From Porphyromonadaceae bacterium W3.11 (GTDB lineage Bacteria > Bacteroidota > Bacteroidia > Bacteroidales > Porphyromonadaceae), in NCBI GenBank assembly GCA_030434245.1, contig JAUISX010000005.1, positions 1 to 64,000 on the forward strand: a stretch of 64,000 nucleotides of DNA, in the 5' to 3' direction. Below are positions 1 through 64,000 of the stretch, one piece after another (the first letter of the stretch is position 1; every line of letters begins with the position of its first letter). The notes beneath the pieces are model-generated. The model did not search any database. It worked only from the letters and a program-made list of their open reading frames with translations, and had not been told where the DNA came from. Both the position numbers and the translations under genes were made by a program.

Positions 1-479
1 CTCAGTTTTTCCAAGAGTCTTTCGATGAGCTCCAGAAGCGGATGGAGGATAGCTTTGGGGCAGGAGGAGACGGTGACATCAGAGACGATATCCGTTGGCT
101 GGTCGATTCGGCTCGGGGCAATATCGATGGCTATAAAGATGCCATGGATGCTTTTCGGTCTGAGCTGGAGAAACAAGGTCTGCAGCTCCCTGATATGGAT
201 GCAGGGCGCAAGGCGGAGGCTCGAGGTATTGGTAGGATGACGCAAGACTCTGCAGAGCGACTCGAGGGACTGATGACGGTGCAGGTGGACCGACTATCGA
301 CCCTCGTAACTTACGCCAAGCAGACGGACGATTACCAGCGTGATGCAAGGGTGTACTTTGCTACCATGATCCGACAGATTGACCGCATCGCAGCGAATAG
401 CGACTATCTCCGCAAGCTTGATAACATCGCTACTGACATGTATAGAGTGGCACAAGACGGTATTTACCTAAAGAAATAA
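1..479 (+). CDS. Phage tail tape-measure-like protein, C-terminal end (5' partial)
   Basis: The reading frame is open from the first bases of the window to a TAA at 477-479, so the start lies upstream. The visible 158 or so residues are charged and helical. The end has the pattern common to the last residues of Bacteroidetes prophage tape-measure proteins: a helix listing Ile-Asp-Arg-Ile-Ala, Asn-Ser-Asp-Tyr-Leu, then a short Asp-Gly-Ile-Tyr-Leu-Lys tail. Tape-measure proteins set tail length and are the largest tail gene, placed just before the distal tail gene, which fits the neighbours. An internal ATG at 42 exists, but nothing suggests it is a real start. The assignment rests on position and tail-end pattern. 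Confidence 0.6.
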   Translation, partial: QFFQESFDELQKRMEDSFGAGGDGDIRDDIRWLVDSARGNIDGYKDAMDAFRSELEKQGLQLPDMDAGRKAEARGIGRMTQDSAERLEGLMTVQVDRLSTLVTYAKQTDDYQRDARVYFATMIRQIDRIAANSDYLRKLDNIATDMYRVAQDGIYLKK

Positions 480-483
480 TGTG

Positions 484-1230
484 ATGGCGACACTGATCAA
501 CAATATAGACATTAATGCACAAGGCATCTACCTCGCACGTCATGGCGCGGAGGAACTCTTTACGCTCCCTAATCTCTCCGATGCGGAGGTCAATGACTGG
601 CAGGAGGTGGAGGGCTTACAGGTGGACTTTACCACCGTCCAGCTCCAGCACCCCGAGGTGGTGGTGCGTTACGTGGTTACTTCGCTCGCCGCTCGGTCGG
701 CTCTCGAGCAATACCACAAGGCAGAGAGCATTAAGCTAACGCCCCACGGCTGGGGGCGTACCTTTACCCTCCGCAAGGCTAATGCGGACAACTGCAAGGT
801 GCTGGCCAAGGGTGATCATATCATGGAAATAGCCTATCGCTATGAGCTGGACGACTTGCCTAAGACTCAGATAACGTCAGATGTGGAGCCTGTAGTTTTT
901 AGATCAAGATACAAAATTGGAGGTGTCTCACTATCTCAATTTGGAATGGTCATCAACGAGACACATGCGCTCTATACACCTGATGATTTTAAGGCATTGA
1001 CGCTCGTGCGAGATATGAGAGAGGCACAACTAATGTGTACGATGTTCGCATCATCTTGGTCGGTGCTGTGGGCTAATCGTGCAGCTCTCTGGGATGCTCT
1101 GCAAGGGGAGTTATCTCTATCTACGGACATGGGCACAACTCTTAAGGCTCGCTACCTCTCATGCTCGACACCTAAGCAGGTGAGCCAGCAACCAGTTATC
1201 TCATTTACGCTTAATCTACAATTGATATGA
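484..1230 (+). CDS. Phage distal-tail-like structural protein
   Basis: A 248-residue protein starting at ATG 484 (a GTG at 481 is an alternative), five bases after the previous gene. It has no signal peptide or membrane segment. The N-terminal half alternates short beta strands with an acidic loop; the middle contains a Pro-His-Gly-Trp-Gly-Arg-Thr-Phe turn. It lies between the tape-measure end and the large fibre/hub protein, where siphophages encode the distal tail (Dit-like) component that joins tube and baseplate. Its last bases overlap the start of the next gene by four (1227-1230), which suggests coupled translation. The family is assigned mainly from synteny, not from a recognised motif. 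Confidence 0.5.
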   Translation: MATLINNIDINAQGIYLARHGAEELFTLPNLSDAEVNDWQEVEGLQVDFTTVQLQHPEVVVRYVVTSLAARSALEQYHKAESIKLTPHGWGRTFTLRKANADNCKVLAKGDHIMEIAYRYELDDLPKTQITSDVEPVVFRSRYKIGGVSLSQFGMVINETHALYTPDDFKALTLVRDMREAQLMCTMFASSWSVLWANRAALWDALQGELSLSTDMGTTLKARYLSCSTPKQVSQQPVISFTLNLQLI

Positions 1231-4200
1231 TAACTATATACAACGCACAAGGAACTAAGATTATTGATGTGGCCAACCTCGAGGGGAGCTACTGCGATCG
1301 CTCGATCATGGGTGGCAGCACCCTCCAGTTGGTGGTTAAATCTGATAAACCTATTGATATCCCTCTTAACTCTTATGTGGAGTATGAGGCACGTCGCTAT
1401 ACATTGCTCTACCCAGCGAGCATCAAAAAGCAACACAGCAAGGAGTTTGATTACACCCTGCTTTTTCACGGTGAGGAGGAGCTCCTCTCCTCCTGTCTCA
1501 TCAAGGATATCTCGGGTGGCATACCTTACCGAGTGAAGTTTGCCATCACAGCTAAACCGATTGACTTCGTCCGCTGTATCGTGGACTCGCTCAATGAGCA
1601 CTACGGCGGTGGGTGGAGTGTTGGCAATGTGATCGAGGCGACCGAACAGACACTCGCCTTTAGTCATGAGTACTGCCTCGGGGCCATCTCTAGAGTGGCG
1701 GAGGTGTTTAATACTGAGTTTAGCGTCGACAATAAGACGGTATCGCTCGGCAAGGTAAGCATCATGGAGGATAACCCTCTACCGATGAGCTATGGCAATG
1801 GTAAGGGGTTCCGCCCTGGCACTGGGCGACACAATGACGGTAAAAAGTCGGCGATCGGCAAACTCTATGTCGAGGGTGGCACACGTAATATCGACTACTC
1901 AACCTACGGAGCTCAAACACTCCTCCTACCTAAATCTGCAACGCTACAGTACAATGGTCGTACATATCATACGGATGCGCATGGCATGTACATCACCTGT
2001 GATCAGGCAATCGGCACTGCGGAGGATAGCTACGATGGATCCGCCGTATATCCGATGCGGGAGGGTACAGTGTCTGAGGTCATTGAGGAGGCAGATGGAT
2101 ACGATTTTACCGACACCTCTATCCCTGAGAGCTTGAATTTTAACGACTACCGTATCAAAGGCGAAAAAGCGGTGGTGGTCTTTCAGACGGGAGCACTCAC
2201 AGGGCGGGAGTTTGCTCTTGTGCAAACGAAAGGCAAACTCAGTGGCTATATCCACTCCGAGCGAAAGTTTAAGCTCGTGAGCGAGGAGCAGGATGGATTT
2301 ATGATGCCTGGGGGCAACTTTGTCCCCAAGGAAGGTGATAAGTACGCCATCTTCAATATCACCCTCCCTGCCGAATACCTCTCGAACGCTTCTCAAAGGC
2401 TCTTCGAGGAGGCAGTACGATACTTCGATACGGTCATTAATCCTCCCTATATCTTTTCTGGGGAGGTAGATCCCATCTGGGCGAAGAAGGAGTGGCTACG
2501 CATCGGTGGGTATATGCAGCCAGGTGGGCATTTACTTTTTAGCGACCCGCAGTATCACCCCGAGGGATCTGTCATCCGAGTGACGGGTGTCCGCACACTC
2601 CTCGACAAGCCCTACGCTCCACAGCTCACCCTCTCCAATGCACCAGCTGCACTCAGTGTGAGTAACGCCCTCTCCAAGCTCGAAGCAGACAAGGTGATAG
2701 CCGAGCGAGAGCGGAGGGCACAGCAACGCTCGCAGCGACAGGACTACCAGCAGGCGCTGGAGTTCATCGGGATGGTCGAAAAGGCTATTGAAGGGCTGGA
2801 GGGCTTTACGGCGAGGATAAAACCGAGCGTCGTGGAGACCATGGCAATTCTTATAGGTAGCCAGGCGACACAGTTTGGATTTGTCCAAGCGATTAATTCG
2901 CTTGAGGCTGCCCCTTTTTCTGTGAATTATGACCCCAGCACCAAGCGAGTAATCATCAGTAAGGGCATCATTAGACATCAGACCATCGGCATTACCGATA
3001 TGACTGCTAATCGACCAGCTACCGATTACCGCTACTGGTCAATCCCTGAGTACATCTCACCAGCACTTACTGATGATTTCGCCAGCTACTACATTTATGC
3101 GAAGGTAGATAGAAATGGGCAAACTGGTAATTATTTATTATCCGAAAAACCTATAGAAATGGAGAGTGATTCTCTAAGCTATCATCTCCTTATTGGTACT
3201 TTATCCAGCATTGTGGATGGCGATAGAGCGTACAATAAGCTATACGGTTACAGCCTTTTCACTCCAGGTCAAATGGTCCTAAATACCATCTCGAGCACAA
3301 ACGGTGCTATGACCATCAACCTCGAGACAGGCGAGATCTACTCCGATGCGATCCACTTCCGTCGCCCCGATACTCAAGAGGAGACGAACCTCATCGACTA
3401 CATCGATGAGGTGGACACGCATCACCCTATCATCAAGAATGGCACCTGGTGGCGCTGGGATGGCACGCAATATGTGGACACGGGAGAACCAGCGCAAGGT
3501 GCAGACGGTAAGGATGGAAAAGACGGCTTACAAGGATTACAAGGGAAAGACGGCAAGGACGGACTCCCTGGTCGTGACGGTAAGGATGGGAAAACTCAAT
3601 ATACCCACATCGCTTATGCCAATAACGCATCGGGTGGTGGCTTCTCTCAGTCTCCTACTGGAAAGGCTTATATTGGTATGTATGTGGACTTCGTCGCCAC
3701 AGACTCGAGTGACCCAAAGAAGTATAAGTGGTCGCTCATCAAGGGGGCAGATGGGCGTGACGGCATCGCTGGTAAGGCAGGAAAAGACGGCCGAACCCCT
3801 TACCTGCACATCGCTTATGCTAATAGTTCGGATGGTCGGCAAGGGTTTAGCGTGAGCGATAGCCAAGGCAAGACCTATATCGGCACTTACACCGACTTTG
3901 TGAAGGCGGATAGCACAGATCCAACTCAATACAAATGGACGCTCATTAAAGGCCGCGATGGTCGTGACGGTAAGGATGGAAAAGACGGCTTACAAGGATT
4001 ACAAGGGAAAGACGGCAAGGACGGACTCCCTGGTCGTGACGGTAAGGATGGGAAAACTCAATATACCCACATCGCTTATGCCAATAACGCATCGGGTGGT
4101 GGCTTCTCTCAGTCTCCTACTGGAAAGGCTTATATTGGTATGTATGTGGACTTTGTGCAAGAGGATAGCAGCGACCACAAGAAGTATAAGTGGTCACTGA

Positions 4201-6272
4201 TTAAGGGTGCAGATGGGCGCAACGGTACCCCAGGCAAGGCGGGTGCAGATGGTCGCACCCCTTACCTGCATATCGCCTACGCCACATCAGCAGACGGAAA
4301 GAAGGGTTTTAGTACAACTGTGTCAGCAGGCAAGACCTATATCGGCACTTACACCGACTTTGTGAAGGCGGACAGCACTACTCCATCAGATTACAAGTGG
4401 ACGCTCATTAAGGGTAAAAAAGGGGACCGAGGTCCGACTGGTCCGAAAGGCGACGGTCTAGACGTCAAGGACACTAGAAATGATAACCAACTGCCAAACT
4501 GGTATCGTAAGAATTACCGCTATACCACCGTCAAGGAGTTTAAGTTTCAAGGTGTTATTGAAATTCCGAAGGTCTGGAGGGATGGCTCGTATTGCACGCT
4601 TGAGACGACAGTCAATTGGGGTGATAAAAGTGGCGGTCGAGTGACGCAGAAAGCGACTCTTAACAGCGGTCAGGAGTTGTATCGTGTCGGTAGTGCTGAT
4701 GATAGTGCGTGGGGCGAATGGAGCAATCTCAAAGCGGAGGTACAAGAGATCAACGCTGGACTTTCCAATGCCAACACCCTCATCTCATCGATCGAGACCA
4801 TCACTAAGCAACTGAAGGAGGGCAAACTTGATGCGAGCAAGTTCGATGACATCCGCTACCTCACCGACGCCCTCCAGCACGGCGAGACCACCATAGCTGG
4901 CGGTCTTCTGCTCACGAAATCCATCCTCATGAGCAACAAAGATGACGAGATCACTACCGCCATCTCTGGCTACTCCCATGGCGGCGGTGTAGCGTTCGAA
5001 GCTGGGATTAAGAACTATAAGCAAGAGAACCACACCTCCCGCGTGGTAATCAACCACGACGGCTCAGCTCGATTCGGAGACATGTACCTGAACGCTGACA
5101 AAGAGGATGTGGTGAAGTTTGTCGACCAGTCATCGGGTGAAAATCACGAGTATCTGAAGTTTGGTGGAACTGCCCCCAGCGAAAGCTACATGAACGATCA
5201 GAGTACAGTGATTAAAGAGTTCCCGATGCCGTCTGTACGAGCTGAAAACAAGAGTGGCGAGTTCCTTATTGTGAAAGAAGATGAGAGTATCGAAAGCAAC
5301 AGAGAGATAAGGCATGAGATTGAATTGACAGCGACAGCTGAGGCAGTCGCAACTCGGGAAGATCTTAACTCCGGAGGACTATCGATTATGTCAGCCCGTT
5401 CTGCTTATGAGCTAGGAAGTGACCGAGGAGACAGAATAATTAACTATCTGCCTGCCTGGGCGAATAGCACTGCTCATGTGGAAGTCAAAGTGTACAATAA
5501 ATCTGGAGTCGTCGTCTGGAGCGACACAAGCACGAAAGTGACAGCAAGTGCACACGCCAAGGGATGCTCTGTCTCATACACGGAAATCTTACCCCTCGAG
5601 GATATCCAAGATGTGCAGACCCAGACGAAGAAAGTATATATGCGCATTCCAGCAAATGTAATGGTAAAAGGGTACAAATGGAGGGTTTATCTTGTGGTGA
5701 ATGGCTCTGCAAGCGACAGAGGAAGTTCTTATCGAGCATATACAAATGCGGGTAAAGAGTTCGTCCCTTACGACCTCTCAAAACCCTTTGTGGCACTAGC
5801 GAAAGACCGTGTAGCGTTTTTCTTTGGGCGACAAAGGCAGATACTATTCAACTACTTAAGCAACTGGGTGGTGAAAATAGTTGGGGATGTCCTCGTCCAG
5901 GGAACACTCAAAGCCGACATCCTCGAAGCTGACGAGTGGAAAGGCAGCGGTGCCGTCCTCGCTGGTGCCATGTTTGATGAGAATGGCAAAGAGCTGAAGG
6001 GCTTCGGGAAGTATAAGAATAGAGCAGGAATGTCATCTGGCAGTACAGTCTATTCTTATAATAGTAAGCTCTACACTGTCTACCACTCCATCCCACACAG
6101 CCGATACGTGCCGGTCGTGCAGGTCTCAGGAGAGACAGGAAACAATGGCGGATGGTCTCTTACGCCACGAGTCTATAGTGTCTCGGCATATAGCTTTACG
6201 GTGGGCATAATCACCAATGGAGACAATAAAACACGAAATGGGCTATCCTACGTAGCCTACCAAGCTGATTAA
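1227..6272 (+). CDS. Large phage tail hub/fibre protein with collagen-like repeats
   Basis: A 1681-residue protein. About residues 1-480 resemble the tail-hub/endopeptidase-type N-terminus that anchors fibres (inferred from order and size). About 480-750 contains a helical stretch rich in Arg/Gln and then a beta region. Residues about 754-1080 alternate Gly-x-y collagen-like blocks (754-791, 838-856, 906-944, 993-1011, 1061-1078) with four modules of about 55 residues that begin His-Ile-Ala-Tyr-Ala and end Tyr-Lys-Trp-x-Leu-Ile-Lys-Gly. These are typical trimeric fibre building blocks. The C-terminal 550 residues probably form the receptor-binding or host-specificity part. A 188-bp exact duplication lies inside the repeat region. 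No catalytic motif was recognised. Confidence 0.7.
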   Translation: MITIYNAQGTKIIDVANLEGSYCDRSIMGGSTLQLVVKSDKPIDIPLNSYVEYEARRYTLLYPASIKKQHSKEFDYTLLFHGEEELLSSCLIKDISGGIPYRVKFAITAKPIDFVRCIVDSLNEHYGGGWSVGNVIEATEQTLAFSHEYCLGAISRVAEVFNTEFSVDNKTVSLGKVSIMEDNPLPMSYGNGKGFRPGTGRHNDGKKSAIGKLYVEGGTRNIDYSTYGAQTLLLPKSATLQYNGRTYHTDAHGMYITCDQAIGTAEDSYDGSAVYPMREGTVSEVIEEADGYDFTDTSIPESLNFNDYRIKGEKAVVVFQTGALTGREFALVQTKGKLSGYIHSERKFKLVSEEQDGFMMPGGNFVPKEGDKYAIFNITLPAEYLSNASQRLFEEAVRYFDTVINPPYIFSGEVDPIWAKKEWLRIGGYMQPGGHLLFSDPQYHPEGSVIRVTGVRTLLDKPYAPQLTLSNAPAALSVSNALSKLEADKVIAERERRAQQRSQRQDYQQALEFIGMVEKAIEGLEGFTARIKPSVVETMAILIGSQATQFGFVQAINSLEAAPFSVNYDPSTKRVIISKGIIRHQTIGITDMTANRPATDYRYWSIPEYISPALTDDFASYYIYAKVDRNGQTGNYLLSEKPIEMESDSLSYHLLIGTLSSIVDGDRAYNKLYGYSLFTPGQMVLNTISSTNGAMTINLETGEIYSDAIHFRRPDTQEETNLIDYIDEVDTHHPIIKNGTWWRWDGTQYVDTGEPAQGADGKDGKDGLQGLQGKDGKDGLPGRDGKDGKTQYTHIAYANNASGGGFSQSPTGKAYIGMYVDFVATDSSDPKKYKWSLIKGADGRDGIAGKAGKDGRTPYLHIAYANSSDGRQGFSVSDSQGKTYIGTYTDFVKADSTDPTQYKWTLIKGRDGRDGKDGKDGLQGLQGKDGKDGLPGRDGKDGKTQYTHIAYANNASGGGFSQSPTGKAYIGMYVDFVQEDSSDHKKYKWSLIKGADGRNGTPGKAGADGRTPYLHIAYATSADGKKGFSTTVSAGKTYIGTYTDFVKADSTTPSDYKWTLIKGKKGDRGPTGPKGDGLDVKDTRNDNQLPNWYRKNYRYTTVKEFKFQGVIEIPKVWRDGSYCTLETTVNWGDKSGGRVTQKATLNSGQELYRVGSADDSAWGEWSNLKAEVQEINAGLSNANTLISSIETITKQLKEGKLDASKFDDIRYLTDALQHGETTIAGGLLLTKSILMSNKDDEITTAISGYSHGGGVAFEAGIKNYKQENHTSRVVINHDGSARFGDMYLNADKEDVVKFVDQSSGENHEYLKFGGTAPSESYMNDQSTVIKEFPMPSVRAENKSGEFLIVKEDESIESNREIRHEIELTATAEAVATREDLNSGGLSIMSARSAYELGSDRGDRIINYLPAWANSTAHVEVKVYNKSGVVVWSDTSTKVTASAHAKGCSVSYTEILPLEDIQDVQTQTKKVYMRIPANVMVKGYKWRVYLVVNGSASDRGSSYRAYTNAGKEFVPYDLSKPFVALAKDRVAFFFGRQRQILFNYLSNWVVKIVGDVLVQGTLKADILEADEWKGSGAVLAGAMFDENGKELKGFGKYKNRAGMSSGSTVYSYNSKLYTVYHSIPHSRYVPVVQVSGETGNNGGWSLTPRVYSVSAYSFTVGIITNGDNKTRNGLSYVAYQAD
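3504..3691 (+). repeat. 188-bp direct repeat, copy 1, inside tail fibre gene
   Basis: This segment is identical, base for base by reading, to 3966-4153. The two copies are offset by 462 bp, exactly 154 codons, so the reading frame is kept. It encodes one collagen-like block plus most of the first fibre module. Identity at third codon positions implies recent duplication or gene conversion. Confidence 0.9.
3966..4153 (+). repeat. 188-bp direct repeat, copy 2, inside tail fibre gene
   Basis: Second copy of the repeat at 3504-3691. The identity stops where the codons for Val-Asp-Phe diverge (TTC in copy 1, TTT in copy 2). The region between and after the copies holds the related but diverged second module type, giving an A-B-A'-B' layout. 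Confidence 0.9.
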
Positions 6273-6277
6273 GAGAA

Positions 6278-6320
6278 AGAGGGAGGAGCGACCAGTATAG
6301 TCACTCCTCCCTCTCCTTTT
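6278..6320. terminator. Bidirectional terminator between tail gene and lipoprotein gene
   Basis: Perfect 11-bp inverted repeat (6278-6288 with 6304-6314, arm AGAGGGAGGAG) with a 15-nt loop, followed by pyrimidine-rich sequence on both strands. It lies between two convergent genes, ending at 6272 (+) and 6339 (-), so it probably serves both. Confidence 0.75.
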
Positions 6321-6338
6321 CTCTGTTGGAAAGTTATC

Positions 6339-6911
6339 TTATTGCTTTCCCTCCGCTTTTAATGCCTCCCACTCCGCTTTGGTGACCGGTATGGCAGTAA
6401 AGGCCTCCTTGAAGAGCCTATACACTTCATCGTAATCCCCCGCCTTGTAAGCCTTGCGAATCCCCTCGCTCGCCTCCTTCATCACGGCATTAGGGATGTA
6501 CGCACCTACCTCTCCTTCTACGATTGGGATAAGGATACGCACATCTCGCCAGTCGAGGAATCCCTCGTTCAGAGAGCCATCCTCTGAGATGATCATTTCT
6601 CCCCACATCTTTATCCTGGCGTTAGCGATATCTCTTTGTTCATCGCCGACTCCAATGTTTGTTTCACGTTTATAGATTGGATCGTAAAAGTAAAATGCCA
6701 AGGCCTTCTCCACGACCTCCTTTGGTGTCAAACGCTTGAACTGATCCCCCTCCACGGTGGGGATTGTATTATCCTCAATTACCCTCATACCCTCATTTTT
6801 AATGTTAACATAAACGAAAGCACCATCCTTGAGCACCTTCGGCTTTTTGTCCCCGTTACACGCTGTAAGCAATGCCACTACTGCCAGCATCATCACTAAT
6901 ACCTTTTTCAT
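6339..6911 (-). CDS. Prophage-carried lipoprotein, unknown function
   Basis: A 190-residue protein with a lipoprotein signal peptide: Met-Lys-Lys, a hydrophobic core, then the lipobox Leu-Thr-Ala-Cys with Cys at residue 18. The mature part is hydrophilic, mixed alpha/beta, with a helical C-terminus rich in Lys, Glu and Ala. No known domain was recognised. It is transcribed against the tail operon, with its own candidate promoter and a shared terminator. That arrangement is common for lysogenic conversion (moron) genes expressed while the phage genes are silent. Whether it acts in surface exclusion or something else cannot be told from sequence. Confidence 0.7.
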   Translation of the reverse strand: MKKVLVMMLAVVALLTACNGDKKPKVLKDGAFVYVNIKNEGMRVIEDNTIPTVEGDQFKRLTPKEVVEKALAFYFYDPIYKRETNIGVGDEQRDIANARIKMWGEMIISEDGSLNEGFLDWRDVRILIPIVEGEVGAYIPNAVMKEASEGIRKAYKAGDYDEVYRLFKEAFTAIPVTKAEWEALKAEGKQ

Positions 6912-6946
6912 ATTATTTTAGTTTTTATAATTAATTGATTCTTTTA

Positions 6947-6954
6947 CAAATATA
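6947..6954 (-). promoter_or_regulatory. Candidate -7 box for the lipoprotein gene
   Basis: On the minus strand this reads TATATTTG, matching the Bacteroidetes TAnnTTTG box, 36 bases upstream of the lipoprotein start. A TTTG at the expected -33 spacing is not evident, so this is a partial match. Confidence 0.4.
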
Positions 6955-7039
6955 CACTAATCCGCGTATATAGTTAGATAAATCCGTCAATAGTTGCGGA
7001 TTCGCCCCCATCATTGTGTTGTATCTCCTGATATAATCT

Positions 7040-7069
7040 TTTGCAGTTCCAATAATTTCTGTATATTTG
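7040..7069 (+). promoter_or_regulatory. Strong Bacteroidetes-type promoter of KilA-N leader RNA
   Basis: TTTG (7040-7043) and TATATTTG (7062-7069) are separated by 18 bases, close to the primary sigma-factor consensus of Bacteroidetes. The predicted start (about 7075) falls at the first bases of the 17-nt inverted repeat at 7073, so the transcript would begin with that arm. Confidence 0.7.
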
Positions 7070-7072
7070 TCG

Positions 7073-7237
7073 TGCTAACAATCTAAGAGGGCGGAAGCTC
7101 TCGACACATAAACGAGGGCTATTTTTATATCCGCTCACTTGGAAAAATAAAACTGCGGTCGTACCCCTGCGTGGTAGGTTAATGCCCCACAAACAAATCT
7201 CTTGGATTGTTAGCAGCAGGAAAGGCGACCGCTTTTT
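7073..7237 (+). ncRNA. Structured leader RNA or small RNA upstream of KilA-N gene
   Basis: Two 17-nt arms (7073-7089 and 7199-7215) pair along their whole length with a single G-U pair. Inside, an 8-bp hairpin (7096-7103 with 7113-7120) is enclosed by GCGG/CCGC (7091-7094 with 7131-7134). The loop segment GCGGTCG (7155-7161) is complementary to CGACCGC (7226-7232), which lies outside the long stem, so the two helices cross as a pseudoknot. The second strand is followed directly by five T's. A good promoter starts the transcript at the first arm. No known RNA class was recognised. It could be a leader controlling the KilA-N gene by attenuation, or a free-standing RNA. Confidence 0.6.
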
Positions 7238-7250
7238 ATTACTTACAATT

Positions 7251-7856
7251 ATGGTACAGAAATCGACCAACATCTTTGCCTACGAAGGCAACAACATCAC
7301 CTTTGCTAAGGGCGACGACCTTATGATCAACGCAACCCAAATGGCACGACCTTTTGGAAAAAGACCAGCCAAATGGCTTGAACTTCCATCTACTCAAGAA
7401 TTCATTTCTCAGCTCTCAGCTATCCGAAAATCGGATAGGTTAATCGAAACAGTTAATGGTGTTGGTACATGGATGCACGAAGATGTAGCACTTGAATTTG
7501 CAAGATGGTTGTCCCCACTGTTTGCTATTTGGTGTAATGACCGTATCAAGCAACTTCTCCTTGATGGTGTAACCTATCTCGAGCCGAAGGCCTTTAAGGA
7601 CGTGCCGATGGTGATCACTTCAGAGGGTAAGCAAGGGTACTACTTCCGTGATGTGCTGAGCGCTGTGGGGTATTCTCGTATGAGTGGCACCGCAAACGAC
7701 TATAAGAAGCGGTACCCCAATGACTTCTTTCAACTCGCAGGTCGTAACTATTGTAGCCCTCGCATCGCACAGCTCATAGGGAAGAGGGCTGAGATTCGAC
7801 AGCTCGAAGCCGAGATGATGCAGTCACTCCCAAGTGGAGAGGAGGTGTGCTTATGA
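7251..7856 (+). CDS. KilA-N domain phage regulatory/antirepressor protein
   Basis: A 201-residue protein. Residues about 1-105 form a KilA-N DNA-binding domain: an N-terminal strand ending Ala-Lys-Gly-Asp-Asp, the motif Met-Ile-Asn-Ala-Thr-Gln-Met-Ala, Trp-Leu at about 45, a Gly-Thr-Trp-Met-His-Glu-Asp-Val-Ala segment, and the Phe-Ala-Arg-Trp-Leu-Ser-Pro helix. The C-terminal part looks like a second small phage domain. Such proteins act in phage lysis-lysogeny switches and as antirepressors. The start at ATG 7251 is chosen because it gives the usual short domain N-terminus; an upstream ATG at 7182 lies within the structured leader. The gene overlaps the next by four bases. Confidence 0.8.
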   Translation: MVQKSTNIFAYEGNNITFAKGDDLMINATQMARPFGKRPAKWLELPSTQEFISQLSAIRKSDRLIETVNGVGTWMHEDVALEFARWLSPLFAIWCNDRIKQLLLDGVTYLEPKAFKDVPMVITSEGKQGYYFRDVLSAVGYSRMSGTANDYKKRYPNDFFQLAGRNYCSPRIAQLIGKRAEIRQLEAEMMQSLPSGEEVCL

Positions 7857-8107
7857 TGCGTGCTGGAAAAGCAGTACAGGATGCTCGAATGAGGTTCTTG
7901 GATGACTTATTCTCGTGGGATTCGGCTACTAATATGTATCGGAGCTTATCCAATGCATGTCTGCGACTGACGATTAACTATCTCTATTATAATGAGAGTA
8001 CAGGGGTAATACCGACTACGAAGGATATTGACGAACTCAGACTACTGTACGACTTGGTAGATTGGCTCGGCAATGTGGCTGAAGCCGAAGGGGAGGAGTT
8101 GAAGTAG
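7853..8107 (+). CDS. Small protein coupled to KilA-N gene, unknown function
   Basis: An 84-residue protein whose ATG overlaps the preceding stop in an ATGA arrangement, so the two are probably co-translated. It is mostly helical with aromatic residues (Trp, Tyr, Phe) spread through the first half and an acidic Glu-Ala-Glu-Gly-Glu-Glu C-terminus. No family, signal peptide or membrane segment was recognised. Position suggests a phage accessory protein that works with, or is regulated alongside, the KilA-N protein. A GTG at 7847 is another possible start. Confidence 0.6.
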   Translation: MMRAGKAVQDARMRFLDDLFSWDSATNMYRSLSNACLRLTINYLYYNESTGVIPTTKDIDELRLLYDLVDWLGNVAEAEGEELK

Positions 8108-8130
8108 TCGCTATTAAGTGACAAATGAGG

Positions 8131-8165
8131 AAGCCCGGGCTATTTCGGTAGCCCGGGCTTTTTCG
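8131..8165 (+). terminator. Strong rho-independent terminator after KilA-N operon
   Basis: Perfect 11-bp stem (8131-8141 with 8150-8160, arm AAGCCCGGGCT), an 8-nt loop and a run of T's. It closes the KilA-N/small-protein transcript 24 bases after the stop codon. Confidence 0.9.
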
Positions 8166-8557
8166 TTCGTTCGCCGCTCGACCACCACCAGAGAGGCACC
8201 CGAATAATATTATAAATGTACGTGTGCGTCACAATCAAATGAGCCGTTTCGTTTTTCATCCTCTCCATTTTCTATACAACATAGAGAGCCATTTCGTTTT
8301 GTCTTTGAGAGCCGTTTCGTTTCGGCGATTATAAATTCAAGAATAAACACAGCTACATTACACGTTTTTTTTATTTTTCAAGTAGTATTATTTCAATAAT
8401 CGATAAGAGTGTCGCTTTTCTAAAGCTAAATCTTTTTCGAAATTCTAAAGATGAATTATTTTTACTAACTACAGGTGATTTTAAGACTCTCTTCCATACT
8501 CTATTCTTAATTCTAAATAAATTATTGTTTGCTATTGGCGGTATTGAAGAATTTTAT
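8166..8557. other. Non-coding gap at the prophage/host junction
   Basis: About 390 bases without a credible gene. The first third carries three copies of a 14-bp direct repeat (listed separately). The rest is AT-rich and featureless until the promoter of tRNA-Pro. The prophage right attachment site probably lies here, but no matching left site is available in the window. Confidence 0.5.
8241..8322 (+). repeat. Three 14-bp direct repeats, GAGCC(G/A)TTTCGTTT
   Basis: Copies at 8241-8254, 8286-8299 and 8309-8322 differ only at the sixth base. Spacings are 45 and 23 bases. Short direct repeats next to a prophage end are often arm-type integrase or excisionase sites or repressor operators. Which of these applies, if any, is not shown. 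Confidence 0.6.
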
Positions 8558-8565
8558 TACCTTTG
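8534..8565 (+). promoter_or_regulatory. Promoter of the tRNA-Pro/tRNA-Arg unit
   Basis: ATTG (8534-8537), a 20-base spacer and TACCTTTG (8558-8565) match the Bacteroidetes TTTG/TAnnTTTG promoter. The expected start is a few bases before the mature tRNA at 8577. Confidence 0.6.
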
Positions 8566-8576
8566 CAGACACAATT

Positions 8577-8652
8577 CGGGATGTAGCTCAGTCCGGTTTA
8601 GAGTGCGCGTCTGGGGGGCGTGAGGTCGCTGGTTCGAATCCAGTCATCCCGA
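8577..8652 (+). tRNA. tRNA-Pro (anticodon GGG)
   Basis: Complete 76-nt cloverleaf: acceptor CGGGATG pairs with CATCCCG, D stem GCTC, T loop TTCGAAT, and anticodon loop CTGGGGG placing GGG at the anticodon. The discriminator is A. The CCA end is not encoded, so it must be added after transcription. Confidence 0.95.
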
Positions 8653-8695
8653 CGTTCATTAAATGAGACTTTGAGCGTTGCGAAAGATAAATAAT

Positions 8696-8769
8696 GGTCG
8701 GGTAGCTCAGCTGGATAGAGCAACAGCCTTCTAAGCTGTGGGTCCTGGGTTCGAATCCCAGCTCGATCA
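8696..8769 (+). tRNA. tRNA-Arg (anticodon TCT)
   Basis: A 74-nt cloverleaf: acceptor GGTCGGG pairs with CTCGATC using two G-U pairs; anticodon stem ACAGC/GCTGT closes the loop CTTCTAA with anticodon TCT, which reads AGA/AGG. No CCA is encoded. It follows tRNA-Pro by 43 bases and is probably co-transcribed with it. Confidence 0.95.
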
Positions 8770-8808
8770 CTAATACAAGTTGATCATAATATGGTTTTTT
8801 TTGTAAGG

Positions 8809-8844
8809 AGCAGAGTTGGGGTTATTCCTGACTCTGCTTTTTTT
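8809..8844 (+). terminator. Terminator of the tRNA-Pro/tRNA-Arg unit
   Basis: Perfect 8-bp stem (8809-8816 with 8831-8838, arm AGCAGAGT) followed by seven T's, 40 bases after tRNA-Arg. Confidence 0.9.
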
Positions 8845-9071
8845 GTATGTAGTTATGAGTATCCAATTGTATGTACGATACATATAGAAATATAAACTCA
8901 CCATATTATGATGAGTAGAAACAATGCCCAACTTATATGAAGATAAATTCATAATTATTGGCTATATTTGCGAACTAAAGCACATATATTATTTATATTA
9001 ATAATGTATTGTGTCTTTACGGTCATATTTAGAATAAAAAATAAATAGAAATATATTAATAACACTAACAG
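8845..9071 (+). promoter_or_regulatory. secDF upstream region with candidate -7 box
   Basis: AT-rich, non-coding. TATATTTG at 8963-8970 fits the TAnnTTTG box and would give a leader of about 95 bases for secDF. No TTTG is present at the right spacing upstream, so the promoter call is tentative. No other element was seen. Confidence 0.4.
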
Positions 9072-12000
9072 ATGCAAAACAAAGGTTTAGTAAAAGGAAT
9101 TGCTATAGCCCTTACGATTATTTGTGCGTTTTATCTCTCGTTTACATTTGTATCGGGACATTACACACGAAAAGCTAAGGAGTATGCTAATGGAGATGTG
9201 AATAAGGAGATTCGTTATCTTGACTCTCTTTCTGCCAAGAAAGTGTGGATGAATTATTCACTAAAGGAAGTGAGAGAGAATGAGATAGGCCTAGGTCTCG
9301 ACCTCAAAGGTGGTATGACTGTAATTCTTGAACTCAATGCAGCAGATGTCCTTGAGACTTTATCAGGAAATAGTCAAGATCCTGTATTTAGAGCTGCACT
9401 TGAGTCTGCGGATGCCAAGCAAGAGCGTTCTCAGAAGGATTTCATTAGTCTGTTTATTGACGAATTCCACGAGAAGGATCCTGGAGCAAGACTTTCAGCC
9501 GTTTTTGGAACATTAGAACTTAAGGATAGGATCAATTCCAGCAGTACTGATGCTGAAGTTGAAGCTGTTCTTCGTTCTGAGCTAAAAGAAGCTATTGATA
9601 GTTCACATAAAGTTCTCCGTACTCGTATAGACCGTTTTGGTGTAGTTGCTCCTAATATCCAAAGACTAGAGGGCAGTAACCGTATCTTGGTAGAGCTTCC
9701 AGGTATTACTGAGCCTGAGCGTGTTCGTAAGTTGCTCCAAGGAAGTGCTAATCTTGAATTCTGGGAGTGCTATTTGCTTCCTGAGATTTGGGCTGAGCTT
9801 GAAAAGGCTGATGAGTTATTAGCAGAGCTCCAGTCACATAGAGATGCCAATGTTACAGAGCAAACACAGCCTGTAGAAGGTGTTGAAGATGGGATGAAGG
9901 ATGAGTCAGCAGTAGAAAATGCTAATGAGACCACTACTGAGCAAAGTGATTTAGATGCTCTTAAGGAAAAAATGACTGAAGAGGCTACCACTGCTGATGA
10001 TGTAGCTAAGGCTACAACTGTTGATACTCAATCACATCCATTGTTCTCTAAGCTGATGCCAAATATAGCACAGGGACAAGTTATTTCTTCGGCTATTGTT
10101 GGTATGGCGAGAGCTACAGATATGGCTGCTATTGACTCTATGCTTAATCTTCCACGAGTGAAAGAGATTTTACCACGTAACCTTCAATTGAAATGGAGTG
10201 TCAAGGAAATCGAAGAAGGGGCTAAGGTATATCAGCTGTTTGCTATCAAATCTACTCGTAGAGATGGCAGAGCTGCCTTGTCTGGTGACGTTGTTACTAC
10301 AGCAGAGAGTGTTATTCAGAACTCACATGGTCGTCAAGATCCAGGTGTTTCGATGAGGATGAATAGCGAAGGAACTCGTGAGTGGGCTAGGTTGACTAAG
10401 GAGAATGTGGGACGACCTATCGCTATCGTCCTTGATGATGTGGTTTACTCCGCTCCTAATGTTATCAATGAAATTCCTAATGGAGAATCTTCCATCACAG
10501 GTAATTTTACTATTGACGAGGCTAATGACTTAGCAAATACTCTTAAGTCAGGAAAAATGGCGGCATCTGTACGTATTGTACAAGAGGACGTTGTTGGACC
10601 ATCACTTGGTAAAGAAGCGATTCGTGCAGGTGTGATCTCTTTTGCCATAGCACTAGTTCTGTTGATGATCTACATGTGTGCTATGTACGGAATAATGCCA
10701 GGTCTTGTTGTGGACGTCGCGTTGTTACTTAACTTCTTCTTTACTCTTGGAATATTAGCTTCATTGCATGCGGTATTAACACTACCAGGTATTGCTGGTT
10801 TGGTATTGACTCTCGCTATGGCGGTAGATGCTAACGTTATTATCTTTGAGCGTGTCAAGGAAGAGTTGGCTGTTGGTAAGTCTATGATTCGAGCTATTGA
10901 GGATGGATACAAAAATGCATTCTCTGCGATCATCGACGCTAATATTACCTCTATCCTTACAGGTATTATCCTATACTATTTCGGTACTGGTCCTATTCGA
11001 GGATTTGCCACCACTCTGATTGTTGGTTTGATCTGTTCATTCCTAACAGCCGTATTCCTTACTCGTATCTTCTTTGAGAAGAAAGCCAAGAGTGGCAAGA
11101 TGGATAAGGTAACCTTTACTACATCATTGTCCAGGAACTTCTTGGCAAATACTAACGTGAACTTCGTTGGCAAGCGCAAGATGGGACTAGGCATTGCACT
11201 CCTGATTCTCTTGATAGGTGGTGTATCTCTTGGTACTATGGGTCTTAATTCAGGTATTGACTTTACTGGAGGTCGTAACTACGTTGTGAAGTTTGATCAT
11301 CCAGTCTCTACAGCTGAAGTCGCAGATCTATTGTCTGAGCCACTTGATGGTGCTGTGAACGTTATTACTATCTCTACATCAGATCAAGTGCGTATCTCTA
11401 CCAATCATAAGATTGACATTAATACCCCAGAAGTGGATCATGAGATTGAGTCCCTTATTTATGAAGGTTTGAAGCCAATGCTTGGTGATCAAGTAACTAT
11501 GGATCAATTTGTCCATCACTACATACAAAGCTCACAAAAAGTAGGTGCAAGTATGGCGGAAGATATTAAGACAGGAGCTGTTATTGCAGTGATCCTTTCA
11601 CTGATTGTGATGGCGTTATATATCTTGATTCGTTTCCGCGATGTTGCCTTCTCCGTAGGTGCTTTTGCTTCAGTAACCTTTACTGCACTTGCAATTATAG
11701 CTTTCTACGCTCTACTTTGGAAGATTATGCCATTCTCAATGGAGGTGGATCAGACATTTATTGCAGCCGTGCTGGCTATTATTGGTTACGCTATTAACGA
11801 TACTATTGTGGTCTTTGATAGGATTAGAGAAACCCTACGTATGTATCCTAATAGAGATCGATTCTCCATTTTCAATTATTCTCTTAATACTACACTGACA
11901 CGTACATTCAATACCTCTATCAGTACTATTTTGGTAATCTTGATTATCTTTATCTTTGGAGGAGCTAGCATCCGTAGCTTTACATTTGCGATGATGTTAG

Positions 12001-12128
12001 GTGTGATATTCGGTACTTATGCTACACTCTTTGTAGCTACTCCTATTGCTTATTATATTAATAATAAGAAGCATATTAAGGCAGGTGGCGAAGATGGTGA
12101 AAAACTAGCAAAAGAGAATAAAAACTAA
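9072..12128 (+). CDS. secDF: Protein translocase subunit SecDF (fused SecD and SecF)
   Basis: A 1018-residue polytopic inner-membrane protein that uses the proton gradient to help SecYEG/SecA release exported proteins into the periplasm. The SecD half begins with a membrane anchor (residues about 8-28) and the family motif Gly-Leu-Asp-Leu-Lys-Gly-Gly (about 75-81), followed by the large P1 domain and six membrane segments. The SecF half begins near 710 and carries Gly-Ile-Asp-Phe-Thr-Gly-Gly. Fusion of the two is normal in Bacteroidetes. An acidic Thr/Glu-rich insertion occupies about residues 250-324 within P1. SecA is also in this window, but in a separate unit. The gene stands alone with its own terminator. 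Confidence 0.97.
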   Translation: MQNKGLVKGIAIALTIICAFYLSFTFVSGHYTRKAKEYANGDVNKEIRYLDSLSAKKVWMNYSLKEVRENEIGLGLDLKGGMTVILELNAADVLETLSGNSQDPVFRAALESADAKQERSQKDFISLFIDEFHEKDPGARLSAVFGTLELKDRINSSSTDAEVEAVLRSELKEAIDSSHKVLRTRIDRFGVVAPNIQRLEGSNRILVELPGITEPERVRKLLQGSANLEFWECYLLPEIWAELEKADELLAELQSHRDANVTEQTQPVEGVEDGMKDESAVENANETTTEQSDLDALKEKMTEEATTADDVAKATTVDTQSHPLFSKLMPNIAQGQVISSAIVGMARATDMAAIDSMLNLPRVKEILPRNLQLKWSVKEIEEGAKVYQLFAIKSTRRDGRAALSGDVVTTAESVIQNSHGRQDPGVSMRMNSEGTREWARLTKENVGRPIAIVLDDVVYSAPNVINEIPNGESSITGNFTIDEANDLANTLKSGKMAASVRIVQEDVVGPSLGKEAIRAGVISFAIALVLLMIYMCAMYGIMPGLVVDVALLLNFFFTLGILASLHAVLTLPGIAGLVLTLAMAVDANVIIFERVKEELAVGKSMIRAIEDGYKNAFSAIIDANITSILTGIILYYFGTGPIRGFATTLIVGLICSFLTAVFLTRIFFEKKAKSGKMDKVTFTTSLSRNFLANTNVNFVGKRKMGLGIALLILLIGGVSLGTMGLNSGIDFTGGRNYVVKFDHPVSTAEVADLLSEPLDGAVNVITISTSDQVRISTNHKIDINTPEVDHEIESLIYEGLKPMLGDQVTMDQFVHHYIQSSQKVGASMAEDIKTGAVIAVILSLIVMALYILIRFRDVAFSVGAFASVTFTALAIIAFYALLWKIMPFSMEVDQTFIAAVLAIIGYAINDTIVVFDRIRETLRMYPNRDRFSIFNYSLNTTLTRTFNTSISTILVILIIFIFGGASIRSFTFAMMLGVIFGTYATLFVATPIAYYINNKKHIKAGGEDGEKLAKENKN

Positions 12129-12158
12129 GACCTCCTATTCTTTATAATATAATTCTTT

Positions 12159-12200
12159 AGCGAGGATGTATCCAGTGTGATGCATCCTCGCTTGTTTTGT
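12159..12200 (+). terminator. secDF terminator
   Basis: Perfect 10-bp stem (12159-12168 with 12183-12192, arm AGCGAGGATG) with a T-rich tail, 30 bases after the secDF stop codon. Confidence 0.9.
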
Positions 12201-12521
12201 TTATCACAGCTTCTTAGCAAAGAGACGGTTGTTTTTGATGTCTAAGATTTTTTGATATAACAACACGATGTCGTTACTGATACTTTCTAGGTCATTGATT
12301 TTATTGTGAGAGCGGAGCTAAATTGGTTGTCTGATATTAAGTTTTTTCCCCATTGTAAGCTATTTTAGGGGTGTGACTTAGTATCTTGATTCGAATTAGA
12401 ATAGATAGCACCATAATTAACTGCCATTTATGTATAAAAAGAGAGGTTTTGAATTGTAACCACAAGACGCTTTTTTTTAAGCTGAATTCTGACGACATTT
12501 TAGTTATATGAAAGAGAAATG

Positions 12522-12569
12522 CTTCCTATAGGGAGAACGATTTTTTCCTATAGGAAGAAGATTCCCTAT
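12522..12569. repeat. TTCCTATAGG repeat cluster forming an 11-bp inverted repeat
   Basis: CTTCCTATAGG at 12522-12532 is exactly complementary to CCTATAGGAAG at 12547-12557. The second copy contains the palindrome TTCCTATAGGAA (12545-12556). A third, degenerate copy TTCCCTAT is at 12562-12569. The first two copies start 22 bases apart. It could be a protein-binding site or a hairpin. No T-run follows the hairpin in the usual terminator position. Confidence 0.6.
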
Positions 12570-12789
12570 ATATATGAAGATTTTTTTCACTCTTCTTAGT
12601 CTTGTCTTCTTCTGAAAAAAGTTGACATAGTTGAGGTTTCTATTGCTGATTTACTTGACTCATGAGTTTGAGGATTTACTGAGTTAATTTACCGTACTAT
12701 TTTAGAGTCCTATTTTTGACCATTTAGACTGATTTTGCCTTAGGTGTCTTGTCTGCTAGAATGAAAAGAGAAAGTCCCAGTGTAATGAA

Positions 12790-12852
12790 TTGAAGGTACC
12801 GGTAAAATATTTTGAAGGTGCCGGTAGAATTGTTTGAGAGTAGCGGTAGGAT
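12790..12852 (+). repeat. Three tandem repeats with a 22-bp period
   Basis: Units start at 12790, 12812 and 12834. The first two share 17 of 19 bases (TTGAAGGTRCCGGTARAAT), and the third has drifted (TTGAGAGTAGCGGTAGGAT). The core GGTACCGG / GGTGCCGG / AGTAGCGG is partly palindromic. The period equals about two helical turns. Porphyromonas gingivalis is known to carry intergenic BrickBuilt elements made of tandem repeats of similar length; a relation is only a guess. Confidence 0.7.
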
Positions 12853-13026
12853 GAAAAGATTGTGCCCATGCTCGCGACCTATATTATGGTATTAAGTGTG
12901 ATGAATACTGAAAAGCGTAGTTAGGTACAGTTTTTCTTATCTCTATTTCCTTCTCCGTTCTCTATTTCGTAATATTTTGGGTAATTTTGAGGCTGAATAA
13001 GTGTGTAAGGATACGTACAGAATGTT

Positions 13027-13734
13027 ATGGAATTAGGAGAAGATAAAGATAATCTAACCCCGAAAAAGCAGACTAAAGCTTGGAAAGTAATACTTTTTAA
13101 TATTGCAGCTATGGTCGTTATTGGCTTGGTATTAATATGGATATCAATGCTGTTGCTAAAGTCCTATACCCGACATAATCAGGCCTTCAGAATGCCTGAT
13201 GTGACTGGTATGACTCAAGAAGAAGCTCAGAGAACATTGAGTAAGGAGAGTTTGATGATGGAGGTTACCGACTCCATATATAGTGAGCTGATGCCAGCAG
13301 GAGTGGTTTTAGAAACTACACCCAAGCCAGGCTCTATGATTAAGAAGAAACGTACTATTTATGTTATTGTAAATAACTCGCAGGTTAAGCAGTTGTCCGT
13401 ACCAGACGTTCACGAGATTTCTAGACGACAGGCAGAAGCCTTGCTAAGGGGTAGTGGGTTCATTAATGTTACGGTCAAGTACATTCCTGGTACTTTTCAT
13501 GATTTAGCTCTATATCTTAAGAATCCTAATGGTAGGATATTGACTGTAGGAGAAAAGGTTCCCTATAATATGGCACTCACACTAGAGGTGACTAGCTCTG
13601 ATATGATGGAGGAAGCGATACGTGATAGCTTGATTAGTGAGGGTGTAGAGGAGTCATTAATTCATAATGGACCAAAGGATACCCCAAATCAAAGTAACGA
13701 TAACCCTGACAATTCTGGAGAAGATTGGTTTTGA
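13027..13734 (+). CDS. Membrane-anchored PASTA-domain protein
   Basis: A 235-residue protein with a short cytoplasmic N-terminus, one membrane segment (about 20-45) and two periplasmic PASTA domains (about 56-119 and 120-192), each with the Val-Pro/Met-Pro-Asp-Val opening and a closing beta strand. The last 40 residues are acidic and disordered. PASTA domains bind peptidoglycan fragments or beta-lactam-like ligands in Ser/Thr kinases and PBPs. This protein has no kinase or PBP domain. It heads the operon with rluD-type synthase and ddl, an arrangement common in Bacteroidetes, which suggests a cell-wall role. Its stop lies just before the next gene's start. Confidence 0.85.
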   Translation: MELGEDKDNLTPKKQTKAWKVILFNIAAMVVIGLVLIWISMLLLKSYTRHNQAFRMPDVTGMTQEEAQRTLSKESLMMEVTDSIYSELMPAGVVLETTPKPGSMIKKKRTIYVIVNNSQVKQLSVPDVHEISRRQAEALLRGSGFINVTVKYIPGTFHDLALYLKNPNGRILTVGEKVPYNMALTLEVTSSDMMEEAIRDSLISEGVEESLIHNGPKDTPNQSNDNPDNSGEDWF

Positions 13735-13748
13735 GTGATATTGAACTG

Positions 13749-14849
13749 ATGTCCGATAGGGCGATTCATACAGAAGGTGATATAGACTTGGATCTTGAGG
13801 ATGGTGATGTAGAGGAGCAGAGGGAGCTTTTCGAACACTATTCAACTATCGTGGATAAGGGGCAGAGTCCGTTGCGAATAGATCGCTTCTTAGTGGATAA
13901 GATGCCTAAGGTTAGCCGGAATAGAATTCAATTAGCGGCAGAAGCGGGAGCTTTGTTTGTTAACGATAAGCCTGTTAAGTCTAATTATAAGGTTAAGCCT
14001 GGTGATGAAGTAGCTCTGAAGCTAGAGAGACCACCGTACGAATTGGAGATTATTCCTGAGGATATTCCCCTGAATATTGTCTATGAAGATGAGTACTTAC
14101 TTGTGGTGAATAAGCAGCCTGGTTTGGTAGTTCATCCTGGGCATGGTAATTATACGGGTACTCTGGTGAATGCGTTGGCATACCACTTGAGGGATAATAA
14201 AGCGTACGATGCTAATGATCCTAGGCTTGGACTAGTTCACCGAATAGATAAAGACACCAGCGGGTTACTACTCGTTGCCAAAGATCCAGAGGTGAGAACA
14301 GCCTTATCCAGACAATTCTTTCATAAGACGACGCGTCGTGAGTATCAAGCGTTGGTCTGGGGACGACTACCAGAGACCGCTGGTACCATTCGGAGTAACC
14401 TAGGACGTGACCCTAAGAATAGGATGCTGATGTATAACTTTCCATACCTTGGAGAGGAAGGTAAGCCAGCAGTGACCCATTATGAGGTGATTGAGGAATT
14501 GGCATACGTGAGTTTTGTGAAATGTAACTTAGAGACAGGACGTACTCATCAAATCAGGGCTCACATGATGTCTTTAGGCTCACCGATTTTTAATGACAAT
14601 CGGTATGGAGGTGATGAGATACGACGAGGAAATCGCTTTGCAACGTACAAAAAGTATATTCAAAACTGCTTTAAGCTCTGCCCAAGGCAGGCACTACATG
14701 CTAAGTCCTTAGGCTTTTATCATCCAGTGATGAAGAGAGAAATGGACTTTGACAGTCCACTGCCAGATGATATGAGTCAGTTATTGAATAAGTGGCGAGC
14801 CTATGTGGCCGCTGGTGATGTGACAGCGTCAGATGAAGTCGGTATTTGA
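13749..14849 (+). CDS. rluD: RluD-family 23S rRNA pseudouridine synthase
   Basis: A 366-residue protein with an acidic N-terminal extension, an S4 RNA-binding domain (about residues 40-95) and the RluA-type catalytic domain. The motif His-Arg-Ile-Asp-Lys-Asp-Thr-Ser-Gly, whose first Asp is the catalytic nucleophile, lies near residue 166; Gly-Arg-Thr-His-Gln-Ile-Arg-Ala-His follows later. RluD modifies uridines in helix 69 of 23S rRNA; exact sites here are inferred from family. ATG 13749 is chosen as start. A TTG at 13725 would overlap the PASTA gene. Gene order next to ddl is conserved in the phylum. Confidence 0.9.
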   Translation: MSDRAIHTEGDIDLDLEDGDVEEQRELFEHYSTIVDKGQSPLRIDRFLVDKMPKVSRNRIQLAAEAGALFVNDKPVKSNYKVKPGDEVALKLERPPYELEIIPEDIPLNIVYEDEYLLVVNKQPGLVVHPGHGNYTGTLVNALAYHLRDNKAYDANDPRLGLVHRIDKDTSGLLLVAKDPEVRTALSRQFFHKTTRREYQALVWGRLPETAGTIRSNLGRDPKNRMLMYNFPYLGEEGKPAVTHYEVIEELAYVSFVKCNLETGRTHQIRAHMMSLGSPIFNDNRYGGDEIRRGNRFATYKKYIQNCFKLCPRQALHAKSLGFYHPVMKREMDFDSPLPDDMSQLLNKWRAYVAAGDVTASDEVGI

Positions 14850-14859
14850 TAAGATAATT

Positions 14860-15846
14860 ATGAAGAAAGCACCAAAAATAGCCTTAATGGCAGGGGGATA
14901 TAGCAAAGAGTACGAAGTCTCACTTAAGAGTCAGGCTGGTATTCGTAGCTTTTTGGAGGGCAGCGAACTAGAGGTCTATGATTTGCTGATCACTAAAGAT
15001 AAGTGGGTCTTGCTCCTAGATGGAGTGGAGTATCCTATTGATCGTAATGACTTTAGTGTGAGCCTTCCTAATGGTCAGAGATTGACCTTTGACTACGTCT
15101 ATATGACCATTCATGGTACCCCAGGAGAAGATGGCTTAATGACGGGGTATCTAGATATGCTTGGTATCCCATACTCATGCTGTCCGACGGCTATAGGTGC
15201 GATGACGTTCAATAAGCATCTATGCAAACATTATCTGCATAGCTTAGGCATAAATATTGCACCTAGTATTTGTTTGCATAAGGGAGAGCACATTCGACCC
15301 ATCATATTAGCTGTTGAGCCTGGATTACCTGCATTTATTAAGCCAAATGTAGGGGGGAGTAGTGTAGCTACTAATAAAGTAATGGAGGTTAATGATATAT
15401 TACCTGCATTTGAAGCTGCTTTTGCAGAAGCCGATGAGGTGATGATGGAAGCATTGATTACCGGAACAGAAGTAACCTGTGGAGCCTTTGAAGATGGTGA
15501 TGGGTTGCACATCCTTCCAGTGACAGAAGTGGTCCCGAAGAATGAGTTTTTTGACTACGATGCCAAGTATAATGGTGCTGTAGAGGAGATTACTCCAGCC
15601 CGTATTAGTGAAAAGATGACTGCTGAGATTCAGCAACTGACACATGAGATATACGGTTATTTAGGAGCTAGGGGGATTATTCGAGTGGACTTTATCATTC
15701 AGAATGATGTGCCGGTATTACTAGAGGTTAATACCACACCTGGCATGACAGCAACGAGCTTTATCCCCCAGCAAGTGAGGGCTGATGGACGTAATATGCG
15801 AGACGTACTCGTTGGAATTATTAACTATCATCTCGGAAGAGATTAA
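14860..15846 (+). CDS. ddl: D-alanine--D-alanine ligase
   Basis: A 328-residue ATP-grasp enzyme that joins two D-alanines for peptidoglycan precursors in the cytoplasm. The N-terminus has the Gly-Gly-Tyr-Ser-Lys-Glu-Tyr-Glu-Val-Ser pattern, the middle has the Lys-Pro-Asn-x-Gly-Gly-Ser-Ser nucleotide-binding loop, and the C-terminus has the metal-binding Glu-Val-Asn-Thr-Thr-Pro-Gly-Met-Thr. ATG 14860 gives the usual family N-terminus, 11 bases after the previous stop; an in-frame ATG at 14833 would add nine residues and overlap the synthase gene. Length is normal for Ddl. Confidence 0.95.
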   Translation: MKKAPKIALMAGGYSKEYEVSLKSQAGIRSFLEGSELEVYDLLITKDKWVLLLDGVEYPIDRNDFSVSLPNGQRLTFDYVYMTIHGTPGEDGLMTGYLDMLGIPYSCCPTAIGAMTFNKHLCKHYLHSLGINIAPSICLHKGEHIRPIILAVEPGLPAFIKPNVGGSSVATNKVMEVNDILPAFEAAFAEADEVMMEALITGTEVTCGAFEDGDGLHILPVTEVVPKNEFFDYDAKYNGAVEEITPARISEKMTAEIQQLTHEIYGYLGARGIIRVDFIIQNDVPVLLEVNTTPGMTATSFIPQQVRADGRNMRDVLVGIINYHLGRD

Positions 15847-15862
15847 GAAAACTAGACGAATA

Positions 15863-17062
15863 ATGACAGAAATGAATAATATACCAAGGACGAGCGACGA
15901 ATACTTTGAGGGCATCCGTCCATATCTTGATGAAGAGGTACGTGAAAACCTTAAGGAGCTTTTGGAGGTTGATGAAATAAAGGCGATTGTAAATGGATTG
16001 ATTCTGAATAACATCAGTGAGCAAGAGCTAGCTAAGCAAGTGGATTCGATTGATTCGGTTAATGATTTCAAGAAGCTTTTTTTAGCTCCTGTCGCTAGAG
16101 AGATACAGAAGCGGAGTACCTTTTCCCTAACCTCTTCGGGTAGGAGTAATTTGGATAAGAGTGGAGAGGAAAAGTATTTATTTATTTCCAATCACCGTGA
16201 TATTATATTGGACTCAGCTTTTCTTAACGTGATTCTGATGGAGAGGGGGCTTAGCCTCCCACGTGTAGCTATAGGGGATAATTTATTAATCAAGCCGTGG
16301 ATAAAGTCATTGGTACGTATGGGTAGTGCCTTCATCGTAAAGAGGAAACCTTCGATACGAGAGAAAATTGTGGAGTCAAGGCGACTCTCAATGTATATCA
16401 GGAGCTCTATCATGTACAAGGAGGAGTCAGTATGGTTGTCACAGAGTGAAGGACGTCGAAAGAATTCAGATGATCGTACTCAGTTCGGGGTCTTAAGGAT
16501 GCTGACCTTGAGTAGCGAAGACAAGGATATAGCCAAGGCGTTGGCACCACTGAATATTACACCGGTTTCGATCACATACGAGTTTGATCCCTGTGATTAT
16601 CTTAAGGCTCAGGAGATGCTTCAGAAAGAGATTAATCCAGAGTGGCAAAAGTCTCCAATGGATGATATGATCAATATGCAGACCGGTCTGCAAGGTCAGA
16701 AAGGGCGAGTACACTTTGCTATAACACCTCCACTTACTGACCTATCATCTATCACTGCACGTGCTGAAGATAAAAAGCAGGAGATACAGATGATTGCAGA
16801 TGAGATTGACCGTCAGATCTTTCTCAATTATAGATTTTATCCATCTAATTATGCTGCGTATGACCTTCTCTATGGTGGTACCACATTTAAGGATATGTAT
16901 TCTACTAAAGAGAGGGCGAACTTCGAACTCTATCTTGAAAATCAGATAGATAAGGTAAGGGTAGATGGTAAGAAAGATAGTGCGTTCTTGTTGAAGAAAC
17001 TTTTAGAAATGTACTCTACGCCACTGAAAAATCATTTGTTAGCAAAGAAAGAATTGAGATGA
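15863..17062 (+). CDS. PlsC/LPLAT-family acyltransferase
   Basis: A 399-residue protein with an N-terminal helical extension of about 100 residues, then an acyltransferase fold. Motif I is Ser-Asn-His-Arg-Asp-Ile-Ile-Leu-Asp near residue 110, motif II contains Gly-Ser-Ala-Phe-Ile-Val-Lys-Arg, and motif III is Gln-Ser-Glu-Gly-Arg-Arg-Lys. The His-to-Asp spacing is one longer than the classical His-x4-Asp, probably a subfamily feature. It would acylate glycerol-phosphate or another lipid precursor at the inner membrane; the substrate is not known. ATG 15863 is chosen; an upstream ATG at 15785 lies deep in ddl. The gene overlaps pncA by four bases. Confidence 0.8.
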   Translation: MTEMNNIPRTSDEYFEGIRPYLDEEVRENLKELLEVDEIKAIVNGLILNNISEQELAKQVDSIDSVNDFKKLFLAPVAREIQKRSTFSLTSSGRSNLDKSGEEKYLFISNHRDIILDSAFLNVILMERGLSLPRVAIGDNLLIKPWIKSLVRMGSAFIVKRKPSIREKIVESRRLSMYIRSSIMYKEESVWLSQSEGRRKNSDDRTQFGVLRMLTLSSEDKDIAKALAPLNITPVSITYEFDPCDYLKAQEMLQKEINPEWQKSPMDDMINMQTGLQGQKGRVHFAITPPLTDLSSITARAEDKKQEIQMIADEIDRQIFLNYRFYPSNYAAYDLLYGGTTFKDMYSTKERANFELYLENQIDKVRVDGKKDSAFLLKKLLEMYSTPLKNHLLAKKELR

Positions 17063-17607
17063 AAGCATTAGTTATTATAGACCCTCAGAATGATTTTATC
17101 AATGGTACACTGCCTGTAGGTGGTGCAGATCAATCTATGGATAAGCTTGCAGCAGAGCTATCAGCTATATCTGTGGATAAGATATTTGTGACGATGGATT
17201 GCCATCCCACTGACCATATGAGTTTTTCAGCCCAAGGTGGACCATGGCCACCCCATTGTATGAAGTACAGTGAGGGTGCCGCTATATGGCCATCTCTATT
17301 TACTGCACTAGCCGCACATCCGGCGGAAGTTCATTTTATTGAAAAAGGTACTGACTCCAATAAGGAAGAATACAGTGCGTTTGAGATGACCTTTCCGGCA
17401 GAGTTAAGAGAGGCTGAGGAGGTTTACTTGTGTGGTCTAGCAGGTGATGTATGCGTGTTGAATAGCTTACGTGATTTAGCAAAACATGGGCTAGGTGATA
17501 AGATTATAGTTTTGGAGGATGTGACACCTAGTCTTGATGACGGCAGTGCATTATTAGAAATGATTGGAAAAACTGGGGTGAGGGTCACAAAAATTGGAAA
17601 TATTTAA
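17059..17607 (+). CDS. pncA: Nicotinamidase
   Basis: A 182-residue isochorismatase-fold hydrolase that turns nicotinamide into nicotinate for NAD salvage in the cytoplasm. The catalytic triad is visible as Asp8, Lys96 and Cys132 (in Gly-Leu-Ala-Gly-Asp-Val-Cys-Val). Metal ligands fit Asp47, His49 and His66. Length is normal. Translation is probably coupled to the acyltransferase through an ATGA overlap. A NadD domain, two steps downstream in the same pathway, is encoded elsewhere in this window within the Gmk-NadD fusion. Confidence 0.92.
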   Translation: MKALVIIDPQNDFINGTLPVGGADQSMDKLAAELSAISVDKIFVTMDCHPTDHMSFSAQGGPWPPHCMKYSEGAAIWPSLFTALAAHPAEVHFIEKGTDSNKEEYSAFEMTFPAELREAEEVYLCGLAGDVCVLNSLRDLAKHGLGDKIIVLEDVTPSLDDGSALLEMIGKTGVRVTKIGNI

Positions 17608-17622
17608 TAGAAAGGGAATAAT

Positions 17623-18060
17623 ATGAGTTGGTTTGATTGTAAAATAACATACGAAAAAGAAGTAAATCAGTCTGGTAAGATGCGCAAAGTCAGTGAGTCG
17701 TACTTAGTGGATGCTGAGACGTTCACAGATGCAGAGGCCAGAATGGTCGAGCTGATGAGTAGCCGTGGTGCCTTCATCATGGATAGTGTCAAGAAGGTTC
17801 GGATGTATGAGATTTTCTTAGATCATAAGAGCCAGCGCTTCTATAAATCAAAAGTTGGCTTTATCTCACTTGATGAAAAGGCAGGTGTGGAGAAGAAGAA
17901 GTATGTCCAGATGTTAGTACAGGCCGATGATATTGAGGAGGCTCTTGAGGGCATAAAGAAAGGAATGGCAGACACGATGTCTGATTATGAGATCGCAAGT
18001 ATTGTAGAGACAACTTATATGGATGTTTTCCCGTACGAAATAGAAGTTAAGGAAGGGTGA
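17623..18060 (+). CDS. DUF4494 family protein
   Basis: A 145-residue soluble protein of a family found in Bacteroidetes, recognised by the opening Met-Ser-Trp-Phe-Asp-Cys-Lys-Ile-Thr-Tyr and by the Val-Asp-Ala-Glu-Thr-Phe-Thr-Asp-Ala-Glu segment near residue 30. It has a mixed alpha/beta pattern without membrane segments. Function is unknown. One base separates its stop from the yggS start, and this pairing suggests co-translation. No catalytic motif could be seen. Confidence 0.85.
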   Translation: MSWFDCKITYEKEVNQSGKMRKVSESYLVDAETFTDAEARMVELMSSRGAFIMDSVKKVRMYEIFLDHKSQRFYKSKVGFISLDEKAGVEKKKYVQMLVQADDIEEALEGIKKGMADTMSDYEIASIVETTYMDVFPYEIEVKEG

Positions 18061-18061
18061 T

Positions 18062-18739
18062 ATGAGTATTAAGGAAAATCTGGAGCAACTTAGAGAAGAG
18101 CTACCAAAAGATGTTCAATTAATAGCGGTATCAAAGTACCATACAGTGGAGGAGGTGATGGAGGCGTATGATGCTGGTCAGCGCATATTCGGAGAGAACC
18201 GTGTGCAAGAAATGGAGGAGAAGCAACCCCAACTACCAGATGATATTGAATGGCATCTCATCGGTACGCTCCAACGAAATAAGGTAAAGTACATCATTCC
18301 TTATGTCCATACAATCCATAGTGTGGATTCTGAAAAGCTCCTTAATGAGATTGAGAAGCAGTGTGCTAGACGAGGCAGAGAAAAGGTAAGAGCCTTGCTG
18401 CAGCTACATATTAGTGGAGAAGAGACCAAGCACGGTTTTTCTCGTGAAGAACTTCAGGCACTCTTAGATGGCGATACGCTTAAGTCACTTCAGCACGTGG
18501 AGGTTGTAGGGATCATGGGGATGGGGTCCTTGACAAATGATCAATCAATTGTTGAGGGTGAATTTGCACGTATGCAAGAGATATTTAAGGAGTTAAAAGA
18601 GGGCCCTTTTTCTGGACAGGAGAGCTTCAAAGAGTTGTCTATGGGGATGAGTCAGGATTACCAGATCGCCCTCTCTTATGGCACTACATATGTACGTCTG
18701 GGTACGGCTATCTTTGGTCAACCAAATAGACGACAATAA
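18062..18739 (+). CDS. yggS: YggS-family pyridoxal-phosphate homeostasis protein
   Basis: A 225-residue TIM-barrel protein of the PLPBP family. Lys25 in Ala-Val-Ser-Lys-Tyr is the PLP-binding lysine; other signatures are Phe-Gly-Glu-Asn-Arg-Val-Gln-Glu, His-Leu-Ile-Gly-Thr-Leu-Gln-Arg-Asn-Lys, and the C-terminal Ser-Met-Gly-Met-Ser-Gln-Asp-Tyr. It is thought to buffer free PLP and affects amino-acid and vitamin B6 balance; it has no known enzymatic activity. It is slightly shorter at the N-terminus than E. coli YggS, which is usual in this phylum. Confidence 0.93.
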   Translation: MSIKENLEQLREELPKDVQLIAVSKYHTVEEVMEAYDAGQRIFGENRVQEMEEKQPQLPDDIEWHLIGTLQRNKVKYIIPYVHTIHSVDSEKLLNEIEKQCARRGREKVRALLQLHISGEETKHGFSREELQALLDGDTLKSLQHVEVVGIMGMGSLTNDQSIVEGEFARMQEIFKELKEGPFSGQESFKELSMGMSQDYQIALSYGTTYVRLGTAIFGQPNRRQ

Positions 18740-18770
18740 ATGACCACAACTTACGGAATATATCGAAAAG

Positions 18771-19925
18771 ATGAGTAAGAAATTTGTAACGATATTGGGA
18801 TCGACTGGGTCTATTGGTACTCAGGCGTTGCAGGTCATAGCATGTCATCCTGAAGAATTAGGAGTACATGCTCTGGTGTGTAATAATAGTGTCGAGAAGC
18901 TAATAGAGCAGGCACTTCAGTTTAAGCCGAAGGTTGTAGTAACTGGTAACCCTAAGCATGAGAAGATGCTCAAAAAAGCCCTCAAAGAGCATCAAATAGA
19001 GGTTCACTCTGGACCAGAGGCTATTTGTGATGTGGCAGGATCATATCAATCAGATATAGTCTTGACTGCGATGGTGGGCTTTTCTGGATTGGCACCTACT
19101 ATTAAGGCTATTGAGAGTGGAAAGATTATAGCTTTGGCTAATAAGGAGACGCTGGTAGTAGCTGGTGATATGATAAAGGCTCTGTGCCATAAGCATAAGT
19201 CCATCCTCTTACCAGTAGATAGTGAGCACTCTGCAATTTTTCAATGTTTAGTGGGAGAGCAGTTAAGTGCTGTCGAAAAGATTTATTTGACTGCGTCTGG
19301 GGGTCCATTCTTAGATGTTCCTAGAGAAGAGTTGGAGCACGTAACTCCAGAGCAAGCTCTAAAGCATCCCAACTGGACTATGGGTCCTAAGGTCACTATC
19401 GACTCTGCCACTCTTATGAATAAGGGACTTGAGATGATAGAAGCCCACCACCTATTTAATATTGACCCTAAGAATATAGAGATATTGGTTCATCGCCAAA
19501 GTATAATACACTCTATGGTAGGGTACAAAGATGGGGCTATAAAAGCTCAGTTATCATCTCCAGATATGCGGTTGCCTATCGCATATGCATTGCTTTATCC
19601 AAAGCGGTTATCGGGTAATACACCTCTACCATCACTATCAGAGATGAGCCAGCTAACTTTTGAGCCAGCTAGGATAGATGATTTCCCATGTCTCCGACTG
19701 GCTTATGATGCCTTAGAAATTGGAGGAACAGGTCCATGTGTGATGAACGCTGCTAATGAAGTAGCGGTCCAACGATTTTTAGCTGGGCAAATTAGTTTTA
19801 CTGATATTCCAAAAGTAATCGAGTACACTATGGATAAGTCAGATATCCGAAATGTTAATTCGTTGGAGCAACTGATTGGTTATAATGATCATGCTAGGCA
19901 AATAGCACAAGCATGGCACAAGTGA
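18771..19925 (+). CDS. dxr: 1-deoxy-D-xylulose 5-phosphate reductoisomerase
   Basis: A 384-residue enzyme that makes 2-C-methyl-D-erythritol 4-phosphate with NADPH, the second step of the MEP isoprenoid pathway. The NADPH loop Gly-Ser-Thr-Gly-Ser-Ile-Gly-Thr starts at residue 10, Ala-Asn-Lys-Glu-Thr-Leu-Val follows in the middle, and the metal/substrate signature Asp-Ser-Glu-His-Ser-Ala-Ile-Phe-Gln lies near 149, with Ser-Gly-Gly-Pro-Phe close by. Length is standard. It precedes rseP by 29 bases, the usual dxr-rseP pairing. Confidence 0.96.
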   Translation: MSKKFVTILGSTGSIGTQALQVIACHPEELGVHALVCNNSVEKLIEQALQFKPKVVVTGNPKHEKMLKKALKEHQIEVHSGPEAICDVAGSYQSDIVLTAMVGFSGLAPTIKAIESGKIIALANKETLVVAGDMIKALCHKHKSILLPVDSEHSAIFQCLVGEQLSAVEKIYLTASGGPFLDVPREELEHVTPEQALKHPNWTMGPKVTIDSATLMNKGLEMIEAHHLFNIDPKNIEILVHRQSIIHSMVGYKDGAIKAQLSSPDMRLPIAYALLYPKRLSGNTPLPSLSEMSQLTFEPARIDDFPCLRLAYDALEIGGTGPCVMNAANEVAVQRFLAGQISFTDIPKVIEYTMDKSDIRNVNSLEQLIGYNDHARQIAQAWHK

Positions 19926-19954
19926 TATTGAATAATTATTTACAATATATATAG

Positions 19955-21271
19955 ATGGGCATACTGATTAAAATAATCCAATTAATCCTTTCGTTAGCAC
20001 TATTAGTCTTTATCCATGAGCTTGGGCACTTCCTTTTTGCAAAGCTTTTCAAGATTAGAGTCAATAAGTTTTATCTCTTTTTTGATATAAAAGGGGCTCT
20101 ATTGCGATACAAACCAAAAAACAGTGAGACTGAGTATGGAATAGGGTGGTTGCCGCTTGGAGGCTATTGTCAGATAGATGGCATGGTAGATGAGTCGCTA
20201 GCACTTGAGGGGTTGGAGAGTGAGCCAAAGCCCTGGGAGTTTCGTGCTCATCCTACTTGGCAGCGACTATTAGTGATGCTGGGCGGTGTTCTTTTCAATG
20301 TTATTTTGGCCATCTTGATATATGGAGGGATGGCTTACGCTTGGGGAACGAATCAGTTGCCTATCGAGAATGTAGGTGATAATCTAACCTATTCATCTGT
20401 CGGTCACGATATGGGCCTTAAGGATGGCGACCTACCCATAGCTATAGATGGTAAGGAGATTAAGTACTTTGAGGGATTTCTCATACAAGAAATTGCAAAT
20501 GGTGATAACCTTACTGTTCTGAGAGATAATCAGCCGGTTGATATCGTGATACCAGCGGATTTCATGCGAGCCGTTATTGCTAGCCAAGAAGCTTTCTTTA
20601 TGCTGGATCTACCAGCGAGGATTGACTCTGTAGCCCCTAATAGTGCTGCCTTGAGAGATGGACTAAAGGTGGGTGATACCCTTGTCGCTGTTAATGCAAA
20701 GCCTATGAATAAGCTGTCTAAAATCTTGCCAGCTATACAGGAGCTCAAGGGAGATAGTATCACCCTGAAGGTCAAGAGAGGTGAGGCTTATTATGAATTA
20801 CGAACTATGCCAGATAAGGAGACCGGGCTCGGCATTGGTTTTACTCCTCCAGTGAAGGTTTTTGAACAGGAGCATACTAAATATGGAGCCTTAGAGTCAA
20901 TTCCAGCTGGAGTGCATGAAGCAGCCAAGCAAATCGCAAGTTACACGGATCAGCTAAAGTATGTCGCTACCCCAGAGGGAGCTTCAAGCCTTGGTGGATT
21001 AGGTACTATGGGTAGTCTTTTCTCTGCACGATTTGATTGGAATAGGTTTTGGAATATGACCGCTTTCCTTTCTGTTATTTTGGCGGTTATGAATATTCTA
21101 CCTATTCCGGGACTTGATGGTGGACATATCATGTTTATCATTTATGAGGTCATTGTGGGAAAGGCCCCATCTCTGAAGTGGCAGACACGCTTCCAACTTA
21201 TTGGTATGCTGTTCTTGATTTTCCTAGTATTGTACGCTAATATTAACGATATATTTAGGTTCTTCATGTAA
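19955..21271 (+). CDS. rseP: RseP-family site-2 intramembrane metalloprotease
   Basis: A 438-residue inner-membrane M50 peptidase. The zinc site His-Glu-Leu-Gly-His lies in the first membrane segment (about residues 22-26), and the third ligand is in Leu-Asp-Gly-Gly-His in the C-terminal half. Two PDZ-like regions occupy about 110-290. It clips anti-sigma factors or leftover signal peptides in the membrane. Its substrate here is not visible, as no anti-sigma factor gene is in the window. Its TAA overlaps the mutS2 start as TAATG, so translation of the two is likely coupled. Confidence 0.95.
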   Translation: MGILIKIIQLILSLALLVFIHELGHFLFAKLFKIRVNKFYLFFDIKGALLRYKPKNSETEYGIGWLPLGGYCQIDGMVDESLALEGLESEPKPWEFRAHPTWQRLLVMLGGVLFNVILAILIYGGMAYAWGTNQLPIENVGDNLTYSSVGHDMGLKDGDLPIAIDGKEIKYFEGFLIQEIANGDNLTVLRDNQPVDIVIPADFMRAVIASQEAFFMLDLPARIDSVAPNSAALRDGLKVGDTLVAVNAKPMNKLSKILPAIQELKGDSITLKVKRGEAYYELRTMPDKETGLGIGFTPPVKVFEQEHTKYGALESIPAGVHEAAKQIASYTDQLKYVATPEGASSLGGLGTMGSLFSARFDWNRFWNMTAFLSVILAVMNILPIPGLDGGHIMFIIYEVIVGKAPSLKWQTRFQLIGMLFLIFLVLYANINDIFRFFM

Positions 21272-23712
21272 TGCAGGAGCGTCAGCGACATCATAATCCA
21301 GCAATGATTTATCCAAAAAACTTCGAAGAGAAGTTGAATTTCGGGGTAATTCGATCAGCTCTTATCAAGTCCTGTCAGAATGAGGTAGGACGTTATCTTG
21401 CTGAGCGAATGAGCTATATGCCTGATTCATTGGAGTTGCATCGATCGCTTAAGCAGCTTGATGAGATGCTTCGTCTTTCTGATACAGGAGTTGAGATCCC
21501 GAGTTTCTTTTTCTCAGAAATCAGAGCATCATTATTATCCATTCGTCCCGAAGGGAGTTACTTGCCCTTGGAGTCTCTAACTTCACTTCAGCAATTGTTG
21601 CGAAGTGTTGTCGCTACAGTGCAGATGTTTGGACGCGATGATGACGATGAAGATGATGGAAATGATTATCCTGAACTGAAACTTTTGGTCGAGAGATTAG
21701 ACGATCTTCCCGAAGTTCGAAGACAGTTAAATAACCTTTTAGATGACGAAGGGCAGATCAAGGATACCGCCTCTCGACTATTAAGAGAAATCCGTCAGGA
21801 GATCCGCTCCCTAACTGGCTCTCTTGGGAATACGATGCAGAGTATCCTTAAACAAGCACAGGCTGCAGGCTGGGTGGAGAAGGATGCAGCACCCGCGATG
21901 CGTGATGGTCGTCTGCTACTACCCATCATACCCTCTGCCAAACGTGAGATAGGGGGGATCGTTCATGAAGAGAGTGCTACTGGACGTACACTCTATATCG
22001 AGCCAGAGCAATTGGTGGCGATGAATAATCGTATTCGGGAGAAGCAGAATGAGGAGAATCGTGAGATCATCCGTCTGCTTAAAGAATTTACCAACTATGT
22101 TAGGGGGAATATCAAAGCAATTCAGACCAATTGTAACATCATAGGTGTTTTTGATTTTGTGTGGGCTAAGTCTAGAATGGCAAAGCAAATGACCGCTATC
22201 GTTCCACCTCTTTCAGAACATCGAGAGATGGATTGGCAGGTGGCAAGACATCCAATCCTAGAGCGACACCTTCAGGATCAGGGACGACAGTTAGTGCCTC
22301 TTACAGTTAAGCTTTCTCCAGAGTCACGTATTATCGTCATATCAGGGCCAAATGCTGGTGGTAAGTCAGTGGCTCTGAAAACGGTTGGCCTTCTTCAATA
22401 TATGTTACAGTGTGGCATGGCGGTGCCTATGATGGAGCATAGTAAGTGCATGCTGTTTGATAAGATTTTCTTAGATATAGGAGACTCTCAGTCACTTGAA
22501 AATGATCTCAGTACCTACTCAAGTCACTTGCAAAGTATGAAGGTGATGATGAACGAAGCGACTGATGAGAGTTTGATTCTTATTGATGAATTCGGTTCTG
22601 GTACAGAGCCTGCTATTGGTGGAGCTATAGCGGAGGGTCTCTTAGAGCAATTTAGACAGAGAGGAGCGTATGGCTTTATCACTACTCACTATGGTAATAT
22701 TAAAGATTATACGGAGAAGCACGAGGGGGTGATAAATGGAGCCATGCTATTTGATCGTGGGAGGATTGAGCCGCTATATGAACTCTATATGGGTCAGCCT
22801 GGTAGCTCTTTTGCGATTGAGATCGCTCGTAAGATTGGTTTGCCAATTGAGATTTTAGATTATGCCGAAGCATTGGTAGGGTCTGAATACATGCAGCAAG
22901 ATAAGTACCTGCAAGATATAATTCGGGATAAAGCATATTGGAAACGAAAGCGTGAGCGTATCCGTCGTCAAGAGAAAGCGATGGAAGAGAAGCAGGCTAA
23001 GCTAGATGAGCGACTAGAAGCTCTTGCCGAGAGGAGAAAAGGCATCCTGGATAAGGCAGAACGTGAAGCTCTGGAGATAGTCACTAATGCGAACGTTACT
23101 GTAGAGCGAACTATCCGTGAGATTAAGCAGGCCAATGCCGATAAGGAGGAGACCAAGCAAGCTCGTAGGAAGCTTGAGCAGAAACGCGAACATTTAGAGA
23201 AAATACAGGTCAAGAAACAGGCTAAGTCAGATCGTCCAAAGCCCAAGGGGAAATTGGAAGTAGGGAGCAAAGTAACCTTAGAGGGAAGTAATGAGGTAGG
23301 GGAGATTATGGAGATTGACGGTAAGAAAGCACGAGTACAGCTAGGACTGCTGACGATGACGGTTGCTCTCAATAAATTGCAGCCTACTAATAAAGAACAG
23401 CGTAGTCCTGTCAAGCTTCAGCCCAGAGTCATTCAGCAGCAGTCTAGTGAACGCCGATTGAACTTCAAGCCGCAAATAGATCTTAGAGGTAAGCGAGTCA
23501 ATGAGGCCTTGGATGAGGTGGTCCACTTTATAGATGATGCTGCACACTTTGGATATAGTCCTGTCCGAATCCTACACGGGACGGGTACAGGTGCACTTAA
23601 GGAGGCTATTTGTCAGCTTTTATCCGTTACACCTCAGGTCCATAGCTTTCATGATGAATTAGTGGATCTCGGTGGGGCTGGGATTACTGTAGTAGAATTA
23701 TCAGATAAGTAG
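21271..23712 (+). CDS. mutS2: MutS2 endonuclease/ribosome-rescue ATPase
   Basis: An 813-residue protein with the MutS core and clamp (about 1-320), the ATPase with Walker A Gly-Pro-Asn-Ala-Gly-Gly-Lys-Ser near 365 and Walker B Ile-Leu-Ile-Asp-Glu-Phe-Gly-Ser, a long coiled coil (about 550-660), and a C-terminal Smr nuclease domain with Asp-Leu-Arg-Gly and His-Gly-Thr-Gly-Thr-Gly. In other bacteria MutS2 suppresses recombination or splits collided ribosomes. An acidic loop of Asp/Glu repeats lies near residues 126-134. ATG 21271 is supported by the TAATG overlap; ATG 21304 is the alternative. Confidence 0.94.
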   Translation: MQERQRHHNPAMIYPKNFEEKLNFGVIRSALIKSCQNEVGRYLAERMSYMPDSLELHRSLKQLDEMLRLSDTGVEIPSFFFSEIRASLLSIRPEGSYLPLESLTSLQQLLRSVVATVQMFGRDDDDEDDGNDYPELKLLVERLDDLPEVRRQLNNLLDDEGQIKDTASRLLREIRQEIRSLTGSLGNTMQSILKQAQAAGWVEKDAAPAMRDGRLLLPIIPSAKREIGGIVHEESATGRTLYIEPEQLVAMNNRIREKQNEENREIIRLLKEFTNYVRGNIKAIQTNCNIIGVFDFVWAKSRMAKQMTAIVPPLSEHREMDWQVARHPILERHLQDQGRQLVPLTVKLSPESRIIVISGPNAGGKSVALKTVGLLQYMLQCGMAVPMMEHSKCMLFDKIFLDIGDSQSLENDLSTYSSHLQSMKVMMNEATDESLILIDEFGSGTEPAIGGAIAEGLLEQFRQRGAYGFITTHYGNIKDYTEKHEGVINGAMLFDRGRIEPLYELYMGQPGSSFAIEIARKIGLPIEILDYAEALVGSEYMQQDKYLQDIIRDKAYWKRKRERIRRQEKAMEEKQAKLDERLEALAERRKGILDKAEREALEIVTNANVTVERTIREIKQANADKEETKQARRKLEQKREHLEKIQVKKQAKSDRPKPKGKLEVGSKVTLEGSNEVGEIMEIDGKKARVQLGLLTMTVALNKLQPTNKEQRSPVKLQPRVIQQQSSERRLNFKPQIDLRGKRVNEALDEVVHFIDDAAHFGYSPVRILHGTGTGALKEAICQLLSVTPQVHSFHDELVDLGGAGITVVELSDK

Positions 23713-23721
23713 ATTGTAGAT

Positions 23722-24294
23722 ATGATTGTAGCAAAACAAAAAAGAGAGGAGAACATCGCAGAGTACATCCTCTATATGTGGCAGATAGAAGATATTATCC
23801 GAGCATTGGAGTTCGATGAAATAAAGATTAAGCAGTACGTCGATAGTGGATATAGACTAGAGCCAGAGATGATGGAACGTGTCTTTGTATGGTATGTCAT
23901 GCTTGCCAATACTATGGAGGAAGATGGCGTACGCGAGTCTGGACACATGAAGAAGCTAGACGAACTGATGCAGGATCTTGAGGAGCTTTCGGATAATTTA
24001 TTAAAAGAACCATCACAAACCCTTTACTCGTCTGTCTATTTTCAGACACTACCCAGTATTATTCAATTAAGAGACCTTAGTGGGGGACGAAAGATGGGTA
24101 TTATAGAGACCTGCTTTGTTGGGATTTATGGTTTTCTTACTCTTAAGGCAAGAGGTGAAGAGGTGAGCGAAGAGACGACGGCATCTATTCAGCAGTTTAG
24201 TACCTTCCTTGCTATGCTTGCGGATCGATTTAGATCCGTAGAGGAGGGAACACTGACATTGGATACGGTTCAGAAGGAGGATGAAGAAGCTTAA
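23722..24294 (+). CDS. DUF4924 family protein
   Basis: A 190-residue, mostly helical soluble protein of a Bacteroidetes-specific family, recognised by the N-terminal Ala-Lys-Gln-Lys-Arg-Glu-Glu-Asn-Ile-Ala-Glu-Tyr-Ile-Leu-Tyr-Met-Trp and by Leu-Arg-Asp-Leu-Ser in the second half. Function is unknown. It starts nine bases after mutS2 and overlaps rmlD by 14 bases, so it is embedded in the operon. No catalytic residues or cofactor motifs can be seen. Confidence 0.85.
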   Translation: MIVAKQKREENIAEYILYMWQIEDIIRALEFDEIKIKQYVDSGYRLEPEMMERVFVWYVMLANTMEEDGVRESGHMKKLDELMQDLEELSDNLLKEPSQTLYSSVYFQTLPSIIQLRDLSGGRKMGIIETCFVGIYGFLTLKARGEEVSEETTASIQQFSTFLAMLADRFRSVEEGTLTLDTVQKEDEEA

Positions 24295-25207
24295 GAAGGT
24301 ATTGCTTACAGGTGCTGGAGGACAGCTGGGTACGGCACTTCAAAAGCTGTATCCTAATCCGTCACTCTATGACTTCGTGTGGATTCCGATAACTCGAAAG
24401 GACTTGGAGTTATCTGATTTTTCAGCCGTAAGTCAGTTTTTGAGACGTGAGAAGCCAGATTATATTGTTAATGCAGCTGCGTACACTAATGTGGATGGAG
24501 CTGAGGACCATATAAATGAGTGCTTCGCTATTAATGCTTTTCTACCAAAGATCCTTCTGGATTATTGTATGGAGAGCCGCTGTCACCTCATTCACATTAG
24601 TACCGATTATGTATTTGGAGGCAATGCCCGAGAAATGGCTCCATACATTGAGACTAATCATCATGCACCTCTGAATGCCTATGGTGCTAGTAAAAGTAAG
24701 GGCGAAGAGCTATTGCTTTCGCAGGATCCACTCCATCTCCATATCCTTAGGACATCATGGCTGTATGGGCCAAGAGCTTGGGGGAAAAGCTTTTATAAAA
24801 GTATATTAGACAAGGGGATGAGTGGCGACCCACTCAGAGTAGTAGATGATGAGATAGGTTCACCTACTAGTACCCTCTCATTGGCAAGGACTATAGTCTC
24901 AATTATTTATGGGGATATTAATGGCTTTGGTTTGCCTAGTGGTATCTATCATTGTGCAGATAAAGGGAGTGTTAGCCGATACGAATTCGCTAAAGCTATT
25001 CTATCACTAGACCCCATAGCACGTCGGACCCCGATCACGCCTATTACCAGTGCAGAGCTACCTCCGAGAGCAGCCCTCAGGCCTAAAAATTCCACATTAG
25101 AGTGTAATAAACTAGAGCAATTTGATCCCGACCTTGTTCGTCCATGGCAAGAAGGGCTCAAGGCAGTATATATATTAGATAAGAAAGAGCATAAAGATGA
25201 AGTATAA
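24281..25207 (+). CDS. rfbD: dTDP-4-dehydrorhamnose reductase
   Basis: A 308-residue short-chain dehydrogenase fold. The NADPH loop Gly-Ala-Gly-Gly-Gln-Leu-Gly lies near residue 11, the family Ala-Ala-Tyr-Thr-Asn-Val-Asp-x-Ala-Glu near 67, the Ser-Thr-Asp-Tyr-Val-Phe strand near 109, and the catalytic Tyr-Gly-Ala-Ser-Lys follows. It makes dTDP-L-rhamnose, the last step of the pathway. The other rml genes are not in the window, so activity is inferred from the family. The gene overlaps both neighbours (14 bases before, 11 bases after). Confidence 0.9.
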   Translation: MKKLKKVLLTGAGGQLGTALQKLYPNPSLYDFVWIPITRKDLELSDFSAVSQFLRREKPDYIVNAAAYTNVDGAEDHINECFAINAFLPKILLDYCMESRCHLIHISTDYVFGGNAREMAPYIETNHHAPLNAYGASKSKGEELLLSQDPLHLHILRTSWLYGPRAWGKSFYKSILDKGMSGDPLRVVDDEIGSPTSTLSLARTIVSIIYGDINGFGLPSGIYHCADKGSVSRYEFAKAILSLDPIARRTPITPITSAELPPRAALRPKNSTLECNKLEQFDPDLVRPWQEGLKAVYILDKKEHKDEV

Positions 25208-26777
25208 CGATAAGGAAATATCTAGACGTCGTACGTTTGCAGTGATTGCACACCCTGACGCTGGTAAAACTACCCTGACAGAGAAGTTGCTACTCTTTGG
25301 TGGTGCTATCCATGTGGCTGGTGCTGTCAAGAGTAATAAGATTCGCAAAAGTGCTACCTCTGACTGGATGGAGATTGAGAAGCAGAGAGGTATCTCTGTC
25401 GCCACCTCTGTTATGGGTTTTGAATACGAGGGTTATAAGATTAACATTCTAGATACCCCAGGTCACCAGGATTTTGCAGAGGATACATATAGGACACTTA
25501 CAGCTGTAGATTCTGTCATCATCGTTATAGACGGTGCTAGAGGGGTAGAGCTTCAGACTAAGAGATTGATGGAGGTCTGCCGTATGCGTAAGACACCTGT
25601 GATTGTCTTTGTTAATAAAATGGATAGAGATGCACAAGACCCCTTTGATCTTCTCGATGAGGTAGAGTCTGAGTTACAGATTTCAACAACTCCTCTTACA
25701 TGGCCAATTGATTCGGGGGATCGTTTTAGAGGTGTTTATAATATATATGATCATAGCTTAGAGCTATTCAATGCTCAGAACAAAAGTTATGTCTCAGACC
25801 GAGTAGCTGTCGCCCTTGATTCTCCAGATCTACTTAATCATATGTCGGAGGAACAAGCTGAGAAGCTTAAGGAGGATCTAGATCTTATAGAGGGCGTATA
25901 TCCCGAACTAGATGTAGAGCGATATCTAGCAGCTGATTTAGCACCAGTCTTTTTTGGATCTGCATTAAATAACTTTGGGGTCAAAGAATTATTAGATACG
26001 TTTGTCAAGGTGGCTCCATCACCCCTTCCTACAGTCGCTATCGAGAGAACGGTGGATCCTTATGAGGAACCATTTACTGGCTTTGTCTTTAAGATTCATG
26101 CTAATATGGACCCAAACCACCGAAGCAGTATAGCTTTTGTCAAAATATGTTCTGGTAAGTTTGAACGTAATAATAACTACCTCCATGTCCGTCATGGCAA
26201 ACAGATGAGATTTAGTAGTCCCACTGCATTCATGGCACAGAAGAAGGAGGTTGTTGACGAGGCCTTTGCTGGAGATATTGTCGGTTTGCCTGATACAGGG
26301 AACTTTAAGATTGGTGATACTTTAACTTCTGGAGAGCAACTTAACTTTAAGGGATTGCCTAGCTTCTCTCCAGAGATGTTCAAGTACATTGAGAATGCTG
26401 ACCCACAGCGAACTAAACAACTACAGAAGGGTATTGGCCAATTGATGGATGAAGGTGTGGCACAGCTCTTCACCAGTACATTTAATGGCCGCAAGATAGT
26501 TGGGACAGTAGGGCAACTTCAGTTTGAAGTCATAGAGTATCGTCTTCTTCATGAGTACCAAGCAAAGTGTAGATGGGAGCCTATCAGCCTCTACAAAGCG
26601 TGTTGGATAGAGTGCGATAAACCAGAGGTGCTTGAGGACTTTAAGCGTCGTAAGGCTCAGTATATGGCTGTGGATATTCATGGGAGGGATGTCTATATGG
26701 CTGATAGTGGTTATCTGCTTAATATGGCTCGTCAGGAGTTCCCAGATATATCATTTCATTTCAAGTCAGAGTTTTAA
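25197..26777 (+). CDS. prfC: Peptide chain release factor 3
   Basis: A 526-residue GTPase that removes RF1/RF2 from the ribosome after termination. G1 is Ala-His-Pro-Asp-Ala-Gly-Lys-Thr-Thr-Leu near residue 18, G3 is Asp-Thr-Pro-Gly-His-Gln-Asp-Phe, and G4 is Asn-Lys-Met-Asp-Arg. The Ser-Asp-Trp-Met-Glu-Ile-Glu-Lys-Gln-Arg-Gly-Ile-Ser switch segment is typical of RF3 and separates it from EF-G. Length is standard. The start overlaps the end of rfbD by 11 bases. Confidence 0.96.
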   Translation: MKYNDKEISRRRTFAVIAHPDAGKTTLTEKLLLFGGAIHVAGAVKSNKIRKSATSDWMEIEKQRGISVATSVMGFEYEGYKINILDTPGHQDFAEDTYRTLTAVDSVIIVIDGARGVELQTKRLMEVCRMRKTPVIVFVNKMDRDAQDPFDLLDEVESELQISTTPLTWPIDSGDRFRGVYNIYDHSLELFNAQNKSYVSDRVAVALDSPDLLNHMSEEQAEKLKEDLDLIEGVYPELDVERYLAADLAPVFFGSALNNFGVKELLDTFVKVAPSPLPTVAIERTVDPYEEPFTGFVFKIHANMDPNHRSSIAFVKICSGKFERNNNYLHVRHGKQMRFSSPTAFMAQKKEVVDEAFAGDIVGLPDTGNFKIGDTLTSGEQLNFKGLPSFSPEMFKYIENADPQRTKQLQKGIGQLMDEGVAQLFTSTFNGRKIVGTVGQLQFEVIEYRLLHEYQAKCRWEPISLYKACWIECDKPEVLEDFKRRKAQYMAVDIHGRDVYMADSGYLLNMARQEFPDISFHFKSEF

Positions 26778-26845
26778 TTATCTAGATGATTATATTCTCT
26801 TCATAGAGCCACTAAGATCCTTTGGATTCAGAGGAAGTAGGCTTG

Positions 26846-27877
26846 ATGCATTGGGATGAAATCATTATTAGTGCCAATATGTTAGCACCAATAGAGCCAT
26901 ACGACTATTATGAGTGGCATGGGTTAGGACCTTTAGCAGGAGTGTTGGATAAAGGAGTAAGCCTATTTTTGTCAACCAAGTGGACACTACCTCTGATCTT
27001 TTTATTAATCATAGGAGCGTTTGCGTTTGCTTACTTTGTCTGGCGTCTCCCTAAGGAGAAACGATGGTATATAGCAATGGTATTACCCATTTTTATCTTC
27101 GATGCTATTTATAGCTTGCGATTGATATGGGTCTTACCACACTATCTTTTGTGTCTCGCATTACTGGAGAAACAACCAAAAGTATCAGGTGTCCTTGCCG
27201 CAATAGGTACCCTTTTAGGACTTCACCCTCTTTTATCCCTCTTTCTGATATTTTTTACTAAGAAGAGGCGAGCATTCGGTATGGGTGCTATTGTAGGAGG
27301 TGTTATTGGTTTGCTTGCCCCATTATTCGTGTATGACCCGATGCTATATCTCCGTAGTATGGGAGCATGGTATATGAGCTTTCGAGCAAAAATGACTCCG
27401 TTGGCTGATGGTGTGATGAGTGATTATTCTGCTATTGGACTGCTCAGACACCTCACGACCCTTCACGAAAGATGGATTTGGCTCATTCTGGTTAATTTAT
27501 TTCATCTCTTGTTGTTGCCAACACTCAGGATAGGGAGGAGTCGTCAGCCATCTCGTATGGCACCGCTTTTTGTGGGTAGCGTACTGACCTTTATAGGCCT
27601 GATGAGTGGTTTGAATAGTCCATTTACCATAGTGCTTCCGCTCAGTGGTATCCTATTGTGGGCACTCTATAGTAAGTTATATCCTGGGTGGTTACTTTTC
27701 AGCTGTATGATGATAGCTTCCGTCGTGAGTTATGGTATCTCCTTGTATGTCTGGATTGAGCCGCTGCACTTTCAGCAACATTTAGTGGACCTCTGTGAGA
27801 TGACGATGATTTGTTTTATACCTATGCATGTGCTCCAAATTATAGAGTTGTGGTCCTCCCCTCGTAATCGAAAGTAG
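26846..27877 (+). CDS. Polytopic membrane protein, possible glycosyltransferase-like
   Basis: A 343-residue protein with about eight to nine hydrophobic segments beginning near residue 45. The pattern of short loops, Asp-Tyr-Tyr before the first segment, and Pro/Leu-rich helices recalls GT87/GT-C-type mannosyltransferases, but no firm motif supports that. The N-terminus seems short for such enzymes, so it may be a truncated or divergent member. ATG 26846 is chosen; a TTG at 26822 is in frame. It is the last gene of the plus-strand run, followed by a 310-base gap. Confidence 0.6.
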   Translation: MHWDEIIISANMLAPIEPYDYYEWHGLGPLAGVLDKGVSLFLSTKWTLPLIFLLIIGAFAFAYFVWRLPKEKRWYIAMVLPIFIFDAIYSLRLIWVLPHYLLCLALLEKQPKVSGVLAAIGTLLGLHPLLSLFLIFFTKKRRAFGMGAIVGGVIGLLAPLFVYDPMLYLRSMGAWYMSFRAKMTPLADGVMSDYSAIGLLRHLTTLHERWIWLILVNLFHLLLLPTLRIGRSRQPSRMAPLFVGSVLTFIGLMSGLNSPFTIVLPLSGILLWALYSKLYPGWLLFSCMMIASVVSYGISLYVWIEPLHFQQHLVDLCEMTMICFIPMHVLQIIELWSSPRNRK

Positions 27878-28187
27878 TGTCTTCAGAAATTGTATAAGAG
27901 GACAAATCTTATTATTGATAACGCTGATTAATTTTCGATAGAAAGTATTTGAGTTTACATCTACACTTTTGAAAATGACATTGAGAGGGTAGCAATCTTC
28001 TTTTAAGATGGTATTTTTAGTATAGTGGTTGATAAATTATAATAAAAGAATATCTGTGTCTAATATTTTAGACACGTTAACCATCAAGAGTGTGCTTGCT
28101 AGCTATCCTTTCCTTATATTTGTGTTGCTTCATAAGAGCGAGTTTTTCCCTCTAGGAGATTAATGGATTATATATTATACTTATAAG
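27878..28187 (+). promoter_or_regulatory. Intergenic gap with candidate promoter of lipoprotein gene
   Basis: An AT-rich gap of 310 bases without a gene. TATATTTG at 28115-28122 fits the -7 box; CTTG at 28095-28098 is a poor and slightly close -33 match. The leader would be about 60 bases. No clear terminator for the preceding gene was found. Confidence 0.45.
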
Positions 28188-29273
28188 TTGTTGATTAGAA
28201 AGACATACCTTGCTTCTAGGCTTTTGCTAGTGCTTGCCATTGTTATGATGGGGTCCTGTGCCAAACAGGCATATTATATCGATGCTAAGTCAGAGCATAA
28301 AAGTAGTGGAGAGTATCTGATCCAATGGGATGTCCGTCCTGGTATGGTAGGGGAAGTGGCGATATACGCTTCAAAAGACGCTGTCTTATATCCTCAAGAG
28401 CCATTTATTGTTGAGGATATCAGTAAGGAAACAACGATTTATGATAGTTCCGATCAGGGCTTTTCTCAGACCTACTTCTTACTTGTCTTTAATAATTTAG
28501 AGAGTCGTGTGGCTTCGTCTCGTATTATTCCGACTCAAGGGATAGTCAATCTAAGAGATGTTGGAGGTTACATGACAGGTGGCGGTGAACAGATGCGATG
28601 GGGACGACTTTATCGCTCAGGTGATCTGCACAGGATTAAGGATATGGATCGTTATACCATAGCTTCATTAGGTATTCAGAGTCATTATATATTATCTCCA
28701 TCTCGTCTCTCTCCGAATGATCCTATCCCCAGCCTTGGTATATCTACATTGAACTCCTGGTATATTGCTCCAGATGTCGAAATAGATTTTCAGCAAACAT
28801 TAGATGATATCTATTCAGGTAAACTTTCTAAGAATAGTATTACTTACTTCAAAAAAGATATTTTTAATAGCATTGCATTTGAAAACCCACACCAAATCAG
28901 CATGATTCTTCATTCCCTGATTGATCCTAATAATTACCCTGTCTTACTTTCAGATGACTTAGGTAAGGATAGGGTGGCCTTCATCATCATGCTCGTGCAG
29001 CATATCATGGGTGTTTGTCGTGCGGACATTATTAATGAATACGTTCTTAGTAATCAGTTATTACCTGTCGAAATATTAGAGCCGAAGGGACATAAAGAAC
29101 CCGTTGCTATTCAAGAGGCTTTGACTGAGTTTTTCCGCTGTGAAGCGAATCAGATTAATTCCATTATTAGTGAGATTGAGAACCGTTATGGAAATATTAA
29201 TAATTATCTCGATCAGCACCTTCACTTTGATGCCAAAGATCAGGCCTATCTAAGACAAGTGCTTCTATATTAA
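28188..29273 (+). CDS. Tyrosine-phosphatase-like lipoprotein lacking catalytic Cys
   Basis: A 361-residue protein with a lipoprotein signal ending Met-Gly-Ser-Cys. It has an N-terminal beta-sandwich-like region and a domain of the PF13350 tyrosine/serine phosphatase type: Asn-Leu-Arg-Asp-Val-Gly-Gly-Tyr and Gly-Arg-Leu-Tyr-Arg-Ser-Gly-Asp-Leu are intact. The P-loop, normally His-Cys-x-x-Gly-Lys-Asp-Arg, here reads Ser255-Asp-Asp-Leu-Gly-Lys-Asp-Arg262, so the nucleophilic Cys is replaced by Asp256. It should be inactive as a Cys phosphatase and may bind a ligand instead. No ATG is available in frame; TTG 28188 or TTG 28191 is the likely start, as an upstream in-frame stop lies at 28161. Confidence 0.75.
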   Translation: MLIRKTYLASRLLLVLAIVMMGSCAKQAYYIDAKSEHKSSGEYLIQWDVRPGMVGEVAIYASKDAVLYPQEPFIVEDISKETTIYDSSDQGFSQTYFLLVFNNLESRVASSRIIPTQGIVNLRDVGGYMTGGGEQMRWGRLYRSGDLHRIKDMDRYTIASLGIQSHYILSPSRLSPNDPIPSLGISTLNSWYIAPDVEIDFQQTLDDIYSGKLSKNSITYFKKDIFNSIAFENPHQISMILHSLIDPNNYPVLLSDDLGKDRVAFIIMLVQHIMGVCRADIINEYVLSNQLLPVEILEPKGHKEPVAIQEALTEFFRCEANQINSIISEIENRYGNINNYLDQHLHFDAKDQAYLRQVLLY

Positions 29274-29600
29274 AGTGATTGTACACTTTTTGTGTTTTGC
29301 TTCATGAAGACTTTATTTTCATTTGAGAAAAGTGCATATTTTGATCTTTCTATTTTAAGTGATTTCAAAATTGTTCAAGCTTGTGCAATGTTTAGAAGAT
29401 AGGATTGCAATTTCTTCAAAGATCCTATAGAATATTTTCGAGGTGTTTTTTATTTGTAAAGATAGACTCCTAAGAGTTGTTATATGCTTTATGATGCGTT
29501 GCATATATTAATAAATAGGGGATATGCTATATAGTGCGGTTTTTTCTTTAACTTTGTAGCGGTGATATAGCGTAAAATAGCATTATACCTCTGTGAATAG
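29274..29600. other. Intergenic gap before rnpB
   Basis: 327 AT-rich bases. A weak 6-bp hairpin with a short T-run just after the preceding stop (29272-29290) may be a terminator. TAACTTTG at 29549-29556 and TACCTCTG at 29586-29593 resemble -7 boxes; the second would place the start near the mature end of RNase P RNA, but neither has a clear -33 partner. Confidence 0.4.
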
Positions 29601-29602
29601 AA

Positions 29603-29972
29603 GAAATGGTAAGCGAACTTGTCGCTGGTGGTTTCGTAATGGAATCATGAGAGGAAAGTCTGGACCACATAGAGCACCATACTTCCTAACGGGAAGCTGT
29701 TGTGAAGCATGATTAGCGTGACAGAAAATAACCGCCAGCCTTCGGGTTGGTAAGGGTGAAAAGGTGGGGTAAGAGCCTACCGAGCAAGTAGTGATACATT
29801 GCTGCCGTACGCATTATGGGTGGAAAGATCATGTATACCGACGTATGTAGGACTGCTCGTCCGATGTCGAGGGGTAGATCGATGGAGGTGCAGAGTAATT
29901 TGCATCCTAGATAAATGACAAGCTGACGGAGCTTGCTCCGTTTGAACAGAATCCGGCTTATTGCTTACCAAC
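29603..29972 (+). ncRNA. rnpB: RNase P RNA
   Basis: The catalytic RNA that trims 5' ends of tRNA precursors. Conserved blocks are readable in order: GAGGAAAGTCTGGACC near 29650-29666, ACAGAAAATAACCGCC at 29721-29736, GGTAAGGGTGAAAAGGTGGG near 29749, and ACAGAATCCGGCTTAT near 29946-29961. The closing P1 helix is formed by TGGTAAGC (29607-29614) and GCTTACCA (29963-29970). The layout is that of bacterial A-type RNA. Ends are good to a few bases. A run of eight T's at 29989-29996 follows and may be the terminator, though the stem before it is weak. Confidence 0.95.
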
Positions 29973-30010
29973 TTCTATTGCAGTGGTGTTTTTTTTATAG
30001 GATATTATTA

Positions 30011-31432
30011 ATGCAGGAAGAATCAGATCAAAAACTGAACGAGTATAAGGAACGAATTAAGCAAGTACGTGAGAAAAGGGCTGAGAATAAGAAGAACCCA
30101 TTTTTCAAGCGAATGGTCATCTTTGGAGGGGCGGCATATAAGTTCGTAACTAGTGATATGTGGCGTCTTTATGATACCGAGATGAAGGGCGTCAAAGGCT
30201 GGTTCGTAAGGATTTTAAGAGTCTTATATATTTCAGTTCATGAATTTATCAGTGGTAAGGTTTCTCAGAAAGCCTCCGCTCTTACCTATACGACGCTCTT
30301 GGCATTAGTTCCCGTGATGGTAATTATCCTAAGTGTAGCCGGAGGGTTTGGTATGCAGGCTTCCGTTCAACGCCTTCTCTATGATACCTTTCAAGCTCAC
30401 CAGCAGGAGTTGACTAAGATTTTTGATTTCGTTGAGTCCTATATGGAGCAGATTCATGGAGGCGTATTGATTGGAATCGGTTTGGCAGTGTTGATTTATA
30501 CCGTCTTTTCTACACTGATGACCGTTGAAAGCGTCTTCAATGATATTTGGCAGGTTAAGGAAGGAAGAAGTGTTAGTAAGCGAATCATTGGTTATTTAGC
30601 CGCCTTCTTTATTGTTCCACTAGCTTTGATCTTTATATCTCTTAGTAATATCTTCATAGGTTCTTTGGCAGATATACAGTTGATAGGTAATGTGAGTCTG
30701 ACACCGCTCGTCTCTTTCGTCTTGAAGGTTATGCCGGTGATTGTACTTATAGCGATGTTGACAGTTGCTTATATCACCATTCCAAATACTAAGGTGAAGT
30801 TTTATCCAGCTCTGATTGCTGGTGTCATTGGTGGTGTCGGCTTTCAGATCTTTCAGATGATCTATATCTCGGGAGTATTGTGGGTAGCGAAGTATAACTC
30901 CATCTATGGTAGTTTTGCAGCGATACCACTGTTGATGCTTTTTGTACAGCTCTCGTGGGTGATTATTCTCTTTTCTTCTCAAGTTAGTTTTGCGATGCAG
31001 AATGTCAAGAATTATGCCTTTAAGAGTGAGAGTGAGAATGTAAGCCGTCGTTTCAGAGATTTTGTTGCCATTCTCCTAACGAAGAAGATTTGCAAAGCCT
31101 TTAGACATCAAAGCGCACCATGTTATGCGGAGCAGCTAGCAGATGAATGTGGATTACCTATAGTCATTGTCCGTGAGACACTCTACAAGCTTACGCTTTG
31201 TAATGTGATTACGGAAGTGGAGTCGGTTAAGCACTCAGAGAATGTTATGTACTTACCAGCGACAGAGATAACTGCCATTACTGTTAAGCGTGTGTTGACG
31301 GCTTTAGATCGTCTTGGGAGTGAAAACTTTAGGGTTGATCTCTACGATGAGTACGCCCACGAGTGGGAGTTGATCCGACTTTCTCGACATTTTCCACACG
31401 AAGAGCTTGAGATTCCAGTCGTTGATCTCTAG
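30011..31432 (+). CDS. YihY/BrkB-family membrane protein
   Basis: A 473-residue inner-membrane protein of the YihY/UPF0761 family. A charged, helical cytoplasmic N-terminus (about 1-60) precedes a six-segment membrane domain (about 80-335) with the family pattern Ala-Ser-Ala-Leu-Thr-Tyr-Thr-Thr-Leu-Leu-Ala-Leu-Val-Pro. A C-terminal cytoplasmic region of about 130 residues resembles a winged helix. Once annotated as RNase BN, the family is now seen as probable transporters of unknown substrate. ATG 30011 is chosen because the longer frame runs into rnpB. The stop overlaps that of the convergent comEC by four bases. Confidence 0.88.
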   Translation: MQEESDQKLNEYKERIKQVREKRAENKKNPFFKRMVIFGGAAYKFVTSDMWRLYDTEMKGVKGWFVRILRVLYISVHEFISGKVSQKASALTYTTLLALVPVMVIILSVAGGFGMQASVQRLLYDTFQAHQQELTKIFDFVESYMEQIHGGVLIGIGLAVLIYTVFSTLMTVESVFNDIWQVKEGRSVSKRIIGYLAAFFIVPLALIFISLSNIFIGSLADIQLIGNVSLTPLVSFVLKVMPVIVLIAMLTVAYITIPNTKVKFYPALIAGVIGGVGFQIFQMIYISGVLWVAKYNSIYGSFAAIPLLMLFVQLSWVIILFSSQVSFAMQNVKNYAFKSESENVSRRFRDFVAILLTKKICKAFRHQSAPCYAEQLADECGLPIVIVRETLYKLTLCNVITEVESVKHSENVMYLPATEITAITVKRVLTALDRLGSENFRVDLYDEYAHEWELIRLSRHFPHEELEIPVVDL

Positions 31433-32982
31433 CCAAGCCTATTAATATGATGCTGATTTGCTCTACGGTGGAGTAGGGGATATAGTAATATTAAGAAGAT
31501 GTAGTAGAGTATCAAGATAGGGATATCTATATTACTCTCTAATCCTTCAGAAGAAATAGAGGCAAAAAACTCTGTCGTCTTAATCATCCCAGCTGTAAGG
31601 AAATGCAATATCTCAAATATAAAGTCGGGGAGAGTTCCAGTAAGCGGGAGTATTAGGAGTACTACTAATGCCAGCGGAATGAGAATGCTGCTCAATATCA
31701 CTAACGGGATATTGCTCCAGATGAAACTGAGGGTGGTCTTTTCAAAATAGAATAATAGTAGTGGAAAAATTCCAAGCTGTGCTGAAATACTTACTAATAT
31801 GATATTAGTGAGATATTGAAGACCCTTAATTTTGGTTTTTAGATACTCTTGGAATATAGGAAGGAAGAGGTAAATACCCCAAACGGCACCAATACTTAAT
31901 GACAGCCCTATGCTTAGGTAGGAGTAGGGATTGCTAATAAAGAAGAATAGAAGTGTCAGGGATAAGAGCTGAATGGGATCACTTTCCCTATCCAGGAGTT
32001 TAGCAGAGATAGCGATGACGCTCATTACTAGTGCCCTCATGGTAGCTGTAGAAGCTCCACTGATAAAGGTGTATAGCAAAAGCCCGATGATTAATAATAC
32101 GTATCTTATCTTCCTTTGACTATAATGAGAGAGGACACGCCCTAGTATGAGAGATAGTAGCATAAATATGACTCCCAGATGGTAGCCACTGACGGCTAGT
32201 ATATGAGCCACTCCTGAGGAGCTAAAGGACTCCTTGACCTTTTTAGGCAAATGGCTTCGGTCCCCAAGCGTAAGGGCATATATCAGTCCACGTTCTTCAA
32301 GGTTCAGGATGTTATTTTCGGAAGCCACATTCTCTAGATTTTGGATCAGCCTATATCTTATTGAAGACATCTTGCTCTTCAGTGACGGGTGGCTTGAACT
32401 CTCAATTGAAGTGATCTCTTGAATATTTCCGATGGCTTCGAATCCCTCGCTGAGCAAATAATGACGATAGTTCTCATTCCTAATACTGGTAAGTCCAGCA
32501 AGGTCAAGCGTCCCTCTAAGTGTGGCACCAAAGTGACAATCTTCAGGAAGCATCTCCTCTCTCGGTACTTTAAGTCGCACCTTGTACCAGTACCCATTAT
32601 TTTCCACTTTAGCGGCAAATTGATATTCGCTCTCTAGGCTGCTGGCGATGGGTTGGATGCTCTCAACACTTGTATCATAAAGCGTATGACCCTCGGTCAA
32701 AGAACGAGAGGGGGCCGTTTTGAGTTCCGAGTACCAAGCAAAGATCACTGCCAGAAGTATCATGAATGAAATATTCAGCAGCCTCACTTGGGTGCTCATA
32801 TTTCTTTTCAAAATAGCGGCTGCTATCAATAATCCTATGAAAAACACACCAAGGACGATAGACCCCCAGACCACCTTCCTTGTGGCAAAAAGAATCACCC
32901 CACCAACACAGCTTACTAATAGCCTGAAGGCGGGGCGATCTATATATCGGACTTTTGGCAAAAACTCAATAGTCTTTACCAT
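31429..32982 (-). CDS. comEC: ComEC/Rec2-family DNA-uptake channel, short form
   Basis: A 517-residue polytopic protein with an N-terminal DUF4131-type region (membrane segments about 20-75, then an OB-like periplasmic domain) and the ComEC competence domain, seen from Leu-Ala-Val-Ser-Gly-Tyr-His-Leu-Gly near residue 265 through about eight hydrophobic segments. The C-terminal metallo-beta-lactamase-like domain present in Bacillus ComEC is absent; the protein ends soon after the last membrane segment, a form common in Bacteroidetes. It would conduct single-stranded DNA across the inner membrane. It follows rpe by 16 bases. Confidence 0.88.
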   Translation of the reverse strand: MVKTIEFLPKVRYIDRPAFRLLVSCVGGVILFATRKVVWGSIVLGVFFIGLLIAAAILKRNMSTQVRLLNISFMILLAVIFAWYSELKTAPSRSLTEGHTLYDTSVESIQPIASSLESEYQFAAKVENNGYWYKVRLKVPREEMLPEDCHFGATLRGTLDLAGLTSIRNENYRHYLLSEGFEAIGNIQEITSIESSSHPSLKSKMSSIRYRLIQNLENVASENNILNLEERGLIYALTLGDRSHLPKKVKESFSSSGVAHILAVSGYHLGVIFMLLSLILGRVLSHYSQRKIRYVLLIIGLLLYTFISGASTATMRALVMSVIAISAKLLDRESDPIQLLSLTLLFFFISNPYSYLSIGLSLSIGAVWGIYLFLPIFQEYLKTKIKGLQYLTNIILVSISAQLGIFPLLLFYFEKTTLSFIWSNIPLVILSSILIPLALVVLLILPLTGTLPDFIFEILHFLTAGMIKTTEFFASISSEGLESNIDIPILILYYIFLILLYPLLHRRANQHHINRLG

Positions 32983-32998
32983 AATAGCAAGGGACGCT

Positions 32999-33652
32999 TT
33001 ACTTTAATAGGTTCTGAATAGCCACTTTAGGATCAGAGGCACCGAAGACATAGCTCCCAGCAACTAAAACGTCAGCTCCAGCTGCGAATAACTTAGGTGC
33101 TGTTTCGTCGTTGACACCACCATCCACCTCTATAAGTACATCATATCCACCATCGTCAATCATCTTCCGAAGTCGTTCGGTCTTGCTGATGATTTGTGGG
33201 ATAAACTTCTGTCCTCCAAAGCCCGGATTGACCGACATGAGCAGTACCATATCCAGATACGGGAGGATATCACGAAGGAGCTCTACAGGGGTATGAGGAT
33301 TGAGGACCACTCCAGCCTTCATCCCCGCATCTCTTACCTGCTGCATCGCACGGTGTAAGTGGCGTGTTGCTTCATAGTGCAGTGTGAGCACATCCGCCCC
33401 TGCATCACGAAAGGCATTGATGTACTTCTCTGGCTCTTCGATCATTAAATGAACATCAAGGACCTTATCTGTAACCTTATTCACCGCAGATACGATAGGT
33501 AATCCAAATGAGATATTAGGGACAAATCTCCCATCCATTATATCTAAGTGTATCCACTCTGCGTCACTATGATTGAGCATCTCTATGTCTCTCCCTAGAT
33601 TGAGAAAGTCTGCAGAGAGGACCGAGGGCGATATGATTCTTTTTCTTTCCAT
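32999..33652 (-). CDS. rpe: Ribulose-phosphate 3-epimerase
   Basis: A 217-residue TIM barrel that interconverts ribulose 5-phosphate and xylulose 5-phosphate in the pentose phosphate pathway. Visible signatures are Ser-Val-Leu-Ser-Ala-Asp near the N-terminus, His-Leu-Asp-Ile-Met-Asp-Gly-Arg-Phe-Val-Pro-Asn (metal and catalytic residues), Met-Ser-Val-Asn-Pro-Gly-Phe-Gly-Gly-Gln and Glu-Val-Asp-Gly-Gly-Val. Length is standard. It lies between relA and comEC on the same strand; the 37-base gap from relA suggests a shared transcript. Confidence 0.96.
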   Translation of the reverse strand: MERKRIISPSVLSADFLNLGRDIEMLNHSDAEWIHLDIMDGRFVPNISFGLPIVSAVNKVTDKVLDVHLMIEEPEKYINAFRDAGADVLTLHYEATRHLHRAMQQVRDAGMKAGVVLNPHTPVELLRDILPYLDMVLLMSVNPGFGGQKFIPQIISKTERLRKMIDDGGYDVLIEVDGGVNDETAPKLFAAGADVLVAGSYVFGASDPKVAIQNLLK

Positions 33653-33689
33653 TATGCTGATAATTATTGTGTATAGGTTGTGTGGTTGC

Positions 33690-35927
33690 TTACTCTACAA
33701 CTTGATGAATCTTGATCAAGTCATTTTTATCTCTTAATTTTCTAATGATGTAGTCAAGTTCAGAGAGATTCGGGATCCTTATCTTCACTCGCCCTATGGC
33801 CCTATCCTTAGCTGTCGAAAAGCTGATTTCAGTCAGAGGGATACGAGCATCCTTGATGGTGGTGATGATGTTAAAGACAAAGCCATCCATATTAACTCCC
33901 TCGATCTCCAGCGTTACCCCAAAGTTAGAGTGCACATGAGGGCCCCAGGAGATTGGCACCAATCGGTCTCCATGCGTGGCCTTAAGACGCATCGCAGTGG
34001 GGCATGACTTCTTGTGGACTACGACCTGAGCCTTTTCATTAATGATGCCGTCCACCTCCTCTCCAAATATAGGTTTGCAGCATGTAGCTCGTATATAATT
34101 CCTTCTCCCGTCCCTTGAGGTTAGGAGGTATAGCTCCTTTCTTCTCTCTTCAGGCAGGCTTGGCACTTTTGTTTCGTCCGAGTCCCATAGCTGACGTTCT
34201 TCTCTGACCTCTCCCCGCTCTTTCTCTTTCAGTAAAGTCTCTATTAACTTTTTATTCAGTATTACCTCACGTTTGTTGATGGCGAGGAAGAAATCGTCAC
34301 TACTTCTATAGTTAAGCACCATTCCCTTACTAGGGATGAGGTCCTGAAGAGCATATCCCTGATCATGGAGGAAAGCCTCTAGCTCAAATTTTCCTTTTTG
34401 GGTGTCCTGTGACTTCGTGGATGATAAGTAATCCTTTATCGCTCTCTTCGCTAGGGGGCTAGTCACATAATTCAGCCACTCCTCTTTGGGATGAGTCTTA
34501 CTCGCTGTCAGTATCTCTACCTGATCCCCATTCTGAAGATTATGATCAATGTCCACCATGACGTGATTAACTTTAGCTCCCAAGCAATGATCGCCTATCT
34601 TTCTATCCACCGTATAGGCATAATCCAGTACGGTAAAGTCCTGAGGGATACGTTGTTGCTTTCCCTCCTGTGTAAAGATGATTATATCCTGATTGGCAAA
34701 CTTATACATGATGGTCTCATAGTCATCCGAGGACTTAGGACCAGGGTTGCTAATCAAAGCTCTGACATTATTGAGGATGGTTTGCTCCAGATCATCTACG
34801 ATACCAGGCTTTTGCTTATATATCCAGTGTGCGGCAAGCCCTCTTTCGGCCATAGCGTGCATTCTATTCGAGCGGATCTGTACTTCTACCCACTCACCCA
34901 TAGGTCCCATGACCGTGATGTGCAGAGCTTGATAGCCATTTTCCTTAGGAGTTGTGAGCCAATCCCTCGTGCGGTCATCCTTCACCCTAAATTTTGATGA
35001 TATGGCTCTGTAGATCTTGAAGCAGTCGCTATACTCACTTTCAGGAGTTGAGGGCTTGAAGATGATTCTAATGGCGTAGATGTCGTATATCTCATTGAAG
35101 GATAATTGCTTTTGTTGCATCTTATTCCATATAGAATAGACCCCTTTGACCCTATGCTGTATCTCGTAGTGTAATCCAGTCTTCTTGAGATTATCCCTAA
35201 TGGCATCATAGAATTGAGAGAAAAGCGTACTCCGCTTAATACTACTCTCTTGGATCTTTTGTACTATATCCTCATACTGTTGAGGGTAATCATACTTAAG
35301 GGACAAGTCTTGAAGCTCGCTTTTAATCTTGTACATCCCCAGACGCTCTGCCAGTGGGGAGTAGAAGAGTCTCGTCTCGGCGGCTATCTTAGCCTGTTTC
35401 GTCTCTGGCATACTCTCCAGAGTACGCATATTGTGAAGCCTATCCGCAATCTTAATAATGATGATCCGAATGTCATCATTTGCGGTGAGCAATAGTCTAC
35501 GAATATTCTCCAATTGGGCAGAGGCATTGACCTTCTTTTCCACCACCTCCACTAAGATTTCGCCAGAAAGCTTAGTCAGTCCATTGACGATACGAGCGAT
35601 CGACTCGCCGAACATATCCTCAATGTCCTGAACGGTATAGTCGGTGTCCTCCACCACGTCATGCAAGAGAGCCGAAGCGATAGATGTCGATCCTAACCCT
35701 ATTTCATTACAGCAAATGTCAGCAACGGCTATAGGGTGGAGGATGTAAGGCTCTCCACTTTTACGCTTTGCCCCCTCATGAGCAGAGCGAGCTAGATTAA
35801 ACGCCTTATTAATAACTTCAGTTCGCTTACGGTGATTAGAGTTAAGATAGTCGTACAGAAGCTTGTCATAAGCTTTCTGCACCATCTTATCATAATCCAC
35901 CGTTTCCCCATCGTTTAGTGATGCCAT
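33690..35927 (-). CDS. relA/spoT: Bifunctional (p)ppGpp synthetase/hydrolase
   Basis: A 745-residue Rel protein that makes and degrades the stringent-response alarmone. The N-terminal HD hydrolase keeps His-Asp-Val-Val-Glu-Asp-Thr near residue 88, so hydrolysis is probably active. The synthetase has Tyr-Asp-Ile-Tyr-Ala-Ile-Arg-Ile-Ile and Asn-Gly-Tyr-Gln-Ala-Leu-His. Regulatory TGS (about 405-470), a helical/zinc-finger region with Cys-Cys-Lys-Pro, and a C-terminal ACT domain (about 670-745) follow. Length is standard. It is preceded by a 640-base gap. Confidence 0.96.
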   Translation of the reverse strand: MASLNDGETVDYDKMVQKAYDKLLYDYLNSNHRKRTEVINKAFNLARSAHEGAKRKSGEPYILHPIAVADICCNEIGLGSTSIASALLHDVVEDTDYTVQDIEDMFGESIARIVNGLTKLSGEILVEVVEKKVNASAQLENIRRLLLTANDDIRIIIIKIADRLHNMRTLESMPETKQAKIAAETRLFYSPLAERLGMYKIKSELQDLSLKYDYPQQYEDIVQKIQESSIKRSTLFSQFYDAIRDNLKKTGLHYEIQHRVKGVYSIWNKMQQKQLSFNEIYDIYAIRIIFKPSTPESEYSDCFKIYRAISSKFRVKDDRTRDWLTTPKENGYQALHITVMGPMGEWVEVQIRSNRMHAMAERGLAAHWIYKQKPGIVDDLEQTILNNVRALISNPGPKSSDDYETIMYKFANQDIIIFTQEGKQQRIPQDFTVLDYAYTVDRKIGDHCLGAKVNHVMVDIDHNLQNGDQVEILTASKTHPKEEWLNYVTSPLAKRAIKDYLSSTKSQDTQKGKFELEAFLHDQGYALQDLIPSKGMVLNYRSSDDFFLAINKREVILNKKLIETLLKEKERGEVREERQLWDSDETKVPSLPEERRKELYLLTSRDGRRNYIRATCCKPIFGEEVDGIINEKAQVVVHKKSCPTAMRLKATHGDRLVPISWGPHVHSNFGVTLEIEGVNMDGFVFNIITTIKDARIPLTEISFSTAKDRAIGRVKIRIPNLSELDYIIRKLRDKNDLIKIHQVVE

Positions 35928-36571
35928 ATATATCGAGATTCGAAAACTTCTTGAATTAAACTAAAACAAATCTACCTAAAAAACTTCAAATCGCTAATTC
36001 TTATTTGATTATTCTAAAGGCTAAGCATGTTTTAAGAAGTGGCAATCTCGCAGCTATATAATCGGATGTGGCCAGACTTTGGAAGGTCCACTAGATATAA
36101 GCCGCTAAGGCTGAGGGAGCAAAAAACGTACAAATGTAGAAGATAAAGCCTTTCTGTCATAGGCAAGACAGTGATTTTTCATCGTGAACACACTTTCTTA
36201 AGGCCAAGTTTACCTAAATAAAGTAGGCGATACAGTTTGTCATTTCTAGTGAATCACCTGCCGATGCTCTTGATGCAAATGAGATGTTTTAGGATTGATA
36301 AAAGTGATGGCTTTGTGTCTCCACTAAAATGAATACGAAAAAGAAGGAGTGGATTTATTTTCCTCTCCCTCTTAAGTTATTCCAAATGTGCATTTATATT
36401 AATCCTCTACCGATTTCTTAGATTCTAAGAAGGTTTGCCTTATAGGTTATACCTGTACTCCCACCACATATTAAGATGTTAATAATGAGGACTGATCAAT
36501 TTAGGTATGGCAGTAGGGCGAAGACCTTTATTTTCCCAAATAGGCAAGGATAAGCAAACTACTTATAAACA
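35928..36571. other. Intergenic gap upstream of relA/spoT
   Basis: 644 bases without a credible gene. On the minus strand TAGATTTG (plus 35967-35974) fits the -7 box for relA/spoT and would give a leader of about 35 bases; no -33 TTTG sits at the right distance. Nothing else is recognisable. Confidence 0.45.
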
Positions 36572-36781
36572 CTATTTTTTCTTGTGGAGAAGTACCTTCC
36601 TCAATACATTAAATAAGGACACTACTATTCCTATAAAAATTGATTGGTAGAGCTTGTCCTTAAATGCAAAGTCATTTGGGTGTCCCAACTCTGCTATAAT
36701 GTAGAATATGCCTAAGCTAATGGCTGTGCAAATAACAATTCCACATAAAAATAGTATTATATACTTATACCATCTATTCAT
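36572..36781 (-). CDS. Small two-helix membrane protein, unknown function
   Basis: A 69-residue protein starting at the ATG at 36781 (a longer start at 36820 is possible). It has two clear membrane segments (about residues 5-27 and 45-60) joined by a polar loop containing Gly-His-Pro-Asn-Asp-Phe, and a Lys-rich C-terminus. The design is that of a small inner-membrane protein, but no family was recognised. It stands alone on the minus strand, downstream of the tRNA-Glu/rpsT unit and past its terminator. Coding status is likely but not certain. Confidence 0.5.
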   Translation of the reverse strand: MNRWYKYIILFLCGIVICTAISLGIFYIIAELGHPNDFAFKDKLYQSIFIGIVVSLFNVLRKVLLHKKK

Positions 36782-36937
36782 TTTTCTTCTTTGTAAAAAG
36801 TGTTTTAGACGGTGCGACAACCTATTTAGAAAACCTTTCAGAGTCCCAATGTCTTATCGCTTGTGATGTCAAAGTTCTATTCACTCATGCCACAGGACTC
36901 ATTTCATAAAGATAACTCCTGTAGTTTAGCTAATCTA

Positions 36938-36971
36938 AAAGCACCCTGCCAATGAATTGACAAGGTGCTTT
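36938..36971 (-). terminator. Terminator of the tRNA-Glu/rpsT/tRNA-Glu unit
   Basis: On the minus strand, AAAGCACC pairs with GGTGCTTT and the stem extends inward to TG/CA after a small asymmetry; a short T-run follows. It lies 16 bases beyond the last tRNA-Glu. Confidence 0.7.
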
Positions 36972-36986
36972 CTTATGCTAAAGTAG

Positions 36987-37058
36987 TAGCCCATAGGGGA
37001 ATCGAACCCCTCTTTCCAGAATGAAAATCTGATGTCCTAGCCGATAGACGAATGGGCC
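36987..37058 (-). tRNA. tRNA-Glu (anticodon TTC), copy 1
   Basis: A 72-nt cloverleaf on the minus strand: acceptor GGCCCAT/ATGGGCT, anticodon stem CAGA/TCTG with loop carrying TTC, T arm GAGGGGTTCGATTCCCCT. No CCA is encoded. It is identical to copy 2 at 37413-37484 and lies downstream of rpsT in the same transcript. Confidence 0.95.
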
Positions 37059-37105
37059 AATATGTGATCTCTTATCCTTATTTCAGGATAGGATGGTCTA
37101 CTTCC

Positions 37106-37369
37106 TTATGCTTCAGCACGTAGTGAGCTGATATGATTTGCTAATGAGCTCTTAAGATTGGCAGCCTTATTTTTGTGGATGCGTCCCTTAGTTGCCATTC
37201 TATCTAACATAGAATAGATTTCTGGCAGCTTATTCTCAGCTTCAGTAGCATCTGTAAGTGCACGGAAGTCACGGACAGCGTTACGCATCGTCTTGCCATA
37301 GTAGCGATTTCTAAGACGACGAGTCTTATTCTGCCTAGCTCTCTTAAGTGCGGACTTATGATTTGCCAT
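37106..37369 (-). CDS. rpsT: 30S ribosomal protein S20
   Basis: An 87-residue basic helical protein that binds 16S rRNA early in 30S assembly. The N-terminus [10 protein letters not shown] and the Gly-Arg-Ile-His-Lys-Asn-Lys-Ala-Ala segment near residue 61 are family signatures. Length is standard. It is flanked by two identical tRNA-Glu genes on the same strand, with one promoter upstream of the whole set. Confidence 0.97.
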
Positions 37370-37412
37370 ATTAATAAATTACTTCTATACTATTATTTAA
37401 TCATTATAACTG

Positions 37413-37484
37413 TAGCCCATAGGGGAATCGAACCCCTCTTTCCAGAATGAAAATCTGATGTCCTAGCCGATAGACGAATGGGCC
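37413..37484 (-). tRNA. tRNA-Glu (anticodon TTC), copy 2
   Basis: Same sequence as the copy at 36987-37058, first in the transcript, about 35 bases downstream of the predicted start site. Between it and rpsT there is a 43-base spacer. Confidence 0.95.
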
Positions 37485-37526
37485 AACTTCAGGCAAGGAT
37501 TTTTAAATCCTCTCATTAAGCGATTG

Positions 37527-37557
37527 CAAAGATACAAATAATTTTTGTAGTTCCAAA
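37527..37557 (-). promoter_or_regulatory. Promoter of tRNA-Glu/rpsT/tRNA-Glu unit
   Basis: Minus strand: TTTG (plus 37554-37557), exactly 19 bases, TATCTTTG (plus 37527-37534). This is a full match to the Bacteroidetes primary promoter consensus. Confidence 0.85.
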
Positions 37558-37585
37558 TGCTTACCCTGAAATGTAGATGTTTTTT

Positions 37586-37855
37586 TTAGCGACGGATACC
37601 AAGTTCCTTAATAATCGCACGATATCTTTCGATATCTTTTTCCATTAGATAGTCCAGTAAGCGACGACGCTTACCTACTAGCATCTTAAGAGCACGTGAG
37701 GTGTTATGATCTTTACGGTTGCTCTTTAGGTGTTCCGTCAAGTGAGATATACGGTATGAAAACAATGCAATCTGACTCTCTGCAGAACCAGTATCAGTGT
37801 TAGACTTTCCGTACTTCTCAAAGATCTCTTTCTTCTTTTCTGAATCTAAGTACAT
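37586..37855 (-). CDS. rpsO: 30S ribosomal protein S15
   Basis: An 89-residue basic helical protein that binds the central domain of 16S rRNA. Signatures are Thr-Gly-Ser-Ala-Glu-Ser-Gln-Ile near residue 22, His-Leu-x-x-His-Leu, Asp-His-Asn-Thr-Ser-Arg-Ala-Leu, Arg-Arg-Arg-Leu-Leu-Asp-Tyr-Leu, and the usual Tyr-Arg-Ala-Ile-Ile-Lys-Glu-Leu-Gly-Ile-Arg end. Length is standard. It is a single-gene unit with its own promoter and a structured leader that may carry autoregulation. Confidence 0.97.
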   Translation of the reverse strand: MYLDSEKKKEIFEKYGKSNTDTGSAESQIALFSYRISHLTEHLKSNRKDHNTSRALKMLVGKRRRLLDYLMEKDIERYRAIIKELGIRR

Positions 37856-37896
37856 GATTCTTTCTTTGAAAAATTATTGTTTACTAATAAAAATAA

Positions 37897-37941
37897 CAAA
37901 TGGTCTTGTAGCTCAAGCACATGAGCGTGCAAGGTCATTTG
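37897..37941 (-). promoter_or_regulatory. Structured rpsO leader, candidate S15 autoregulatory site
   Basis: On the minus strand the leader starts with CAAAUGACCUUG, which pairs with CAAGACCAUUUG 45 bases later (10 of 12 pairs, 2x2 internal loop). Inside, GCUC can pair with GAGC, or GCAC with GUGC. The element begins within a base or so of the predicted transcript start. S15 controls its own translation through leader structures in several phyla; this one has not been matched to a known class. Confidence 0.5.
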
Positions 37942-37947
37942 TAGTCG

Positions 37948-37978
37948 CAAAGATACCACAATTTTTGTATTTGACAAA
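37948..37978 (-). promoter_or_regulatory. rpsO promoter
   Basis: Minus strand: TTTG (plus 37975-37978), exactly 19 bases, TATCTTTG (plus 37948-37955). Same boxes and spacing as the rpsT-unit promoter. The leader is about 85 bases. Confidence 0.85.
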
Positions 37979-38562
37979 TTATTTTTTCTCTTAACTCTCT
38001 TTGAACATGCGGGTCATTAGGCTTCGTAATCACACCTATTATATGTAGGGGTCTTAAGAGTGGGCTAATGATGTAGATATTTGAGGGTGATAAACTGTCC
38101 AATGAATATGTTAGAAAATAGAGGATCCGAGTATAGCGGACGATCTGTTTTTTGGATTGTCCGGAGTATATCGATACATTAGATAATTAATGGTTGTTAT
38201 AGACTTTGCCTAGATGTATGCAAGCATGAAACTTCGTGTTTTCATATTGTATGAACTCTCGATATATTAATAATGTATATATAAGAGATACGTTTTAATT
38301 AAAGATGATGTTTCTAAAGTTGCTCATGAGTTAGAGAATTTATCCTATGTCTCATCGATATTCTTCTCATATGAAAAATTTTTATTCTCTATAGGAAACG
38401 TGTTTGTTTTATATAACTAAAATATATGATGTGACTTCTTGTTGTAGCGTTTTACTCTGGTGAGAGGAATACCTATTTGTGTGAAGATGGATTTTTGGTG
38501 TATATTTGATAGTGTTATAGAGATAAAATGAATTAATAACTATTAAAAGAGATAATAATGTT
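37979..38562. other. Divergent intergenic region between rpsO and mscL
   Basis: About 580 AT-rich bases without a gene. An 8-bp hairpin with one G-U pair lies at 38138-38162 with a T-rich loop; its role is unknown. TATATTTG at 38501-38508 with TTTG at 38476-38479 (21-base spacer) is a candidate mscL promoter. A CTATAGGAA motif like that in the 12.5-kb repeat cluster occurs near 38389. Confidence 0.5.
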
Positions 38563-38985
38563 ATGGGAATGATGAAAGAGTTTAAGGAGTTCGCCATGAG
38601 GGGGAATGTCGTGGATATGGCAGTTGGCGTAGTAATTGGTGGTGCCTTTGGTAAGATCGTCACTTCATTAGTGAATGATATCATCATGCCACCGATAGGA
38701 AAATTGGTTGGCGGCATGAACTTCTCTGAGCTTAAGGTGGTCTTGAACGAGGCTATCGTAGAGTCTTCAGGAGAGGTGATTCAGCCTGAAGCTGCTATCT
38801 ATTATGGTCAATTTATCCAGACCGTTATAGACTTTATCATTATCGCATTTGCTATATTCATGGTGATTAAGGGAATGAATAAGCTTAAGCGTAAAAAAGA
38901 GGAGGCTCCTGCTGCTCCTGCTCCAAAACCAGAGGATGTGGTGTTATTAGAGGAGATTAGAGACTTGCTGAGGAAGCAACAATAA
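38563..38985 (+). CDS. mscL: Large-conductance mechanosensitive channel
   Basis: A 140-residue inner-membrane protein that opens under membrane tension and protects against osmotic downshock. The family N-terminus [21 protein letters not shown] is followed by TM1 with Gly-Ala-Phe-Gly-Lys-Ile-Val and TM2 (about 80-105). The C-terminal helix is Lys/Glu-rich after an Ala/Pro linker. Length is standard. It is a single-gene unit. Confidence 0.96.
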
Positions 38986-39160
38986 TAAGGCTCTATTGAT
39001 TGTTTGCACTTAAGACCAAGTAGAGGAGTGGCTTTATTCCATTTTTAAGTTTTATTGTGGTTTTATGTACACAATAAGTATGGTAAGGTTGCCGAATTCA
39101 GTATATTTGTTCAGTAAGTGATGACTTTCTCACTAAGTATAATAAAAAGAGAATATAATT

Positions 39161-39487
39161 ATGAAAGAATTTGATGTAGATAAATACGATGAGGAGCTGG
39201 TAAAGTACATTCGCAGCACCTCGGATCGTAACGCAGAGATTGACTCGCTAAGTGATGAAGATATCTCGTATCTGCTGACATTGTGGGATGAGTATCTAGA
39301 TATATTGGATCTTGATGAAGATGAGGAGGACTTTGATGTCGATTCGGATGAATTGTACCGATATGTTACGGAGATGATTGCCTCTGATGAAAAGTCTTTG
39401 GATGTGGACATTGAGACTTTAATCAGTTTGATAGAAATGGAAGAGGACTTCGTCGATCATCTATTTGAAGACGAAGACAAAGAATAA
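39161..39487 (+). CDS. Very acidic small protein, unknown function
   Basis: A 108-residue soluble protein with an extreme Asp/Glu content, including a Leu-Asp-Glu-Asp-Glu-Glu-Asp stretch at about 51-57 and an acidic C-terminus Glu-Asp-Glu-Asp-Lys-Glu. It is predicted to be mostly helical with no membrane segment, and no family was recognised. A -7 box TATATTTG at 39102-39109 lies 52 bases upstream. The next gene, an OmpA-type lipoprotein, begins 28 bases after its stop, so the two may be co-transcribed. The acidity recalls DNA mimics or chaperone-like proteins, but nothing specific supports that. Confidence 0.7.
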   Translation: MKEFDVDKYDEELVKYIRSTSDRNAEIDSLSDEDISYLLTLWDEYLDILDLDEDEEDFDVDSDELYRYVTEMIASDEKSLDVDIETLISLIEMEEDFVDHLFEDEDKE

Positions 39488-39515
39488 TAATTATTAATAT
39501 AAATTGGAAAAGAAC

Positions 39516-40193
39516 ATGGAAAATATGAAGAAAATACTAGGTATATCAGCTGTTGGGCTGGGATTAATATTAGGTGGTTGTGGTGCAAATAATATGGTAA
39601 AGGGTGCTGGCATTGGTGCTGGTGCTGGTACCGTTATTGGCTCAGTGATTGGTAAGACTGCTGGAAATACTGCTGCAGGTGCTGCTATTGGTGGTATCAT
39701 AGGTGGTGCTACTGGTGGCATAATTGGTAATCATATGGATAAGCAAGCGAAAGAACTGGAGCAGCAACTTCCAGAAGCAGAGGTTGAGACTGTGAATAAT
39801 GGTGAAGCTATCAAGGTGACCTTTGATAGTGGTATCCTATTCTCAAGTAGCTCAAGTACTCTAAGCTCTGAATCAAGAGAGGCTTTAGTCCGTTTTGCTG
39901 AAAACATGAACGCTAATCCTGATACCGAAATCAGAATCGTAGGCCATACCGATAGTACTGGTAAATACGAGTACAACATGCAACTATCTGAAAAGCGTGC
40001 TGAGAGTGTGATGAATTTTCTTAGAGCACATAGCGTAGCTGCTGGTAGAATGATTCCGCTAGGCGTTGGTCCTGATGAGCCAATCGTAGATAATAGTACT
40101 CCTACTAACCGTGCTAAGAACCGTCGTGTAGAGATCTTTATCCTACCTAGTGAGAAGATGATCAAGGAAGCTGCTGCGAAAGCTGGTAAGTAA
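39516..40193 (+). CDS. OmpA-family lipoprotein with glycine-zipper region
   Basis: A 225-residue outer-membrane lipoprotein. The signal peptide ends at a Gly-Gly-Cys lipobox near residue 22. Residues about 30-70 form a Gly/Ala-rich zipper (alternating Gly-Ala and Gly-Gly-Ile-Ile-Gly). The C-terminal OmpA domain (about 95-210) has the peptidoglycan-binding motif Val-Gly-His-Thr-Asp-Ser-Thr-Gly and Leu-Ser-x-Lys-Arg-Ala. It is likely to tether outer membrane to peptidoglycan. ATG 39516 is chosen over TTG 39504. A strong terminator follows. Confidence 0.9.
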   Translation: MENMKKILGISAVGLGLILGGCGANNMVKGAGIGAGAGTVIGSVIGKTAGNTAAGAAIGGIIGGATGGIIGNHMDKQAKELEQQLPEAEVETVNNGEAIKVTFDSGILFSSSSSTLSSESREALVRFAENMNANPDTEIRIVGHTDSTGKYEYNMQLSEKRAESVMNFLRAHSVAAGRMIPLGVGPDEPIVDNSTPTNRAKNRRVEIFILPSEKMIKEAAAKAGK

Positions 40194-40213
40194 TCCTAGA
40201 CCATTATATATTT

Positions 40214-40260
40214 AAACACAGTGACACCCTGACTCATAGTCGGGGTGTCATTGTGTTTTA
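40214..40260 (+). terminator. Terminator after OmpA-type lipoprotein
   Basis: A stem of about 14 bp with one mismatch (ACACAGTGACACCC with GGGTGTCATTGTGT) and a TTTT tail, about 20 bases after the stop. Confidence 0.88.
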
Positions 40261-40459
40261 TATAGAGTAGGGTTAGTAGTATTGAGATAGGTTGATCGTA
40301 TGAGGAGGGGTGATATAAATAGGGCATTGCTTGATACTTAACTACTACAGTGCTTTTGCCAATGGGGTTGGTTCGTACTTTAGTTCGCTATGTCTTGTAG
40401 AAGCTGCGAATAATGAGTATTTTTGTTTGAAAGAGGATATAAATAAACGAATACATTTT

Positions 40460-40918
40460 ATGAAGATAAAGGATAATTCCATACAATATAAGATAGAAGA
40501 GCTTAATGAGGCAGCTCAATGGCTTTTGGAGAAAAGTAATGGAGAGCATGTTTGGCTCTTCGACGCTCCTATGGGTGCAGGTAAGACTACACTAATCAAG
40601 GAATTGTGCGATTTGCTTGGAGTAGAGGAGGTCGCTAGTAGCCCTACCTTTGCGATAGTGAATGAGTATCACAATCAGCAAGATGAGCGGCTATACCATA
40701 TAGATGCATATCGCTTGGAGTCCGAAAGAGATGGAGTTAACATAGGGGTGGGAGAGTATCTCAATAGCGGAGATTATTGTTTTGTAGAGTGGCCTGGTGT
40801 CTTGGATAGGCTTTTGCCAGAAGAGGCCTTTTGTATTCGTATAGATCCTCTAGGAGATGACGAGCGTCAGATCACATTATTAGGTGCAGATGCTTCATTT
40901 ATATATGATATTAGATAA
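40460..40918 (+). CDS. tsaE: tRNA t6A37 threonylcarbamoyltransferase ATPase TsaE
   Basis: A 152-residue P-loop protein needed, with TsaB, TsaC and TsaD, for the t6A modification of ANN-decoding tRNAs. Walker A is Ala-Pro-Met-Gly-Ala-Gly-Lys-Thr-Thr near residue 33; the switch segment Ser-Ser-Pro-Thr-Phe-Ala-Ile-Val-Asn-Glu-Tyr and the His-Ile-Asp-Ala-Tyr-Arg-Leu strand follow. Val-Glu-Trp-Pro is the Walker B-like end. ATG 40460 gives the normal family length; an upstream frame from 40331 lacks similarity. It starts a plus-strand cluster that runs to fetB. Confidence 0.92.
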   Translation: MKIKDNSIQYKIEELNEAAQWLLEKSNGEHVWLFDAPMGAGKTTLIKELCDLLGVEEVASSPTFAIVNEYHNQQDERLYHIDAYRLESERDGVNIGVGEYLNSGDYCFVEWPGVLDRLLPEEAFCIRIDPLGDDERQITLLGADASFIYDIR

Positions 40919-40921
40919 TAC

Positions 40922-41164
40922 ATGTCCATTCAGTTATTTATACGTATAGCCACGTTGCTCATGTTCGTCTTTCCTGGTGTGCTATCACTTTATGTTAGCA
41001 TCAAGGGTAGCAATTGGTTCTTCGGTGGTCAAAGTAATCGATACTTAGTACAAAGTATGGGGCGGAAATGGGCTAGGGTGTTGTATTTTATTTTAGGGGT
41101 CTTACTCTTAGGGGCAGCTTTAATGATATGGATGGATCCCAGAGGGTTAATGGAGGAGGTATGA
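40922..41164 (+). CDS. Imm17-like small membrane protein
   Basis: An 80-residue protein with two membrane segments (about 5-27 and 52-70) separated by the pattern Gly-Ser-Asn-Trp-Phe-Phe, Asn-Arg-Tyr-Leu-Val and Gly-Arg-Lys-Trp-Ala-Arg-Val-Leu-Tyr. That pattern resembles proteins annotated as immunity 17 family in Bacteroidetes. No toxin gene with a polymorphic-toxin layout lies nearby, so a role in toxin immunity is not supported by context. It starts three bases after tsaE. Confidence 0.65.
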   Translation: MSIQLFIRIATLLMFVFPGVLSLYVSIKGSNWFFGGQSNRYLVQSMGRKWARVLYFILGVLLLGAALMIWMDPRGLMEEV

Positions 41165-41189
41165 TAATGTTTTTTTTGTAAGAGATGTG

Positions 41190-43352
41190 ATGAATAGAGC
41201 ATATAGTGATAGTGAGTATAAGTTGGAAGATCTTTATCCCGAGCGCGTTCGTTGGCATGTTCGCTCAGTATTGAACGGGCAGTATGGTTCTGTCCTTAGG
41301 GATCTTAGATCGCTGCCTATTAACTCTCCTAGCGAGATTGAGACCCTTCGGAATACTCATCAGTATTTGTGTCAGTATTATGTGAATGGGAGTGAAGATC
41401 CTCAGAGAAGAGCGATCTTGAATGATATCGGACGTAAACTGATGACCTGGATTCGTAGGAATACAGAGCATATAGAGATGGAAGAACGTCCGTATGAGAA
41501 GCGTGCTTCTACCATTCGCCCTATAGGGGAGCTGTTTGAAGAACAGATGGATGGTCTTTTGCTTGAAAAGATAGGGGAGCTGAAGGCAAGTGATATGTAT
41601 AGTAGTCATTTCTTTGACACTCTGGATCTCGTATTTGACTTGATCTGGACCAAGCTAGAACTTAGCTCTGAAGAGTGCGGGTGTATTATTAATTACATTG
41701 AGGAGAGTGAAGATGAGCTCTCATCTCGTACGATCATAGCGGCTCTATTCCTTGGTGCTATGGAGTACTTCGACCTTGAAAAGCTGAAGGCTATTAAGGA
41801 GTGCCTTAGAGGAAGTCACTCAGTTGAGGTGAGAGGTACTGCCTTAGCGGCTCTTATTATAATAGGTAGGAGACATCAGGATGAATTGGTTGCACTCCAT
41901 AGTGATTTTAATAGCGAGGTATTAGATCTATTTGAGCAGAATGACATCCAAACAGAGCTCCCATCTGTCCTAAAGGTGATTTTTACATCATATAAGACTA
42001 CTGAGAACCATCGGATCTTCAAAGAGAAAATTTTACCTGAATTAAGTAGCATCTCTGATAAGTTGCAGCAGGTCATGGGTAATAACCTTCAGGATCGTTT
42101 GGATAAGCTACAGGAGATGGACCCCGATAAGATGGAGGAGGTAGAACGGCTGATGATGGAAAGCACTGGGGATAAGTTCTCCATCATGAGAGATCCCAAT
42201 CAAGATGTGGTATATCATATGGTGACTGAATTGAAGACCTTCCCATTCTTCAATAAGGTGAGTCATTGGTTTATGCCCTATGATGCGAGATTTCCCGGGA
42301 TTGATCCTGATAATGCTGAGGCTCTGGATAGGCTTGCCCCAATTTTATTCCAAGGTAGGCAGATTATCTCATCTGATATGTACTCCTATGCTTTTGTGAA
42401 TGCGTGGAGCAATGTGGAGGAGACGATTATGATGCAGATGCAGGGTATGCCCGTGCCAGATGTGACTCCCTCTGAGAGAGGGATAGCGGACGTGGTGGAG
42501 GACTTTGTATTTGGAGCCTATCGTTTTTATCAGTTGTCAACCCATGCAAGAGGGATGAAGAACCCTTTTAAAAACTCCCCTTATGTCCTTGATGGTGCCT
42601 TCCTACAAAGAAAGGGGATAATTAGGGAAAATGATTTGTATGACGTTGCTAATTTATTGGTCAGATATCAGCAGTATGAGATGGCTGGCTGGACGTATGA
42701 GCGGATGGTTTGTGATTATATGACGGCATCGGCTGAGGTTTGGCGTGGGATGGCAGTTGCTAATATGATGCGTGGAAAAGATGAGAAAGCCTTAGAGCAG
42801 CTGCAGCAGGCAGTAGAGCTTGAAGGAAAGACATCTATCACGACTCGTAAGATAGCGGAGCTTTTGACCCGCTTAGGTCGTCGTGAGGATGCTGTGAAGT
42901 GGCTGGAGCAGGGTGAATCAGAGCTGCCCGAGGAAGAGGGCGTTCTCTCTTATGAAAGGGCTAAGCTACTATATCAAATGGAGCGATATGAGGATGCGTT
43001 GCAAGCTGCGTTTAAGGCAAACTTCCTTGCTGACGGAGCTTCAGAGAAGGTGGTCCTCTTTCTAACCATCATATTGCTAAAATTAAATCGGGCCGAAGAA
43101 GCTCTTCCTCTCATTGGGTCTGATGACACTATGAGTGGAGAAAAGTTGATGATGAGAGGCATTACTGAGTTAGCTGTTGGGAACAAGTCTAAAGGTATCG
43201 AGATCTTAAGAAAATGGATGAGTAGCGGTGCTATCGGTGGTGACTTAGAGGAGCGTCTGAACCTTTTGACCCCTTATGGATATGAGCCATGGGAGCAAGC
43301 TTTATTACTGGATGTGGTACTTAATCTAATTGATATACATGAAGAGGGTTGA
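41190..43352 (+). CDS. Large tetratricopeptide-repeat protein
   Basis: A 720-residue soluble, helical protein. The C-terminal third (about 485-650) has TPR-like pairs such as Ala-Gly-Trp-Thr-Tyr-Glu-Arg-Met, Lys-Ala-Leu-Glu-Gln-Leu-Gln-Gln-Ala-Val-Glu-Leu and Arg-Tyr-Glu-Asp-Ala-Leu-Gln-Ala-Ala-Phe. The N-terminal two thirds are helical, repeat-like and unassigned. No signal peptide is present. TPR proteins usually scaffold protein complexes; the partner is unknown. A GTG at 41187 is an alternative start. It overlaps the next gene by 14 bases. Confidence 0.8.
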   Translation: MNRAYSDSEYKLEDLYPERVRWHVRSVLNGQYGSVLRDLRSLPINSPSEIETLRNTHQYLCQYYVNGSEDPQRRAILNDIGRKLMTWIRRNTEHIEMEERPYEKRASTIRPIGELFEEQMDGLLLEKIGELKASDMYSSHFFDTLDLVFDLIWTKLELSSEECGCIINYIEESEDELSSRTIIAALFLGAMEYFDLEKLKAIKECLRGSHSVEVRGTALAALIIIGRRHQDELVALHSDFNSEVLDLFEQNDIQTELPSVLKVIFTSYKTTENHRIFKEKILPELSSISDKLQQVMGNNLQDRLDKLQEMDPDKMEEVERLMMESTGDKFSIMRDPNQDVVYHMVTELKTFPFFNKVSHWFMPYDARFPGIDPDNAEALDRLAPILFQGRQIISSDMYSYAFVNAWSNVEETIMMQMQGMPVPDVTPSERGIADVVEDFVFGAYRFYQLSTHARGMKNPFKNSPYVLDGAFLQRKGIIRENDLYDVANLLVRYQQYEMAGWTYERMVCDYMTASAEVWRGMAVANMMRGKDEKALEQLQQAVELEGKTSITTRKIAELLTRLGRREDAVKWLEQGESELPEEEGVLSYERAKLLYQMERYEDALQAAFKANFLADGASEKVVLFLTIILLKLNRAEEALPLIGSDDTMSGEKLMMRGITELAVGNKSKGIEILRKWMSSGAIGGDLEERLNLLTPYGYEPWEQALLLDVVLNLIDIHEEG

Positions 43353-44382
43353 TTTATTGGTCGTGTTGCTACTATTAGCAGCATTGATGATGGGCTGTAA
43401 GAGACAGAAGAGTGCCGAGGGGCAATTGATAGAGATCGATTGGCTTCAGCCTGCTGACAGCTCTAGAGAAATGTACATCATGACTTATGGAGCTAATGAT
43501 ATGGTGATAGATACACTATTGGCTAATAAGAAGGGACGTATGAGGTTCTCTCGGAGAGTGGATAGAGATACGATAGATTTATTTCTCCTTAGGAGTGGTA
43601 GTGATGAACTCCTGATTCCGCTTTTCCCTCATCAGCTAGATGATATAAGTGTGAAATATGATGGGGATAGCCTGTATATGAAAGGGATTAAGTATCAAGA
43701 GCAGATTCATCGTTATTATACCCTCTTAGATAGTTGTCAGTTAGATATCTCTGAGGATATGCTTTCATTCTTACAGGAGCAGAATAGAGAACCTGTAACC
43801 CTATTATTTGTGAGAGACTTAATCCGTAGATTTCCACAAACAACATGTGTGACAGAGCTTAGTAGAATAGAAGACATGACTCTCCGAATATCAATGGATT
43901 ATGCTCGAATAATAGGGGCTGAGGGATCTCTGATGGGTTATCAGCCACGTTATGAATTTCCTAATTATGTGAGGATAAGTGGTAAGGAGAGCTCTATTGA
44001 TTTAAAAAAGAAAATGGATAAAAAGCCTTTAATGGCTGTCGCATTAATGGATATTAGTACTGCGGATAGCACTCATTTAGCGAGAGCTAAAAAGTATTAC
44101 TCCACATTAGATAGTCTCGGGTTACCTAGTTTAAGTGTTTTACCTTTTGTTGATTCTTTACCAAAAGGATGGAGCGTAGTAGATAACGGGACATGGCGGT
44201 ATTTTATGCTTGATTCTATAGGTGATGCTAGTAACTTTATAGATGCATATCATTTTTCTATGCCACCCATATATATGTTGGTCGATAGTACGATGCAGAT
44301 ATGGAGGCGCTGGAATACACCAGATAGCTTAGTAAACTTTATGAAGTCTTACGATGAGAGATCACGTGTAAGTAATAAGTGA
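43339..44382 (+). CDS. Lipoprotein with DUF4369-like and thioredoxin-like regions
   Basis: A 347-residue lipoprotein (lipobox Leu-Met-Met-Gly-Cys near residue 20). The first half resembles the DUF4369 beta domain that precedes thioredoxin-like domains in Bacteroidetes lipoproteins. The second half has a thioredoxin-like layout ending Pro-Pro-Ile-Tyr-Met-Leu-Val-Asp, but no Cys-x-x-Cys is present, so it cannot act as a disulphide oxidoreductase. Function unknown. ATG 43339 is chosen; the gene starts inside the end of the TPR gene. Confidence 0.7.
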   Translation: MKRVDLLVVLLLLAALMMGCKRQKSAEGQLIEIDWLQPADSSREMYIMTYGANDMVIDTLLANKKGRMRFSRRVDRDTIDLFLLRSGSDELLIPLFPHQLDDISVKYDGDSLYMKGIKYQEQIHRYYTLLDSCQLDISEDMLSFLQEQNREPVTLLFVRDLIRRFPQTTCVTELSRIEDMTLRISMDYARIIGAEGSLMGYQPRYEFPNYVRISGKESSIDLKKKMDKKPLMAVALMDISTADSTHLARAKKYYSTLDSLGLPSLSVLPFVDSLPKGWSVVDNGTWRYFMLDSIGDASNFIDAYHFSMPPIYMLVDSTMQIWRRWNTPDSLVNFMKSYDERSRVSNK

Positions 44383-44417
44383 GATGGGTAAGTCTGTCTA
44401 TAGGTAGTTGTAAGGTA

Positions 44418-46007
44418 ATGGAGATAGAATTTTTGAATGAATCAGATGGCGGTAGTCGTTTGGTGAAAGTGTATGGAGCCGCGGTTAATGGTATTCAAGC
44501 CATTAAAGTAACTATAGAAGCCCAAATGAGTAATGGGACTCGTTTCCTATTGGTCGGATTGCCAGATACTGCTGTGAAAGAGAGTCATCAGCGTATTCAG
44601 GCTGCGATGGCAGAAAGTGGGATGCAGTACAAACTAAAGAGATACATCATTAATATGGCTCCAGCTGACCTAAAGAAAGAAGGAGCTGCCTATGACCTAC
44701 CACTTGCTATCGCATTATTGACCTTAAGTGAAGACCTGCCATGTGAAAAGCTTAGGTCAACAATGATTATGGGCGAATTGGCATTAGATGGTCAGATTCG
44801 TCCTATTCATGGTGTGCTACCTATGACCTTGACAGCTCTCAAGGAAGGCTTTGATACCATTATTGTGCCTAAAAGTAATGCTCGAGAGGCCGCGGTGGTA
44901 GAGGGAATATCGGTATTGGGAGCGGATACATTAATTAACGTGGTGGAGTATCTCAAGGGAAATGAGACCGCCTTGCAGAAATATTCATATTCGGAAGAAG
45001 AGGACGCTGTAGATACTCTATTGGATAGAGTGGATTTTGCGGAAGTCAAAGGGCAGGAGTCTGTCAAGAGAGCTATGGAAGTGGCTGCCGCTGGTATGCA
45101 TAATATCATCATGATCGGTCCTCCTGGTAGCGGCAAGTCTATGATGGCTAAGAGGGTGCCAACTATTCTACCGCCTCTCTCCAAAGAAGAGGCTCTTGAA
45201 ACCACTATGATACATTCTGTAGCTGGTACACTTCCTGTGGATACAGCATTGATACGACATCGTCCTTATCGTTCACCACATCATAGTACTTCACATGTGG
45301 CTCTCGTCGGGGGTGGATCATATCCTAAGCCAGGAGAGATATCTCTGGCTCATAACGGGGTGTTATTTTTAGACGAACTGCCTGAGTTTGCTAGGAATGT
45401 GCTTGAGGTCTTAAGGCAGCCGCTAGAGGATAGGATGATCACAATATCTAGGGCTAGGCAGACGGTAGAGTTCCCAGCCTCATTTATGTTGGTCGCTTCT
45501 ATGAATCCCTGTCCATGTGGCTATTATAATGATCCAGATCATACTCGGTGTCAGTGTCCCTCTCATATTATTCAGAATTATCTGAATCGTGTCTCTGGAC
45601 CATTGCTAGACCGAATAGACATACAGGTGGAGATTGCTCCAGTCCCATTTGAATCCCTCTCTGATAAGGCTCCAGGTGAGTCCAGTGCTGCTATTAGAGA
45701 GCGAGTCATGAAAGCCAGAGAGATACAACGCCAGAGATTTAAGGACCTGCCTGGTATTCATAGCAATTCGCAGATGACTCCCAAGTTAATGCAGGAATAT
45801 GTACATGTAGGTGCTGAAGGATTAAAGCGAATCCGCTTGGCTATGGATCGCTTTAAGCTGTCCGCTCGTGCTTATGATCGAATCTTAAAAGTCTCTCGTA
45901 CGATTGCTGACCTTGCTGGTAGTGAAGAGATACTCACTTCACATATCTCTGAGGCGGTAAACTATCGTAAACTTGACCGAAGCACTTGGGGAGAGCGTTC
46001 ATTATAA
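44418..46007 (+). CDS. YifB/ComM-family Mg-chelatase-like AAA+ ATPase
   Basis: A 529-residue protein. The N-terminal domain has the LonC-like fold with Leu-Val-Gly-Leu-Pro-Asp-Thr-Ala-Val-Lys-Glu-Ser. The AAA+ core carries Walker A Gly-Pro-Pro-Gly-Ser-Gly-Lys-Ser and Walker B Leu-Phe-Leu-Asp-Glu-Leu-Pro-Glu-Phe, and a zinc-like cluster (Asn-Pro-Cys-Pro-Cys-Gly-Tyr-Tyr) follows. ComM is a branch-migration helicase that helps natural transformation; a ComEC is also in this window. ATG 44418 gives the family start; the longer GTG at 44379 overlaps the previous gene. Confidence 0.93.
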   Translation: MEIEFLNESDGGSRLVKVYGAAVNGIQAIKVTIEAQMSNGTRFLLVGLPDTAVKESHQRIQAAMAESGMQYKLKRYIINMAPADLKKEGAAYDLPLAIALLTLSEDLPCEKLRSTMIMGELALDGQIRPIHGVLPMTLTALKEGFDTIIVPKSNAREAAVVEGISVLGADTLINVVEYLKGNETALQKYSYSEEEDAVDTLLDRVDFAEVKGQESVKRAMEVAAAGMHNIIMIGPPGSGKSMMAKRVPTILPPLSKEEALETTMIHSVAGTLPVDTALIRHRPYRSPHHSTSHVALVGGGSYPKPGEISLAHNGVLFLDELPEFARNVLEVLRQPLEDRMITISRARQTVEFPASFMLVASMNPCPCGYYNDPDHTRCQCPSHIIQNYLNRVSGPLLDRIDIQVEIAPVPFESLSDKAPGESSAAIRERVMKAREIQRQRFKDLPGIHSNSQMTPKLMQEYVHVGAEGLKRIRLAMDRFKLSARAYDRILKVSRTIADLAGSEEILTSHISEAVNYRKLDRSTWGERSL

Positions 46008-46021
46008 TTTAGAAGTCTATT

Positions 46022-46660
46022 ATGAGCGATAACCAAGGGCAAATATCTTTCTGTGACGTTGGCTTTTCATTCGGAGAGAAGAAAGTTATAGAACATTTTT
46101 CAGCACTAATTCGTCGAGGAGAACATGTCAGTATAATGGGGCCTTCTGGTATTGGAAAGAGTACCTTAATGAATAGCCTTATAGGACTCTCTATTCCGAT
46201 GTCAGGAGAAATTATGGTAAATGGGGTCGCAGTTATACCAGAGAATATCCAGCTGATTCGTGAAACTGTTTCATGGGTTCCCCAGAATGTTCAGTTACCG
46301 TATTCGACAGTACGTGAAATGTTAAGAGCACCATATGACTTAGCCGTCAATAGAGGTGCAAAATTCGATAGCAGTCAGTGCCTTCAATTTTTAGAGCAAT
46401 TGAATTTGGAAGCGTCTATTCTAGAGAAGTCCATAACATCACTTTCAGGAGGGGAAAAGCAGCGATTGCTAATTATTTCTGCATTAATGTTAGAGCGTAA
46501 AATTCTTCTTTTAGATGAGCCTACATCGGCTTTAGATAGCCGTAATATTGTGCGATTAAGTGGACTACTAAGCTCTTTGGGGGATACAACGATTTTATCA
46601 GTGACTCATGATGAAAAATTTGCCGCTTCGATGGATCGTATTATATTGTTAGATAAGTAG
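46022..46660 (+). CDS. fetA: FetA-like ABC transporter ATP-binding protein
   Basis: A 212-residue ABC ATPase with Walker A Gly-Pro-Ser-Gly-Ile-Gly-Lys-Ser-Thr near residue 40, signature Leu-Ser-Gly-Gly-Glu-Lys-Gln-Arg, Walker B Ile-Leu-Leu-Leu-Asp-Glu-Pro, and the H-loop Ser-Val-Thr-His-Asp. It is paired with a UPF0014-type permease ten bases downstream. In E. coli the FetA/FetB pair exports iron and protects against peroxide stress; substrate here is inferred from the permease family. Confidence 0.85.
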   Translation: MSDNQGQISFCDVGFSFGEKKVIEHFSALIRRGEHVSIMGPSGIGKSTLMNSLIGLSIPMSGEIMVNGVAVIPENIQLIRETVSWVPQNVQLPYSTVREMLRAPYDLAVNRGAKFDSSQCLQFLEQLNLEASILEKSITSLSGGEKQRLLIISALMLERKILLLDEPTSALDSRNIVRLSGLLSSLGDTTILSVTHDEKFAASMDRIILLDK

Positions 46661-46669
46661 TGGTTAGGT

Positions 46670-47458
46670 ATGGTAGAAATCTCGTTTGTTCAGTTGCTTA
46701 TAGGCTTATTGTTAGTCTTAGTGCCTGCTGTTATTCTTTATTATTATCAAACGGGGCTCGTAAGGGCTTTATTGGTTTCTGTAGTAAGGATGGTGTTACA
46801 GTTGTTCCTCGTTGGGGTATATTTGAAATACCTTTTTGAGTGGAATAACACTTGGGTAAATATTGCTTGGCTATTAATCATGACTTTTGTCTGTGCTTTT
46901 ACCTTATTAAAGAGGGTTGATTTACCGGTCTGGCGACTATTTATTCCCATTTACTTATCTATCCTTTTTGCGCTGGTTATTATTGCAGTGTACTTCCTCA
47001 AGGGTGTCCTTCAGATAGAGTATCTATTTGAGAGTAGATATTTTATACCTATATGCGGTATTTTATTGGGGAATATCCTTTCAACCAATGTGGTTGGATT
47101 AAATGCACTGTATGACGGTTTGTTCAATGGATCCCAGTATTATCACTATCTATTGTGCAATGGTGCTAAAATAGAAGAGGCCCTTAAGCCTTTTTTCCAA
47201 AAAGCTCTTATTAAAGCATCTAATCCAACGATCGCGTCGATGGCCGTGATGGGGTTGATTTCTTTACCAGGGACACTTATAGGACAAATATTGGGAGGTA
47301 GCCCTCCCGGAGTTGCTATTCGTTATCAGATAATGATTATGGTCATAATTGCATCTAGCTCATTGATTTCGTTATTTCTCTGTATGAGATGGTCTGTGAA
47401 ATCAGTTTTGAATGAGTATGGATGTGTGAAAGCTGACTTTAATAAGCGTATTAAGTAA
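46670..47458 (+). CDS. fetB: FetB-like ABC transporter permease (UPF0014)
   Basis: A 262-residue inner-membrane protein with about seven hydrophobic segments. Family features are Tyr-Tyr-Tyr-Gln-Thr-Gly-Leu, Gly-Asn-Ile-Leu-Ser-Thr-Asn-Val, and the ABC-contact stretch Ser-Asn-Pro-Thr-Ile-Ala-Ser-Met-Ala-Val-Met-Gly-Leu-Ile-Ser-Leu-Pro-Gly. It forms the membrane part of a putative iron exporter with fetA. Length is standard. A 340-base gap follows. Confidence 0.88.
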   Translation: MVEISFVQLLIGLLLVLVPAVILYYYQTGLVRALLVSVVRMVLQLFLVGVYLKYLFEWNNTWVNIAWLLIMTFVCAFTLLKRVDLPVWRLFIPIYLSILFALVIIAVYFLKGVLQIEYLFESRYFIPICGILLGNILSTNVVGLNALYDGLFNGSQYYHYLLCNGAKIEEALKPFFQKALIKASNPTIASMAVMGLISLPGTLIGQILGGSPPGVAIRYQIMIMVIIASSSLISLFLCMRWSVKSVLNEYGCVKADFNKRIK

Positions 47459-47826
47459 GGTTTTTAAGACGTATATTAGTTTTAAGACTGTTTGGGTTTT
47501 GTTTTATTCTAATGAATAGTCTGATACTATTAAAATACATATATAAAGACGTTTTGCTGTGTTTTATAGCTGTCTTGTAAAATACCTTTGATTATATCAA
47601 ATCTTTGTTAAGGATACTCTTTTTTGGGGGCCTGCATACCGATATTCTAGAAAAATGAGTATCTTAGTCGAGCAAAAATAAAATTTCTATTGGTTGAATA
47701 TTTATTATCATACACTCTTCTTTTATGCATAATTTTATTCGATTTTATAGGATTATCAGGCAATTCTTCTTCTTATTATTTATGAATTGCTTGATTTAGT
47801 TGGATATTAAAATATTTGATGATAAA
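47459..47826 (+). other. Intergenic gap before polysaccharide epimerase gene
   Basis: About 370 AT-rich bases. TACCTTTG at 47583-47590 fits the -7 box but lacks a well-placed TTTG, giving a leader of about 235 bases. No terminator for fetB and no other element was seen. Confidence 0.4.
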
Positions 47827-49782
47827 ATGGTAAGAATTAAAGAAAGGGTCTTCGATCGTCTTTTTGTGATATATCAAAGAGGCTATCTGAATAGAAAAAT
47901 AATTCTTTTAATGGATATACTTATAGCGATTTTCAGTGCTATAGTCTCAGAATTATTAACCAATTATTTTTTGAATCTTAGTGGAGCTATAAATTATCCA
48001 ATGAGTGTAGGTATGATTATACTCATTGTTTTAAGTACGTTGTTATATAGTGCTCTTTTCAATACACATAAGCAGATTTTTCGCTTCTCGTCAATGTACA
48101 TTAGTAGAGCGATTGTTTTCTTTGTGTTGGCTAATACGGCGACCATCATTTTAGCCGTGATTATTCTTACGAATGTGCTTGGTGTTCCTTTAGATTATAA
48201 AGCATTGTTGCTTTTTGGTGTTTTATTTTTGACCATTTTCTTTTTTCTGTTTGTCTTAGCACGTGCCTTCTTAATTGTAGTTGCCAGATGGATCAAGAAT
48301 GGACGTGAACCTATCGAAAAACAGAAGAAAAGAGTTCTGATTTTTGATGTGAGAGATAGCAGTGTAGCGGCTGCAAAACTGCTTGAAGATAGCAATGAGT
48401 ATATTGTATTAGGGTATTGTACAAAAGAAGAGGGACGTACGGATTATCAGATTGATGGTAAACCAATATATCATGTAAGAACTCTTAGTGACTTGGTGCA
48501 TGTTGCTCGTCTTAGAGCATTGCAAGGGATAATTTTTCCTGCAAAGCAGGACTTTCTAAGAGAACGTGAAAGCTTCATTTTTGATTGTGAATCTATCGGA
48601 TTGAGTACCTACTTGATGCCTGGAGTTAGTGAAAGTAATGCTACAAAGATTGCTTCTGAAAGTGTCCAAAAAGTACAGATTGAAGACCTCTTGATGCGTG
48701 ATGAGATAGAGCATAGAAAGGAGGATGTCATAAAGATGTATAAGGACAAAGTGGTCCTCGTTACTGGAGCTGCAGGAAGTATTGGATCTGAGTTGGTTAA
48801 GCAAGTTGCAACCTTGGGCGTTAAAAAGTTGATTCTTTATGACAACGCTGAGACTCCGCTTCACAATATCAGATTATATCTTGAGAAGAATTATCCAGAT
48901 TTAGACTTGGTACCTATTATTGGAGATGTGCGAATACGATCTAGACTTCGTTTTCTTTTTGAAAAGCATCGTCCTAATATTGTATTACATGCAGCAGCAT
49001 ACAAGCATGTTCCATTGATGGAAGAGAATCCATGTGAGAGTATCTTGGTAAACATCATAGGAACCAAGAATATAGCAGATTATTGCTTAGAGTACGGAGT
49101 GGAGAGAATGGTGATGGTCTCAACGGACAAAGCTGTTAATCCTACAAATGTTATGGGTGCATGTAAGAGAGCAGCTGAGATGTATGTTCAAAGCTTAGAT
49201 AAGGCTATTGAGACTGGTCAGAGAGAGGGTAAGACAATATTTATCACAACTAGATTTGGTAATGTGTTGGGTAGCCAGGGTAGTGTAATTCATTTATTCC
49301 GTAGTCAAATAGCAGAGGGTGGTCCTGTTACGGTTACACATCCAGATATTGTTAGATTTTTCATGAGTATTCCCGAGGCGTGTAGCCTTATTTTGGAGGC
49401 GAGTTCACTAGCAAAAGAGGCTCAGATCTACGTCTTCGATATGGGTGAAGAGCATAAAATTGTTGATTTAGCTCGTAACATGATACGATTGTCTGGGTTG
49501 GAGCCAGATAAAGATATTCAAATCAAATTTACGGGGCTTCGTCCTGGTGAAAAACTCTATGAAGAGGTCTTAGCAAATGGTGAAAATACATATAAAACAG
49601 AGATCGATAAGGTGATGATTGCACATGTCCGTCCTGTTGATTATGCTGAAGTAGCTCCCATTTATAATGATCTAGAGAATTTAGCACGTCAGATTAAACT
49701 AAGAGAATCTGTTCAACTCCTTAAAGTACTTGTTCCTGAGTATAAGAGTGCCAATTCTATGTACTCTGAACTGGATAAGTAA
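47827..49782 (+). CDS. CapD/WbpM-like nucleoside-diphosphate-sugar epimerase/dehydratase
   Basis: A 651-residue membrane-anchored enzyme. Four N-terminal membrane segments (about 20-165) precede a CoA-binding-like nucleotide domain (about 170-300) and the SDR catalytic domain. The latter has Val-Thr-Gly-Ala-Ala-Gly-Ser-Ile-Gly-Ser-Glu-Leu, Ala-Ala-Tyr-Lys-His-Val-Pro-Leu-Met-Glu, Ser-Thr-Asp-Lys-Ala-Val-Asn-Pro-Thr-Asn-Val-Met-Gly and the Arg-Pro-Gly-Glu-Lys-Leu-Tyr-Glu-Glu end. Relatives act on UDP-GlcNAc-type sugars for surface polysaccharide. No glycosyltransferases are adjacent. TTG 47800 is an alternative start. Confidence 0.9.
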   Translation: MVRIKERVFDRLFVIYQRGYLNRKIILLMDILIAIFSAIVSELLTNYFLNLSGAINYPMSVGMIILIVLSTLLYSALFNTHKQIFRFSSMYISRAIVFFVLANTATIILAVIILTNVLGVPLDYKALLLFGVLFLTIFFFLFVLARAFLIVVARWIKNGREPIEKQKKRVLIFDVRDSSVAAAKLLEDSNEYIVLGYCTKEEGRTDYQIDGKPIYHVRTLSDLVHVARLRALQGIIFPAKQDFLRERESFIFDCESIGLSTYLMPGVSESNATKIASESVQKVQIEDLLMRDEIEHRKEDVIKMYKDKVVLVTGAAGSIGSELVKQVATLGVKKLILYDNAETPLHNIRLYLEKNYPDLDLVPIIGDVRIRSRLRFLFEKHRPNIVLHAAAYKHVPLMEENPCESILVNIIGTKNIADYCLEYGVERMVMVSTDKAVNPTNVMGACKRAAEMYVQSLDKAIETGQREGKTIFITTRFGNVLGSQGSVIHLFRSQIAEGGPVTVTHPDIVRFFMSIPEACSLILEASSLAKEAQIYVFDMGEEHKIVDLARNMIRLSGLEPDKDIQIKFTGLRPGEKLYEEVLANGENTYKTEIDKVMIAHVRPVDYAEVAPIYNDLENLARQIKLRESVQLLKVLVPEYKSANSMYSELDK

Positions 49783-50029
49783 TATGTATGTACTTTAAGG
49801 GAGCTTGAATCGGGTAGTAATATCTTGTATTAATTTTCACGAGGTTTTTAATGTTGATCAATGTTATCCTTCGGAGTTCACCTTTTCTATAGTGTTTAAT
49901 GAGGGTAGATGCTTATAGTAGGGGAGAGGCTGATGATTTTTGAAATACGATTAGATGTCTTTGGGATAGAGCTTAGAAATGGGTATTTTTGTGTCGTGAC
50001 TTTGTTTTAGATTATTGTTAGGAAGAAAT

Positions 50030-50689
50030 ATGGAAGGTGTCCCGTTTATCGAATGGTGTTTAGAAAATCTTAATTATCTCACGATTGCTTTATTGATGAT
50101 GATTGAGAGTTCTTTTATCCCATTCCCCTCAGAGATTGTTATTCCTCCTGCAGCATATATGGCCGCATCTACAGGAGAGCTTAACTTTTATCTAGTAGTC
50201 CTTTTTGGGACCCTAGGAGCGATATGTGGAGCCTTAATTAATTATGGTTTAGCCTACGCTTTAGGTCGCCCCATTGTTCATCGTTTTGCAAGAAGTAGGA
50301 TAGGGGGGTTTTTGTTACTATCCGAGGACGGCTTGGTAAAAGCAGAGCAGTATTTTGTAGAGCATGGTAAGGTCTCAACTCTCATAGGGCGTTTGGTGCC
50401 TGGAATACGTCAGTTAATATCCATTCCCGCTGGATTGTCTAAGATGAAGTTAAGCACATTTATAATATTTACTGCACTAGGTGCTGGTGTATGGAATATT
50501 GTTTTGGCCGCAATTGGTTGGTATGCCGAGAGTGTGGTTCCTCGAGACGAACTGATGAGTTATGTATATCATTATAGTAAACCTATTGGCTATGCCATCT
50601 TAGGTATTGTGTCTATAGTCTTGATTTATATGACTGTTCGTGCTCTTCGCAGACCCAAAGTGAAGGTTGTTGATGATAATATTAAGTAA
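50030..50689 (+). CDS. DedA-family membrane protein
   Basis: A 219-residue inner-membrane protein with about four to five hydrophobic segments. DedA hallmarks are Glu-Ser-Ser-Phe-Ile-Pro-Phe-Pro-Ser-Glu near residue 25 and the Gly-Arg-Leu-Val-Pro-Gly-Ile-Arg-Gln-Leu-Ile-Ser-Ile-Pro-Ala-Gly segment in the middle. Some family members recycle undecaprenyl-phosphate or phosphatidylethanolamine-type lipid carriers; others affect envelope homeostasis. ATG 50030 is chosen over TTG 50015. The stop overlaps the next start as TAATG. Confidence 0.9.
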   Translation: MEGVPFIEWCLENLNYLTIALLMMIESSFIPFPSEIVIPPAAYMAASTGELNFYLVVLFGTLGAICGALINYGLAYALGRPIVHRFARSRIGGFLLLSEDGLVKAEQYFVEHGKVSTLIGRLVPGIRQLISIPAGLSKMKLSTFIIFTALGAGVWNIVLAAIGWYAESVVPRDELMSYVYHYSKPIGYAILGIVSIVLIYMTVRALRRPKVKVVDDNIK

Positions 50690-51345
50690 TGTCTGCACGT
50701 AAGATTGTCATAGACTTTTGGGGCGATATAACTTGCCCGTTTTGTTATCTTGGTGAACACGCTTTACGAAGAGCTCTATCTTCATTTGAGTATCAAGATT
50801 TAGTTGAATTCAGATGGCGTAGTTGCTTGCTCCATGCAGATTGGAAGGTTGGAGAAAGTAGGACGTGGAATGAATTCAAAGACACTATTAGTGATTTTGA
50901 TGTCAAGCGTACATTGGAGAAGAAAGAATCTATCTTAAAAGAATTAGCTAATAGATATAGTCTTCATTATAATTTGGCAAATGCTTTTTCTCATAATTCT
51001 GTTAATGCAGCAAGGCTGCTAAAGTTAGCTAATAGTAAAAGTAAGGCCCTTGATCTAGCATTAGCTTTTGGTGAAGGTTATTTTGAGGAAGCCATCGATA
51101 TGAGCCAGTTGAGATACCTAAGAGAAAAAGCCGTGGAGGTAGGGCTAAGTAAATCAGAGGTTGATGAAGTGCTTTCTAGTGATCTATTTTTAGATGAGGT
51201 CAATAAGGATCAAGAGGATGCTCTGAAATATGCGTATAATTATGTCCCTACGATTTATTTTAATGGCTCTTTCATAAATGAAGGCCTGCTTAAAGAACAA
51301 ATAATTACTGAAGCCCTTCATCAAACGATGAAAGAGATTCAATGA
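50689..51345 (+). CDS. FrnE-like DsbA-family oxidoreductase
   Basis: A 218-residue protein with a thioredoxin fold and helical insertion. Cys16-Pro-Phe-Cys19 forms the active site, preceded by Asp-Phe-Trp-Gly-Asp-Ile-Thr; Val-Pro-Thr-Ile-Tyr-Phe-Asn-Gly near residue 185 supplies the cis-Pro. No signal peptide is present, so it is cytoplasmic, as is usual for the FrnE subgroup. It is coupled to the DedA gene by a TAATG overlap. Substrate is unknown. Confidence 0.88.
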   Translation: MSARKIVIDFWGDITCPFCYLGEHALRRALSSFEYQDLVEFRWRSCLLHADWKVGESRTWNEFKDTISDFDVKRTLEKKESILKELANRYSLHYNLANAFSHNSVNAARLLKLANSKSKALDLALAFGEGYFEEAIDMSQLRYLREKAVEVGLSKSEVDEVLSSDLFLDEVNKDQEDALKYAYNYVPTIYFNGSFINEGLLKEQIITEALHQTMKEIQ

Positions 51346-51420
51346 CAACATACGAAGTAGTTATCACCTTTCTACTTATACAATGACTGAGGAATGCTAC
51401 TTCTTTACAACTTTTTTGTG

Positions 51421-51428
51421 TAACTTTG
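51421..51428 (+). promoter_or_regulatory. Candidate -7 box for the DUF177/rpmF unit
   Basis: TAACTTTG matches TAnnTTTG 19 bases upstream of the DUF177 start. The -33 region has no clean TTTG at the right spacing. Confidence 0.45.
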
Positions 51429-51447
51429 CAAAGTTTTATTATGCCCT

Positions 51448-51987
51448 ATGGGTTTGAAAAATAAATATACATTAGACTTTACTCATCCACCTGTAGCGAC
51501 TGAGACGATTCATTACGAACTTGACAAAGCGTTTATAGATGGCATAGAGGATAGCATTTTATTAGATGCTGATGTTACCTTGGAGCTAACAATTGAGCCG
51601 CTTACTGATCAACGTTACCAATTAAATTTGGTTTACGATGGTGAGGTGGTGGTAGAATGCGATAGGTGTCTTCAGCCTTTGTCATTGCCTATGCATGTTG
51701 ACGAAGGGCTTGAGTTAATCCTAGGTGACCACCTTGATGATGAGAATGATGAACAAATTATACTTGATGCACAAGATCCTGTATATGATTTCAGTTGGAT
51801 TTTTTATGAGCTCCTGGCACTGCACTTACCAATCCAGCGGACGCATGATATAGAAGATTGTGATCCTGAATTTGTGAAATATCTAGTGAATGAATTACCA
51901 GAGGAGACACAGCCTGAGGATGATGACAATGTTGATCCTATTTGGCAATCTCTAAAAGACAAGATGGATAAGAATAATAATAACTAA
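51448..51987 (+). CDS. DUF177/YceD-family protein
   Basis: A 179-residue protein recognised by the Cys-Asp-Arg-Cys-Leu-Gln-Pro-Leu motif near residue 71 and by its position just before rpmF, the standard yceD-rpmF arrangement. The family is linked to 23S rRNA accumulation and ribosome assembly. The C-terminus is acidic and Asn-rich. The gap to rpmF is 21 bases. Confidence 0.92.
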   Translation: MGLKNKYTLDFTHPPVATETIHYELDKAFIDGIEDSILLDADVTLELTIEPLTDQRYQLNLVYDGEVVVECDRCLQPLSLPMHVDEGLELILGDHLDDENDEQIILDAQDPVYDFSWIFYELLALHLPIQRTHDIEDCDPEFVKYLVNELPEETQPEDDDNVDPIWQSLKDKMDKNNNN

Positions 51988-52008
51988 AATATATAACAAC
52001 AGAAGATT

Positions 52009-52188
52009 ATGGCAACTCCTAAAAAACGTCAGTCAAAGACAAGAAAAAGATCTCGTCGTACTCATGATGTACTTACAGCTCCTACGCTGACACGCTGTCC
52101 AAATTGTGGTGCATGGCATGTGTATCATACTGTATGCTCAGAGTGTGGCTACTATCGCGGTCAGATCGCTATCGAGATGGATATCTAA
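52009..52188 (+). CDS. rpmF: 50S ribosomal protein L32
   Basis: A 59-residue protein. It starts Met-Ala-Thr-Pro-Lys-Lys-Arg-Gln-Ser-Lys and carries an intact zinc-binding set: Cys-Pro-Asn-Cys and Cys-Ser-Glu-Cys. The zinc-type paralog is thus present. It binds 23S rRNA in the large subunit. It is the last gene of the DUF177-rpmF unit, closed by a strong terminator. Downstream, fatty-acid genes that often follow rpmF are absent; an insertion sequence follows instead. Confidence 0.97.
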   Translation: MATPKKRQSKTRKRSRRTHDVLTAPTLTRCPNCGAWHVYHTVCSECGYYRGQIAIEMDI

Positions 52189-52209
52189 TTGATTGATAAT
52201 CCTAATAAG

Positions 52210-52256
52210 CAAAGGGTAATGTAACCATCGGATTACATTACCCTTTGTTTTTTTAT
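52210..52256 (+). terminator. rpmF terminator
   Basis: Perfect 15-bp stem (52210-52224 with 52233-52247, arm CAAAGGGTAATGTAA) with an 8-base loop and a run of T's. Confidence 0.93.
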
Positions 52257-52371
52257 TTGGGGGTAGTGTCCCCAAAAGTGTGTACGGCAGAATGCGTCTC
52301 TGAAAAGCAAACCTACATATTTTTTCGCTTTGTTTTCCATAAACATTAAAGATAGACCAATAAAGAATTAA

Positions 52372-52410
52372 GGCAAGGCTGTCGTAGCACCGCGGAGACA
52401 CCGCCTTGCC
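52372..52410. terminator. Hairpin inside the insertion sequence
   Basis: GGCAAGGC (52372-52379) pairs with GCCTTGCC (52403-52410), extended by TGTC/GACA across a two-base bulge. It lies downstream of the transposase stop on the minus strand and may end its transcript or shield the IS from outside transcription. Confidence 0.6.
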
Positions 52411-52464
52411 GTATTCTTTTAGGTTGATATCTTTGTGTTGGAAAATAAAGCACATTGTTGTTAT

Positions 52465-53622
52465 TTACTTTTCATTGTTCTTCCTAAGTCCAAGAGTTAG
52501 ATCTCCTATTCTTTTCTTCAGATAGTTTGCATTGATTGCAATACTACCTATCAAGTGTAGAGCGGATTCTACGCTAGGTAATGCACATTTATATCGAGCC
52601 CCTTTCTTTACCTGTCTATTGAAGCGTTCTATCCAGTTAGTACTATGAATGTACTTGCGAACACTGACGTCGTATTTTAGGTATGTGAAGTAATACTCTA
52701 TCCTCTGACCGTTAGCTATTTTTGTGAGAAAAGGATAGCTCTTACGCCATCTGAACGCAAAGTTTTTAAAGCTCTCTAGGCCATCTAAAGGTGAGCTTCT
52801 TGAGCCGTCTTTACTAAAGACCTCCTGTAGATCACTTGCGATGGCTGACTTATCTCGAGGGCGTATCTTTCGAGTTATTTCTCGCTGTAGATGCACCGTG
52901 CAGAGCTGGACTTCCACTTCTGTAAAGTGCTCACGTGCAACCTCTTCAATGTTATTCAACCCGTCTGAAATGATTAGTCCTACCTCTTCGAGTCCTCGGC
53001 TTTTTAGATCCTCAAAAAACTCGCCCCAGATGCCGCTTCCCTCTGTTGGATTATTATAGACACCCACGATGTCTCGACGTCCTTCGCTATCTAAACTCAT
53101 CACTACAAAAAATGCCTCCTTGCTCACACTTTCTCCTCTCCGTACAGGAAGATATGTAGCATCGATAACAAGTGCCTCTAAAGTCCTCGGTAGACGTCTT
53201 TGACGCCACTCTTCTACTGCTTCTTGGGTCGATAAGGAGAGACGATTGATTTGACTCGTACTATAACGTTTACCATACAAACGCTCGAATACTCCAGAGA
53301 TATCCTCCATCGTATTACCGCAGCTATATAGATAACCTGCTAGTTCTCCCATCTCTTTCTCTTGATCTTTGAGAACGCCTAAAATCAAGGGCATGAAGCC
53401 CTGCTGTCGAGTTCGGGGTACTCGTAATTCTAGCATATTACCACTCGCAAAGATGCGACGGGAGCGGTATCCATTGCTCACATCGCCACTATCTTCTTTA
53501 TACAGTTCCCTCTCCCCTTGCATCGCTATTTCGATGATTAACTCCATTAAACGGCCAACTCCATTTGGCTCTGTCATCAAGTTTGATAGAATTTCCTTAA
53601 ATTGCATTTGTGTAAGTCTCAT
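52465..53622 (-). CDS. IS256-family (mutator-type) transposase
   Basis: A 385-residue transposase with an intact DDE set: Asp in Val-Ile-Asp-Ala-Thr-Tyr near residue 150, Asp in Ile-Ser-Asp-Gly-Leu near 217, and Glu in Thr-Asn-Trp-Ile-Glu-Arg-Phe-Asn-Arg near 335. The Cys-Thr-Val-His-Leu-Gln-Arg segment between the second Asp and Glu is the usual IS256 feature. Length is typical, with no frameshift, so the element may be mobile. Confidence 0.95.
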   Translation of the reverse strand: MRLTQMQFKEILSNLMTEPNGVGRLMELIIEIAMQGERELYKEDSGDVSNGYRSRRIFASGNMLELRVPRTRQQGFMPLILGVLKDQEKEMGELAGYLYSCGNTMEDISGVFERLYGKRYSTSQINRLSLSTQEAVEEWRQRRLPRTLEALVIDATYLPVRRGESVSKEAFFVVMSLDSEGRRDIVGVYNNPTEGSGIWGEFFEDLKSRGLEEVGLIISDGLNNIEEVAREHFTEVEVQLCTVHLQREITRKIRPRDKSAIASDLQEVFSKDGSRSSPLDGLESFKNFAFRWRKSYPFLTKIANGQRIEYYFTYLKYDVSVRKYIHSTNWIERFNRQVKKGARYKCALPSVESALHLIGSIAINANYLKKRIGDLTLGLRKNNEK

Positions 53623-53797
53623 CTTCTTGTTTATCTTTTGTTTTTAACTTTTCAAAGATAACATTCTTGGGACTTACACACTTTTTGGGGACAGTATCTA
53701 TTTGGGTTTAAGTTACAACTTACTGCAAGCCTATTTTACCCATTCCTGATATGATAGAGAGGATGGAGTATGGTAAGGGGCTTGATGAAGTTTTAGT

Positions 53798-54970
53798 TTA
53801 GTCCAGTTTCAATACTTCCTGGTATAGTCTCTTGTATATGGGTTGATCTGTATCAATTCCTAAAAGGAAAGGAAGGGCCTTACCTTCTTTCAATAACTTA
53901 CGGATGATGGTACTAGAAATCTCAAACATTGGAGCATCCTCCAGTATCTCAACCTTTTGAGACTGAGCTAGCTTTATGGCTTCGAGTGGATGATGAGGTC
54001 TTGGATATACAAGTATATCAATCTCCTCTAAAAGTTCTGCTGACCGATGCCACTTTTCAAAGTCTTGAAGGCTATCAGATCCTATGAGCAGTGTGAATTT
54101 GTGTTTGGGATACTTCTCCTTAAGATGCCGTATGGTATTGTAAGTGTAGTGAGGCTCAGGAAGATCTAGCTCCTCTAGTGAAAGCTTAACCTTGTGGTAG
54201 TCTTTAATGATTTCCCTAATCCATTCAGCTCTAAAGCTATCGCTTAGCATTGGCTCGCCTTGCTTAAAGGGACTGCGGGGTGTGAGCATAAACCATAATT
54301 CATCGAAGCGATCACTCTTTTCTTCTATGATAAAGTTAGCCAGTCCTATATGCCCCACATGAAGAGGATTAAACGAACCCGGGTATAATAGTACTCTTTT
54401 TTCGCCCCGTATAAATCTTGTTAGTATGTTGCTACCTTGTTGGCAAGCCGCCTCGAGATCATCATTGACTACAATAAAGTCGTAGAATGGAGCATAGCTA
54501 AGCTCCTCTTTCGCTCGTTGAAGTCTCTGCTCAATCTTTTCAGGAGCATCTGTCCCTCTTGATTCCAATCTTTTTCTTAGCTCATCAATGCTAGGGGGTT
54601 GAATGAAAATCGTGATGGCATCATCACCATAGATTTCTTTTATCCTCATAGCCCCCTTGACATCAATGTCTAGAATGACATTTTCACCCCGCTCCAAGTT
54701 CTTGTCAACTTCACTTTTGAGTGTGCCGTAGAAATGACCTTTATAGACCTCCTCAAATTCAAGGAACTCACCTTTCTCAATCTTTCTTCGGAAATCATCT
54801 TCTGAAAGGAAATAGTAATGGATACCATCTTTCTCCTTCCCACGAGGTGCTCGCGAAGTAGCAGAGATAGAAAATTTCCCTTTGAGTCCGTATTCAGAGA
54901 GCAGTTTGTCTATAATTGTGCTTTTGCCTGATCCACTTGGTGCCGAAAAGATTATTAGTTTTCCCTTCAC
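53798..54970 (-). CDS. gmk-nadD: Fused guanylate kinase - nicotinate-nucleotide adenylyltransferase
   Basis: A 390-residue single reading frame. Residues 1-190 are guanylate kinase: P-loop Ser-Ala-Pro-Ser-Gly-Ser-Gly-Lys-Ser-Thr (9-18), Ser-Arg-Ala-Pro-Arg, and Ile-Leu-Asp-Ile-Asp-Val-Lys-Gly-Ala. Residues about 191-390 are NadD: Gly-Ser-Phe-Asn-Pro-Leu-His-Val-Gly-His (198-207), Gly-Ser-Asp-Ser-Leu, and Ile-Ser-Ser-Thr-Ile-Ile-Arg near 348. Both active sites look complete. The linker is only a few residues. The enzyme would phosphorylate GMP and make deamido-NAD. gmk and nadD are neighbours in many Bacteroidetes; here they are joined. yicC lies 27 bases upstream. Confidence 0.93.
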   Translation of the reverse strand: MKGKLIIFSAPSGSGKSTIIDKLLSEYGLKGKFSISATSRAPRGKEKDGIHYYFLSEDDFRRKIEKGEFLEFEEVYKGHFYGTLKSEVDKNLERGENVILDIDVKGAMRIKEIYGDDAITIFIQPPSIDELRKRLESRGTDAPEKIEQRLQRAKEELSYAPFYDFIVVNDDLEAACQQGSNILTRFIRGEKRVLLYPGSFNPLHVGHIGLANFIIEEKSDRFDELWFMLTPRSPFKQGEPMLSDSFRAEWIREIIKDYHKVKLSLEELDLPEPHYTYNTIRHLKEKYPKHKFTLLIGSDSLQDFEKWHRSAELLEEIDILVYPRPHHPLEAIKLAQSQKVEILEDAPMFEISSTIIRKLLKEGKALPFLLGIDTDQPIYKRLYQEVLKLD

Positions 54971-54997
54971 GATAACTGGTGTTAGAGTGTTACTGAT

Positions 54998-55882
54998 TTA
55001 GAGCACGTTAAGTACCTGCTCTTTGATCTGCTCAAGCTCATCTTTCATCTTCACTACGATTTTTTGAAGAGTAGCGTGATTACTTTTAGAACCTAGAGTA
55101 TTAATTTCCCTACCAATCTCCTGAGCTATAAAACCAAGTTTTCGCCCTTGTCCGACCTCGTCTTGCTCTAAAGTATTGAGGAAGTATTCGAGGTGATTGC
55201 TAAGTCTATTCTTCTCCTCGTTCACATCAAGTTTCTCAATATAATAGATCATCTCTTGTTCTAAGCGAGAGTGATCGTAGTCGATATCTATGTATTTCTT
55301 GAGTCCATCCTCAAGACGCTCGCGAATTTCGGTGATACGTTCTTTTTCGTAAGGGTCAACGGTTGCCAGCAACTCTTGGATGCTAGTAATATTTTTAACG
55401 AACCCTTGATAAAGCGATTCACCCTCTTGGTTACGAAATTCATTGAGCTGCTGGCAGGCTTCCTTTATCGCATTAAGCGTGATTGATTCCAACTCCTTAG
55501 CTTGTTCAGGGTTTTCCTCGACATCATACTGCATCACGCCAGGAAGCGAAAGAATGGTGCGCATAGGATCCTTAGGGAGCGGAACACCGCTAACATTGCT
55601 GAATTCCTGAAACTTATCCCAGTACTTCTTGGCTAAGTCCGCATTGAGGTTGATGTTAGGCTCCTCATTAAGCTGCTCTAGATTGATGAAGACATCTATC
55701 TTTCCTCTCTGTAATTCCTCTGTGATAAGTTTGCGCACGGGCATCTCTAGGTGTCTGATATCACTAGGGAAGCGTAGGTTGATATCCGCCTGTTTGCTAT
55801 TGACGGATCTCAACTCTACAGTAATCTTTTTATTTCTTGATTTCGCTTCAGCTTTGCCGAAACCAGTCATTGAATGTATCAT
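54998..55882 (-). CDS. yicC: YicC/YloC-family endoribonuclease-like protein
   Basis: A 294-residue soluble helical protein. The N-terminus Met-Ile-His-Ser-Met-Thr-Gly-Phe-Gly-Lys-Ala and the C-terminal DUF1732 region with Gly-Arg-Lys-Leu-Gly-Phe-Ile-Ala-Gln-Glu-Ile-Gly-Arg-Glu-Ile-Asn-Thr-Leu-Gly-Ser-Lys are diagnostic. Members are reported as metal-dependent endoribonucleases. It is the gene just upstream of gmk in many bacteria, as here. Length is standard, and secA lies six bases upstream. Confidence 0.93.
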   Translation of the reverse strand: MIHSMTGFGKAEAKSRNKKITVELRSVNSKQADINLRFPSDIRHLEMPVRKLITEELQRGKIDVFINLEQLNEEPNINLNADLAKKYWDKFQEFSNVSGVPLPKDPMRTILSLPGVMQYDVEENPEQAKELESITLNAIKEACQQLNEFRNQEGESLYQGFVKNITSIQELLATVDPYEKERITEIRERLEDGLKKYIDIDYDHSRLEQEMIYYIEKLDVNEEKNRLSNHLEYFLNTLEQDEVGQGRKLGFIAQEIGREINTLGSKSNHATLQKIVVKMKDELEQIKEQVLNVL

Positions 55883-55888
55883 ATGCTC

Positions 55889-58800
55889 TTATAGATTCTT
55901 TCCGTGACAGTTCTTGAATTTCTTTCCACTACCACATGGGCATGGGTCGTTACGTCCAATCTTTTCCTCTGCGATGTAAGGTTGTTGCTTCTCCTTCGTT
56001 TGGCTCGCAGCCTGACCAGCCTCGTAGCGTGCTTGTGCGGCTGCTTCGTAATCATCTTTTTGCTCACGATAGCGGCGTTGTTTTCTAGCACGAGGGTCTT
56101 CCCTGTGTTCACGGACCTGAACCTTTCTCTCCTCATCTTCTTGAGGTGCGATGTTAATATGACCACGCATGATAATTTCAGAAGCCTTTTGGTTCATATC
56201 AACGACCATTTGGCGGAATAACTCATACGCTTCCATTTTGAAGATAACAAGAGGGTCCTTATTTTCATACGAAGCAGTTCGTACCGCATTCTGTAATTCA
56301 TCCATAGCCAGAAGATGTCGTTCCCAAGCATCATCAATGGTATAGAGTAGGATAGTCTTATGAAAAGCCGTAACTACGCTTTTAGAGCCACTCTCTACTG
56401 CTTCCTTAAGATCTGTAGCTATGTTATAAGCAAGCTTTCCATCACTGATAGGGATGTAAATTTTCTGAACCTTATCACCATGTTCTTCGTAAAATGCCTT
56501 CAGTACAGGTTGAGCTACTTCAGCAATCCTATCAGATCGTCTTTCCAGGGTGTCCAATACAGCATCCATTACCTTATCTATGGCACTCTCTGGATTCAAG
56601 CGTTTATACTCATCTTCTGTAATGGTAAGCTCTGTAGCAAAGGCGGTGAATACATCCTGCTTAAATTCATCAAATGAGATGCTTGGAACGCCCTGACAAA
56701 TGTTCTCAGCTGTTTGGGTTAGTGTGTTGAGGACGTCGAGTCCTACACGTTCACCCATGAGAGCATGATTGCGTCGGGTGTAAATTACATTACGTTGTGC
56801 ATTCTTGACATCATCATAATCCAGAAGGTGTTTACGGACGCCATAGTTATTCTCTTCTACTTTCTTTTGGGCATTCTCTATCTGTTTAGTTAGAGCTTTA
56901 TTCTCTAGCATATCATCATCTTCGAAGCCCATATTGGATAGCCATCTGGAGATTCTATCCGAAGCAAATAGCCTCATTAGGCGGTCTTCAAATGATACGA
57001 AGAAGACGGATGATCCTGGGTCTCCTTGACGACCAGCACGACCTCTCAACTGTCTGTCCACTCTTCGAGACTCATGCCGTTCAGTACCAATGATAGCCAG
57101 TCCACCTGCGGCTCTAACCTCCTCAGTAAGCTTGATGTCGGTACCACGACCAGCCATGTTGGTTGCAATCGTTACGGTGCCTTTCTTACCTGCTTCTGCT
57201 ACAATTTCAGCTTCTTTCTGGTGTAACTTAGCATTCAGCACGTTGTGAGGGATTTTTCGTAGGTCTAGCATCTTGCTGAGCAGTTCCGAGATCTCTACTG
57301 AGGTGGTACCCACTAGCACAGGTCGACCTTTATTTACCATCTCCTCAATCTCATTGATGATGGCAGCATATTTCCCTTTTGCTGTTTTATAGATACGGTC
57401 ATTCTCATCAATACGAGCAATCGGTTTGTTGGTCGGAATAACGACCACATCCAGCTCATAAATGTCCCAAAATTCTTTTGCTTCAGTTTCGGCTGTACCT
57501 GTCATCCCTGATAACTTGTGGTACATCCTAAAGTAGTTCTGAAGCGTAATAGTAGCTTTAGTCTGAGAGGCAGCTTCTACCTTTACCCTCTCCTTCGCTT
57601 CAATAGCTTGATGCAGACCATCAGAGTATCTACGGCCATCCATGATACGTCCAGTTTGCTCATCTACGATCATTACCTTATTATCCATAACGACGTACTG
57701 ATCGTCCTTTTCGAATAGCGTATAAGCTTTGAGCAGCTGTTGGATGGTGTGTACACGCTCACTCTTGATGGAGTATGTTGTTAGTAGCTCATCTTTTTTC
57801 TCCGCTTTTTGAGCATCGGTAAGGTCTTGATTCTCTAGGTCGGAAAGCTGAGTTGCAATGTCTGGAAGAACAAAGAATTTAGGGTCATCACTGTTACCAG
57901 TCAAGAGGTCTATACCCTTATCTGTTAGCTCTATCTGATTGTTCTTTTCCTCGATAACGAAGTATAGGTCATCTGTTACGATGTACATATTCTTCATGTT
58001 ATCTTGCATGTATAGAGCTTCTGTATCAAGTAACTTAGCTTTGATGCCCTCTTCGCTTAGGAACTTAATCAGAGGTTTACTCTTAGGGAGTCCCTTAAAG
58101 CTTCTGTATAGGAGTAGGAAGCCCTCCTCCTGTTGTTTTTTGTCTTCGCTCTTAATAAGTTTTTTAGCATCTGCCAATAGTCTAGAGCAGAGGTTTTTCT
58201 GTGCATTGACAACCGTCTCCACATTCCCACGGAATTCCTCAAACATTAGGTCTCCTTTGGACTCAACAGGACCCGATATAATCAATGGTGTACGAGCATC
58301 ATCAATCAAAACGGAGTCCACCTCATCCACAATGGCGTAGTTGTGCTTCCTCTGAACTAAATCCTCAGGGCTACGAGCCATATTATCTCTTAGGTAGTCA
58401 AAGCCAAATTCATTATTGGTGCCGAAGGTAATGTCACAGTTATATGCTCTCTTTCTTGCTTCTGAATTAGGCTCGTGCTTGTCAATACAGTCCACGCTTA
58501 ACCCATGGAACATATATAATGGTCCCATCCACTCCGCATCACGCTTAGAGAGGTAATCATTCACGGTAACAACGTGTACACCATTACCTGTGAGGGCATT
58601 AAGGAACACCGGTAATGTAGCTACTAAGGTCTTACCTTCACCAGTTGCCATCTCAGCTATTTTTCCTTCGTGTAGGACTACCCCACCAAAGAGCTGGACA
58701 TCATAGTGAACCATGTTCCACTTAGTGACATTACCACCAGCTTTCCATTCATTTACATATATGGCTTTATCACCCTCGATACGTACAAAGTCATGATTGA

Positions 58801-59218
58801 TAGCAAGATCTTTGTCAAAATCATTAGCAGTGACTACGATCTCTTCATTCTCGGAAAAGCGCTTTGCGGTCTCTTTGACGATGGAGAAAGCATCGGGTAG
58901 AAGCTCATCAAGCTTTTTCTCAAGTTTGTCAAGGATTTCATCCTCCAGTTTATCTACCTTAGCCCATACTTCTTCTCTTCCCGCTAGATGAAGATCGTCA
59001 ACACCTACCTTTAGCTGTTTTATTTCATCTCTTTCAGGTTTTACGAAGTCTTGTAGCTCCTGACGCATTTCAGCTGTTCTTGCTCTCAGCTCATCATTAG
59101 AGAGTTTAGAAATGGTTTGATACGCCTCATGGATTTTCGACACATAGGGTGAAATCTCCTTGAGGTCACGCTGTGATTTATTTCCAAATATTTTGGATAG
59201 AAAATTATTTATTCCCAT
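55889..59218 (-). CDS. secA: Preprotein translocase ATPase SecA
   Basis: A 1109-residue motor that pushes unfolded proteins through SecYEG. Walker A Met-Ala-Thr-Gly-Glu-Gly-Lys-Thr lies near residue 190, followed by Val-Asn-Asp-Tyr-Leu-Ser-Lys-Arg-Asp, the Walker B [14 protein letters not shown], and the second ATPase domain with Asn-Met-Ala-Gly-Arg-Gly-Thr-Asp and [13 protein letters not shown]. The C-terminal zinc finger [13 protein letters not shown] is intact. The long length is typical of Bacteroidetes SecA. Confidence 0.98.
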
Positions 59219-59277
59219 TATATATTATTGTTATTCTATTTATATCTACTTAATTGACTCTATTACTCTAAGACTAG

Positions 59278-60858
59278 TTAGGGAGTCGGAGGCCGTATCT
59301 TTAGGACTTTAGATACCTTCTTACTGACCTCTCTTAGATCAATAGGGGTGTGTATCTTTTCTGCTTTTATATCTGGATGAACCATTACGAAGATGGTCGG
59401 GGTCGCAGTCATTTTATACTTTTGGATACCCTCGCTCTTACTGAGATCCTCAATGACCCATCCTGGTAGTAATTCATAAATGACATCAGCCCTATTATTG
59501 TGCAATGCTTTGTTCAAAGCTGATTGCCAGTACCTATTTTCTGAGTTGCCAATAGCTTCGGAGCGTAACCGATGTTCCTCAATAGCGTATTGTATGCCGC
59601 TAAAGTCTATGAGGAAGTTACTCACTGCAGTTTGGATCTGCTCAAGAGTTACAGGACTGTAATTTTTTATAACTTCATGGTTTAGAAAGACCTCTCCATT
59701 TGGTGTGATCTCATCAATAAATCCTTGATGCCCATACTTGGCATTAAGGTACATATTCATTAACGCCTTGCACCTAGATGGTCTGAATATTCTTTGCTCC
59801 TTGATAATAGGAGTACGTTCAATCGCAGTTGCATTTCCTGTAAGGGCTATTAGGGTATTAGATCTCCCTACGCTCTTATCAATGATGCGTAGTAAGTTTG
59901 CAATTGCTCTATCAAGTCGGTAGTACGAGTCTATCACTTCTGGAGAGATGTCTGACTCCGCATTATCGCCTGCACTAACTGTGAAGTGAATGGTCAGTAA
60001 GTCGGTAACCTGGTCATTACCCAGTAACGAGTAATTCAGTAGTCGATTGGCAACCTCTACTACATCATCATTAACTAGACCACTTTCTTTGTATTTGATT
60101 ATATCTTTATTGGATCTTTCAAATGTATGGCTGAATGACTTTGTAGCTCCATTCGGAAGGATGTCGGAATATTTTTTCTGAAATTCGTTAGCGTAAAGAG
60201 CCTGCCATGTTATCCCTTTATTAAGCTTACTGACTACACCCTCTGAATTGCTATTAAGCTGTTCGATGTATTTAGGAAAGCCTCCTTTATAGTATGTGGA
60301 ACTAGCCCATCGTCCTGTAGAACTATCTATCCAGAAGGCACCATCAGCTAGCTGACCTCCAGCTATTATGGCTTCTTCAGCCGATGGAGCTATTGAATAT
60401 ACAATGCTAATACCCGCACTATTTTGTTTTAATTGGTCCGAAATACTCGGGGCCGACAGTGCTAATGGAGATAATCTGTCTGAAGTAGCATATCCTGTGT
60501 GGGATTTATCCTCCAGTGCAGAGGTGGCAGTTATGCGTCGTCCATCACTAAGTTTGATCAGTGGTTGGCGAGCTGTTATTCCATTTGCTAGGGCTGTGGT
60601 ACCAGTCTGAAGGATAGCTTCAGATGCGGTAGCATCGGCTGATAGAAGTGGATTTAACACCTCTGTGTATAACCTACCTGACTCTATTAGCTGCTTGATC
60701 CCATCATTATTGGGCATCTGCTTAGATAGCTCTATCAGTAGATCGCTCCTAAGCTCCTCAACGCTAATCATCACAAATAACTTGGGTGATTGTGCGTTAA
60801 GTATCCCTACTTGACATAGAGCCAATAGTGAAACTAATCCAGTCAGTAATCTATTCAT
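59278..60858 (-). CDS. Degenerate alkaline-phosphatase-superfamily exported protein
   Basis: A 526-residue exported protein (signal peptide to about residue 22, ending Asn-Ala-Gln). The overall layout is that of PafA-type type I phosphodiesterase/alkaline phosphatases: Ser-Ser-Thr-Gly-Arg-Trp-Ala-Ser-Ser-Thr-Tyr-Tyr, Tyr-Arg-Leu-Asp-Arg-Ala-Ile-Ala-Asn-Leu-Leu. But expected metal and nucleophile positions are changed: the first-strand Asp is replaced in Ser-Val-Glu-Glu; the usual Thr-Ala-Pro-Gly-His-Ala-Ser is Ser-Ala-Asp-Ala-Thr-Ala-Ser; the usual Asp-His-Gly is Gly-Asn-Ala. It is probably an inactive pseudo-enzyme. It overlaps the next upstream gene by four bases. Confidence 0.75.
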   Translation of the reverse strand: MNRLLTGLVSLLALCQVGILNAQSPKLFVMISVEELRSDLLIELSKQMPNNDGIKQLIESGRLYTEVLNPLLSADATASEAILQTGTTALANGITARQPLIKLSDGRRITATSALEDKSHTGYATSDRLSPLALSAPSISDQLKQNSAGISIVYSIAPSAEEAIIAGGQLADGAFWIDSSTGRWASSTYYKGGFPKYIEQLNSNSEGVVSKLNKGITWQALYANEFQKKYSDILPNGATKSFSHTFERSNKDIIKYKESGLVNDDVVEVANRLLNYSLLGNDQVTDLLTIHFTVSAGDNAESDISPEVIDSYYRLDRAIANLLRIIDKSVGRSNTLIALTGNATAIERTPIIKEQRIFRPSRCKALMNMYLNAKYGHQGFIDEITPNGEVFLNHEVIKNYSPVTLEQIQTAVSNFLIDFSGIQYAIEEHRLRSEAIGNSENRYWQSALNKALHNNRADVIYELLPGWVIEDLSKSEGIQKYKMTATPTIFVMVHPDIKAEKIHTPIDLREVSKKVSKVLKIRPPTP

Positions 60859-62081
60859 TCGTTTTTTCTAAATATCTCTGCTCTTATCACTTTCTTTAGC
60901 TTTTTATTTTCTAAGAAGTGCAATAATTGATCCACGGCCATTATCATTGCTAAAAATGGCACCCCAATCGGTAATACCTGCTTATATCCCAATCCTAGGT
61001 ATATAATAATTGCCACAAAGTTACTAAAATAGAGCCAATTATTTGTCTTATTATACTTCTCTTTTCCCATCGTTATTAGTAACAAAATATACAACGGGTG
61101 TAATAACAACATATTGGCATTCGGAAACGTGTGAGGATGTTGTGAAAAGAGTGCGAGAAACCAGACAATAATACCTAATATAGAGATAGATACATATAAT
61201 ATTCTTCTTAATATATTCAGAGGTAAAGCCTTGCCCTTGAAGTATTTAACGAGATATAGTCCGAAATAGATCAATCCAATAACAATGGAAGTCCAGAGAG
61301 GAAAGTTGAAGTTTGCCCACCAACCACTGCCAATCTCCTTTGTCTGTTCTAACCATACTCTCTTATTAGTTACTAATTTTTGTCCATCTTTTACACGATA
61401 TGCGTGGTCAAATTCTTGCAGTAAAAGTTCTGGCAGAAATGCCGCATCTTTTAGACTCATTCGTTCGTCGCTTTTCCAGCCCAAGCAACAGTCGGCACCA
61501 GTGGTGTACCAAGATGCTGTATAACTCTTATTTCTTATAGCCTCTCTGAATGTAGGCATGTTTTCTAATTTGATTCTGTAATCCAGCCCTCCTGTGAACT
61601 TCTCGATTAAGTCTCTTGGACGAGTAGCACAGTTATCAAAGTAAAAGTTATACATATAGTCCCGATTTTCAGGGAGCACATTCCACTCTAGCATCTCTAG
61701 GAGTTGCTTCGCTTCGTCTGGAAGTAAGAGTAAATCTTGTTCTATGACGCTTCGCCCTTGAAGATGGTATTCGTAAAGGAAATCCTCAAATGTGGTGGTG
61801 CCTACAGAATACATGGGCTTACCCAATATGAAGTTAAGGATAAAGTTCTTTTGCTCCAGGGAGAAGTATCCGTAATTATATACTAGATCCGTATCTCTGT
61901 ATTGTACCCTTAGAGCCGTATGTCCGTATAAGTAAAAGACATAATCATCTGTTGGACCACAGGTAAGTAAACTAATAATAGGAGTGTCATCTGAAGTGTT
62001 CTTCGTTTCTTGCTCCATTGCAGAGCAGATGACAAAGCTCCCAAATAATAACAATGATAGTAGTAGGATACGTCTTTTCAT
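60855..62081 (-). CDS. DUF4105 protein, Lnb-like lipoprotein N-acyltransferase candidate
   Basis: A 408-residue protein with an N-terminal signal/anchor, a periplasmic DUF4105 domain (about 25-240) and several C-terminal membrane segments (about 265-390). The domain has Leu-Tyr-Gly-His-Thr-Ala-Leu-Arg-Val and Phe-Asp-Asn-Cys-Ala-Thr-Arg-Pro-Arg-Asp, whose His and Cys fit a thiol-acyltransferase or NlpC/P60-like pair. A DUF4105 protein, Lnb, was recently identified as the lipoprotein N-acyltransferase of Bacteroides; this layout matches, but assignment is by resemblance only. ATG 62081 is chosen; ATG 62099 would overlap the upstream gene. Confidence 0.75.
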   Translation of the reverse strand: MKRRILLLSLLLFGSFVICSAMEQETKNTSDDTPIISLLTCGPTDDYVFYLYGHTALRVQYRDTDLVYNYGYFSLEQKNFILNFILGKPMYSVGTTTFEDFLYEYHLQGRSVIEQDLLLLPDEAKQLLEMLEWNVLPENRDYMYNFYFDNCATRPRDLIEKFTGGLDYRIKLENMPTFREAIRNKSYTASWYTTGADCCLGWKSDERMSLKDAAFLPELLLQEFDHAYRVKDGQKLVTNKRVWLEQTKEIGSGWWANFNFPLWTSIVIGLIYFGLYLVKYFKGKALPLNILRRILYVSISILGIIVWFLALFSQHPHTFPNANMLLLHPLYILLLITMGKEKYNKTNNWLYFSNFVAIIIYLGLGYKQVLPIGVPFLAMIMAVDQLLHFLENKKLKKVIRAEIFRKNE

Positions 62082-62089
62082 GGCTTTAA

Positions 62090-63466
62090 TCAATCCCAAT
62101 TTGGTATATCTTCAGTTTTTAGGTTCCTATTCTTGATGGATAACTCTTTAGGGTAGAGGTTATTGGTGCGATTGCCCAAATGCTTAACTATACCCAGAGG
62201 TAGTTCTTTGTACGTGACAAGGTATATCCCTTTGTCCAAATCTTCGTCTAACTTGATGTTTTCTCTCTTTAGATATTGAATGGCACTTTCGTTGTCTAGT
62301 TCATACCGAGGGTAGGGGAGATGTTCGTTTAATGAACCGCTATGAACCCAGTTGGTATCAGGAATGAAGTCTTTTCCCTTGAGCTGTCCTAATTGGACAC
62401 CTCCCGCCAAGATTTTTATTTTCTTAAGTTGTGCTAGCTGTTCCTGCCCTGCTGGAGAGAGATAGTACCAAGAGTCGTTGTGATTGTACAGTGCATCTTG
62501 CTTATCAGTGAAGACCTCGTTCAGAAGCGAGGGGAGTCCCTTTTTAGCTTTCTCCTTTTTTGTTGTGATGCTTGTATTGCCCCCTCCTTTCTTTCTAATT
62601 GCAAAGATGGTCAGCCCTTCACTCTCTGTATGCTGGGGCGTGAAGCGATAGACTCCTGCTCTGTGAGATTGGACACCCCATTTCTGATTTAGAGAAAGCG
62701 GTAGTATCTCTATCTCTCCGAGTCCTGAGATGTAGTCCAGCTGATCTTCATTTTCCTTCTTGTTGTAGGTGCAAGTACTGTAGATGAGTACGCCATCTTT
62801 TTCTAACATCTCCCATGCTGCATTGAGTATCTCTTTCTGTCTCGTCACACAGAGCTCTACATTCTGAGGGCTCCAGCCAGTTAGTGCCTGAGGTTCTTTT
62901 CTGAACATACCTTCCCCACTACATGGGGCATCCACTAGGATGAAGTCAAAGAGCAAACCTGTCTCGGCGATCTTGTTAGGGTATGCTGAGGTAATAATGG
63001 TTTCGTCCATGCCCCAACGAGCAAAGTTTTCACTGAGGATTCTTGCCCTAGTTGCGTCAGGCTCATTGGAAATTAGTGTGCAACTATCTGGTAGATAGCT
63101 TCTCAGCAAGGTGCTCTTCCCCCCAGGTGCTGCACATAAGTCTAGGGCACGTGCGGGGTGGATTTTGTGTTGTTCAAAATATTGTGAGAGAATCATCGAA
63201 GCTGGCTCCTGAACATAATATCCTCCAGCATGCCAGATTGGATCTGCACCAAATGTAGCCTCTATGTCTGTGAAAAAGCCCCTGTCACACCATGGTACAG
63301 GACGCAAATTAGGGGCAAAATTCTTTTGCGGATGTGTCCTTAGAGCACTAGAAAGAGGCTTTGTTAGAGCCTCCTCTAGCAAAGCCAATTCTGTGGGTCC
63401 AAATTCTTCTTGGTAGCTTTTTCTAAAAGCGTTAGGTAAACTAATTTTTTTTGCTTCGGCTGGCAT
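62090..63466 (-). CDS. rsmF: RsmF-type rRNA (cytosine-5-) methyltransferase
   Basis: A 458-residue SAM-dependent enzyme of the NOL1/NOP2/Sun family. The SAM loop Asp-Leu-Cys-Ala-Ala-Pro-Gly-Gly-Lys-Ser-Thr lies near residue 113. The two cysteines of the mechanism are in Asp-Ala-Pro-Cys-Ser-Gly-Glu-Gly-Met-Phe-Arg and in Tyr-Ser-Thr-Cys-Thr-Tyr. The C-terminal third fits the RsmF-B/PUA-like RNA-binding region. The exact rRNA site is inferred. It begins at the base where the upstream gene ends. Confidence 0.92.
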   Translation of the reverse strand: MPAEAKKISLPNAFRKSYQEEFGPTELALLEEALTKPLSSALRTHPQKNFAPNLRPVPWCDRGFFTDIEATFGADPIWHAGGYYVQEPASMILSQYFEQHKIHPARALDLCAAPGGKSTLLRSYLPDSCTLISNEPDATRARILSENFARWGMDETIITSAYPNKIAETGLLFDFILVDAPCSGEGMFRKEPQALTGWSPQNVELCVTRQKEILNAAWEMLEKDGVLIYSTCTYNKKENEDQLDYISGLGEIEILPLSLNQKWGVQSHRAGVYRFTPQHTESEGLTIFAIRKKGGGNTSITTKKEKAKKGLPSLLNEVFTDKQDALYNHNDSWYYLSPAGQEQLAQLKKIKILAGGVQLGQLKGKDFIPDTNWVHSGSLNEHLPYPRYELDNESAIQYLKRENIKLDEDLDKGIYLVTYKELPLGIVKHLGNRTNNLYPKELSIKNRNLKTEDIPNWD

Positions 63467-64000
63467 CAGAATTTGTACTCAAAACCTAGACTAAATAGCT
63501 GATTGTACTGCAGAAGGTTTTTAAACGTTTTGGGTTCGTCTATGATAACACTGTCGTCATAGCGTAGGTCAACTGCCAATCGGGTACTGAAGAAGCGATT
63601 GAAGGTGAATGTAAGAGCATTCTCGAACTCTACCTCCACATGTTTGAAGGATGTATTATAGTACATTCTTGATCGCCAGTTCAATCGGTCATTTATATCC
63701 CAATCAAGGTTGAGGTGAATGGTGGAGCCTAGACGAAATCTAAAGTTCTCGTTTTCTTCCAGACCAATCCTTCCCTTGTCAATAAGGTCACTATAGGTAT
63801 AAACTATAGATGCTGAGATTGGAGCGACGTTGGCTGTGAACTTAAGCTTCTGGAATGGGTCACCGTTCATATTCTTAAGGTCCAGCTCATATTTCATACC
63901 AAGTCCAGCTGATAAGTGAATAGGGGCAAATGTGAGAGTCGTCAGATTACCTTCATTGTCTTTATTCTTCATTAGTTGGCTCCTCAGCTGTGCGTCAAGA
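63466..64000 (-). CDS. DUF3078-like outer-membrane beta protein, C-terminal part
   Basis: The frame is open from the right edge of the window to 63466, so the start lies outside. The visible 177 residues alternate short amphipathic beta strands with polar turns and end in Phe-Glu-Tyr-Lys-Phe, the aromatic last residue expected of an outer-membrane barrel strand. The pattern Leu-Asn-Leu-Asp-Trp-Asp-Ile-Asn-Asp-Arg-Leu-Asn-Trp-Arg-Ser matches DUF3078 proteins of Bacteroidetes. Function is unknown. Its stop overlaps the rsmF start by one base. Confidence 0.65.
   Translation of the reverse strand, partial: LDAQLRSQLMKNKDNEGNLTTLTFAPIHLSAGLGMKYELDLKNMNGDPFQKLKFTANVAPISASIVYTYSDLIDKGRIGLEENENFRFRLGSTIHLNLDWDINDRLNWRSRMYYNTSFKHVEVEFENALTFTFNRFFSTRLAVDLRYDDSVIIDEPKTFKNLLQYNQLFSLGFEYKF

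Follow-up and report, generated by a model that had tools for sequence, protein, structure and literature searches.

Upstream of a prophage KilA-N gene in the 64,000-nucleotide stretch of Porphyromonadaceae bacterium W3.11 DNA analysed here (the window), we found a conserved RNA element that is predicted to fold as a pseudoknot and whose relatives carry an arm complementary to the start of the next gene. We consider it probable, judging by sequence comparison, that the element is a phage-borne antisense RNA which, like c4, keeps the antirepressor from being translated; its scaffold shows no match to that of c4. Its features are collected in Table 1.

Table 1 Features of the element and of the genes behind it, in window coordinates
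Feature	Position	Strand	Basis
Promoter box TATATTTG	7062-7069	+	Conserved in alignment A1; taken to be of the Bacteroidetes -7 class
a', 5' arm of S1; like the downstream gene start in many relatives	7073-7089	+	Letters, covariation
P2 hairpin with U-tract internal loop (7121-7129) and inner stem (7096-7103/7113-7120)	7089-7136	+	MFE fold
b', 5' arm of S2 (GCGGTCG)	7155-7161	+	Each of seven positions paired in 41 or 42 of the 42 rows of the core alignment, with 4-5 standard pair types each
TACCCCTG block; CC pairs with 7224-7225, CCTG with 7217-7220	7162-7169	+	Invariant in A1, required by search motif
P5 hairpin with TAAT loop	7171-7190	+	Covarying, poorly aligned; 69.8% of cells paired
a, 3' arm of S1; antisense segment in relatives	7199-7215	+	Covariation, complementarity tests
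CAGGAAAGG block	7217-7225	+	Invariant in A1, required by search motif
b, 3' arm of S2 (CGACCGC); stem of likely intrinsic terminator	7226-7232	+	Covariation
T-run (TTTTT); likely 3' end of ~165-nt RNA	7233-7237	+	TTTT at most 28 nt past GGAAAGG in 39 of 43 rows; predicted termination
KilA-N gene (201 aa), a likely antirepressor and the candidate target of regulation	7251-7856	+	PF04383, 76.7 bits
ORF of 86 aa that overlaps the KilA-N gene at its end	7847-8107	+	Pfam and PHROG scans (E 0.01) gave no match

Occurrence of the element and its relatives

The element occurs in two identical copies in this genome, the identity spanning 6793-8333 and thus including the genes behind it. These copies sit in two related prophages that are ~96% alike, and the window opens with the right-hand part of one of them. 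Three GAGCCRTTTCGTTT repeats, at 8241, 8286 and 8309, lie just before the prophage copies diverge near 8333, and together with that boundary they suggest that a transposable phage of the Mu type ends here. A gene for a collagen-like tail protein contains a direct repeat of ~450 bp (3504-3949 and 3966-4411, 86% identical) and has a different middle in the second prophage. Elsewhere in the window, two identical tRNA-Glu genes (36986-37060 and 37412-37486) stand 426 bases apart.

Among 50,697 phage records, the two with DNA matches to the element were Porphyromonas gingivalis phage005a and b (E 0.005, with 72.5% across 53% of the query), and in phage005b the match directly precedes a gene annotated as anti-repressor; a DNA search of 99 other genomes among the relatives gave no match. 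Further relatives were collected through phage records, a search of viral contigs for the motif TACCCCYG with CRGGAAAGG, and a covariance model. Among the matches listed, the motif search gave 50 unique ones, of which 43 were kept, the window included. Six (L080, L084, L102, L123, L124 and L150), which have neither promoter box nor U-tract, were dropped by eye as chance matches, and L038, cut at its 5' end, was left out of the 43 rows; L114, cut at its 3' end, was left out of alignment A2 and of the antisense tests (n = 42).

A covariance model of the core, R1, whose filters lose weak matches, found the element in 3 of 395 sampled genomes of the class and 4 of 395 of the phylum, the own genome included in both counts. 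Such a sparse, scattered distribution is what one would expect of phages. Weak matches to the covariance model were seen at L183, L172 and L035:7267, and the 3,086 bases of a Bacteroides LoVEphage that matches the KilA-N gene gave no match to the model. Because the promoter appears to be of a Bacteroidetes type and relatives of the KilA-N protein come mostly from records of Bacteroidales and other Bacteroidota, the viral contigs carrying the element presumably infect Bacteroidota.

In agreement with the first-pass annotation, which could assign the RNA to no known class, an Rfam cmscan at the gathering score of the window and 17 loci with relatives gave no family match at the element; in the window it found tRNA and RNase P only. 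Permissive scans of 501 and 351 bases did not list RF01695 and gave only sub-threshold chance matches at the element, and no described riboswitch aptamer in Rfam matched it. Among the mostly open-access papers that our literature searches covered, none was evidently on this RNA. The family seems to be previously undescribed.

Conserved crossing helices, promoter box and likely terminator

The element consists, in order, of the promoter box, the 5' arm a', the U-tract hairpin, the pseudoknot and the T-run. Helix S1 comprises 17 bp including one G.U pair, and it is crossed by helix S2, which is extended by the TACCCCTG and CAGGAAAGG blocks. The 7-bp S2 helix with its five T's, noted in the first reading of this DNA, can be read directly in the window, and the 8-bp hairpin that had been noted inside S1 is present in the MFE fold. 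On the plus strand, the region 7065-7250 folded with z = -5.68, and 0 of 200 shuffles were equally good, compared with z = -2.06 and 8 of 200 on the minus strand.

The pseudoknot claimed from the window letters was borne out by its homologues. In an alignment of 43 of them, the window included, made from sequence only and with rows weighted for similarity, the ten strongest covarying column pairs all fell in S1 and S2 with no structural prior, so that both crossing helices carry co-varying pairs; one of the ten (columns 148/234) is one base off in the window row owing to a gap. Changes on both sides were found in eight of nine counted S1 pairs and in all seven b'/b pairs of S2. In the named structure 88.2% of cells pair, compared with 65.6% after shuffling and 32.2-43.3% after sliding, the slid control being biased in favour of a structure taken from the same alignment. 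Cells changed on both sides numbered 277 as against 84 after shuffling; the number of pairs with two-sided change was a less striking measure (23 versus 20.3 shuffled, with 15 of 500 shuffles reaching 23). The S2 cells hold 13 U.G and a single C.A, and since U.G exceeds C.A, a plus-strand RNA is likely. TACCCCYG, TAAT and CRGGAAAGG are invariant in A1 and A2 partly as a result of the motif search, which required them; the pair 7168/7218 covaries independently of that requirement, and relatives found only by the model deviate from the motif (GGACAGG in L008 and L174, TACCTCCG in L197).

The first-pass annotation had also proposed that S1 and S2 could be alternative states. When a nested fold was made to keep S1 or S2, the energies were -60.9 and -63.3 kcal/mol, a gap of 2.4 kcal/mol, and are indeed near each other; both helices are conserved together, and they may either alternate or coexist as a pseudoknot.

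A conserved box, TATATTTG, is present where a near-consensus promoter had been called, and five of its eight bases are kept in at least 90% of the rows of A1. We take it to fit the Bacteroidetes -7 promoter type and not sigma-70. Transcription would start near the foot of S1, at ~7073, and S2 with the T-run is likely an intrinsic terminator that would end an RNA of ~165 nt. A stem and U-run of the kind expected of an intrinsic terminator or attenuator stand ahead of the gene in 39 of 43 rows. A run of at least four T's, resembling an earlier terminator, also follows the first hairpin region in all 43 kept rows, which were kept partly for it.

Antisense match of the S1 3' arm to the downstream gene start in relatives

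For 42 of the 43 loci, we compared arm a with the sequence that follows the T-run. The summed score for own regions was 959.5, and none of 20,000 permutations reached it (best 747), in a test that, like those of covariation, corrects only partly for kinship. The own downstream region was the best match for a in 17 of the 42 loci and among the top three in 31. Exact runs of at least 8 nt, all near an ATG, were found in 30 of 42 own pairs and in 3.5% of mismatched pairs, and the mean energy of the duplex between a and its target was -17.8 kcal/mol for own and -10.0 kcal/mol for other targets. Complementarity to the translation start of the target, as in c4, is thus present in relatives, 12 of the 42 having no exact 8-nt run.

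Nine later relatives, which are all the model matches at E <1 outside the 43 and were recognised after the hypothesis had been formed, gave exact runs of 8-13 nt in eight cases. Runs of 13 nt in L008 and L181 were reached by shuffled targets in 0 of 2,000 trials each; a 10-nt run in L195 was reached in 5, 9-nt runs in L174 and L182 in 15 and 13, and an 8-nt run in L196 in 42 of 2,000. L197 has a 10-nt run, counted by eye, and L010, a weak model match of 15.8 bits, one of 8 nt; the ninth, L173, has a 4-nt run only (1992 of 2,000). Where two tandem modules share one contig (L166), the own targets gave runs of 10 and 10 nt and the cross targets 4 and 5. In another contig with two elements (L045 and L125), the own runs were 6 and 8 and one cross run, at 9, was higher.

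In the relatives, the S1 3' arm is thus complementary to where the next gene begins, and this indicates control by antisense pairing rather than by a riboswitch. Of the first-pass annotation, the reading as a pseudoknotted RNA with a promoter box, ahead of an antirepressor-type KilA-N gene, is supported.

The repeats at the promoter and the start codon might instead be DNA operators of a phage repressor, with RNA pairing as a by-product. Arm a' does resemble the target in many loci; in a symmetric test of 47 loci, however, the target was closer to the complement of a in 30 and to a' in 13, with ties in 4, and the covariation of the arms is that of an RNA, plus-strand U.G pairs included, which makes such operators hardly credible. 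The symmetric test replaced a position-by-position comparison of the target with a and a', whose outcome varied with the anchored pair.

A second segment, b, also matched a site just past the T-run (456.5, permutation maximum 414.5); its score was at least 10 in 21 of the 42 loci, counted by eye, and the own site was the best in only 3 of 42. This possible second partner in about half of the loci would also suit an attenuator or riboswitch acting in cis, in which S2 terminates transcription unless a signal refolds it and the pairings of a and b shut the start codon within the same transcript. The T-run that follows S2 in most rows and the near-equal energies of the nested S1 and S2 folds agree with such a device. 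The arms differ between phages while a still fits its own target, which is more like antisense specificity, even though a cis interaction would produce an identical pattern; we regard the cis device as unlikely.

The window copy itself does not follow its relatives. Its arm a scored 13 against the start of its own KilA-N gene (rank 41 of 42), which is not above chance and falls short of c4-like complementarity, and no match to b was found past its T-run; by eye, an 8-of-9 match with one G.U lies just before the ATG, at 7242-7250. Because L008, a KilA-N relative with the element, keeps an exact 13-nt antisense match, the target in the window has probably drifted or the gene start been replaced, or else the window copy may act otherwise. 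A search of the genome for a second target of the window's a gave as exact sites only the two copies of a itself and as one-mismatch sites only the two copies of a'. Sites with two mismatches numbered 24, and all 28 sites compare with 7 for the reversed control.

Genes downstream of the element

An antirepressor-type gene (KilA-N, Bro-N/ANT, Rha or P22_AR_N) lies within 2.6 kb downstream in 27 of 42 loci, the window included, 24 of these 27 calls resting on Pfam. The element thus shares with c4 a position on the same strand upstream of an antirepressor gene or operon in these 27 loci. The antirepressor-type gene is first in line in 12 of the 42 loci, among them L121, whose open frame starts 88 nt past the antisense site, and otherwise stands behind at least one small ORF. 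Tail genes take the place of the antirepressor in 6 loci (L059, L077, L113, L118, L125 and L157), where the element and at least one small ORF precede genes for the tail tape-measure or other tail proteins. Neither kind was found in 9 of the 42, two of which have fewer than 450 bases downstream.

Leader ORFs of 78-79 aa that are alike precede P22_AR_N, Rha-like or Bro-N/ANT genes across contigs. In L064, L135, L111 and L168, RNAs that are also alike stand with such ORFs before different antirepressor types, as if a cassette had been exchanged.

In many loci the small ORF, of ~60-130 aa, starts at or just past the antisense target, which is the arrangement of a unit resembling type I toxin-antitoxin systems, with the RNA as antitoxin of the leader ORF. 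Such a unit is nevertheless very unlikely, as the first gene is itself of antirepressor type in the 12 loci mentioned, nine leader ORFs scanned had no PHROG match, and 30 first-gene proteins matched 7 Pfam families, none of them a toxin family.

Discussion

Taken together, these results argue for the c4-like antisense RNA named at the outset. We propose that the conserved promoter box would start an RNA that folds as the S1 and S2 pseudoknot and stops at the terminator. In the relatives, arm a is complementary both to the RNA's own 5' arm a' and to the site at which translation of the next gene would begin, and in about half of them a stretch complementary to b follows the T-run, in an order that would permit both pairings on one mRNA. 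Arm a, with b where present, would then pair with mRNA that reads through the terminator, so that antirepressor translation would be blocked, either directly or by way of a short leader ORF, which would help to maintain lysogeny.

c4 lies upstream of its target on the same strand, and in P1 a small ORF, icd, stands between c4 and the antirepressor (c4-icd-ant); Citron and Schuster are said to have described it in 1992 as a processed 77-base RNA. In P1 and P7, this short RNA pairs with its target around the ribosome-binding site, which represses synthesis of the antirepressor, and it determines heteroimmunity between related phages (PMC12197685), and the table of a 2010 survey places it in Proteobacteria and phages (PMC2864571). 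The element resembles c4 (RF01695) as a same-strand RNA before an antirepressor, antisense to the start region in relatives and often with a small ORF between RNA and antirepressor. Unlike c4, it matches neither RF01695 nor any other Rfam family, likely has a terminator of its own where c4 is reportedly processed, and has a pseudoknot in which an internal segment mimics the target; its cellular matches, sought within the phylum of the window, come from there.

The sar RNA of phage P22 is encoded inside the ant region on the other strand, unlike the element, which lies upstream on the same strand. The two are alike in that sar, too, is an antisense RNA, one that interferes with the initiation of ant translation (PMC12197685). 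The phage small RNA 24B_1 of Phi24B shares an antirepressor as its proposed target, having been proposed to lower d_ant (PMC12197685); it is excised from a longer transcript and measures 20 nt (PMC4426718), whereas the element is predicted to be ~165 nt long.

A further-reaching form of the proposal, which we put forward tentatively as possible rather than probable, is a lysogeny switch made of RNA only. Its arm, held by a mimic of the target, would either be locked in the pseudoknot that builds the terminator or clamp the antirepressor start, and joint change of arm and target would divide the phages of Bacteroidota into heteroimmunity groups, with a scaffold that has no relation to c4.

If Bacteroidota phages achieve this control of the antirepressor with a different scaffold, this would suggest that antisense guarding of the antirepressor arose more than once. 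Natural pairs, such as the tandem modules on one contig, make the specificity directly testable, and if the proposal is true, oral and gut phages would carry a testable immunity code that can be read from sequence.
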